From a virus, in the IMG/VR virus record IMGVR_UViG_3300031857_000718, positions 1 to 34,023 of that record: a DNA stretch of 34,023 bases. The stretch is one strand, 5' to 3'. Both the position numbers and the translations under genes were made by a program. Shown here piece by piece: positions 1 through 34,023 of the stretch (position 1 is its first letter; the number at the start of each line of letters is the position of its first letter). The notes beneath the pieces were generated by a model. That model ran no database searches. It saw only the letters and a program-made list of their open reading frames with translations, and had not been told where the DNA came from.

Positions 1-51
1 CAGGGGAACACTTGTTCTATTTGGGCTGTAACAATCCGCCCGCAGCGGGCA
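1..51 (+). other. End of an upstream unit with a short GC hairpin
   Basis: No complete gene is visible here. All three forward frames are open from the edge and stop within about 70 bases, so this may be the tail of a preceding small gene. A hairpin with arms GCCCG (38-42) and CGGGC (46-50) lies just before the first TGATAG element. It sits where the other units have a terminator, but it has no T tract. It is probably a weak terminator or the remnant of one. Confidence 0.35.
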
Positions 52-104
52 TGATAGTAAATAAATGATAGTTCCTTTATGATAGCGATTGTTACAATGT
101 TAAC
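52..104 (+). repeat. TGATAG element, unit 1
   Basis: First of five near-identical intergenic elements. It carries three TGATAG copies starting at 52, 66 and 80, then the small palindrome ATTGTTACAAT and GTTAAC. It lies between the preceding unit and the promoter region. An extra T makes the second spacing 14 rather than the 13 seen in the other units. Confidence 0.85.
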
Positions 105-108
105 GATG

Positions 109-163
109 GTTAAGAAACCTTACACTGGTCAGATGTTCCAGATTAACAATGACCTGCTACCTT
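109..163 (+). promoter_or_regulatory. Operator-like palindrome and early promoter, unit 1
   Basis: GTTAAGAAACCTTACA (109-124) is a degenerate copy of the 16-bp palindrome seen perfectly in unit 4. By alignment to units 2-4, where the -10 box ends 7 bases before a conserved GTCRGGA, the -10 is TACCTT (158-163) and transcription would start near G170. The -35 position (GTTCCA, 135-140) is poor, so this may be the weakest or an activator-dependent promoter of the set. Confidence 0.5.
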
Positions 164-177
164 TAGGGAGTCAGGAT

Positions 178-195
178 CTTCCGCCCTAGCGGAGG
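178..195 (+). promoter_or_regulatory. 5' UTR hairpin with CCTA loop, unit 1
   Basis: A 7-bp stem (178-184 with 189-195, one G-T wobble) closes a CCTA loop at 185-188. It is preceded by GTCAGGA (170-176), the predicted mRNA start, and followed by CGAAGACA (197-204). The same arrangement occurs in units 2, 3 and 4 with different stem sequences but the same loop. Confidence 0.75.
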
Positions 196-221
196 ACGAA
201 GACAAAGCAAAGGGGGAGAAC

Positions 222-617
222 ATGGATCAGGATCAGGCTAAGAACATGGCGGCAGTCGCCACGGACGCAGCGTCAGCAGTTGCCGCACGAGCAGTTGCTC
301 GGGCGCCGAAGTTCCAGAAGTTTGTTACAACGGTTCTAGACAATGCCAAGGATTGGACAAGCGGCGACCGTTGGCACATCAGCGACGGCGAAACCGACAT
401 CAGCGCCGAAGAGATTCGGACGCTCCTAGGCGGGGATCTTTGGGACAAGGTTGAGGAGGAGGTCAAGGAGGCACTTACTGAGGAGATTCGGGACGAGGTC
501 AGGGACGAGATTGAAGAGGAGATTCGGGACGAGGTCAGGGACGAGATCAGGGACGAGATTGTGCGAGAGGTTCAGGTCAGGGTTAGCGACATGGTCAACG
601 ACCTCAACGACTTGTAA
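222..617 (+). CDS. Early protein with charged helical repeats
   Basis: Unknown 131-residue acidic protein. The start at 222 follows an AGGGGGAG ribosome-binding site at about 211-218. The N-terminal 40 residues are Ala-rich and probably helical. The C-terminal third, from about residue 76, is a run of four-residue units of the type EIRD/EVRD, predicting a long charged amphipathic helix that could form a coiled coil. The DNA behind it contains 36-base tandem repeats. It is a single-gene cassette between a promoter-hairpin unit and a terminator. I recognise no enzymatic motif; a scaffold, adaptor or binding role for the helix is only a guess. Confidence 0.8.
   Translation: MDQDQAKNMAAVATDAASAVAARAVARAPKFQKFVTTVLDNAKDWTSGDRWHISDGETDISAEEIRTLLGGDLWDKVEEEVKEALTEEIRDEVRDEIEEEIRDEVRDEIRDEIVREVQVRVSDMVNDLNDL
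480..547 (+). repeat. 36-base tandem repeat inside the first gene
   Basis: The 32 bases from 480 recur exactly at 516-547, a period of 36 bases or 12 codons. A further partial unit follows. The frame is kept, so the repeats lengthen the charged helix of the encoded protein in whole turns. Confidence 0.9.
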
Positions 618-623
618 CAATCA

Positions 624-667
624 GGGGGAGGGGCGCCACGGGGCGCTCCTCCTCCTAAATTTTTTTG
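624..667 (+). terminator. Intrinsic terminator of the first cassette
   Basis: An 11-bp GC-rich stem (627-637 with 642-652, one G-T pair), extendable to about 14 bp, with loop ACGG. It is followed by a T-rich tract (661-666) that runs into the next TGATAG element. Confidence 0.9.
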
Positions 668-720
668 TGATAGTCAATAAATGATAGTTCCTTATGATAG
701 CGGATTGTTACATTGTTAAC
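668..720 (+). repeat. TGATAG element, unit 2
   Basis: Second copy of the intergenic element: three TGATAG motifs, then GATTGTTACATTGTTAAC. It abuts the T tract of the preceding terminator directly. Confidence 0.85.
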
Positions 721-724
721 GGCG

Positions 725-780
725 GTTAAGGATTCTTAATGGTTCTGGTAGTTGATTGTTAATGGTGGATCTGCTATGGT
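725..780 (+). promoter_or_regulatory. Operator-like palindrome and early promoter, unit 2
   Basis: GTTAAGGATTCTTAAT (725-740) matches the palindrome. The promoter has -35 TTGATT (752-757), exactly 17 bases, and -10 TATGGT (775-780). Predicted transcription start is G787 of GTCAGGA. Confidence 0.75.
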
Positions 781-796
781 TCAAGGGTCAGGACGG

Positions 797-812
797 CTCC
801 GCCCTAGCGGAG
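797..812 (+). promoter_or_regulatory. 5' UTR hairpin with CCTA loop, unit 2
   Basis: A 6-bp stem (797-802 with 807-812, CTCCGC/GCGGAG) around CCTA (803-806). GCGAAGACAG follows at 815-824, then a GGAGG ribosome-binding site at 831. Confidence 0.85.
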
Positions 813-839
813 ACGCGAAGACAGGACGAAGGAGGAAAC

Positions 840-1187
840 ATGAACAACGGGGTTCGGGTCAATCAGCAACAGGCGGTGGACATGATCGCCAAGGGCGTGG
901 ACTTTTACGCTTCGGCGCTTCATGGGTACAGCGTCTCGCGTGGTGGCAATACTGGCGCAGGGATCGCGTACGGCGTGGCGCTTGATCGGTTCAAGGAGGA
1001 CGATGAGCGCATTCGTTATGTGGTTAAGTCATACGCAACACCGATTGCGTGGAGGCTTGAAGACGGGACATGGGTGGTTCCAGCGGCGAAGTACAGCCGA
1101 ACAACAAGCAAGCATCAGGGGGTGGTCAATCGTGGGGTTGGTCAGGCGACAGCGAACGGGGGGATGGTGATCCGTCCCCTACGCTAG
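840..1187 (+). CDS. DUF8033-like small phage protein
   Basis: Predicted 115 residues from ATG 840, chosen because GGAGG lies 5 bases upstream and because an earlier in-frame start at 756 would fall inside the promoter and hairpin. Residues around 61-95 read Y..K.YxTPIAWR, WVVPAAKYS and TSKHQG, a pattern I recall from small phage and plasmid proteins annotated as DUF8033. Function is unknown. It is the only gene of cassette 2 and ends 10 bases before a strong terminator. The family name is from memory and should be treated as tentative. Confidence 0.8.
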   Translation: MNNGVRVNQQQAVDMIAKGVDFYASALHGYSVSRGGNTGAGIAYGVALDRFKEDDERIRYVVKSYATPIAWRLEDGTWVVPAAKYSRTTSKHQGVVNRGVGQATANGGMVIRPLR

Positions 1188-1197
1188 GGGCAGGAGA

Positions 1198-1227
1198 GGG
1201 GGGTGCCGCAAGGCATCCCCCTTTTTT
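1198..1227 (+). terminator. Intrinsic terminator with GCAA loop
   Basis: A 10-bp stem (1198-1207 with 1212-1221, one G-T pair) closed by a GCAA tetraloop of the GNRA class, then six T (1222-1227). Confidence 0.95.
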
Positions 1228-1240
1228 GTTGCGCAAAAAA

Positions 1241-1287
1241 TGATAGTAAATAAATGATAGTTCCTTATGATAGCGATTGTAACAATT
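1241..1287 (+). repeat. TGATAG element, unit 3
   Basis: Third copy: TGATAG at 1241, 1255 and 1268, then GATTGTAACAATT. The following GTTAAC is lost and the region diverges into GCGAAACCTTAAC. Confidence 0.85.
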
Positions 1288-1311
1288 GCGAAACCTTAAC
1301 ATTGTTAGGGG

Positions 1312-1340
1312 TTGATTCTTAACGTTGTCTGTGGTATTGT
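1312..1340 (+). promoter_or_regulatory. Early promoter, unit 3
   Basis: -35 TTGATT (1312-1317), exactly 17 bases, -10 TATTGT (1335-1340) with a preceding TGTGG. Predicted start is G1347 of GTCGGGA. Only the right half of the palindrome (CCTTAAC, near 1294-1300) remains upstream. Confidence 0.75.
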
Positions 1341-1355
1341 TCAATTGTCGGGACG

Positions 1356-1371
1356 GCTCCCCCTAGGGAGC
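1356..1371 (+). promoter_or_regulatory. 5' UTR hairpin with CCTA loop, unit 3
   Basis: A 6-bp stem GCTCCC/GGGAGC (1356-1361 with 1366-1371) around CCTA (1362-1365), followed by GCGAAGACAG at 1373-1382. Stem bases differ from unit 2 while pairing is kept. Confidence 0.85.
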
Positions 1372-1398
1372 AGCGAAGACAGGATACAGGAGGGTACC

Positions 1399-1686
1399 AT
1401 GGGGTACAATTATGCGGCAGGCGTCGCGGAGATGACTGGGGACTTGCGTACGGCGGTGTCGGTACACTTGACGTACAATTGCTACCCAGCAATGACGGAG
1501 TTCACGGATGCGGGCGTTGAAGCGATCCGCGCCGTGCTTGATGAGGATGAGGATCATCTCGTGCCTATGCCGAATGGTGTATCGCATAAGGTGTATGGCG
1601 ATCAGGTTCCCGCGGGTAAGTTGATCGGCATGCTTCACCTTGATGCAATTGTGGATTGGGCGTATTATGATCAGGAGGTGCAATAA
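1399..1686 (+). CDS. Small early protein, unknown
   Basis: Predicted 95 residues from ATG 1399, preceded by an AGGAGG ribosome-binding site at about 1388-1393. The reading frame opens further upstream, but an earlier start would translate the hairpin and promoter. The protein is neutral to acidic, without membrane segments or cysteine clusters; the segment around residues 40-62 (LDEDEDHL) is acidic. No family recognised. Its stop overlaps the next start by one base (TAATG), so the two genes are probably translated together and may work together, for instance with this protein soluble and its partner in the membrane. Confidence 0.8.
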   Translation: MGYNYAAGVAEMTGDLRTAVSVHLTYNCYPAMTEFTDAGVEAIRAVLDEDEDHLVPMPNGVSHKVYGDQVPAGKLIGMLHLDAIVDWAYYDQEVQ

Positions 1687-1895
1687 TGAGCGAGAAGGTG
1701 TTCGGGGTTCTATTCGTAGGGTTCTCGGCAATCTGTGGGGTTCTGGTAGGTTGGGAGTTCGGATCGGTAAGTTCAGGGATCGCAATGTTCTTTATAACGT
1801 CAGGGATCTCGTTGTACGGGATCTGGGGCTTTGAATTGGTCAGGAGTTCAATCGCGGATCATTATCGCAGGAAGTACGACGACAGCCGCCGCTAG
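1686..1895 (+). CDS. Small membrane protein, two helices
   Basis: Predicted 69 residues. Two hydrophobic stretches, about residues 5-22 and 28-48, are each long enough to span a membrane. They are followed by a positively charged tail ending RRKYDDSRR, which by the positive-inside rule would lie in the cytoplasm. It is coupled to the preceding gene by TAATG and followed by a strong terminator. Function unknown. A holin-like or superinfection-exclusion role is possible for such a gene in an early cassette, but nothing in the sequence proves it. Confidence 0.75.
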   Translation: MSEKVFGVLFVGFSAICGVLVGWEFGSVSSGIAMFFITSGISLYGIWGFELVRSSIADHYRRKYDDSRR

Positions 1896-1909
1896 GGAGG
1901 TGGCTTTAC

Positions 1910-1945
1910 GAGGGGGGCGGCAGGGTGCCGCTCCCCTCACTTTTT
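1910..1945 (+). terminator. Intrinsic terminator, third cassette
   Basis: A 13-bp stem (1910-1922 with 1926-1938, one G-T pair) with a GGG loop and a T run at 1941-1945; a second T run follows at 1954-1957. Confidence 0.92.
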
Positions 1946-1958
1946 GGAAAAAATTTTG

Positions 1959-2012
1959 TGATAGTAAATAAATGATAGTTCCTTATGATAGTCCGATTGT
2001 TACAATGTTAAC
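1959..2012 (+). repeat. TGATAG element, unit 4
   Basis: Fourth copy: three TGATAG motifs, GATTGTTACAATGTTAAC complete. It is followed directly by the best-preserved palindrome. Confidence 0.85.
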
Positions 2013-2016
2013 GGCG

Positions 2017-2061
2017 GTTAAGAAATCTTAACTTGACATTTGAGCGGTTTTGTGGTATGCG
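2017..2061 (+). promoter_or_regulatory. Palindromic operator and upstream promoter, unit 4a
   Basis: GTTAAGAAATCTTAAC (2017-2032) has perfect 7-base arms around AA and abuts the -35 TTGACA (2033-2038). The spacer is 17 bases and the -10 is TATGCG (2056-2061). A protein bound to the palindrome would touch the -35 box, so repression is the simplest reading. Confidence 0.7.
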
Positions 2062-2065
2062 GTTG

Positions 2066-2121
2066 GTTAAGAAATCTTAACCAAAATAGGGGTTGATTCT
2101 TAATGTGGGGTGTGGTATTGT
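2066..2121 (+). promoter_or_regulatory. Second palindromic operator and promoter, unit 4b
   Basis: An identical 16-base palindrome (2066-2081) starts 49 bases after the first. It is followed by -35 TTGATT (2093-2098), 17 bases, and -10 TATTGT (2116-2121). Predicted start is G2128 of GTCGGGA. Unit 4 thus has tandem promoters, probably from a local duplication. Confidence 0.8.
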
Positions 2122-2138
2122 TCTTGTGTCGGGATCGG

Positions 2139-2152
2139 TACACCCTAGTGTA
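2139..2152 (+). promoter_or_regulatory. 5' UTR hairpin with CCTA loop, unit 4
   Basis: A 5-bp stem TACAC/GTGTA (2139-2143 with 2148-2152) around CCTA (2144-2147), then GCGAAGACAG at 2156-2165. This stem shares almost no bases with units 1-3, yet it pairs fully. Confidence 0.85.
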
Positions 2153-2180
2153 GCGGCGAAGACAGATCAAGGAGGGCACG

Positions 2181-2648
2181 ATGCCACTTAATTGGAACGT
2201 CGCAAACGTCAAGGATAAGGAAAACGTATGCTTCTTTGTAGCAACAAAGGACAACGCGGACTACGGCTTCAGGGCTGGCGAGTCGTACCTAAAAGGTGAA
2301 ACAGATGCGCTCATCTGGCTCACAATGTCGGTCGGTCTTGATCAGATCACCGAAGACAACATTGATGAGTGGCTATACAGACTAGCAATTGAGTACGCGT
2401 TTCAGGATTCAACAATCAGCCGTTGCGTTAATGGAGAGTGGGAGCGAGTCTACCATGACGAAACCTCACTTCGCAGGCACATCGGTCTATACACAAACGC
2501 GGGGACGATCTCCCGCAAGGAGTACCATGAGAAGATTCTCCGAATCCTGCACAACAACGGGTCGCGCATCATAAGGGACTTTGAGGAATACAATAAGGAC
2601 TTTGAGCAGAAGCACAAGATGACGGACAAGGGCTGGGTCAAGATCTAG
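2181..2648 (+). CDS. Early protein, unknown, 155 residues
   Basis: ATG 2181 follows AAGGAGGG at about 2169-2176. The protein is mixed and soluble. An N-terminal part to about residue 40 looks like short beta strands. A middle part (about 43-75, DALIWLTMSVG and ITEDNIDEWLYRLAIEYA) and a C-terminal part rich in charged helix follow. The middle block resembles conserved small phage proteins of unknown function, but I cannot name a family. It is the only gene of cassette 4, under two tandem promoters, so it may be the most strongly or most tightly controlled of the set. Confidence 0.82.
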   Translation: MPLNWNVANVKDKENVCFFVATKDNADYGFRAGESYLKGETDALIWLTMSVGLDQITEDNIDEWLYRLAIEYAFQDSTISRCVNGEWERVYHDETSLRRHIGLYTNAGTISRKEYHEKILRILHNNGSRIIRDFEEYNKDFEQKHKMTDKGWVKI

Positions 2649-2662
2649 GGATCTTGCTCACA

Positions 2663-2695
2663 GGGGGGCGGCAGGCGCCGCCCCCCTTTCTTTTT
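2663..2695 (+). terminator. Intrinsic terminator, fourth cassette
   Basis: A 10-bp stem of G and C only (2663-2672 with 2677-2686), loop AGGC, then TTTCTTTTT (2687-2695). Confidence 0.95.
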
Positions 2696-2710
2696 GCCCG
2701 CAAAAATTTG

Positions 2711-2757
2711 TGATAGTAAATAAATGATAGTTCCTTATGATAGCGAATTGTTACATT
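2711..2757 (+). repeat. TGATAG element, unit 5
   Basis: Fifth copy: three TGATAG motifs then GAATTGTTACATT. The GTTAAC end is replaced by TTTTG before the palindrome. Confidence 0.85.
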
Positions 2758-2760
2758 TTG

Positions 2761-2805
2761 GTTAAGGAATCTTATCTTGACATTGGCGTTCGGATCTGGT
2801 ACCGT
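2761..2805 (+). promoter_or_regulatory. Operator-like palindrome and promoter of the DnaB operon, unit 5
   Basis: GTTAAGGAATCTTATC (2761-2776) abuts -35 TTGACA (2777-2782). The spacer is 17 bases and the -10 is TACCGT (2800-2805). The geometry is the same as unit 4a. The start would be near 2812. No terminator is evident until after 6748, so this promoter probably drives the eleven-gene operon ending past DnaB. Confidence 0.75.
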
Positions 2806-2814
2806 GCTTGTAGA

Positions 2815-2833
2815 TCGGAAGAAGATCTTCCGA
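2815..2833 (+). promoter_or_regulatory. Divergent 5' UTR hairpin, unit 5
   Basis: A 7-bp stem TCGGAAG/CTTCCGA (2815-2821 with 2827-2833) with loop AAGAT. Position relative to the promoter and to the ribosome-binding site (AGGAGGG, 2838-2844) matches units 1-4, but the CCTA loop and the GCGAAGACAG box are absent. It either has a different ligand or serves only as an mRNA end cap. Confidence 0.7.
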
Positions 2834-2848
2834 CAACAGGAGGGCATC

Positions 2849-3088
2849 ATGGATCTACTCACAGCGTTAAAGGCGGACGAGAATCTTGCCGAGGGGCTTG
2901 GCGAAGTGTATTGGGGAGAGTATAATGGTAAAGAGATGACGGCGGCTGAGCGGCTGTCGTACGCAACCGACGAAACCGATGCGCGGCTTGTTGTCGGGAC
3001 GGCGTACAAGATTGCGGCGGCGTCAGGGGACTACGCCATTGCGGATCTGATTGTGGATTCGTTCAAGAGTGTCAAGGAGGGTGTGTGA
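2849..3088 (+). CDS. Small early protein, first of the DnaB operon
   Basis: Predicted 79 residues from ATG 2849, chosen for the AGGAGGG site 5 bases upstream; the frame is open earlier, but that would start inside the promoter. The protein is Ala-rich, mostly helical and acidic, with no recognised motif. It overlaps the following gene by four bases (GTGTGA context, GTG 3085 inside the stop). Confidence 0.78.
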   Translation: MDLLTALKADENLAEGLGEVYWGEYNGKEMTAAERLSYATDETDARLVVGTAYKIAAASGDYAIADLIVDSFKSVKEGV

Positions 3089-3495
3089 AGATTACAGGGA
3101 TCAGGCTCACAAACGAGGACGCGGCAGACATCGTACACGGCGCCGTTGAGGGCGGCACGAATTACTGGGCGGAGGTCAAGGACTACAAGTGGTCAACGTG
3201 GTACAAGGATCCAGAAAGTACATTGAGCAGCATTCGGGAGGACTTGCCAGAGGACTTTGTATTCGTTAACATTCGGGAGGACGCGGAGCAACTGGATCTT
3301 GACGAGGAGCCGAAGTGGGTCGGGCTAACCAAGGAGAATCTTGAGAGGGGGGTCATTGGGTTGATTGAGAAGTACCCGCACCTTATCCATGGCGTGTCAA
3401 ACAGGGGTGAGGGGGACGTGGAGTTTGACTTTGACGCAACGTCGTGCGACGTCATCGTACAGTTGGCAGTATTCGGGGAGGTTGTTTATGGTTGA
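3085..3495 (+). CDS. Conserved small phage protein with EGGxxYW motif
   Basis: Predicted 136 residues from GTG 3085 with AGGAGG just upstream. The N-terminus has an alpha-helical segment ending EGGTNYW (residues 22-28). The C-terminus ends in a hydrophobic block AVFGEVVYG. I recall this pairing, EGGxxYW early and a FGEVxYG end, from small proteins of unknown function in many phages, but no role is known to me. The overlap with its neighbours argues that it is translated with the DnaB operon. Confidence 0.8.
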   Translation: MKITGIRLTNEDAADIVHGAVEGGTNYWAEVKDYKWSTWYKDPESTLSSIREDLPEDFVFVNIREDAEQLDLDEEPKWVGLTKENLERGVIGLIEKYPHLIHGVSNRGEGDVEFDFDATSCDVIVQLAVFGEVVYG

Positions 3496-3664
3496 CGAGA
3501 AGCAGGAGAAACTGTGGCTCGCTATTCGTGAGATGGATCTGGTAGTGTATGATCTGATTCGGGCAGCAGAGGACGCAGGCGAAGAGGATCTGGCACAAGC
3601 AGCGCGGCGGTTGATGATCATCGCCGTGTCAAAGATTGGAGTGAAAGGAGTGAATCGTGGATAG
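3488..3664 (+). CDS. Small helical protein
   Basis: Predicted 58 residues from ATG 3488, overlapping the previous gene by 8 bases; GGGGAGG lies at about 3476-3482. The sequence is nearly all helix, acidic in the middle and basic at the end. No family recognised. A frame extending upstream to 3365 only shadows the preceding gene. Confidence 0.72.
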   Translation: MVDEKQEKLWLAIREMDLVVYDLIRAAEDAGEEDLAQAARRLMIIAVSKIGVKGVNRG

Positions 3665-3818
3665 GCAGCGAGAGATCTTTGAAACGTACCTTTATCGGTA
3701 CCTGAAGGAAGAGAAGCGAAGGGAGCAGAGGGCGCAGTTTTGGTGGAAGGTTACGGTAGCGTTCCTATTCTTGTCGTTGTTCCTATTGGGATTTAGCGCA
3801 GGGAGGTTGTCGGTATGA
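3657..3818 (+). CDS. Small single-pass membrane protein
   Basis: Predicted 53 residues from GTG 3657, with AAGGAG 6 bases upstream. The first 30 residues are highly charged (KEEKRREQR). A hydrophobic segment, about residues 32-48 (VTVAFLFLSLFLLGF), is a good membrane span. It overlaps the previous gene by 8 bases and the next by ATGA, filling what would otherwise be a 150-base gap in a tightly packed operon. The charge pattern predicts the N-terminus inside the cell. Function unknown. Confidence 0.75.
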   Translation: MDRQREIFETYLYRYLKEEKRREQRAQFWWKVTVAFLFLSLFLLGFSAGRLSV

Positions 3819-4162
3819 GTGCAAGCGCAGAGGTCTTTATTTCGGTTGACATTACAAATAGCAAGGGGAATAGCACATATCCAGACATCGTGGCGAAGTG
3901 GTTGAGTCAGGCGGGGTTCCCGATGGAGGGCAGCGGCTACTACTACCACTCCAATTCGTCTGGGGATCTGTATGAAGTTCGTGGTTTGTCAGTAGACTAC
4001 GAAGTCTTTGATCAGGAGTGGAGTTCAGGTCTGGTCACGGAGTTAAACTTCCTTGACAGGGATCTCATCGTGGACGTCCGCGTCTACAATCTAGATCGTG
4101 AACCAGACGTGGAGTACAATAGTAGGGACATTCCAGACGACTACTGGGAGGAGGAAGGTTGA
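3815..4162 (+). CDS. Early protein, unknown, 115 residues
   Basis: ATG 3815 overlaps the preceding stop (ATGA) and has GGGAGG about 9 bases upstream. The protein is acidic and Tyr-rich, with alternating hydrophobic residues that suggest a beta-rich fold; the last 20 residues are strongly acidic (DDYWEEEG). No family recognised. It directly precedes and is coupled to the secreted RlpA-like gene. Confidence 0.75.
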   Translation: MSASAEVFISVDITNSKGNSTYPDIVAKWLSQAGFPMEGSGYYYHSNSSGDLYEVRGLSVDYEVFDQEWSSGLVTELNFLDRDLIVDVRVYNLDREPDVEYNSRDIPDDYWEEEG

Positions 4163-4551
4163 TCGCGGCGATCCTCGCAGTCGCCATGGTGACGACGCCA
4201 ACGTACACGGATCGTATGACGTGGTACGCGGCTCGCTGCCCAGCGGGTGTGACGTCGCTCGGGCGAACGGACACGTGTTCTCCATATCTGAAGAAGCCTC
4301 ATGGTCGTGGCGGAGAAACAAAGTGGTATGCCGCCTCTGGGTGGTTTAGGTGGAAGATGAAACCCGTCGCCGTAATCGTGACGAGCAAGACGACAGGTCG
4401 CTCGGTACGGCTAATCGTCAGGGACTATTGTGACGCATGTGCGAAAGGGCGTGCTATACTGGACATCAGTCCGTGGGGCTTCATCGCCCTCGGTCATGAA
4501 TTAGGGAAGGGCGTGGACAAAGTGTGGATTAGGTATGAGGGGGCACGATGA
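4159..4551 (+). CDS. RlpA-like double-psi beta-barrel protein, probably exported
   Basis: Predicted 130 residues from TTG 4159 inside the previous stop (TTGA), with GGAGGAAGG immediately upstream. Residues 1-13 are hydrophobic and could be a short export signal. The rest fits the RlpA/expansin-type double-psi barrel: MTWYAARC near residue 20, VIVTSKTTGRSVRLIVRDYC at about 72-91, and ILDISPWGFIALG near 99. The conserved Asp in VRDYC and the DIS-W-F-L pattern match the family. Known family members bind or act on cell-wall glycans. Four to five cysteines suggest disulfides outside the cytoplasm. It is odd to find it in the early operon rather than with the lysis genes. Confidence 0.75.
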   Translation: MIAAILAVAMVTTPTYTDRMTWYAARCPAGVTSLGRTDTCSPYLKKPHGRGGETKWYAASGWFRWKMKPVAVIVTSKTTGRSVRLIVRDYCDACAKGRAILDISPWGFIALGHELGKGVDKVWIRYEGAR

Positions 4552-4994
4552 AGATTAACTATGGTCAACTGGCGTTGGAGCGGCGCTTCGGGGAGGAGAA
4601 GCGGGCAGCCATCGCCAAGGCTCGTGAACTGGGGCATGACCCCAACTGGGTATATGACGATACCGTGGAGGGTGCTCTCTGGTGTGACGATTGCGGACTT
4701 TGGGGCAGGGTGGTAATATCACCTATGTCCAGCAGAGAGCGTAAGGACGACATCGGAGGGGCGATACTGGAGAACAGGTGCGAGCAGGATGCCGTCCACA
4801 AGGTGCACGGCGAAGAGGCTCGCAAGATTGTAGACCTTGGGATGGACTCGTCCATGCCGAGCATGTTCGCGGACATCGGCATTGAGCCGAAGGAGGTAGA
4901 CCGTGAGAACTTCCAGAGCAGGGTACTCAAAGCGTGGAGGAAGAACGACAGGATCGGCTCGTTCAACGGGCGCACCGTTGGGGGACGGGAGTGA
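4548..4994 (+). CDS. Early protein with a possible zinc site
   Basis: Predicted 148 residues from ATG 4548, overlapping the previous gene by four bases (ATGA). C46 and C49 (WCDDC), with C78 and H84, could bind one zinc ion. The N-terminal 30 residues are a charged helix and the C-terminus is basic. No family recognised. It lies between the RlpA-like gene and a second zinc-ribbon gene. Confidence 0.78.
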   Translation: MKINYGQLALERRFGEEKRAAIAKARELGHDPNWVYDDTVEGALWCDDCGLWGRVVISPMSSRERKDDIGGAILENRCEQDAVHKVHGEEARKIVDLGMDSSMPSMFADIGIEPKEVDRENFQSRVLKAWRKNDRIGSFNGRTVGGRE

Positions 4995-5160
4995 GCGGCA
5001 CTGGCGGCTCTACCACCCGCGGTACTCGGTTGAGCCGTGCCCGAGGTGCGAGCACCCCGAGGCGGACGGCGGGTACTGCAATCCAGAGGACGGGGGGTGC
5101 GGGTGGACAATGGCGCACCATAAGAGGGAGCAGTGGATCAATGGGGATCTCGGAAAATAA
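4978..5160 (+). CDS. Small zinc-ribbon protein
   Basis: Predicted 60 residues if started at TTG 4978, the last usable start before the conserved-looking part; the frame is open back to about 4903. It has CPRC (residues 21-24) and YC/GGCGW (33-43), so four cysteines form a plausible zinc ribbon, and Trp/Tyr residues fit a small folded domain. A second frame over the same bases (from GTG 4991) gives a Gly/Thr/Arg-rich product and looks like a shadow. The start is uncertain. Confidence 0.6.
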   Translation: MGDGSERHWRLYHPRYSVEPCPRCEHPEADGGYCNPEDGGCGWTMAHHKREQWINGDLGK

Positions 5161-5227
5161 TTGGGAGAAGATCGTGGGCGTGACACTCGTCGTGCTGTAC
5201 ATGATCTTCTTGATGGGAGGCGTATGA
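5141..5227 (+). CDS. 28-residue membrane microprotein upstream of DnaB
   Basis: ATG 5141 to TGA 5227. After MGISENNWEK the remaining residues (IVGVTLVVLYMIFLMGGV) form one membrane span. A GGGAG site lies about 10 bases upstream. Its stop overlaps the DnaB start (ATGA), so its translation would couple to that of DnaB. It may be a real membrane peptide or a leader that sets DnaB translation; the sequence does not decide. Confidence 0.5.
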   Translation: MGISENNWEKIVGVTLVVLYMIFLMGGV

Positions 5228-6540
5228 GCAGGACAACACCCGTATCAAACGAGGCTGAACGTAGCGTACTGGGTGCCATGCTGATTGATCCAGACGTAGC
5301 AGGGATCGCCTGTGAGCGCCTGAACGATGACGATTTCTACTCCATTGATAACCGAGCCGTGTTCTCGGCAATCAAGTCGGTAGTGAATCGCGGCGGCACA
5401 CCAGACATCGTATCGGTCATGGACTCGCTCAAGGGCGCAGCCAGTGATAGTGGCGACGGCTGGGGGGTAACGCTGTCCGATCTCTCCCGCGAGGTTCCGA
5501 CGTCGGTCAACGCGGAGGAGTACATCGGCATCGTGCAGCGCAAGGCGGTCATGCGGGCGATTATCAGCGGCGCCCACAAGATTGCGGAGATCGGGTACGC
5601 CGACTCCAACGAGGTGGATCGGGCGATTGACGAGGTTGAGTCCATCGTCTACAACCTGAACCGTAAGCGCAAGGTTGAGAACGCAGTCCTGCTGGACAGG
5701 CTGATTCCAGAGACAATGGATCGGATTAGGTACATGCTGGAGCACAAGGGCGAGCGGCTCGGCATCCCGTCTGGGCTGGCGAGCATTGATCGCATCACTG
5801 GCGGCTGGCAGAAGTCTGACCTGATTATCGTCGCCGCCCGCCCGTCGGTCGGCAAGACGTCTCTGGCGCTGAACATGGCGCAGCATGCGGCGTTGAATCA
5901 GGGGAAGAGCGTCGCTGTGTTCTCGCTGGAGATGAGCAGGGAGCAACTCTCTACGAGGCTCGTTGCTGGCGTGTCAGGCATTGACATCGGACGCATCCGA
6001 CGTGGTGACATCAAGGGGATCGATCTTGCAAGGATCGCCGCCTCTGCTGGCACCTTGCTGGACGCAAAGATCGTCATTGACGATACGCCTGTGGCTTCTC
6101 CAGCGGAGTTGCGCGGTCGCTCACGGCGGATTGAGTCCGAGCACGGGCTTGATCTCATCGTGGTGGACTACCTTCAGTTGATGACGGCAGACCGTGCGAC
6201 CAAGGACGCCAACAGGGTGTCTGAGACGTCGGACATCAGCCGCGGGCTGAAGCGTCTGGCTCGTGAGATGAACGTTCCCGTGATCGCGCTCTCGCAGTTG
6301 AGTCGCTCGTCGGAGCACCGCGAGGGCGGGCAGCCACGCCTTTCAGACCTTCGGGACTCTGGGGCGATTGAGCAGGATGCCGACGTGGTGCTGATGCTGT
6401 GGCGTCAGAACCCGCCAGACATCGCCAACGAGTACGAGGAAGTCAAGGCAATTGTGGCAAAGCATCGGAATGGTCCGACAGGTATGGTTGACCTTCTCTT
6501 CAAGAAGGCGACGACAACATTCATTGATAAGGAGGGATGA
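5224..6540 (+). CDS. dnaB: Replicative DNA helicase DnaB
   Basis: Predicted 438 residues from ATG 5224 with GGGAGG 4 bases upstream; a longer frame from 5161 would overrun the preceding gene. This is the full family length. An N-terminal primase-interaction domain covers about 1-150, and a RecA-like ATPase domain follows. Walker A is RPSVGKTS (206-213), the catalytic Glu is E236 in SLEMS, Walker B ends at D315 (VVDYLQL), the SQLSR sensor Gln is at 358, the DNA-contact segment is DLRDSGAIEQDAD (375-387), and the arginine finger is KHRNGPTG (413-420). It unwinds the fork as a ring hexamer at the phage replication origin. No loader, primase or polymerase is in this window. Confidence 0.97.
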   Translation: MSRTTPVSNEAERSVLGAMLIDPDVAGIACERLNDDDFYSIDNRAVFSAIKSVVNRGGTPDIVSVMDSLKGAASDSGDGWGVTLSDLSREVPTSVNAEEYIGIVQRKAVMRAIISGAHKIAEIGYADSNEVDRAIDEVESIVYNLNRKRKVENAVLLDRLIPETMDRIRYMLEHKGERLGIPSGLASIDRITGGWQKSDLIIVAARPSVGKTSLALNMAQHAALNQGKSVAVFSLEMSREQLSTRLVAGVSGIDIGRIRRGDIKGIDLARIAASAGTLLDAKIVIDDTPVASPAELRGRSRRIESEHGLDLIVVDYLQLMTADRATKDANRVSETSDISRGLKRLAREMNVPVIALSQLSRSSEHREGGQPRLSDLRDSGAIEQDADVVLMLWRQNPPDIANEYEEVKAIVAKHRNGPTGMVDLLFKKATTTFIDKEG

Positions 6541-6541
6541 C

Positions 6542-6748
6542 GTGGATCTAGAAACAGCAGTATGCTACCTGTGCCAAGCACCGATAGCAAACATTGATGA
6601 CGTGGAGGAGATTTACGAGGAAGATCTTCTTTGCCCAGTGTGCCTGAGGGAGATCTTCCACGACCACCTCACAGACACGATGCTGGAGGAGGATCTGTGC
6701 GACGACGACCCAGACCACGACGTGGACTGGGAGAAGGCTACCGCTTGA
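6542..6748 (+). CDS. Small acidic protein with paired CxxC motifs
   Basis: Predicted 68 residues from GTG 6542, one base after the DnaB stop, with GGAGG at 6532-6536. CYLC (8-11) and CPVC (31-34) can form one zinc site. The rest is very acidic (EEIYEEDLL, EEDLCDDDPDHD). It is the last gene of the rightward operon and ends 11 bases inside the convergent gene. Such acidic zinc proteins can mimic nucleic acid or bind polymerase, but there is no direct evidence here. Confidence 0.8.
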   Translation: MDLETAVCYLCQAPIANIDDVEEIYEEDLLCPVCLREIFHDHLTDTMLEEDLCDDDPDHDVDWEKATA

Positions 6749-6929
6749 TCTTTCTTTCTAACTCGCGCTCATCGAGCGAGGAGAGCGGCACGGTCGGTTC
6801 ACCGTAGTTGACTTCCTTGCCGATGAGCGTAGAGTAGACAATCCCGTACTTCCGACAGTACGACCTGATGCTCATGCCTAGGCGACGAGCCTCTTTCTTA
6901 AAGTAATCTTCTGGTCTACCCTTTAGCAC
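6738..6929 (-). CDS. Small HTH-like protein
   Basis: Predicted 63 residues, basic overall. Residues about 18-38 (MSIRSYCRKYGIVYSTLIGK) have the helix-turn-helix spacing of a small DNA-binding domain. It is the last gene of the leftward block and overlaps both the convergent operon (11 bases) and the gene upstream of it (14 bases). It is a weak candidate for a regulator of the rightward cassettes. No clear terminator separates the two converging operons. Confidence 0.65.
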   Translation of the reverse strand: MLKGRPEDYFKKEARRLGMSIRSYCRKYGIVYSTLIGKEVNYGEPTVPLSSLDERELERKIKR

Positions 6930-7134
6930 TCTTGTCCTGCCGTTCTGCTATCATCGCATCGATGACGCCAACCGACAGCACCATTCCCAAGATAACATTC
7001 TTCACATACTGCTCTTGGCGTAGTCGGGGGTCACCGACAGCCTTGAGTATGCCAGCCCTTATGTCAGAGGAGACGTCACCTGCGTCTCCGATCATTGAGT
7101 TGATGCGGCTCTTGGCTTCAATGAGGTCGATCAC
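6916..7134 (-). CDS. Small helical protein, unknown
   Basis: Predicted 72 residues if started at GTG 7134, which overlaps the preceding stop as GTGA; TTG 7140 would add two residues. It is mostly helical, with a hydrophobic segment near residues 45-60 (VILGMVLSVGVIDAMI) that could be a membrane span or a buried helix. No family recognised. Confidence 0.65.
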   Translation of the reverse strand: MIDLIEAKSRINSMIGDAGDVSSDIRAGILKAVGDPRLRQEQYVKNVILGMVLSVGVIDAMIAERQDKSAKG

Positions 7135-7493
7135 TCGCAATCTTCCACCAGTTCCTTGTCGCCCTCGCCAGCACGTGACACCTCAGACCACTTCCCTTCA
7201 CCAAGGGCAATGAGGATCAACGCGTAGTTGCTAATGTCAATGAGGGCGTCGCGCACGCCAGCATTGAACCAGTCTGGACTAACCTCTGGCACGCCAGACT
7301 TAATCGTTCCATTGAGTGACGTCGCAATGCGACCGCACTTGTCTAGCGCAAGACGGGAGAATACACCGTATGGTCCAAGACCTTCGATGTTGCTCGGACC
7401 GTAGCCCTCTTGTCGCTCCACAAGAACGTTGTACGCCTCTTCACTAAGTTCTGCAAAGTAATCAGTGAATTCCTTCGGGACTTGTCTTGTCAT
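7131..7493 (-). CDS. MazG/DUF1599-like nucleotide pyrophosphohydrolase
   Basis: Predicted 120 residues, with GGAGGAGA upstream of ATG 7493. The motif order YGPSNI, GVFSRLALDKCGRI, DALIDISNYALIL matches the all-alpha NTP-pyrophosphohydrolase-like DUF1599 family found in many phages. Members are thought to act on nucleotides, adjusting the precursor pool or removing unusual dNTPs, in the cytoplasm. The Glu/Asp metal-ligand pattern is only partly visible by eye. It overlaps the zinc-ribbon gene upstream by 32 bases. Confidence 0.7.
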   Translation of the reverse strand: MTRQVPKEFTDYFAELSEEAYNVLVERQEGYGPSNIEGLGPYGVFSRLALDKCGRIATSLNGTIKSGVPEVSPDWFNAGVRDALIDISNYALILIALGEGKWSEVSRAGEGDKELVEDCE

Positions 7494-7677
7494 AAATCTC
7501 CTCCAACTTTTCTGCCGTCCCGTCCTTGACGATGACGCTGGCTACCATGAATTTATCTGGACACTCGTTGCATTGCCACAATCTAATCGACAGACGCGGC
7601 GACAGCAACTTGTGTGGCTTGCGGGACGCCTTGATCGAGTCCGACCCGCAACGCGGACACGCCAGCCCCGTGAACAT
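7462..7677 (-). CDS. Zinc-ribbon protein
   Basis: Predicted 71 residues from ATG 7677, chosen because it overlaps the preceding stop by one base (TGATG); a frame back to 7731 would lie wholly in the upstream gene. CPRC (7-10) and CNEC (about 40-43) form a zinc ribbon. The segment after the second pair is hydrophobic and strand-like. Function unknown; such ribbons often bind nucleic acid or another protein. Confidence 0.75.
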   Translation of the reverse strand: MFTGLACPRCGSDSIKASRKPHKLLSPRLSIRLWQCNECPDKFMVASVIVKDGTAEKLEEIYDKTSPEGIH

Positions 7678-7880
7678 CAGTCCTGATCCAATGCGACGAG
7701 GATCAGGGCAGCACAGGCAAATGACCCCCACGGGAAGGGAGCAAGGGCTGCTAGAAGCCCCGCAAATGCCAGTAGGAAGCCCGTACGGGCGCCCTTTCGC
7801 TTCAGTGGGGTCTGGATAGCCTTAACCACCTTTTCGATGGCTGAGGGGTTGATTTCCTGATCTTCTGGATTAGTCGCCAA
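7677..7880 (-). CDS. Small membrane protein
   Basis: Predicted 67 residues from TTG 7880, with GGGGAGG 6 bases upstream. The first 32 residues are polar. Residues about 34-64 (GFLLAFAGLLAAL, then FACAALILVAL) make one long or two short membrane helices. It overlaps the upstream gene by 11 bases. Function unknown. Confidence 0.7.
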   Translation of the reverse strand: MATNPEDQEINPSAIEKVVKAIQTPLKRKGARTGFLLAFAGLLAALAPFPWGSFACAALILVALDQD

Positions 7881-8076
7881 TTGACACCTCCCCGACCAAC
7901 TTGGTCGCCTCCTGCGCGGCGCATGTCGCCCGCGTCATCTTCGCCGCAGACTCAAACTGGTCTGGCAACTTGCCGACCTTCTCCTCCATCGCAAGGTATA
8001 CGTAATCAAACGCACGACCCCACGCAAGAAGAGCATCTTCAATCTGAGGCTTCTTCTTATTATATGGAACGCTCAC
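7870..8076 (-). CDS. Small helical protein, unknown
   Basis: Predicted 68 residues from GTG 8076, overlapping the stop of the epimerase-like gene (GTGA). Mainly helical, with many Ala and Lys and two cysteines or fewer. No motif recognised. Confidence 0.7.
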   Translation of the reverse strand: MSVPYNKKKPQIEDALLAWGRAFDYVYLAMEEKVGKLPDQFESAAKMTRATCAAQEATKLVGEVSIGD

Positions 8077-8624
8077 TTGATGTTCCTCACCCAGAGTTCT
8101 AGCGTGTCATGATCCGCAAGCGGAGAGATCGTATCCTTCTCCGAGATAATGTTCGCATCGTGCTTGTTGATCGCCTGCTCAACTTCTGGGAATGACCTAT
8201 AGTTCACAGCAACTTCGTCCTTGCCATTGTATGGCGCGGAGCAGAAGTATGTCACCGTTGCATCAGTGAGCGCAATGAAGCCACGTGCCCACCACCATGG
8301 GGCGTAGAACAACTTGCCGTCACCAGCCTGCATCTCTTCGCTGATGACCTTGCCATATAGTTTAGAGAACGGGTCAATGTTCACGGCAAAGATGATCGCC
8401 TTCCCAGACGACACATACATCGCCTTGTCCATGTGCACCTGCGCATGCAGACCTCGGAAGACGCCAGCCCGAGACCAGGAGGCATTGACCTGCCTGATGT
8501 CAAATCCTGGAATCGTTTCGTATGGCTTCTTGATGACTTCCGAAAAGTATCCGCGGCTGTCCTGAAACACGCCGCCGTAGAGCACCCGTGGCTCTAGCGA
8601 AACGTTAGCGAGGCTCTCGGTCAT
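8073..8624 (-). CDS. rmlC: RmlC-like dTDP-sugar epimerase
   Basis: Predicted 183 residues, the usual length, with GAGGAG upstream of ATG 8624. In dTDP-rhamnose synthesis RmlC epimerises the 4-keto sugar at C3 and C5 as a cupin dimer. Visible family marks are FQDSRGYFSE (20-29), FRGLHAQ with the active-site His at 60, VNIDP (81-85), and TYFCSAPYN with Tyr 126. Differences: the usual HGF after the cupin is ARGF (113-116), and the WNDP segment near the C-terminus is altered, so specificity may be changed or reduced to one epimerisation. It pairs in function with the two SDR genes at 10770-12529. Confidence 0.85.
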   Translation of the reverse strand: MTESLANVSLEPRVLYGGVFQDSRGYFSEVIKKPYETIPGFDIRQVNASWSRAGVFRGLHAQVHMDKAMYVSSGKAIIFAVNIDPFSKLYGKVISEEMQAGDGKLFYAPWWWARGFIALTDATVTYFCSAPYNGKDEVAVNYRSFPEVEQAINKHDANIISEKDTISPLADHDTLELWVRNIK

Positions 8625-8961
8625 TGATGTACTCCTCTAGGTCGAACGTCACCAGCATCCTGCGCTTGACGCCTGACCCCTCTGCGCTGACGTGGACAAC
8701 GCCACGCAGCCTATCTGTCCTATACTCAATTGCTTGTAGCAAGTCCCAGATCCGCTCGGGGAACGAAGCCCCGCTCTTGATCTGGAACTGAAGGTGGTCG
8801 TTCTCGACGTCAACCTTGCCGCCAAACATGCCCACCCTTTTGCCTTCGATCACCTTGGCGACAGCAAGTTCGATGGCATTGCCGCGCTTGCGATTGTTGC
8901 GACCGCGCTTCGACCGCTCGGCGTTGACTTCCTGAATCTGAAGATCCTTCATGACTCCCAT
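8605..8961 (-). CDS. PD-(D/E)XK-fold nuclease-like protein
   Basis: Predicted 118 residues, ATG 8961 overlapping the upstream stop (TAATG). A basic N-terminus (RSKRGRNNRKRGN) is followed by the fold pattern GNAIELAVAKVIEGKRV, DVENDHLQFQIKSG. This corresponds to the E...D...(E/Q)xK layout of restriction-endonuclease-like and Holliday-junction-resolvase-like proteins, with Gln in the place of Glu. It may cut branched DNA during phage replication. The fold assignment is by eye only. The gene sits beside the recombination genes, which fits. Confidence 0.6.
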   Translation of the reverse strand: MGVMKDLQIQEVNAERSKRGRNNRKRGNAIELAVAKVIEGKRVGMFGGKVDVENDHLQFQIKSGASFPERIWDLLQAIEYRTDRLRGVVHVSAEGSGVKRRMLVTFDLEEYINDREPR

Positions 8962-9173
8962 TAGATCAACCTCCCGACTGAGTGCGACGCAATCGCGCTC
9001 TCGTTCTTCGGATCTTCAAGGTAGTTCCTGATCTCCCGAAGAAGTGGCTTGACCGAAGTGGCGCACCAGCGGCAGCCGACAGCCGCCAGTGCGCACTTCG
9101 AACTACTGTCCTTGGTCATGCGGTCGAGGGCACACTTGGAAGCCTCAACCGCCTCGGACGGGGATGAGATCAC
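8961..9173 (-). CDS. Small Cys-containing protein, unknown
   Basis: Predicted 70 residues from GTG 9173, overlapping the upstream stop (GTGA). Cysteines at about 14, 27, 34 and 37 (including CRWC) could hold a metal or a disulfide. Otherwise helical. No family recognised. Confidence 0.65.
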   Translation of the reverse strand: MISSPSEAVEASKCALDRMTKDSSSKCALAAVGCRWCATSVKPLLREIRNYLEDPKNESAIASHSVGRLI

Positions 9174-9556
9174 CCCTTACCCCGAGTGTTCAATGGTCCC
9201 CATACGCAACGTGAGATCTCACGAAGCGTGAAGTCGGCGTACTTCTTCCCGTTGACCTCATTGCTCTTGCCCCACTTGCCGACAGCAACCGCGTCGTGCC
9301 GTGGGTCTCCCTCTTCCTTGCCGACCGCCCAGTCGCGGATCTTTGTGATGTGCTCCCACGTCGGCTCATCGAAGCAGGTGAACGTCACATACAGGTACCT
9401 GTTGGCGGGCTTGTCGCCCTTCTTGCCGCTGTCGATCCACAACTGGTACTCGTATGAATTCATCGCTCCCTTGAACGACATGATCTTTGCCCCCGAGGGC
9501 AGCGTCTTGAACTCTGGCTCAAACTTATCGCTGAACCAAAAAAGAATCGTTTCCAT
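9170..9556 (-). CDS. Probable single-stranded DNA-binding protein, diverged
   Basis: Predicted 128 residues, TAATG-coupled to the ERF gene upstream. It shows an OB-fold-like order: LPSGAKIMSFKGA (about 19-31), a strand with aromatic residues (YLYVTFTCFD), AVAVGKWGK (about 91-99), and YADFTLREI (about 106-114), close to the V.G.L...G...L.V.EI layout of SSB. No acidic C-terminal tail of bacterial SSB is present; the end is RGKG. Recombination operons of this kind (exonuclease, annealase, SSB) support the reading, but similarity is weak. Confidence 0.5.
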   Translation of the reverse strand: METILFWFSDKFEPEFKTLPSGAKIMSFKGAMNSYEYQLWIDSGKKGDKPANRYLYVTFTCFDEPTWEHITKIRDWAVGKEEGDPRHDAVAVGKWGKSNEVNGKKYADFTLREISRCVWGPLNTRGKG

Positions 9557-10056
9557 TAGAAGTCTACCTCCTCTAGTTTACCGCTCGCTGGCTTAGATGC
9601 CGTCTTGACTGACGTGCCAAAGATCTTCTCTGCCGCCTTCGCCACCGTAGCGTCAGCCGCATCGTTCTCTGGGTCATCGCCCGTCGGGATGAGGAACGTC
9701 GTCAGGAGCGCATACTTCAGCGCACCAGTCGACGACTTGTAGACATGCTTGTCCCCGCTGTCGGCGCCAGAGCCGAGCGTCTGGATGTCCAGCGTCTCTC
9801 CTGTGTCACCGTCAATGAAGCGCCACGTATACCGTGCCGTCACGATTGCCTGTGTCCCCTTCGGCGTCAATCCTTCCGACACCACGTCGACCTGTGCTGG
9901 CACCATGATGACGTTCAGTTCACCAAGCGCCGTGCGCACCTTGTCCGCAACGTCGGACGCCATGACATACTTGTATCCCTGTGCTGAGTTGGTACCGCCC
10001 TTCTGGACGTACCCTACCTTTCCCATTACCTGTGAAAGTTTCGCTGCGAGTTTCAT
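9556..10056 (-). CDS. erf: ERF-family single-strand annealing protein
   Basis: Predicted 166 residues. It matches ERF recombinases throughout: GYKYVMASDVADKVR (27-41), LTPKGTQAIVTARYTWRF (about 63-80), and the family signature STGALKYALLTTFLIPTGDDPE (near 110-131). ERF proteins form rings that anneal complementary single strands made by an exonuclease. Here the Cas4-like nuclease is directly upstream (ATGA overlap) and the SSB-like gene directly downstream, a complete two- or three-part recombination module. The tail after residue 135 is low-complexity, Ala/Lys/Thr-rich. Confidence 0.92.
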   Translation of the reverse strand: MKLAAKLSQVMGKVGYVQKGGTNSAQGYKYVMASDVADKVRTALGELNVIMVPAQVDVVSEGLTPKGTQAIVTARYTWRFIDGDTGETLDIQTLGSGADSGDKHVYKSSTGALKYALLTTFLIPTGDDPENDAADATVAKAAEKIFGTSVKTASKPASGKLEEVDF

Positions 10057-10730
10057 CGGCTACCTCTACACTCCGTCTTCCATCGGCAGTAGGAGCAGGG
10101 GTACTTCCACCCGCCCTTGCCATTGGAAGCCAACTCCTCGGGAATCCGAGGCGGCTTCCTGTCCCCATAATAGTTCAGAACCTTGAGAATGCGCAAGGCT
10201 CTTTCGCCCCACTCGTCTGGGACGATGTACTCGTCTGGGTCAAACGACTCCTTGTCGAGATACACGACACGGACGTCATCGACCCGCTTACCCTCCCGCC
10301 GTAGGGCTACGCCGTAGGACGCCGCCTGAATCAGGTGCTCCTTCTTCGGCTCCCCCTTGCGGTACTTGCGGGCGTTAGCGGACTCGCTCTTGAACTCAAG
10401 CAGTGAGACCTTCCCGCTCTTCCATGTGACCAGCGCATCGATGTTGCCAGAGAAGTCCTGTTCTGGGATCTCCACTGGAACCTCGGCTTGCAAATCTGAG
10501 ATCTCCTCAGATTCTCGGAGCATCTCCACGATGCCGTCTCCAAACAGGTTGCCGATCTTGAAGATACCATACAGGCGCTCTTCAAACGGCTCTGTCTCTG
10601 GCACGCCATTCGTATCGTACCAGTGGGCACGGATGCACCCGCCAAGCAAAGAACCACGCCACTTCCGCTTGGAAGGACGTGGTTCACGCTTGGAGAGTAT
10701 CGTCTCGATGGCTCCCTTTACGCTTTCCAC
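10053..10730 (-). CDS. Cas4-like RecB-type nuclease with Fe-S cysteines
   Basis: Predicted 225 residues if started at GTG 10730. TTG 10766 would give 12 more residues, but it coincides with the -35 box of a strong promoter whose predicted start base is 10730 itself. Nuclease marks: D98 (GNIDAL), E112 and K114 (LEFK), and QAASY (135-139). C32 together with C212, C215 and C221 (PCSYC...C) is the four-cysteine pattern that holds a 4Fe-4S cluster in Cas4 and AddB. It probably resects DNA ends to supply ERF. There is no CRISPR array or other cas gene nearby, so its role is phage recombination. Confidence 0.88.
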   Translation of the reverse strand: MESVKGAIETILSKREPRPSKRKWRGSLLGGCIRAHWYDTNGVPETEPFEERLYGIFKIGNLFGDGIVEMLRESEEISDLQAEVPVEIPEQDFSGNIDALVTWKSGKVSLLEFKSESANARKYRKGEPKKEHLIQAASYGVALRREGKRVDDVRVVYLDKESFDPDEYIVPDEWGERALRILKVLNYYGDRKPPRIPEELASNGKGGWKYPCSYCRWKTECRGSR

Positions 10731-10736
10731 TGCTGG

Positions 10737-10766
10737 AGTATAGCGTGAAGTTTGCCGACCTGTCAA
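10737..10766 (-). promoter_or_regulatory. Leftward promoter for the nuclease-ERF module, probably leaderless
   Basis: -35 TTGACA (10766 to 10761), 18 bases, -10 TATACT (10742 to 10737). It begins four bases after the stop of the upstream SDR gene. Seven bases past the -10 box, the start spacing inferred for the early cassettes, lies 10730, the first base of GTG. Confidence 0.75.
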
Positions 10767-10769
10767 GTG

Positions 10770-11741
10770 TTACAAACTGCCCTCGCACTCAATGACTTCC
10801 TTGATCCGCTGGATGCGGGTTGGGTAATCCTGCCCAAGGGATCTGGCTGCCTCGTAGACCTTATTGATCTGCTGTGTGTTACTGATGGTTGTCCATTCGT
10901 AGTCTGGCATGGCGTCCGCAATCTTCAGCGTATCCATCCAGTAGTCGCGCCTGTCCACCGACGAGTCGGGGCACGGCACTAACGAGGACTCGGTAACGCG
11001 GGCAACCGCCTCGGCAATGTCCGAGACCATGACGTTCTCGCTGGCGACATTGAAGACTCCGTTCATGCGCAGGATGGCTGCGTTTACTATCACGGAAGCG
11101 GCGTCGTCAACGTGGAGCATTGGTCGCCGCGCATTGGAGGCAGGGGCGATCTCGTGGGTCTTTGCCGCCTGCCAGCAGAACGCGTTGAGCACGATGTCTC
11201 GTCGCATGTTTGGACTCCAGCCCCACAAGGTGCCGAAGCGGAGCGACGTCCACGACAACTTGTCGTCGTAGTCGCCGTAGTCCAGCAGGTACTTGTCTAC
11301 CTTCGCCTTTGCCTCAGCGTACGCCGTCAGCGGGTTCACCTCGTCTGTCTCCTTAGACAGCACGTTGTACGCCGTGGCACCGTAGACCGAAGCCGACGAC
11401 GCAACCACATGGTGGGCATCTGGGTAGTTGCTAATCATTCGGATCGTTGACATGACGTTGATCCGCTGGGTCAACGTCGGGTCGATCTCGGAGATCGGGT
11501 CGTTTGACAGCCCCGCAAGGTGGATCACCGTGTCGATGTCTTTTGGTAGATTAAGCAGCGGGTCACGAAGGTCGCCAAAGATCTGCTTGTTTGGCAAATA
11601 CTGAGTATCCCTCAGATTCATCGTCGGCAAGAACCATCCAGTGTCAAGCCCGACGACGTAGCAATCCATACGATTCTTCAGGCGATCAACGACGATTGGT
11701 CCTAGGTAGCCTAGGTTACCAGTAACAAGTACTCTCTTCAT
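10770..11741 (-). CDS. NAD-dependent sugar-nucleotide epimerase/dehydratase
   Basis: Predicted 323 residues, full length for extended SDR enzymes. The NAD(P) site is GNLGYLG (8-14), the Ser of the active site lies in ASSASVYG (114-121), and the catalytic pair is Y141 and K145 (YAEAK). Substrates in this group are UDP-, GDP- or dTDP-sugars; the sequence does not say which. It is coupled to the RmlD-like gene upstream by TGATG, and the two probably act in one pathway making an activated deoxy or epimerised sugar for the phage glycosyltransferases. Confidence 0.9.
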   Translation of the reverse strand: MKRVLVTGNLGYLGPIVVDRLKNRMDCYVVGLDTGWFLPTMNLRDTQYLPNKQIFGDLRDPLLNLPKDIDTVIHLAGLSNDPISEIDPTLTQRINVMSTIRMISNYPDAHHVVASSASVYGATAYNVLSKETDEVNPLTAYAEAKAKVDKYLLDYGDYDDKLSWTSLRFGTLWGWSPNMRRDIVLNAFCWQAAKTHEIAPASNARRPMLHVDDAASVIVNAAILRMNGVFNVASENVMVSDIAEAVARVTESSLVPCPDSSVDRRDYWMDTLKIADAMPDYEWTTISNTQQINKVYEAARSLGQDYPTRIQRIKEVIECEGSL

Positions 11742-12529
11742 CAGCGACCCAAGTACTCAATCATCGCTTCGGACCAGTGGCGCAGACGCCCGATCTTTGT
11801 GTTCTTCAGGTTGCCCCACTCTGGACGAGTCCCGTCCTTGCGGGTAACTGGCATCACCTTGTATTTGTTCCCGACCTTCTCGCGCACGAAGCGAGCGAGG
11901 CTTGCCCAGTCGGTCGTGCCCTCGTTGACGACGTGGTAGACCCCCTCTGGGGCATCGATCAAATTGTCCACGATGACCTTCGCCGCGTCTGGCATGTACG
12001 TCGGGCGGAAGTGTTGGTCGATTGGGAGTTCGAGGTTCTTAAATGATGACGCCACGAAGTCTACAAAGGACGCCTTGAACGGAGACTTGCGTGGACCGAA
12101 CGGGCTGCTGATGCGGGCGACGATGCCGCCGTTCTCTAGCACCTTCTGCTCGCCAGCAAGTTTACTCTGTCCGTACACGGACAGGGCACCCTTGCTTGGC
12201 TCGTTCTCGTTGAGGATTCGGTTCTCCCTGTTGAGGTCATACACGTAGTCCGTGCTAAGGTAAATCTGCTTGAAGCCAGCCATCGATACCGCTTCTGGCA
12301 TTGTTACATTTGCTTCGACCGCGGTCTCTGGCTTCTCCTCGCACAGGTTAATGTCCCGCTGTGCCGCGCAGTTGATGACGACCTTCGGATCGGCATCGCG
12401 GATCAGACCGAGCAACTCCTCGAGGTCAGTCCAGTCCTTGCGACCAAGCACAATGTGCTTCAAGCCCTTGGCGTTTAGTTCGTCCTGTACATGCAGGGAC
12501 GCCTGCCCGCTACCTAGAATTACAATCAC
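11741..12529 (-). CDS. RmlD-like dTDP-4-dehydrorhamnose reductase
   Basis: Predicted 262 residues from GTG 12529 overlapping the preceding stop (GTGA). It follows the RmlD plan: NCAAQRDIN...CEEKPETAVEAN (about 53-74), LSTDYVYD (91-98), and Y119/K123 (YGQSK). RmlD reduces the 4-keto group to finish dTDP-rhamnose. Unusually, the N-terminal nucleotide loop reads GSGQASLHV (6-14) and lacks the later glycines of the normal GxxGxxG, so cofactor use may differ. RmlC-like is present at 8073; RmlA and RmlB are not in the window, so a host pool of intermediate is implied. Confidence 0.85.
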   Translation of the reverse strand: MIVILGSGQASLHVQDELNAKGLKHIVLGRKDWTDLEELLGLIRDADPKVVINCAAQRDINLCEEKPETAVEANVTMPEAVSMAGFKQIYLSTDYVYDLNRENRILNENEPSKGALSVYGQSKLAGEQKVLENGGIVARISSPFGPRKSPFKASFVDFVASSFKNLELPIDQHFRPTYMPDAAKVIVDNLIDAPEGVYHVVNEGTTDWASLARFVREKVGNKYKVMPVTRKDGTRPEWGNLKNTKIGRLRHWSEAMIEYLGR

Positions 12530-12921
12530 TTGTCCACTCCTGTCTTCCCGCCAGAGAGTTCAATGCCCTTTCGAGCACTGAGCCAATTGACGATATCCTC
12601 CCAGTTCCCGTCATATTTGATTGCCTTATCGTCGATGTACGCCACAGCCGCTGGCTTGCCGTACCCGATGTGGATCTTGTGGTACGGGATGCGGTGCTTG
12701 TGCAGCCACTCCGCCATCCACCTTGTTCGCTCGCCTCGGTCGACAAAGCCCTCCCATGATCGGGAGGAGTGGATGACGATGAGGTAGCCTTTCTGCCACA
12801 ACTTCGTCATCGCTTCCTTGGCGCCCTTCGTCGGCACGATGTCGCCCATCACGTCGATGGCAATCGTGTCGTCGAAGTCAACGGCAACCTGCCGCTGAAT
12901 GATGTCGTCGAGTTCGCTCAC
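12526..12921 (-). CDS. HAD-superfamily phosphatase
   Basis: Predicted 131 residues from GTG 12921 (GTGA overlap). Motif I is DFDDT (15-19) with the nucleophile D15 and acid D17; motif II is HSSRS (51-55); K89 fits motif III; and IDD (96-98) is motif IV. The cap is minimal. HAD enzymes of this size in phages act on small phosphates or on DNA 3'-phosphate ends. Position between the metallophosphoesterase and the sugar genes allows either a sugar-phosphate or a nucleic-acid role. Confidence 0.85.
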   Translation of the reverse strand: MSELDDIIQRQVAVDFDDTIAIDVMGDIVPTKGAKEAMTKLWQKGYLIVIHSSRSWEGFVDRGERTRWMAEWLHKHRIPYHKIHIGYGKPAAVAYIDDKAIKYDGNWEDIVNWLSARKGIELSGGKTGVDK

Positions 12922-14036
12922 TTTGGTGTATATTTCTTACCGCGCCAGACTAGTTCGTTGCCAGTCCATGACGCGAAGTCGGGCTGCCATTCTCCAGCAC
13001 CCTCGCCCCAGATCTCAATGACCGAGAATCCAGCAGCCCATCGGCTGACCTGGTGCTGCGCAAGATACCCGAGATCAGTCCGCAGGCACATCATGCCCGT
13101 GGAGATCGCAGCCACGCGGTGCTCTGGGATGTCAGCAAAGCCGCCAACAGTCTTGAACATCAAGCCCTGCGAGTGGTCATGACCGCCGACAACAGAAACT
13201 CCCGCAGCCTCGACGATGGGCATGATCGATGATCCGCCACCCGAGTTACGGGAGTATGTGCCATGCGTGGCAATGAGATCGTCCGTGATCTTGTAGTACG
13301 AGCGCAGGTGCTCTGGTCCAGTGTAGATCGCCTTCTCGTCGGAGCAGGCAACAATGCCCAGCGTGTCCAGCCGCAGCAAGCGCGACAGCGACAGCACCTC
13401 TTCGCCATTGGCGTCCGCAAGCCCAACCAGTTCTGGCGCCTTGCGAGCCAGCCACTTGGAGAAGCGAGCCTCATGATTTCCGTAGAGGAAGAAGATCTCT
13501 GCCTTCGGTCCAGCCGCAGCGCGGATCTCAGCGAGCCGCCTGTGGGCGTACGCTAGTTCCTCCTGGACTGGAAGACCGAGACGCGGGTCTTTGTCATACG
13601 ACGAGACCGCCGTCATGTCAAGGATGTCGCCCGTGAGCACGATGCGCTCTGGCTGTTCCGCGACCAAGAAGGTCAGGAACGAAGAGAACACGTTGCCGTC
13701 CTCAAATGGGAACTGGAAGTCCCCAGCGCAGACGACGAGGTTCCCTCGGGAGGAGGAAGGGCGTTCTCCTACCCGAGGGATGTAGTCAATGGTCACTGGC
13801 TCGACAGCCTTAAACTCATGTGGTCTCCTACTTACATAGGAAGTATATGTTTCTTTATCTTGAGAATTATCTTCTTTCTTAGGAAGAATTCCTGGATTAT
13901 ATATACTGGAGTTATTCTTGTCAAGTTTCATGTACCGCTTCTGTGCCACGTCTTTGGTGATCCCAAGCGCAGCCCCAATGCGTGCGAACGAGAGACCCTG
14001 CTCCCGTAGTCGCAAGATCTCATGGTCGTAAGACAT
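12918..14036 (-). CDS. Calcineurin-like metallophosphoesterase with N-terminal HTH
   Basis: Predicted 372 residues, with AGGGGGG upstream of ATG 14036. Residues 1-37 (RLREQGLSFARIGAALGITKDVAQKR region) look like a helix-turn-helix. Residues 41-98 are a low-complexity linker encoded by AT-rich DNA. The phosphoesterase domain follows: D106 in GDFQ (Gln replaces the usual His), GDILD (136-140), GNHE (186-189), H258, and GHDH (285-288). It probably hydrolyses a phosphodiester or phosphate using two metal ions. The HTH suggests that it acts on or near DNA. A consensus promoter lies inside the linker. Confidence 0.9.
   Translation of the reverse strand: MSYDHEILRLREQGLSFARIGAALGITKDVAQKRYMKLDKNNSSIYNPGILPKKEDNSQDKETYTSYVSRRPHEFKAVEPVTIDYIPRVGERPSSSRGNLVVCAGDFQFPFEDGNVFSSFLTFLVAEQPERIVLTGDILDMTAVSSYDKDPRLGLPVQEELAYAHRRLAEIRAAAGPKAEIFFLYGNHEARFSKWLARKAPELVGLADANGEEVLSLSRLLRLDTLGIVACSDEKAIYTGPEHLRSYYKITDDLIATHGTYSRNSGGGSSIMPIVEAAGVSVVGGHDHSQGLMFKTVGGFADIPEHRVAAISTGMMCLRTDLGYLAQHQVSRWAAGFSVIEIWGEGAGEWQPDFASWTGNELVWRGKKYTPK
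13896..13924 (-). promoter_or_regulatory. Perfect consensus promoter inside the metallophosphoesterase gene
   Basis: TTGACA (13924 to 13919), exactly 17 bases, TATAAT (13901 to 13896): full consensus sigma-70-type boxes. It lies in the AT-rich linker codons about 40-49 of the gene. It would serve the downstream HAD, RmlD-like and SDR genes, or a shorter phosphoesterase without the HTH. Confidence 0.7.
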
Positions 14037-14051
14037 GTACCCCCCTAATTG

Positions 14052-14291
14052 TTACACCCCGAGGAGCCGCATGGCTATGGTGGCAATTGCACCAATTGCG
14101 CTTACAGCGATCCCTACGCGCCATCGTAGCGAAAGAGTGTCTTTATGTCTAGTGTCATCTACCGCTTCAAGCCGATGTTGAAATTCTTCAACATCACGAA
14201 GGCGCTCCTCGATTCGGTCGAGGCGCTCAGAAAGGTCGGACCGAACGCCGTTGATGGCGTCAAGAAGAGAATGGAAATGCGAAGACGTCAT
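14052..14291 (-). CDS. XhlA-like coiled-coil membrane protein, holin accessory
   Basis: Predicted 79 residues, TAATG-coupled to the tail gene. A heptad-like helix covers about residues 8-50 (LLDAINGVRSDLSERLDRIE and on). It is followed by one membrane span, about 57-76 (VGIAVSAIGAIATIAMRLL). This layout is that of XhlA/hemolysin-type proteins that help holins, placed after the tail-tip gene as in many phages. A second holin lies at 33246, so this may tune lysis timing or be a tail-associated membrane protein. Confidence 0.65.
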   Translation of the reverse strand: MTSSHFHSLLDAINGVRSDLSERLDRIEERLRDVEEFQHRLEAVDDTRHKDTLSLRWRVGIAVSAIGAIATIAMRLLGV

Positions 14292-16645
14292 TACTTCTTC
14301 CCTTTCTTCTTCTTCTTTTTCGGAGCCTCCTCCTCCTTCTTTTGCTTCTTTTTCTTCGGAGACACTACGGCTGGGGCTGCCGCTGGTGGCTCGGGGATGT
14401 CGGTCGGACCTGGCTGTGTGTCGCGTTCCCTTGGGCTGGTCACGACCTGCTCTTGTTCCGTTCCGTCAACAAACGGGTCGCCTTCTGGCGGTGCGGACAG
14501 GTGGCTTGGACCAGTCTCCGTCGTCGGCAGGAACACCGTCGACTCAGTTGGGATACTAGTCACTGGGCTTGCCTCTCGATACGGCGTCAACTCAAACTGT
14601 CGATTGCTCTTGTTGTAGAAGTCAAATGAGATATCCTCTGAACCGTCCTCTCTACCAACCCACTGCTGACCGCGGAGAGTAACGTTGGCATCAAGATTGA
14701 TCTGACCTCGCCTGATGATGACTCGGATGTCGTCGCCAAGTTGGTAGTTCTTGTACGGGATAACCGACCCGTCTACGACGGCGACGTTGATGACCCTGAT
14801 CTTATCTGGTGACGACTCTTCGAGGTTATACGCAGCGCGTGCGGAAACAGAGTCCTGTGAAATCAAGTCTTCCTGTACGTCAACGCGGTCGATAACTCCG
14901 TAGGTTGAGGCAAGGGAGGATGTAGCAAAGTTCGACCAGATCTTGGACGACCCAGTATCGAAGATGCTCGTTGCGATGAGCACGGCGCGGGTGCGCAGGC
15001 TGCGGAAGTTAGGGCTGTAAGAGAACCGCTTGACGTTGCCCCCAAAGACGAGCCGTAGGCTGTTGTTCGGAGTGGTCGAGTAGTTCATGTCTAGGAAGAA
15101 CGAATTGTAACTCTGGGACGATGTTTCGATCCTATTCCCAAAGACAACTTTGCTTGTCGTCCCCTCTTGGGCAATGGCGGTCATGTTGAACAGGAACTCG
15201 CCACGCTGCTCCCCAGCCGTAAAGATGTCGTATGTTTTTGTCGCGGCGTTAATCGTGGCTTCAATGTTAATGAACCCAAGGCGAGAGTTGGTCTGGTTTT
15301 TAACAGCACTCATTTCTGCCTGCCAGATCTCTGACAGCGTTTTGTTGTCGTATGTTACAGTGTTCGATGGGCTGGCGATAATTGCCGCGGTGTCGGTCAA
15401 CGTCTGGTTGAGCGCAGCCATGTAGTCGATTCCATAGAACACGGTTTCGTTTTCAGTGGCTTGGTAGTCCTGGAGGATTCCAGTGCCGACTGTGCGGTAG
15501 ATGGCATCCTCTTCGTCCCATCGTTCGATGCGGTAGTGGCGCTCGAGTGGGACGCACTCGCTGATCTGTGGGTGATTGTAAGCAAGAGTAAAGAACGCCT
15601 CGCCACCCTCGTTTAGGTAGGACGAGACGCCGATGTACTTTGCGTCAGAGATTACAGCCTTGACCGCGCCGCGTCCTCGACCGCTCCCAGAGGTGTCCCA
15701 CAGCGTAATGCGGAACGGTGACTGGGAAAACCATCGACCCTGCGCACCAGAGGAGGTTACGCGGACGGCGCTAGTTACGTCGACGACTTGGGTGTCGGAG
15801 ATTGCGCTTGTTGCCGAAGCGGTAATTGTTACAGGACCAACGGTACCGCCAGTGACGAGTCGAGACGCCACCCCGTTTAGCGCAGTGGCTGACCCAGTGT
15901 TGGAGAGGGTACCAGTCCCAGACGCCGAGAATGTTACAGAGGCACTGCTGGAGGTCAGGACAGAAAGGGATACGTCCCTAACTTCTGCAACCAAGAGCAA
16001 GTTCGACCCCGACGGAAGGGGGCTACTTGACGATGTGATAACAATGTGATATGGTTGGATTGTGAATGAGGTGGAGCCATTTGTTACAGTCGAGTTATAC
16101 GAGCCTGTAATAGTTGGCGTGCCGCCAGAAGTTGCAGTAACTGCGGCAGAGATAATTCCAGCAGCAGCAGTAACGGTCGTTAGCCCAGAAACACCGCCAG
16201 TGCCAGATTGGGCAAGCGTAATTGGCGTTGTAGAGTCGTCGGTCATAATTGCACCGACGCTGTCCCTTAATTCAGCAGTTAACGTACGAGAGAATCCTGC
16301 CGCAATAGCAGCAGTGCTGGAGGTGAAGTGAATTTCTCGCGCCGTCACATCAAACGACTGTGTTCCGTCAGTCGTAGAAGTAGCATAGAACGCCCTAATG
16401 TCTAGTTGCCCAACACCAGTTGCCGTAATGACTGTTTGCGCAATTCCAGCCACAGCGGTTGCGCTCGCGGTAGCGATGGAGATGTCTCCTGCAGACGTTG
16501 TGTCCTTGCTGAAAACAATAACCCCAGTAAAAGACGTATCGATGGCGCTAGTTGCGCTGTCGTATACAGCCGCTGAAATTGTACGTGTTCTGGTAAGGGT
16601 AAGATCAGCAGTGGAACTAGTAAATTGAATGTAGTTAAACGCCAC
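14291..16645 (-). CDS. Tail-tip protein: Ig-like repeats, Gp37-like domain, poly-Lys tail
   Basis: Predicted 784 residues from GTG 16645, directly after the previous stop (TAAGTG). Three related units of about 95 residues (1-102, 103-197, 198-290) repeat the pattern FTSS...LTAEVRDS...VTFS.SGTG...TIT.S and fit bacterial Ig-like (Big_1, invasin) folds. The middle part, about 300-690, resembles ReqiPepy6 Gp37-like siphophage tail proteins (RWFSQSPFRITLWDTSG; RIERWDEED). The last about 25 residues are almost all Lys with some Glu. It probably binds the cell surface. The Ig repeats suggest gain by duplication, and the Lys tail may bind anionic polymers. Confidence 0.82.
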   Translation of the reverse strand: MAFNYIQFTSSTADLTLTRTRTISAAVYDSATSAIDTSFTGVIVFSKDTTSAGDISIATASATAVAGIAQTVITATGVGQLDIRAFYATSTTDGTQSFDVTAREIHFTSSTAAIAAGFSRTLTAELRDSVGAIMTDDSTTPITLAQSGTGGVSGLTTVTAAAGIISAAVTATSGGTPTITGSYNSTVTNGSTSFTIQPYHIVITSSSSPLPSGSNLLLVAEVRDVSLSVLTSSSASVTFSASGTGTLSNTGSATALNGVASRLVTGGTVGPVTITASATSAISDTQVVDVTSAVRVTSSGAQGRWFSQSPFRITLWDTSGSGRGRGAVKAVISDAKYIGVSSYLNEGGEAFFTLAYNHPQISECVPLERHYRIERWDEEDAIYRTVGTGILQDYQATENETVFYGIDYMAALNQTLTDTAAIIASPSNTVTYDNKTLSEIWQAEMSAVKNQTNSRLGFINIEATINAATKTYDIFTAGEQRGEFLFNMTAIAQEGTTSKVVFGNRIETSSQSYNSFFLDMNYSTTPNNSLRLVFGGNVKRFSYSPNFRSLRTRAVLIATSIFDTGSSKIWSNFATSSLASTYGVIDRVDVQEDLISQDSVSARAAYNLEESSPDKIRVINVAVVDGSVIPYKNYQLGDDIRVIIRRGQINLDANVTLRGQQWVGREDGSEDISFDFYNKSNRQFELTPYREASPVTSIPTESTVFLPTTETGPSHLSAPPEGDPFVDGTEQEQVVTSPRERDTQPGPTDIPEPPAAAPAVVSPKKKKQKKEEEAPKKKKKKGKK

Positions 16646-17614
16646 TTAGTACCACGCCTCGCGGTAGGTAACATTAATGAGACCAAGCGTGTTTCCAGTA
16701 TACGACGTTGCCACCGTGGTTGCTGCGTCATTGACTGGCGGAATAGATCCGAAGTTATAGACAGAAGTATCGATCACGTCCTGTCTAAGGGTCGTAACGT
16801 ACGATCCCCCAGCGGTGGACCGCAGTCCTCGAAGGACAGTCTGATTCTCGAAGTTGACGTACCATCGGACCTCGTTCGTCGAGGTCTTAGCAATAAAATC
16901 TAGGTTGTTTAGTTTTAGGACCTGAGAGTCCATCGTAAACGTAACGTCAGCCACGGTAGCCGCAGCGTAGGATACGGCAGACGAGTAAATCAGTTCAAAC
17001 GTTGGGTATGCCACCGCAGAACCCAAGTTTGGGAGGGACGTCGTTGCAGACGATGTAGTGATGGAAATAGTCCGCTCGGTAGCAGAGTACCGATACGGAG
17101 TCTTTGCAAGGAGGGTAAAACCCACAGTGGCAGCAAACCCTTTGGCGGACACGCCAATGGACTGCGACGAGGTTAGGGTGACCTCTGGCAGTGAAGCGGG
17201 GCGCACCAGCATCATCATGGGGATAAACCCAGTTGAGTAATTTGTCGTATCAATCGTAGCCTGCGAGAAGGCTAGTTGCCTAAAGCCGTAGTCAGCCTCG
17301 TAAGTTCTAGGGATGGGGCGCATTGCGTCTAGGAACGTCTGGATCTTGTCTCCAAGGTCTCCAGTTGACGTCCCAAACACGCCGCAGACGATGGACAGCG
17401 TCCTCGTCCCAAGGTACGTGTCGGCAACGTCGAGACCGTCTCGGAGCGCCCTCTTGTCGAGGTATCCGATGAGCGGCGTCTCATTGAACCTAGCGGACAG
17501 CACCTTGTACCCGCCTCGTGCAGCAGGTGTGGTAACATCCGATACGGCAATGCTATTTAGGTCTAGTGTTGTGCCGCCAGCAACCTGGTATGTAATTGGT
17601 CGATTAAAATCCAT
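16646..17614 (-). CDS. Dit-like distal tail protein
   Basis: Predicted 322 residues from ATG 17614, which overlaps the preceding stop by one base (TAATG); a longer frame from 17794 only shadows the upstream gene. It has the Dit layout: an N-terminal beta domain to about residue 130 (VLSARFNETPLIGYLDKR; RTLSIVCGVFGTSTGDLGDKI), then a second beta-rich domain. Dit forms the hexameric hub joining tail tube to tip. It is next to the Gp37-like gene, as expected, but there is no tape-measure or tube gene before it. Confidence 0.7.
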   Translation of the reverse strand: MDFNRPITYQVAGGTTLDLNSIAVSDVTTPAARGGYKVLSARFNETPLIGYLDKRALRDGLDVADTYLGTRTLSIVCGVFGTSTGDLGDKIQTFLDAMRPIPRTYEADYGFRQLAFSQATIDTTNYSTGFIPMMMLVRPASLPEVTLTSSQSIGVSAKGFAATVGFTLLAKTPYRYSATERTISITTSSATTSLPNLGSAVAYPTFELIYSSAVSYAAATVADVTFTMDSQVLKLNNLDFIAKTSTNEVRWYVNFENQTVLRGLRSTAGGSYVTTLRQDVIDTSVYNFGSIPPVNDAATTVATSYTGNTLGLINVTYREAWY

Positions 17615-18249
17615 TAGCCGAGCCTCCGCATCTTGCGGAGACGCGTCTCTTCCCGTCTCACACGCTGTTGGTTGGACAGGGCGATCTGGTTCATGGACAG
17701 GGCGGACACATCTGAGTTGCCCGACTGAACTTGCCACTGCTGGAATGCCACGCGGTCGGAGAGCAGGCGGCTGAATGCCTCCGCTTGCGCCCAAACGCGG
17801 ACAGCATTGAGTGCCGTGGTATCAAGGTTAGATGTGGTAGAGTCTGAGGAGAGTTGAATGAACGTCGTATATCCGAAGATACGCAGCGTTCCAGGGGATG
17901 ATAGTGTGTAGTGCGGCGGCAGGAAGAGGATGTTGTCATGGACTTCCCAGCCAGAGTTTGGACCATCGGAGGTTGACGGAAGCACCGTCTCTTTAAACTT
18001 TCCGCCACCATCGTACGAGTCAACACGGAAAACCCAGTTGACGTCCGACAGGGCAACAGAAAAAACCGATCCAGAGACAGGCTGCGTAAACGCAGTCGTC
18101 TGGATTGCATCCTTCGGGTAAATACCATTCACCCAGTCGATGCCAGAGTTGATGAGGTCGTTTACCTCATTGTCGCTCCACGTTGCGCCGTTTGGATCAC
18201 GAAGATCCCGACGGACCATTGTCCGAATGCTGCTTAGTGTCTCTGCCAT
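17614..18249 (-). CDS. Head-tail connector (neck) protein
   Basis: Predicted 211 residues. Helical N-terminus (TLSSIRTMVRRDLRDPNGATWSDNEVNDLINSG, about 4-36) has the look of Gp6-type head-completion adaptors; then a beta part with DSYDGGGKF; then a basic helical C-terminus (RVRREETRLRKMRRLG). It probably sits under the portal. Its 5' end overlaps the 3' end of the glycosyltransferase gene by 53 bases, in another frame. Confidence 0.72.
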   Translation of the reverse strand: MAETLSSIRTMVRRDLRDPNGATWSDNEVNDLINSGIDWVNGIYPKDAIQTTAFTQPVSGSVFSVALSDVNWVFRVDSYDGGGKFKETVLPSTSDGPNSGWEVHDNILFLPPHYTLSSPGTLRIFGYTTFIQLSSDSTTSNLDTTALNAVRVWAQAEAFSRLLSDRVAFQQWQVQSGNSDVSALSMNQIALSNQQRVRREETRLRKMRRLG

Positions 18250-19471
18250 GCTTCCAAATCCCCTTATGCTCTACTGCCCATTTAAAGGCGTCTGCCCACT
18301 CTTTTGCTCGATCCTTATAATCGTATTCTTTTAGTACGCGTTCCTTGGCTGCTCCAGCCAATTGCTCTCTGAGATCTTTGCTTCGTACTAGTTGCTTGAC
18401 TGCGTCGTACCATTCCTGCCGACCTCTAGCCAGCATGCCATCGACGCCATGGCGGACCATTGAGTACGGAGCCTCTCCGTATTTAAACTTCTCACCGATG
18501 AATGCAGCCCCGACCATCGAGTACTCTAGCCAATGCAACTCTGACTTGCATCGATCAAATGAATCTCCCCCAAGTGGAGCAATCCCAATGTCTGGGTGAC
18601 TCTTCGCCAGAGTTTCGGTAAACTGCTTGATATTCTCTACGTAATGGAATGCCTCGTCAAAGAACGGGGCGATAACGTGCTCAGTTCCTGGGTTTACGCC
18701 GATGAAGACGTTCCACAGTTCCTTTCGCATGTCTTCGATTGCTTTACCAGCATATCCGCCCTCCCATTTCCCTCCGACCCCGCTCGGGTATCCAGCGTAA
18801 TCTCGCATCCGTGCCGTGCTGCCGTAATAGACCACGCGTGGCTTGTTACCGCCATGTTCTGGGCGCTTAGCATCAGTCGTATAAATCGAAGGATCGATTG
18901 CATTCCTAATTATCCTAATGTTATCGTTAAGGTGGCTGTATGCGTCCTTGATCGGACCAGTGCTCACCGTGACTAGATCTGCCCTTCGTGTCATCCGCTC
19001 AATGAGCGGTCTCTCAGCCTGGACGTCTGGGAAGTACCCGTTCCAAGTCCTGATCTGGAAATGATTATCGTCGGTTTCGTAAATGATTGCCTTGTCAAAC
19101 TTTTCGCTTTCAAAGGCTGGGTACATCCATTCTGTGATGGAGTCCCTAATCTGCATTTCGTGTTGGTGATTTTTAATCACCTCTGGGTCCTTGCTTGCCG
19201 CACCGCAGGTGTTGCATTTTGCAGAGCAGTTGTAGTATCGGCGGAACATTACGATATCTGCCCAGTCAATATCGCTCGTATCTACGGAAAGAAGACCTTT
19301 TGCCATTGCTTCCTGCTGTGTTAGCCCCTCGGCTCCAGGCTTAGCAATGAAGTTTACCTTGTCGATGTGCCTGACGTTGATGCCCATCTTCTTCCACTCT
19401 TCGTCAAACATATGACCGCGGAAGTAGGCGCAGGGTCCCTGCTCAGCAGTACCCCATACAAGTACGTTCAT
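18197..19471 (-). CDS. GT-B glycosyltransferase (GT4-like)
   Basis: Predicted 424 residues. ATG 19471 follows GGGGGAAG. It has two Rossmann-like halves: N-terminal MNVLVWGTAEQGPCAYFRG and a C-terminal donor-binding half with GIAPLGGDSFDRCKSELHWLEY and a YGEAPYSM.RHGVDG region typical of GT4-type enzymes. An inserted CSAKCNTCG (about 81-89) may bind zinc. It transfers a sugar from a nucleotide donor. Placed between capsid and neck genes and with its own promoter, it is a good candidate for virion glycosylation or for modifying a host surface glycan during infection. Confidence 0.85.
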   Translation of the reverse strand: MNVLVWGTAEQGPCAYFRGHMFDEEWKKMGINVRHIDKVNFIAKPGAEGLTQQEAMAKGLLSVDTSDIDWADIVMFRRYYNCSAKCNTCGAASKDPEVIKNHQHEMQIRDSITEWMYPAFESEKFDKAIIYETDDNHFQIRTWNGYFPDVQAERPLIERMTRRADLVTVSTGPIKDAYSHLNDNIRIIRNAIDPSIYTTDAKRPEHGGNKPRVVYYGSTARMRDYAGYPSGVGGKWEGGYAGKAIEDMRKELWNVFIGVNPGTEHVIAPFFDEAFHYVENIKQFTETLAKSHPDIGIAPLGGDSFDRCKSELHWLEYSMVGAAFIGEKFKYGEAPYSMVRHGVDGMLARGRQEWYDAVKQLVRSKDLREQLAGAAKERVLKEYDYKDRAKEWADAFKWAVEHKGIWKHGRDTKQHSDNGPSGSS

Positions 19472-19510
19472 TATCTTCCCCCTAGTATTTTGGCATACTT
19501 AGCCACAAAT

Positions 19511-19539
19511 ATCATAGGGGGTTTTCCCCCCGATGTCAA
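19511..19539 (-). promoter_or_regulatory. Leftward promoter between capsid and glycosyltransferase genes
   Basis: -35 TTGACA (19539 to 19534), 17 bases, -10 TATGAT (19516 to 19511). The expected start near 19504 leaves a leader of about 33 bases before ATG 19471. The -35 box lies in the 3' arm and loop of the hairpin at 19527-19552. Confidence 0.75.
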
Positions 19540-19552
19540 GCGACATCGGGGG
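19527..19552 (-). terminator. Hairpin after the capsid gene, terminator or attenuator
   Basis: Reading leftward, an 11-bp stem CCCCCGATGTC/GACATCGGGGG with loop GCTT begins about 20 bases after the capsid stop. No T tract follows. The G run can also pair with a C run at 19517-19521 around loop GAAAA, so two exclusive hairpins are possible. It could trim capsid mRNA, terminate in part, or regulate the tail genes. Confidence 0.6.
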
Positions 19553-19571
19553 TACTCACCTGTCTAAACGA

Positions 19572-20543
19572 TTAGACAGCGACCGTAGCCTGCGTCTTCA
19601 GGATGCGGTAGCGAGCGCCTGCATTGTCGAGCAGGAGCGAGCCAAAGCGCATCTTGTAGCCGACCAGTGCCTTCTGAGCGAGCGGATCGGTGTGATCGCC
19701 GCCAGGAGCCACGAAGTACGACTGAAGCGTCTGCGAATCGCCAATCGTGTAAGCGTCTGGTCCGAGGAACAGAGCGGTGTACACGTTGCCGCTCGAAGCA
19801 CCAGCGGTCGAGTAGACCTTGGCATCCGAGGAGACGATGAAGCGCACGCCAGCGAACATACCAATCTCATTCGTGAGAAGTGGCGTGTTGTTGACGTACT
19901 TGTTTGCCTCGATCCAGCCGCTCACGCTGGTGTCTGACACGAGGTCATACTCCTGCGAAGGGTGGATGATGCAGCGATACGTGCCGTCAGCAAACTGAGG
20001 AACGTTCGCACCCTTGAGGCGGGCAACCATGTTCTTGACGAATGCGCCCGTGAGCACACCCGCCGTAGCAACCGCGCTGTTGGCGGTGTTCGCCGTAAGC
20101 GTTGTCGCACCAGTGGCGCCAAAAATGGCGCTGGTGAGAGCGGTGCTGTGGATCTCGTCGCGGACAAGAACGTCCATCGAGCGGGTTGCATTGTAAGCAA
20201 TGCGCTCCGCGGCAATGGAGATCAGGTCATGCGGTGAGTCGATCTGAGCGAGGTCAGAGACTGCCACCGTTGCACCAAACTGCTTGGCGGTGAAGTACTC
20301 GGACGAAATCGTCAGTTCGTTGTCGGTTGGAGCGGTGCCTTCCGTGAGCGCCGTCGTGTTGACCGCGAGGTCAGCGTAGCGGGCGTAGCGGAGGGTGTTC
20401 GTCCCCTTAATGAAGCGAGCAGGGACATAAAGCCCTGGCATCGCGTGGACGGCACGTGCTCGTAGTTCCTCTGCGGCTCGAGCAGAAACAAGTTCCTGTA
20501 CGAGATCAGAAAAACCCGAGGTTGCCGTAGTGGTCGTAGCCAT
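19572..20543 (-). CDS. Major capsid protein, N4-gp56/P22-coat family
   Basis: Predicted 323 residues. AAGGAGA lies 7-8 bases before ATG 20543. Family marks: LVSARAAEELRARAVHAMPGLY, the TLRYARYADL region, GATVAVSDLAQIDSP, RSMDVLVRDEIHS, and VPQFADGTYRCIIHPSQEYDL. These fit the N4-gp56 family of HK97-fold coat proteins. It assembles with the scaffold just upstream into the T-number shell. The rich Ala/Thr N-terminus (MATTTTATSGF) is usual. It has the clean two-codon-choice look of a highly expressed gene and its own leader and trailing hairpin. Confidence 0.93.
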   Translation of the reverse strand: MATTTTATSGFSDLVQELVSARAAEELRARAVHAMPGLYVPARFIKGTNTLRYARYADLAVNTTALTEGTAPTDNELTISSEYFTAKQFGATVAVSDLAQIDSPHDLISIAAERIAYNATRSMDVLVRDEIHSTALTSAIFGATGATTLTANTANSAVATAGVLTGAFVKNMVARLKGANVPQFADGTYRCIIHPSQEYDLVSDTSVSGWIEANKYVNNTPLLTNEIGMFAGVRFIVSSDAKVYSTAGASSGNVYTALFLGPDAYTIGDSQTLQSYFVAPGGDHTDPLAQKALVGYKMRFGSLLLDNAGARYRILKTQATVAV

Positions 20544-20563
20544 CTACATTCTCCTTCGTTTAT

Positions 20564-21124
20564 TTATCTGCTAAATGGGTTACCAAGAGCCTTCAATCGC
20601 TCAGCGATATCGGCGCTCGTTGGCTTTGCCTTTTCCACAACAGGCTCACGTCGTGGATTGTTTGGATCAATGCGAGGCTCCGACTCTTGCTCTGTAACGC
20701 GGGAGTCAAGGAACTTCTCAAAGGCGGCTGCTCGAGCCTCCTCGTCCAAGTTCGCAGTGTCCTGGCGGAACTGTGCGTAGAGTGGGTGCTGCCTTGCGAG
20801 CCGCTCCTGACGGGCTTCCTCTTGCTGTCGAGCAAGGGTATCCTCTAGTGCCTTGATCTTGAGTTGAGCCTTCTCGTATTCCGAGAGGTTCTTCTCTTCG
20901 ATCTCAGCCTTCCACCGCTTGAGGTCCTCGGCTTCCTTCTTCAAGGCGTCGAGTTCCTTCTTGGTGGCGGTCAGGGCTTGGTCCTTACCAGCCAGCCGCT
21001 TCTTGTAAGTGGCGACATCCTCGCCCTCAGCCTGAGTGGGCGTCTCCTCGACGGCTGCCTCAACAGCCTCGACAGGAGCATTAGCCGACTCTACTGGAGC
21101 CTGAGTCACGACTTCATCGGGCAT
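20564..21124 (-). CDS. Capsid scaffolding protein
   Basis: Predicted 186 residues, acidic and rich in Glu, Lys and Ala. A long coiled coil covers about residues 38-110 (YKKRLAGKDQALTATKKELD and on), and the C-terminus is basic with a short helix (DIAERLKALGNPF). This composition and the place just before the capsid gene define a scaffold. It would fill the prohead and leave before DNA packaging. No protease gene is visible nearby, so scaffold exit probably does not need cleavage. Confidence 0.88.
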   Translation of the reverse strand: MPDEVVTQAPVESANAPVEAVEAAVEETPTQAEGEDVATYKKRLAGKDQALTATKKELDALKKEAEDLKRWKAEIEEKNLSEYEKAQLKIKALEDTLARQQEEARQERLARQHPLYAQFRQDTANLDEEARAAAFEKFLDSRVTEQESEPRIDPNNPRREPVVEKAKPTSADIAERLKALGNPFSR

Positions 21125-21143
21125 TACTGTTCTCCTACTTCCT

Positions 21144-21160
21144 CCCCAGATTTTCTGGGG
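21144..21160 (-). promoter_or_regulatory. Hairpin before the scaffold gene
   Basis: A 7-bp stem (CCCCAGA/TCTGGGG, 21160-21154 with 21150-21144 reading leftward, loop AAA) in the 43-base gap between the 1208-residue gene and the scaffold gene. No T tract follows. AGGAAGTAGGAG downstream is the ribosome-binding region. It may protect the scaffold-capsid mRNA or mark a processing site. Confidence 0.5.
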
Positions 21161-21167
21161 TTATTCA

Positions 21168-24100
21168 TTATTGACCGAAGCGGTTATACTTCGGGTCGTC
21201 TGGATTCGGTATTACCTCACCAAACACATCTTCAATGGCTCGGACGATTACCTGGGCAGACCCGACGACTGTACCGCGTCCAATCTGCTCGTTGATTCGC
21301 CTGAGCGCATCGTCCCATTGAACGCCCCTGCCTTCGGCTCCTGGCTCGATTGCGGACTTCCGCATCCATGCTGGGACGCTGAAGCCAATCTGAGACGGAA
21401 TCGCGGGGAACAGCATGTTGATGAAGTAGAGGAGGTCAGGCTGGTTATTGATGAAATCAATAAGGCTGCCGTCTCCGTACTCCAACTCAGTCTGCACCGC
21501 TTCGGAGATCTCGCGGTAGGCGTTAAAACCAGCGCCTACTCGCTCTCCACCGATCAGTGGCGTCTTTGCGGGAACAAATGGAATTCTCGTGAATAGAGCA
21601 CGAGAGAACTCTGGGATGATCTTCGTTGTCATGTAGGACAGCGGGTACACCCCAAGGAACGGGTGGTTGAATGATCGAACAAGGTATGGGATTTCCTGCG
21701 CATAGTAGATCGACCGATTGGCAACCTTTGCCCCCTGGTCGAACGCGTACTTGAAGGCATCGACAGCCTCGTAGTATGTCTGGATCTCGCCTTCCGACGC
21801 GTTAGCCATTCGCTCTAGGACGTGCTTTCCAGCAATGTCGTCAACGTACTTTGCGGCTGCAACTGGGTCATTCCTGATCGCGTAGTCTACCGCAAGATTG
21901 TAGGCAATCTCGTATGGGTCATCGGTCTTATAGAAATCCTTCAGATTCTCAATGGTCTTTGGTGCGCGGATCTCAAGGTCCTTGACAAACCTCTCCGCAG
22001 CCTCACGAGAAGCGATCTTCTCAAACGCACCGCGCTTTCTGCCGCTTACGTCGGTAATTAACTTAAATGTTTTGGTGTTGTTTAGTTTCTCCAGCGCGGT
22101 CAGGAAGTCCTGGTTTCTCCATGCAACTTCTGCCGTTGTGTGCATGGTGGCACGGGCAATAGACTGTTGCATGTCCCCGAACTCGCGGATGACAGAACGC
22201 TTTCCAGCAAATGCCCTGGAGATAATCCTGGACTTGTTCTGGGCAATGATCTCATCGCGGGTGTCACCGTAAATTCCTCGTAGGTACTGGAAGAACTTCG
22301 GCTCGATGTTCTCTTGTACGTATCGGAAAAATGGGTTGAGGAACGAGAACCTAAACAGCGGATACGCAAAGTCTGTAACAATCATGATCCATGGAGCCTG
22401 GGTCTTGACACCAGCAGTGAGGCGTGGTATAATCCCTACCTGTGAGAGATCTCCATCGTATGCTCGAAGAACTGCGCGAAGGGCTGGATTCCTTTGTGTT
22501 CCAACGCCTCTGGACAGGCGGGCATACGCTGCGTCTCCAAGCGTTGCAACGGCGATCCTGTCAATGTCTCCAGTAATGGTCGAGATTCCAGCAAGTCCCT
22601 TGATCTGGATGTTCTTCTCGGTTGCCGCCCTATGCAGCGCGACCCATAGGTCACGAGCCTCGTACTTTGAAACCCCGACGTTTGCTGATGTCAGCAAGAA
22701 TCGCTCGTATGCACGCTGTCGGATAACTGCGGATCGTCGCTCTCCAAAGGCAGTCTGGACAATCTTCTGGAATGCATTACGCTTGTCGGCAAGACCAGTT
22801 GACGCATCGAGTGCAATGCCAGGCTTAAATGCGTCATCGGCAAGATCGGCAAATGGAGCAACGACCTTGGTGACAATTTCTCGACCAGACGACGTTTCGA
22901 TGACGTCGAAGGTCTCCTTCAGACCGCCCTCTGGGGCGAGCGCGAGTCGGTATCCAATCCTGGCAGCACGTCGCTGCAAGTCCTGGACAGACCGAGGAAG
23001 TTTCGCCAATGTCTTCGCATCAATAACCTCAACCCGAACCGCGTCGTCCTCGAGGAACTTAATGAGGCGCTTTTGGTCCAACTCCCCTGCTGGAGTGTTT
23101 CCGAAGCGGGCGTATAGTTCATCATACTTCGCAACGGCGGCACGCATGATATCCTGCGCCTTCTCTGGAGATGCATTCTTAATCTTAGAGATAAGTGAGG
23201 AAACCTCAGAGTTGGTGATGGATCGAGTGCCAGCAAGCGTAAGTCGTTCTACAAGACCAATCTGCTCTACTGTTTGTGTTGTTTTGGATACACCTGCCGC
23301 TCGGATCTCACCAATCTCTCGGCGAATCCTACCGAATGCCTGCTGTCGGCTCCACTCGAGCGCATCGAGTGCCGACTCACGACCCTTCGACCCCTTGGCG
23401 GCGGCGCCAGTCACTTTTCCCATGACTGATCGAACGATTGGCGCAGCAGCCTCGTCGGACAAGCCGAAGGCGTACTTTACCCACTCGCTAACTTGCGCTT
23501 GGGCGGCAGCCGCGTCATCGACCAGGTTGTTAAGTTCCAACTTATTCTCTCGGATAATTCGTGCCGCGTCAGCGTCGATGTCGTCGGTGAAGTGGCTAGA
23601 TCGAGCCTTTAGGACTTCGACAATGCCACGGTCCTTGACCTCTGTGCTGACGACACGCTCCTGAATGCGGCGCTGGAGCAGGGTCACTGCATCGAACGCC
23701 TCGTCCTCAGTCATGCCACCCTTTACCTTGCCGACGATCTCATCAAATCCAGCGGGGTTATCTGGGAAGATTCCATCCCAGATCTCACGAGCCTTCTTCA
23801 GTGAAGCAACCTTCTCGCCCTTGACGGCTAGGCGCGGGTCGGCAGCGGTGACGATGGTGTTAAATACGTCCTCTGCGCTTTCGCCAGCGGACAGCATCGA
23901 GTCTGCGACGTATCCATTACGGGCTGCTGACTTCTCGAGACCAGCAAGCACCGAACTAATGTTTGTATTTGCCTCTTCTGCCAGGTTGACATTTTTGCCG
24001 TTAACTACCTTCTTCACTCCGCCAGCAACAGTGTTCAATTCGTCCCACATGTTGGTGTCGACGGAAGAGCGAAGAACCTTTTGTGCTCGGTTTGCCGCGA

Positions 24101-24794
24101 TCTTGAGCATTGTTTCTTCGGCAGTTGTGGCGACCTTTGTCGCGGCACGTACTCCTTTTGCGGCAACGCTAAACGGCTTGGTAATCCATGTGGCGGGGAT
24201 GTAGTTCAGTGGGTCAAGCACCAGCGAAAGGGCGAGAGCGCCAAAGCCGTCGCCGTACGTCTTGCCGCTTTCCTGCAACTTTGCGGCAGCCTCTCCATGC
24301 TTGCCCTGTCGGATGAGATTTTGAACTTCAGACGGAAGTTCCATGAACGCGTCTGTTCCTGGCTGTCGGTATCTAACCTTAAACTCAGCCATCCCGCGCT
24401 CGACGATGTCGCCAGGGAGAGCCAAGGCGCTAAGCGCCAGGTTTCCAGCGCCCTCAAGACCCTTGATTGGGATGTTGGCAATGTCTCCGATCTTTGGACC
24501 GCCAGGGATTCCGATCTTTGATACGGCATCAGTTGCGCTTCCGACAAAGTCGGCAATGTTGTTTCCAACAAGTGGGATTGCACGAACAAGACCCCCAGCA
24601 AGACCAGTGGCTGCGCCAGCCAATTGACCAGCGGCAGATGTCACTTCCTCTGGCTTTCCGCCAAATGAAACATCGAACTTTCCTGGTGTTTCCGAGGTTT
24701 GCTGGGACTTCGACGAGGCAACAGCAATCCTAGGAATCTTAATCGATACCTGAGAACTCCTAGTGCCGCGATTCGGGTCAACGATTGATGGCAT
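21168..24794 (-). CDS. Giant internal virion (ejection-type) protein
   Basis: Predicted 1208 residues, TAATG-coupled to the gene upstream. Residues about 52-130 are Gly/Ala-rich amphipathic segments (GQLAGAATGLAGGLVRAIPLV). A long helical centre follows. The C-terminal 400 residues have aromatic, membrane-like patches (FAYPLFRFSFLNPFFRY, about 800-820; SFNHPFLGVYPLSYM, about 1035-1050). I recall such C-terminal patches from large inner-core or polyvalent proteins of phages. It probably enters the cell with DNA and forms a channel. No lysozyme or polymerase motif was seen. Confidence 0.7.
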   Translation of the reverse strand: MPSIVDPNRGTRSSQVSIKIPRIAVASSKSQQTSETPGKFDVSFGGKPEEVTSAAGQLAGAATGLAGGLVRAIPLVGNNIADFVGSATDAVSKIGIPGGPKIGDIANIPIKGLEGAGNLALSALALPGDIVERGMAEFKVRYRQPGTDAFMELPSEVQNLIRQGKHGEAAAKLQESGKTYGDGFGALALSLVLDPLNYIPATWITKPFSVAAKGVRAATKVATTAEETMLKIAANRAQKVLRSSVDTNMWDELNTVAGGVKKVVNGKNVNLAEEANTNISSVLAGLEKSAARNGYVADSMLSAGESAEDVFNTIVTAADPRLAVKGEKVASLKKAREIWDGIFPDNPAGFDEIVGKVKGGMTEDEAFDAVTLLQRRIQERVVSTEVKDRGIVEVLKARSSHFTDDIDADAARIIRENKLELNNLVDDAAAAQAQVSEWVKYAFGLSDEAAAPIVRSVMGKVTGAAAKGSKGRESALDALEWSRQQAFGRIRREIGEIRAAGVSKTTQTVEQIGLVERLTLAGTRSITNSEVSSLISKIKNASPEKAQDIMRAAVAKYDELYARFGNTPAGELDQKRLIKFLEDDAVRVEVIDAKTLAKLPRSVQDLQRRAARIGYRLALAPEGGLKETFDVIETSSGREIVTKVVAPFADLADDAFKPGIALDASTGLADKRNAFQKIVQTAFGERRSAVIRQRAYERFLLTSANVGVSKYEARDLWVALHRAATEKNIQIKGLAGISTITGDIDRIAVATLGDAAYARLSRGVGTQRNPALRAVLRAYDGDLSQVGIIPRLTAGVKTQAPWIMIVTDFAYPLFRFSFLNPFFRYVQENIEPKFFQYLRGIYGDTRDEIIAQNKSRIISRAFAGKRSVIREFGDMQQSIARATMHTTAEVAWRNQDFLTALEKLNNTKTFKLITDVSGRKRGAFEKIASREAAERFVKDLEIRAPKTIENLKDFYKTDDPYEIAYNLAVDYAIRNDPVAAAKYVDDIAGKHVLERMANASEGEIQTYYEAVDAFKYAFDQGAKVANRSIYYAQEIPYLVRSFNHPFLGVYPLSYMTTKIIPEFSRALFTRIPFVPAKTPLIGGERVGAGFNAYREISEAVQTELEYGDGSLIDFINNQPDLLYFINMLFPAIPSQIGFSVPAWMRKSAIEPGAEGRGVQWDDALRRINEQIGRGTVVGSAQVIVRAIEDVFGEVIPNPDDPKYNRFGQ

Positions 24795-27769
24795 TAACGA
24801 CTACCCCCTAGAGGTCGGTTGGTTGATGGCACGGTTGATGGAGCCATCGGGCTAATTCCAGAAAGTACTTGCTGTCGTTCCCTTGTGGAGTCTCCAGAGA
24901 CCTTCTGTAGTGCCCCAGACGCAAGACCAATTACTGGTGGCTTTTGAATGTTAATCGGAGACAACAGGGAGATCGGGGTTGATGTCCCAGTCAATGAGGC
25001 ACGCTCGGATGCCCTAAAGTCAACGATTGGTTGAGCCGACATCAAACTTGTTGGGGTCTGGATCGGCGTCATGGTCTTAATCCTGGATGCGGCAATGTCT
25101 GGATTTGCGGCTGATGATATATTAGAGTTCCTAAAGAAGTAACTCTGAATTGCCGTTGATGTATCTGCGCCAGATGACTGAGGAACCTTCACGACTCCAG
25201 AGTCAACGTACGGCTTAATTGATGGAGTGTCCACCAACTTAGATACGTCGATTGTCTTTGGGAAGAACTGCTTGCTTTCTGGTGCAGCCTCTCCAGTCTT
25301 CGGGTCGCCAATCGCGGTTGCAGATTCCTTGCGTACGAATACGCCAGGGGATACCTGCTCATAGGCATCGGCGTAGTTGACACGCTTGAACACCCATGAT
25401 CCAGGGGTTGCTCCCTGGGCAATAATCGAGGCGGTCTTCTGCTTTCCATTCTCCACAGCGCCAGAGCCAAGGAACTGGTCAAATGCGTTCGGGACGTTGG
25501 CTGGTGTTTGCTCCTTGGTCAATCGGCTCTCGCCATAACCAACGTCAAACCGACCAGCACGCTCGTTATAGATCGCAACGTCATTCTCAATTGCAGTCTT
25601 CTGCTCCTCCGAGAAGGAATACGTGATTGCATCAAGGGTCTGCTTGGTGATTACCGACCGTGCGTCTCCAGTTCTCCACGCTTCCTGTCCGACGATTGCC
25701 ACGCTTTGGGCAACCTCTACAGGCTTCTCATTCCTGTACCGAACTGCCGTCGCAAGATCCGCACCCTTAATGAGTTTGTTTCCATCGACTGCCGCCTCGT
25801 TGAGTTCGAACGTAACACGCGTAGGGTTGCCGTTTGCATCGAACTCTGGTGCGCCACCGTTTCGCATCTGGATCGGCGGCTTCGTGTATGTCTTGCCATC
25901 TGAGCCAACCCAAATCTTGGTGTCTGGGTAGTAGTATCCCCATGTGGCGTTCTTAATCTCAGATCCGCGGAGCGTCCCTACAACTGGGATTCCCTGTCGG
26001 ATGGTTGCGCGGACATTGCCGTTAGCGTTTCGCTCGGCAAACATGAACTCACCAGCGCCCTGATCAGCCTGTCGGATTCCAATCGTGGTCCCAACGCCAG
26101 AAGCGTCAACAAACCGTACAGCCTTTCCCTCCTTGAGAAGGGTCGACATTTGCGTAGTCTTTGCAGCATTCTCGGATTCGAGTTGGCTATTTGTCCTTGG
26201 ATCCCCGTCGGCAGCCTGCCTCGGGATAATGTAGTCTAGGAGGGTGGATCCGATGGCGCCAATCTCACCGCCAGCAGCACCGACCTCGTACACTGCTCGC
26301 TCATTGGAAATCAGTCCAGCAAACACGCTGCTGGATGTTGGAGCGATTCCCTTTCCAAAAAATCCAGTGCTCTGACCGCTGAGGAACTTTAGCCAGTCCT
26401 TATTGATGCTCTCGATGACTGAGTCGTCACCATTAGCCTTACCAATGAGTTCCAATTTCTTGTCGAACGCATCCTCGTAATCTTCTAGGGTCGTATCCTG
26501 ACGAGTGTATCGTGCAATCTCGGTAGCATCATTTCGAAGGGACATTGCCTCTCCAGAGTCAGCCCCGATAGACTTTGCTGTGGCAACAAGACCCTTTGCG
26601 TTATCTCGGTATTCCGAAAGCGCGGCATCAAAGTCTGCCTGCGCGGATGGGTTGATGTCGAAGTATCGAACCATTGCAAATGGATCTGCCGCAAGGAGGC
26701 TATTTAATGTAACTCCTTCGGTCATTGTCCTAAGCGACGAGGCGGCAGCACCAGTGACATACACGGCAGCCTGGGCAGCAAAGGCATCTAGGACGTCTCG
26801 TGACGCCTTGGTGTTAGCCTCTCGAGCCTTGTACAACTCATTACCAGCCTTCTCTCGAAGACCAGACAAGGTATTCGCATATGATCGAATGTTGTTTTGG
26901 ATTGTATCATAGAGTTCCCCGCCAGTGATCCCCTCGGCGGCAAGGTCAGCCAACTTCGAACGTGCCCAGGCGAGATAGTTTTCTGTCTTCTTAATCTGCG
27001 TTCCAGTTGGCTTATCCTGCGCAGCAAGAACCTTACCATACTCTTTGTCGATCTCTCGATTCCAGATTGTGGTAAACAGTTTATCCTTCAGATCGAACGC
27101 GGTCGGTGACTCTGGATCAATGCCGCCAAACGCAGCAAGAACTCGGTTCTTGTACTCGTCACCGCTCAGGCTTCCGTTGTTAAGGGACGCTGCCTCTCGG
27201 TCCATGATTGCATCGGCTCGAAGAACAAGCGCATTCTCCTGCGGTGTTCCCTCTAGGAGACCAATAGCAGAGTCTGTCTTGCTAAGCAATTCTTCGTATG
27301 TAACAGATCCGTTCTTGTATTGTTTTGCTACAATGTCCACATACTCTGCTGTCTTATTGGCAAGAAGAGCCTGGTACTCGATTCGCTCATCTTCGCTAAG
27401 GTCACCACTTCTAAGCAGTTCTGAAATCTGATCGTAAAACTCCCCAAAGTTGTCACCCATGCTCGCATTAAAAGAAGTGGTAACAGCCTGAGCCTGGCGA
27501 CCGCGCTCCTGTCTAAGGGCGTTCTCCCGCATGTTCACATAGTAGGCGTACTCGGATGAGTTAGGGTCAAGACCTTCTAGTCGTGAGTCAATGTATGCTT
27601 CGATATCTGCGCCCTGCGGGACAGAACCATTGTACTCAGTCTGATCCTGAAATGCGTTAAGCAGCGCACGCTCGTTCATCGAGATGCTCTGCTGAACTAG
27701 ATTGCTAATGAATCCGCTAAGATTAGAAGATCCAGTAGTTGCTCGTCCGAACCGTCCTCGTCGTGCCAT
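24794..27769 (-). CDS. Large helical virion protein
   Basis: Predicted 991 residues, TAATG-coupled to the portal gene. Residues to about 500 are mostly charged helices (LISLLRSGDLSEDERIEYQALL type), followed by a mixed beta part about 560-840 (RQADQGAGEFMFAE; RVTFELNEAAVDG) and a Pro/Ser-rich end. It has no membrane helix and no enzyme motif I recognise. The place between portal and the 1208-residue protein suggests an inner-core partner or tail-sheath-like component of a short tail. Confidence 0.65.
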   Translation of the reverse strand: MARRGRFGRATTGSSNLSGFISNLVQQSISMNERALLNAFQDQTEYNGSVPQGADIEAYIDSRLEGLDPNSSEYAYYVNMRENALRQERGRQAQAVTTSFNASMGDNFGEFYDQISELLRSGDLSEDERIEYQALLANKTAEYVDIVAKQYKNGSVTYEELLSKTDSAIGLLEGTPQENALVLRADAIMDREAASLNNGSLSGDEYKNRVLAAFGGIDPESPTAFDLKDKLFTTIWNREIDKEYGKVLAAQDKPTGTQIKKTENYLAWARSKLADLAAEGITGGELYDTIQNNIRSYANTLSGLREKAGNELYKAREANTKASRDVLDAFAAQAAVYVTGAAASSLRTMTEGVTLNSLLAADPFAMVRYFDINPSAQADFDAALSEYRDNAKGLVATAKSIGADSGEAMSLRNDATEIARYTRQDTTLEDYEDAFDKKLELIGKANGDDSVIESINKDWLKFLSGQSTGFFGKGIAPTSSSVFAGLISNERAVYEVGAAGGEIGAIGSTLLDYIIPRQAADGDPRTNSQLESENAAKTTQMSTLLKEGKAVRFVDASGVGTTIGIRQADQGAGEFMFAERNANGNVRATIRQGIPVVGTLRGSEIKNATWGYYYPDTKIWVGSDGKTYTKPPIQMRNGGAPEFDANGNPTRVTFELNEAAVDGNKLIKGADLATAVRYRNEKPVEVAQSVAIVGQEAWRTGDARSVITKQTLDAITYSFSEEQKTAIENDVAIYNERAGRFDVGYGESRLTKEQTPANVPNAFDQFLGSGAVENGKQKTASIIAQGATPGSWVFKRVNYADAYEQVSPGVFVRKESATAIGDPKTGEAAPESKQFFPKTIDVSKLVDTPSIKPYVDSGVVKVPQSSGADTSTAIQSYFFRNSNISSAANPDIAASRIKTMTPIQTPTSLMSAQPIVDFRASERASLTGTSTPISLLSPINIQKPPVIGLASGALQKVSGDSTRERQQVLSGISPMAPSTVPSTNRPLGGSR

Positions 27770-30012
27770 TATGCGGGTACCTCACCTTCAGGCGCTGCGT
27801 TTTCCGCCAGCGCGTTTTCTGGGGTAGCCTCTGCTGGAGGCTGTGCCTGATTCTCTGGCTGGTTAAGCGACTGCGTACCAGCCGCTGGAGCCTGTAGTGT
27901 TCTTGCTGTATTCTGGACGCTTGCCTGTTGCTGAGCAAATTGCTCGGCAGCAGCCTGCTGTTGCTGTAGTCCCATCTGCTGGAACATCTGCATCAGGTTC
28001 GCCATTGCCATGACGGACGATGGGTTGAGGGTGGCGTCTGTTTGCTCCTCGCGGATGACAATCATTTCGCCTTCTGGGTCCTCTACGCCCACGCGGTCCA
28101 TAGCACGCTCTGCGCTCCAGATACGGTTCTGGACCAGGTTGATCGCCGTCTGTGCCAGTTCGAGCGTGTCTCGTGGCGTCAGTTCTGGCGGTGTAATCTC
28201 AAGTCGGTAGTTGCCGTTGAAGACGAGACCAACCTCTGGCTGCTTCGTCTCCCACATCTGGGCGCACATCTTCCACACCTGCTTAATCCAGGAGTAGAGC
28301 AACTTGCGCTTTGGCGCAATGCGTGCCTCGTAGTTGGCGACGAGAGACGCGATGGCGCGGGATGACCCGAGCACGCCCGAAGGCGCAAGCCCGAGGAGGA
28401 GGTCATTAAGCCCCGTCACCACCGCGATCTCTCTGTCGACACGTCGGTTATAGTCTTCAATCTGGAACTGTGGAATGAACGGAGAAATGGATCGGATCTC
28501 GTTGCCTGGTCCAGGCGCCGCCATCTTTCCTGGCTTCGGGATCGCATTGGCTGGGATCTCGTCTGGCGCTTCTGGTCCGACCAACTGGAACATCTGACCG
28601 CCGATGACCGAGTGGATCATCTGAGCCTGATTCGTAATTCGCTCATCCTTCTCGCGGAGCAGTTGCTCTACGTCGTAGAGTTCTGGCTTACCGTATGGGC
28701 TGCCAGGAACCTTGGCGTTTGCAAGGAGGACGTACGGGATCTCTCCGCGGTACTCGCGGTGCGCTGTGTTCTTCACCAGCGTGTTGCCGACGAAGATGGC
28801 ATTGTAGACCGTAGGAGCCTTGCCAGGTGCGCCTGGCACCTTGTACCAGTAGTCGTAGACTTCGACCTGCTGCATCTCGTACGGCGTCTCGCGTCGGAGC
28901 GGGTTGCGCTCAAACTGATTCTGGTAGACGTTGGCGATTGGGTCATCATGGGTCGATGCGGTGTAGTTGTACCACTTCCCGCCCTGCTGCGTGGCGACCA
29001 CCTTGATGCCGTAGTCCTCCTCCACAGCCTGTGGCGACATGCCGTAGGTGTAGAGCGCCCAGTCTAGGCGGCTGAAGTCAGACATGCCGAACCCAAGGTA
29101 TAGGTTCTCTGGCATCTCGACGATGCGGAGGCGTGGGATCTTGTTCTCGGCATCCCAGTAAATCTTGCCAGCGGTGTAGCCGTAGAGCGACTTGATGAAG
29201 CACGCGTCCTCGAGCAGCACGTCGAACTGGTTCTCCTCTGCCCAGCGGAAGAAGAGGCGCTCTGCGTTGGCTGCAATGAGTCGGGAGTCCTTGTCTTCGC
29301 CAGCGGGGATGTAGTTGATAACTGGCATGACCGCCTGTAGCGACGCTGGGATGTTTACATACGCAGCGTGTACGTTGACGGAGACGTGTGCCCGACCAGC
29401 GGTGCGGGCGGTGGCATCCTCTGCCCAGTGGTCTGCACCGCCGAGCGTGATGACGTTTGGATGATAGAGGTTATCGAATCGTCGGAACAGGGCACGAAGT
29501 CGGTTCTGCTCTGGCTCAGAGGTCTGCTTGCGCATAAGAACCTCTCCGAAGAGATTGAACTCAAAGTTTGTGTCTGGGTTGACGTCCTGTACCTCCAGGC
29601 TTGTCTTGAGCATCTTGACTGATGCAGCCTGTACGTCGGTTAGTTTATCAACTTCAAGTTTCGCAAAACGCTTATTGATCGGAGTGCCAACACCGCCAGC
29701 ACTTGCATTCATTGCAACTGGAGATGTGGCAATAGCAGGAGACGTTGCCCGAATACCGCTCTTTGCCTTCGTTACGGATCGAGAGGCTGAGCCAGCGGTT
29801 ACGCGTGCTGGGGTCGCTACTGATACAAGTGGGTTGCCGCCACCAAGCGGCTCTCGGATGACCTCGCCCTTTGAGAGTCGGCGTGCCTTATCTACCGCCT
29901 TGCCGATTGACTGCACCTGGGCTGGCGTAGCGACATCTGGGTCAGTTGTGTACTGACCTGGCACCGCACGCGTCCCCTGGAACGCTCGTGGAACTCCTCG
30001 AACTTTAGCCAT
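27769..30012 (-). CDS. Portal protein
   Basis: Predicted 747 residues, TAATG-coupled to the terminase gene. The core from about residue 235 to 640 has portal features: FFRWAEENQFDVLLEDACFIKSLYGYTAGKIYWD, KIPRLRIVEMPENLYLG, and SPYGKPELYDVEQLLREKDERI, close to podovirus and siphovirus portals of about 700 residues. A dodecamer at one vertex, it is the DNA gate and terminase dock. The N-terminal 130 residues are basic and unstructured, and the C-terminus is a Gln/Ala/Pro-rich tail, probably flexible and facing the head interior. Confidence 0.92.
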   Translation of the reverse strand: MAKVRGVPRAFQGTRAVPGQYTTDPDVATPAQVQSIGKAVDKARRLSKGEVIREPLGGGNPLVSVATPARVTAGSASRSVTKAKSGIRATSPAIATSPVAMNASAGGVGTPINKRFAKLEVDKLTDVQAASVKMLKTSLEVQDVNPDTNFEFNLFGEVLMRKQTSEPEQNRLRALFRRFDNLYHPNVITLGGADHWAEDATARTAGRAHVSVNVHAAYVNIPASLQAVMPVINYIPAGEDKDSRLIAANAERLFFRWAEENQFDVLLEDACFIKSLYGYTAGKIYWDAENKIPRLRIVEMPENLYLGFGMSDFSRLDWALYTYGMSPQAVEEDYGIKVVATQQGGKWYNYTASTHDDPIANVYQNQFERNPLRRETPYEMQQVEVYDYWYKVPGAPGKAPTVYNAIFVGNTLVKNTAHREYRGEIPYVLLANAKVPGSPYGKPELYDVEQLLREKDERITNQAQMIHSVIGGQMFQLVGPEAPDEIPANAIPKPGKMAAPGPGNEIRSISPFIPQFQIEDYNRRVDREIAVVTGLNDLLLGLAPSGVLGSSRAIASLVANYEARIAPKRKLLYSWIKQVWKMCAQMWETKQPEVGLVFNGNYRLEITPPELTPRDTLELAQTAINLVQNRIWSAERAMDRVGVEDPEGEMIVIREEQTDATLNPSSVMAMANLMQMFQQMGLQQQQAAAEQFAQQQASVQNTARTLQAPAAGTQSLNQPENQAQPPAEATPENALAENAAPEGEVPA

Positions 30013-31508
30013 TAATCACTTCCTCCGTAATAGGAAAATACTGGGTCTTTGACTGGTTGATCTGGATTTCTCACTGCGTGCCAAACGGCAAGTGCGAGAG
30101 CCATTACTGCGTCTGTTTCCAATTTCTTATCGTTTAGTTTGTACGACAGCAACTGCCTGCGAAGATCGTCCCACGGCTGCCCTCGTGGGATCACCAACTG
30201 CTTTTTGTCAAGCAGTGACTTCAGCGTCGCCAGGAGGACCAACTTCTTGGACTTTGTGCCACCGAAGTCATATCCCCTGAGCGGCTTGATGACGTTAAAC
30301 TCTTGACGGAACAGGCGTCCGCCCATCCCAGTCTCGTCGACAATCGTGGTGCAGAATGCACCATCCTGTTGGTAGAGCAGTGCGTTCTCACGCACCATGT
30401 TCACCACAGACGGAATGGTTTGCTTTCCAATACGTCGTCGTGCTCGTACTCCTCGGATTCTGGTTCGGTCTGTGTAATCGAGTACGACCGACCATGTTGA
30501 GTCAGAAGAAATACCTGGGTCACATCCTTGGACGTACCGATGTCCCCTCTGTGGTGCAAACTCTGGAGATGCGTCAGGATCAAAGGCTCCGTCCACAGAC
30601 TGTGCTGCGAAGTATGCGTCTCGCGCCTCGATGAAGTATCCATCGACGTTCTGTGGGACGAGGTACTCGGCTTGCTGTCGGACGATGGCATCGAAGTTTT
30701 CTTTGGTGAGTCCGTATCCAACATTTTCGCGGGTTGAAAGCCGAAAGGAGATAAACTGTGCATCCCGTCCTGGGTTCTCGGGATTTCCCATTTCCCAGAG
30801 GTCGGAGTAGTCCCCGATGCCTTCCGTCGGCGTACCGATGAAATGGAGCGGACCGCCCGTCGATAATCGGCGGAGGTTGAGAACCTCTTGGTAGATCTCC
30901 ACCAAGTGTGGCTCGAACGCCGCCTCGTCGAACGAGATGCCATTCATGTCCTTCCCGAGAAGCGCCTTCGCTTTCTCCTGTGTAGTTCGGAAGTGGATGC
31001 TTGCGCCACCAACAACTGGGTGAAACTTAATCCACAGGTACTCGCCTCGGTACTTCTTATCGACCGTTGCGATGTTCCCAAGTTCTTTGGAGAGCGGGCA
31101 CCCGTTGCCTTTCTGGGCTGGGTGGGATCCGTTGAGGATTGCGCTAATTTCCCGATGGACGAGTTCTGCGGTCTCCTGCTGGATTCCTACGTGGTACCAT
31201 TCGTATGGGGTGTTTGCCCATCGTCGAGCGTCCGAGGGATCGTCATGTTTCGGCTGCTGAACTCCCATTTTGTACATGGCGTGGTGAAGGCAGAGTACCG
31301 CCATCGCAAGCGTTTTCCCCGCACGATTTCCCGCGGAGACAACCGTGGTGAGGTATTTCGGTCTATACCCCGAGTCATCACGCTCTGCGCAGGCTTTCCA
31401 CCATTCCACTTGTCCTCGGTGCCCATTGATATTGAGCCAGCGCCGAGCAAAGAACTCGATGTCAGTGCGACCGAGAGCCAAATCTCGTGCAGTTTCATTA
31501 CCGAGCAC
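30012..31508 (-). CDS. terL: Terminase large subunit
   Basis: Predicted 498 residues if started at GTG 31508, where AAGGGGA lies just upstream. The ATG at 31658 would add 50 unlikely residues and overlap the preceding gene by over 140 bases. ATPase: Walker A GNRAGKT (60-66), Walker B GISFDEAAF with D194/E195. Nuclease: GCDPG (D330), TIVDETG (D391), LETDAVMALA (D466), the three acidic residues of the RNase-H-like domain. It packages and cuts DNA at the portal. Start position is the only doubt. Confidence 0.94.
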   Translation of the reverse strand: MLGNETARDLALGRTDIEFFARRWLNINGHRGQVEWWKACAERDDSGYRPKYLTTVVSAGNRAGKTLAMAVLCLHHAMYKMGVQQPKHDDPSDARRWANTPYEWYHVGIQQETAELVHREISAILNGSHPAQKGNGCPLSKELGNIATVDKKYRGEYLWIKFHPVVGGASIHFRTTQEKAKALLGKDMNGISFDEAAFEPHLVEIYQEVLNLRRLSTGGPLHFIGTPTEGIGDYSDLWEMGNPENPGRDAQFISFRLSTRENVGYGLTKENFDAIVRQQAEYLVPQNVDGYFIEARDAYFAAQSVDGAFDPDASPEFAPQRGHRYVQGCDPGISSDSTWSVVLDYTDRTRIRGVRARRRIGKQTIPSVVNMVRENALLYQQDGAFCTTIVDETGMGGRLFRQEFNVIKPLRGYDFGGTKSKKLVLLATLKSLLDKKQLVIPRGQPWDDLRRQLLSYKLNDKKLETDAVMALALAVWHAVRNPDQPVKDPVFSYYGGSD

Positions 31509-31800
31509 GAGTCCCCTTGTTACGTGCGCTAATTGCTCGTGCCTTCGCCTTAGCGTCAGCCTTGCTGCTTGCGCCCCATGCCTGGAGACTGAGTAGTAGT
31601 CGTGTAGGTTCTCCGTTTGGCTTGCGCTCTGGTCCTGGCATGTTCCCCATACGGGCAAGGAACGATGCTCGTCGTGGGTTATCGCCCTTCTTAACTGGCG
31701 GCTTTAGGGTCCCCTGGGTATAGGATGCGCGACCCTTGGCGTTAAGACCGCCCTTTGGATTCTTACCCTCTTTGCGCTGCCATGCTGCCGTTCGTGGCAT
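31498..31800 (-). CDS. DUF6321-like small basic protein
   Basis: Predicted 100 residues, strongly basic, TAATG-coupled to the GT2 gene. The core RKEGKNPKGGLNAKGRASY and PRRASFLARMGNM follows a small domain I recall as DUF6321 in phages, usually close to structural or packaging genes. Function is unknown. The rich Lys/Arg content suggests nucleic-acid binding or packaging with the terminase next to it. It overlaps the terminase start by 11 bases. Confidence 0.75.
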   Translation of the reverse strand: MPRTAAWQRKEGKNPKGGLNAKGRASYTQGTLKPPVKKGDNPRRASFLARMGNMPGPERKPNGEPTRLLLSLQAWGASSKADAKAKARAISARNKGTRAR

Positions 31801-32342
31801 TATCTCACCTCATTATGGTAATATAGGACTCGATTGCAGAATGCAATAGACTTTGCTTTCTCAACGATTCTGTTGATGAAGGTGCCGTCAGCCTCATAGT
31901 GCCTGTCGGCATATCCAGCAGCCCTGCCCTTGTCGATCTGGACGATGAAGTTTCCAGATGTCGAACTTGAGTGGGCGAACTGAGGATTGGCATTCTTAGA
32001 CCAGCCACAGTATACCACATCATTGCCAGACTCTGCAAGTGTCATCATGTCTAGAATGTAGTCTGGGTGGTAGGAGTCATCATGGTTAAAGAAGCCAGCA
32101 TAGTCGCATGTGGCAAGGTCAAGACCTTTTGCCCTCTTTGCGTGCCCCCAGTCCCCTAGGTTCGGCTCCTCGTAGAAGCGCACTGACGGAAACTCTTCTT
32201 TGAGGCTTGCGATATCAATATCCGAAGCAAGGGCGATAATCTCGTCTGGCTTCCGAACCTGCCATTCATGAAGATCCTTCAGGATTCTTCGCAGGTTATC
32301 CTTGTCCGCATGAGCAGTTACAATCGCTGTTAGTGTCGCCAT
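31800..32342 (-). CDS. Family 2-type glycosyltransferase
   Basis: Predicted 180 residues. GGGAGAAT lies before ATG 32342. The N-terminus TAIVTAHADKDNLRRILKDL is the GT2 start, and GFFNHDDSYHPDYILDMM (about 83-100) is the DxD-like metal and nucleotide-sugar site. At 180 residues it is shorter than most GT2 enzymes (230-320) and may be a minimal catalytic domain. It would use a nucleotide sugar; partner genes are the cytidylyltransferase upstream and the sugar-nucleotide enzymes at 10770-12529. Confidence 0.82.
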   Translation of the reverse strand: MATLTAIVTAHADKDNLRRILKDLHEWQVRKPDEIIALASDIDIASLKEEFPSVRFYEEPNLGDWGHAKRAKGLDLATCDYAGFFNHDDSYHPDYILDMMTLAESGNDVVYCGWSKNANPQFAHSSSTSGNFIVQIDKGRAAGYADRHYEADGTFINRIVEKAKSIAFCNRVLYYHNEVR

Positions 32343-32763
32343 TTATTCTCCCGATAATGTCGCTTGTCGAAATTCCCTTCGTGTAAGGAACGTAGAGCAT
32401 CTTGATTGCTCGATCAGAGAGCCACTGGTCGTCAACGCCAAGTTGGTTCAAAAGATCTGGACCGAACCAGTCGTCTCCGTGTGCAATGTAGGCGATTTGT
32501 CGGTCCGAGATTAAGTCGATTGTCTTGCCGCTGTTTTCGTCCCCAACGTTGATGCACACGTCATCGACGTACTTGCAACCGTTGAGAGCCTCCATTCGCT
32601 CCCCAATCGTCATGATCGGCTTACGCTTGTATCGCTCCGCGAACTCGTCGGTGTTTAGCGATACGAGGACTGGTCCGTATTTCTGACACTCCCTCAGAAA
32701 ACTCATGTGCCCGTAGTGGAACATGTCAAACGTTCCACCGACGTACACCCAGTCTCGACTCAT
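32296..32763 (-). CDS. Cytidylyltransferase (glycerol-3-phosphate type)
   Basis: Predicted 155 residues from ATG 32763 (ATGA overlap). HYGH (16-19) in GGTFDMFHYGH is the nucleotide-binding HxGH motif; TIGERMEAL (52-60) and TKGISTSDII (128-137) follow as in TagD-like enzymes. It makes CDP-glycerol or a related CDP-polyol or CDP-sugar, an activated unit for teichoic-acid-like polymers. After ISTSDIIGRI the tail has three cysteines (about 145-155) and lies in the 47-base overlap with the GT2 gene. Confidence 0.88.
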   Translation of the reverse strand: MSRDWVYVGGTFDMFHYGHMSFLRECQKYGPVLVSLNTDEFAERYKRKPIMTIGERMEALNGCKYVDDVCINVGDENSGKTIDLISDRQIAYIAHGDDWFGPDLLNQLGVDDQWLSDRAIKMLYVPYTKGISTSDIIGRINGDTNSDCNCSCGQG

Positions 32764-33245
32764 CCCTCAACCTCGTGAACGGGCTTCGCCTCGATGATCT
32801 CGTATGTAGTGGTTGCCCCTCCGAGGATCTGCGCTAGTGAGACCATTAGGTCCCTGTCGGCGGTCTTGTCGTTCCGCTTGTCGACCATTTCTTGCGCTCG
32901 CAGACCCTCGGAAAGTGTAGGGGTCATATCGCCCGATTCAACCGCGGAGAACACATAATCTCGGACAAGTGTCGCAAGATCCCTGTGCCCCGCCTTGATG
33001 GTCTTCTGGGCTTGTTCCATCTTCTTGACCGCTTCAATCCTTGCGGATTCATGAGGGGTCGTCAGATGTTCACGCTTATGCTTGCCGAGCGTGTTGCGGC
33101 TAATGTAGTATCCCTCGTCCTTGAGCCAGGATGCGATCTTCAGATCTGGCATCCCGTCCTTCATCCGCTTGTTGATCAACTCAACGAGCGGGCTGCGGCA
33201 GACGTGGCACCCAGTCAGTACTGGGGCAAGGTCTTTGACGTCCAC
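32760..33245 (-). CDS. Terminase small subunit-like DNA-binding protein
   Basis: Predicted 161 residues from GTG 33245, right after the holin stop (TAAGTG). C13 and C16 (CHVC) come first, then an HTH-like segment about 32-60 (DLKIASWLKDEGYYISRNTLGKHKREHL), then helices that could form the ring core. Such proteins recognise packaging sites. The large subunit lies three genes downstream rather than next to it, with two glycan genes and the DUF6321 gene between, so the call is by content and context, not adjacency. Confidence 0.65.
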   Translation of the reverse strand: MDVKDLAPVLTGCHVCRSPLVELINKRMKDGMPDLKIASWLKDEGYYISRNTLGKHKREHLTTPHESARIEAVKKMEQAQKTIKAGHRDLATLVRDYVFSAVESGDMTPTLSEGLRAQEMVDKRNDKTADRDLMVSLAQILGGATTTYEIIEAKPVHEVEG

Positions 33246-33455
33246 TTATTCCTTGTTGCCAAACGCCTTATCGCTTGGGTTGAGCCATCGGATGACGACT
33301 GGAACAACGGCAGCGATGCCAGCGGACAGGACGGACTTCCATCCGTCAGCGCCAAAGTCGAATGCCCCACCGCCAAGCGCAATGAACTGCGCGAGACATG
33401 CGGCGAGGAATGAACGTGCCCAAGATGCGAGTACTGCCTGTGTTGACTTGCTCAT
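33246..33455 (-). CDS. R1t-like holin
   Basis: Predicted 69 residues from ATG 33455, with GGAGAT 6 bases upstream; the frame is open to 33485 but that start lacks a site. Two membrane helices, about 9-26 and 45-59, and the end VIRWLNPSDKAFG, which fits holins of many actinobacterial phages. It would open the membrane so that the lysin reaches the wall. It follows the lysin gene in the operon. Confidence 0.82.
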   Translation of the reverse strand: MSKSTQAVLASWARSFLAACLAQFIALGGGAFDFGADGWKSVLSAGIAAVVPVVIRWLNPSDKAFGNKE

Positions 33456-33463
33456 GTTATCTC

Positions 33464-34023
33464 CTACTTCTTGATGATGACGCACCGACGATGCGGAGCC
33501 TCACCCTTGCTGGAGGCGATTGCCTTCAGTTCCTTCTCTGTAACGATGCAGGCATACTTCTCTGCCTTGAGACCTGAGAATGTTGGGTCAGCGAACTGGA
33601 ATCCAAACTCTGCATCCCAAACTGCTGAAACCATGTGACCATAGGTTGCACCAGCGTGACGACCAACGAACCGCTTGTGCCACGCGCTGATCGCCTGTGG
33701 TGGATAGAACCGAGCAGCCTGGACGTTGATGACGACCGCAGCGCCAGCCTTGAGACTCTTCACCACATCGTCCCAATCTCGCGCCCATCGACCGTTAGCG
33801 CCAAGGACCTTGCAGGTCTTAATGATCTCGGAGAGGTCGGTGGCATTATCAGCCACACCAGGCTTGTCCTTGCGACCAGTTGCCTTCTCCTTTGCCGCAA
33901 CGCCTTCCTTGGCGGTTATTTCCTTGCCAAGGACCCACGAAGATGCGGCTGCGCATGAGGAAGGTCCGCAGTCATCGAGCACGCCACCGCGCTCTACGAG
34001 CGGTAGTTGCGACCTGATCTTTA
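33464..34023 (-). CDS. C39-like cysteine peptidase lysin, 5' end cut by the window
   Basis: At least 186 codons; the frame stays open through the window edge, so the start is outside. Catalytic Cys in LDDCGPSS, His in GHMVSAV and Asp in FADPTFSG are in the order and spacing of C39-like peptidases; GTG 33982 is internal to the likely domain and should not be taken as the start. Such enzymes cut cell-wall peptide bridges. Adjacent holin makes this the endolysin. It is the first visible gene of the late operon. Confidence 0.8.
   Translation of the reverse strand, partial: KIRSQLPLVERGGVLDDCGPSSCAAASSWVLGKEITAKEGVAAKEKATGRKDKPGVADNATDLSEIIKTCKVLGANGRWARDWDDVVKSLKAGAAVVINVQAARFYPPQAISAWHKRFVGRHAGATYGHMVSAVWDAEFGFQFADPTFSGLKAEKYACIVTEKELKAIASSKGEAPHRRCVIIKK

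What the first reader, a model, noticed from the sequence alone, without database searches (positions are those of the whole stretch)
178..2152. Covarying CCTA-loop hairpin at the 5' end of early mRNAs
In units 1-4 a hairpin with loop CCTA always closed by C-G sits about 8-11 bases after the predicted start. Stems are CTTCCGC, CTCCGC, GCTCCC and TACAC with matching partners; many positions changed in pairs. It is flanked by GTCRGGA before and CGAAGACA after. Compensatory change with a fixed loop argues for selection on RNA structure: an RNA-binding protein site, an mRNA cap against decay, or a translation switch.
Basis: seen in the sequence. Interest (0 to 1): 0.8.

Follow-up and report, generated by a model that had tools for sequence, protein, structure and literature searches.

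The report
Sealed 5' ends on phage mRNAs
Each early message of this uncultured phage begins with a small folded RNA that ties up its very first nucleotides, a shape kept by paired mutations across related phages and most likely there to slow destruction of the message from its front end.

Summary
The hairpin is real, and larger than first described. In all four units the leader reads GUC-RGGA-stem-CCUA-stem-CGAA-GAC (window 170-203, 787-822, 1347-1380, 2128-2163). The GUC lies 7 nt after the -10 hexamer, at the predicted +1, and pairs with the downstream GAC, so the message's first nucleotides are sealed in a helix. Twelve distinct copies were found in the window and in related IMG/VR phages. 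Stems differ but keep pairing: covariation score 0.417, against at most 0.078 for slid controls. In two distant relatives with the same stem, the outermost pair changes from G-C to A-U on both sides. The invariant part is the internal loop (GGA and CGA in 12/12), not the CCTA loop, which becomes AAA, GAA or CCAGA elsewhere. More widely in this phage family, promoters followed by a Shine-Dalgarno site tend to have hairpins starting at +1 to +3. Best explanation: a 5'-end-sealing mRNA stabiliser, as in T7 gene 10 and ompA. This function is inferred, not shown. Why the internal loop is invariant is open; a protein or RNA-polymerase contact is the main rival. Antitermination like HK022 put, a translation switch and a DNA operator fit less well. 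Rfam has no match.

The parts
170..203 (+). Leader element 1: GUC-AGGA-UCUUCCGC-CCUA-GCGGAGGA-CGAA-GAC; outer helix 170-172/201-203, internal loop 173-176/197-200, stem 177-184/189-196, loop 185-188
   Evidence: sequence, fold, verified decomposition
787..822 (+). Leader element 2: GUC-AGGA-CGGCUCCGC-CCUA-GCGGAGACG-CGAA-GAC
   Evidence: found as held-out copy by model R1, E 1.5e-8
1347..1380 (+). Leader element 3: GUC-GGGA-CGGCUCCC-CCUA-GGGAGCAG-CGAA-GAC
2128..2163 (+). Leader element 4: GUC-GGGA-UCGGUACAC-CCUA-GUGUAGCGG-CGAA-GAC
   Evidence: held-out copy, E 6.6e-9
2815..2833 (+). Unit 5 leader: unrelated hairpin UCGGAAGA-AGA-UCUUCCGA starting at about +4
   Evidence: (z -3.1)
158..163 (+). 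-10 hexamer TACCTT of unit 1, weak -35; +1 predicted at 170
752..780 (+). Promoter of unit 2: TTGATT-17-TATGGT, +1 predicted at 787
1312..1340 (+). Promoter of unit 3: TTGATT-17-TATTGT, +1 predicted at 1347
2093..2121 (+). Promoter of unit 4: TTGATT-17-TATTGT, +1 predicted at 2128
210..617 (+). Shine-Dalgarno (+41) and gene 1 (222-617, acidic, coiled-coil-like repeats, 131 aa)
830..1187 (+). Shine-Dalgarno (+44) and gene 2 (840-1187)
1388..1895 (+). Shine-Dalgarno (+42) and genes 3 and 4 (1399-1686, 1686-1895)
2170..2648 (+). Shine-Dalgarno (+43) and gene 5 (2181-2648)
627..667 (+). G+C-rich inverted repeat and T run after gene 1, terminator-like; similar ones at about 1196-1228, 1900-1946 and 2660-2697
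   Evidence: read directly from the sequence; not run through a terminator scan

Best explanation
The early mRNAs of this phage start with a 34-36-nt folded RNA whose outermost base pair is formed by the first transcribed nucleotide (GUC at +1 to +3 with GAC). A purine-rich internal loop (RGGA/CGAA) joins this short helix to a sequence-variable 8-9-position stem with a tetraloop; a 4-9-nt linker and the Shine-Dalgarno follow. Most likely it works by sealing the 5' end. With no unpaired 5' nucleotides the triphosphate is a poor substrate for RppH-type pyrophosphohydrolases and for ribonucleases that enter from the 5' end, so these short messages, mostly of one or two genes and closed by terminator-like hairpins, stay longer in the cell. 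Shown (computationally): the structure, its covariation, its fixed position relative to the -10 box, and the same tendency in other leaders of the family. Inferred: that +1 is where predicted, that the effect is on stability, and that the internal loop makes the two helices one stacked rod. Unknown: the host and its decay enzymes.
For: Position: the outer helix begins 7 nt after the -10 in 12 of 12 copies; 10 of 12 have the form TANNNT there, the exceptions being TACAAA and TCTAAT. Covariation: nine aligned copies score 0.417 against 0.003-0.078 for slid controls, 94.7% of cells paired; arm-swap test. Outermost pair G-C in 9 copies and A-U in 3, including two relatives (L110, L162) that share one stem but differ GUC/GAC versus AUC/GAU. 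Generality: in 18 non-redundant SD-promoters of the family, hairpin energy peaks at start positions +1 to +3 (-5.1 to -6.7 kcal/mol, elsewhere mostly 0 to -3). Thirty-three SD-promoters have mean MFE of the first 30 nt -9.8 against -5.4 shuffled; 62 promoter-like sites without SD show -5.2 against -4.3. A homologous early gene in two other relatives (L015, L144; 58-70% aa identity) has a leader starting at +1 with the same 7-bp outer helix, 2-nt bulge and inner hairpin but mostly different letters. Literature: 5' stem-loops protect T7 gene 10 and ompA mRNA (PMC2254391); B. subtilis RppH needs at least two unpaired 5' nucleotides (PMC3997798).
Against: A generic protective hairpin would not need an invariant internal loop (GGA and CGA in 12/12). 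Outer helix pairing at +1 is only 0.2-0.6 in some models (copies in L003, L012 and L162), because energy rules score the internal loop as unfavourable. Shine-Dalgarno accessibility is mixed (0.21-0.87). No transcription start or half-life has been measured. The host is unknown. Three of the 18 promoters (window - 19504, L177, L156) have their strongest local hairpin at -15, -9 or +26 rather than at the start. The 18 promoters include copies of the element itself.
Confidence: 0.55

Rival explanations
1. The RGGA/CGAA internal loop is the recognition site of an RNA-binding protein (phage or host) that co-regulates translation or stability of the early mRNAs; the stems only present it.
For: GGA and CGA are invariant in 12/12 copies while stem positions differ at 39-52% of pairwise comparisons. 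The core recurs before unrelated genes in distant relatives.
Against: No window gene is restricted to element-bearing relatives (truncated contigs limit this test). Other leaders of the family have 5' hairpins without this loop.
Confidence: 0.22
2. A nascent-RNA element acting on RNA polymerase (HK022 put-like antitermination or anti-pausing) just after promoter escape.
For: It sits at the very start of early transcripts, as putL lies just downstream of PL (PMC9378689), with a conserved core.
Against: put is about 70 nt with two stem-loops; here there is one 34-37-nt element. The CCTA-type units end in their own terminator-like hairpins and each next unit has its own promoter, so readthrough is not needed.
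Confidence: 0.08
3. Translation switch: the hairpin or its loop alternates with a structure that hides the Shine-Dalgarno.
For: The loop CCU could pair with AGG of the Shine-Dalgarno; leader length is constant (51-56 nt).
Against: The loop is AAA, GAA or CCAGA in other copies; the element ends 4-9 nt before the Shine-Dalgarno; no conserved alternative partner was found.
Confidence: 0.06
4. A DNA feature (operator or initially transcribed sequence) conserved for transcription, the pairing being a by-product of an inverted repeat, with copies alike because they are recent duplicates.
For: Units share about 50-nt upstream repeats, so duplication has occurred; the element abuts the promoter.
Against: Spacing between the conserved flanks varies from 20 to 23 bp; the flanks are not symmetric beyond GTC/GAC; the arms vary while keeping pairing, including G-U pairs; the outer pair covaries in distant relatives.
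Confidence: 0.06

Closest known systems
T7 gene 10 (phi10) leader 5' stem-loop
   Same: Phage mRNA with a stem-loop at its 5' end ahead of a strong Shine-Dalgarno, reported to stabilise the mRNA (PMC2254391, citing Mertens 1996)
   Different: T7 hairpin is a single 8-bp stem made by phage polymerase; here host-type promoters, a 3-bp terminal helix plus invariant internal loop, and several different copies per genome
E. coli ompA / papA and B. subtilis aprE 5' stem-loops
   Same: 5'-terminal pairing as an mRNA stabiliser (cited in PMC3997798)
   Different: Single cellular genes; no shared internal-loop core over a set of genes
HK022 put RNA
   Same: Structured RNA at the start of phage early transcripts
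   Different: Two stem-loops, about 70 nt, antiterminator acting on RNA polymerase (PMC9378689)

Membership tests
5'-terminal stabilising stem-loops (ompA / T7 g10 kind) | Hairpin starts at the transcript's first nucleotides | tested here: met
   7 nt from -10 in 12/12 copies; start predicted from sequence only, not mapped
5'-terminal stabilising stem-loops (ompA / T7 g10 kind) | Structure kept, sequence of stem free | tested here: met
5'-terminal stabilising stem-loops (ompA / T7 g10 kind) | Shine-Dalgarno left outside and accessible | tested here: inconclusive
   outside the element in all copies; P(unpaired) 0.21-0.87
5'-terminal stabilising stem-loops (ompA / T7 g10 kind) | Lengthens mRNA half-life | not testable with these tools
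   needs decay measurements
HK022 put RNA | Two stem-loops in about 70 nt | tested here: not met
   one 34-37-nt element, then Shine-Dalgarno at +41 to +45
Any Rfam family | Covariance-model match | tested here: not met
   no match at gathering score nor up to E 5 for 1-3000
Coat-protein-type translational operator hairpins (e.g. MS2) | Hairpin overlaps Shine-Dalgarno or start codon | tested here: not met
   element ends 4-9 nt before the Shine-Dalgarno; the feature itself is from own knowledge

The most novel reading that the evidence does not exclude
The GUC-RGGA...CGAA-GAC core is an unrecognised class of cis-acting phage leader RNA: a 5'-terminal module whose invariant internal loop is read by a specific protein or by RNA polymerase and which marks the early mRNAs of an uncultured phage family.
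Probability: 0.3. Interest if true: 0.72.

Novelty: new variant of a known kind. Interest (0 to 1): 0.5.

Why it matters
If true, a family of phages with no detectable match among the sequenced phage isolates searched here writes 5'-end protection into several early genes, with a ready-made series of natural compensatory variants. That makes a testable set for how bacterial decay enzymes read 5' ends and whether phages evade 5'-end-dependent decay, and it gives compact portable leaders for stable expression in laboratory bacteria.

Tried and rejected
Nucleotide similarity of window 1-6000 and a terminase protein search in the phage-isolate collection: no match. Rfam at gathering and relaxed thresholds: none. 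Collection-wide patterns for the core: apart from family members, the more than 90 other matches inspected lacked a -10 box at the right distance and were taken as chance. Major-capsid search in cellular genomes to find a host: only 30-32% relatives in Clostridia/Oscillospiraceae MAGs, host not settled. Co-occurrence search for a partner gene: none specific to element-bearing phages. Pairing of the CCUA loop with the Shine-Dalgarno: rejected, the loop is not conserved. Weak model hits G011, G019, G023, G087 and others were not followed up as real copies. A three-sheared-G.A reading of the internal loop was considered from memory (Turner-lab work on 5'-GGA/3'-AAG loops); the register does not fit exactly and the AUC class has CGAU, so it is left open. 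No metagenome scan was allowed, so R-scape-scale sampling was not possible.

Full report
WHAT WAS CHECKED. The window is an IMG/VR virus record of 34 kb with no match in the phage-isolate collection (window 1-6000; terminase protein). It has a DnaB-like helicase, capsid, portal and terminase genes. The left 2.7 kb holds four transcription units (genes 222-617, 840-1187, 1399-1895, 2181-2648), each with its own promoter, a leader of 52-53 nt, one or two genes and a terminator-like hairpin.

ANATOMY. The structure is bigger than described. From the predicted start each leader reads GUC-RGGA-[8-9-nt arm]-CCUA-[arm]-CGAA-GAC. GUC pairs with GAC, RGGA faces CGAA as a 4x4 internal loop, and the arms pair with at most one mismatch in the window. 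The first base lies 7 nt after the -10 hexamer in 12 of 12 copies from five phages; 10 of 12 have the form TANNNT there, the exceptions being TACAAA and TCTAAT. The Shine-Dalgarno follows at +41 to +45.

RELATIVES. A pattern scan found a sister phage (L003, IMGVR_UViG_3300032331_001930) with the same gene order in most of the early region; most shared proteins are 60-95% identical, some small early ones 35-55%. It has four CCUA copies and a fifth, AUC-GGGA-UCGUUGCAC-AAA-GUGUAGCGG-CGAU-GAU. L012/L013 carry one of the fifth type with loop GAA. A model from five copies (R1) found three held-out copies at E 1.6e-7 to 6.6e-9 and a distant one in L110 (record G047, capsid 78-81% identical), E 0.001. 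Promoter scanning found its twin in L162 (record G039). These two share the whole stem (UCAACUGCA-CCAGA-UGCAGGGGG) but one has GUC...CGAAGAC and the other AUC...CGAUGAU: the outermost pair has changed on both sides. The genes behind them are unrelated to each other and to gene 1 of the window. Two whole-collection scans for the core gave more than 90 other matches, none with a -10 box in place.

COVARIATION. On nine aligned copies the structure scores 0.417 for covariation (shuffles 0.161, slid controls at most 0.078) with 94.7% of cells paired; 15 cells have changes on both sides. Exchanging 3' arms between copies lowers pairing from 88% to 64% (none of 20,000 permutations as good). Copies are related, so shuffle p-values are not strict probabilities; the slid controls and the orthologue comparisons carry more weight. 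The invariant letters are in the internal loop (GGA and CGA, 12/12); stem positions differ in 39-52% of pairwise comparisons.

THE WIDER PATTERN. Sixty stretches from related contigs were fetched. Among 33 non-redundant consensus promoters followed by a Shine-Dalgarno site, the first 30 nt fold to -9.8 kcal/mol on average, shuffles -5.4; 62 promoter-like sites without one give -5.2 against -4.3. Scored by start position on a stricter set of 18, hairpins cluster at +1 to +3. Some are plain (A-GGCGGGG-ACAA-UCCCCGCC). A homologous early gene in L015 and L144 has leaders whose predicted folds show the same 7-bp helix from +1, 2-nt bulge and inner hairpin, with largely different letters. So the shared property is a closed 5' end; the RGGA/CGAA core is one version of it.

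MECHANISM. Free 5' nucleotides are needed by known 5'-end enzymes: B. subtilis RppH needs at least two (PMC3997798), and 5' stem-loops are described as protecting ompA and T7 gene 10 mRNA (PMC2254391). Here the outer helix leaves none unpaired. I therefore favour end sealing (0.55). The step from structure to stability is inference. What it does not explain is the invariant internal loop and why the A-U class always has CGAU; this keeps a protein- or polymerase-contact reading alive. The co-occurrence test found no partner gene, but many contigs are truncated in the early region.

VERDICT. Real, selected RNA structure at the 5' end; a new variant of a known kind of element. Function, start sites and host remain to be measured.

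Noticed in passing
window 53-98, 669-714, 1241-1287, 1959-2005, 2711-2757: Upstream of every early promoter lies a near-identical AT-rich block with three TGATAG repeats 13-14 bp apart (TGATAGTAAATAAATGATAGTTCCTTATGATAG), also in L003 and L012; looks like an operator or activator site.
   Followed up: no
window 2016-2031, 2065-2082 and similar: Inverted repeats GGTTAAGAAATCTTAACC around the -35 regions of the early promoters; unit 4 seems to have two promoters in tandem.
   Followed up: no
window about 19510-19551, minus strand: The promoter before the glycosyltransferase gene has its -35 TTGACA inside an inverted repeat CCCCGATGTCGCTTGACATCGGGG kept letter for letter in L144, L175 and L177.
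   Followed up: no
L162:419 versus L110:245; L003:2978; L012:162: Three positions change together (G/A at +1, A/U at the last internal-loop base, C/U at the closing base); the A-class creates a second possible pairing AUCG/CGAU.
   Followed up: partly
L006:8001-8321: A 110-kb virus record encodes a 30% identical relative of gene 2181-2648 without the leader element.
   Followed up: no
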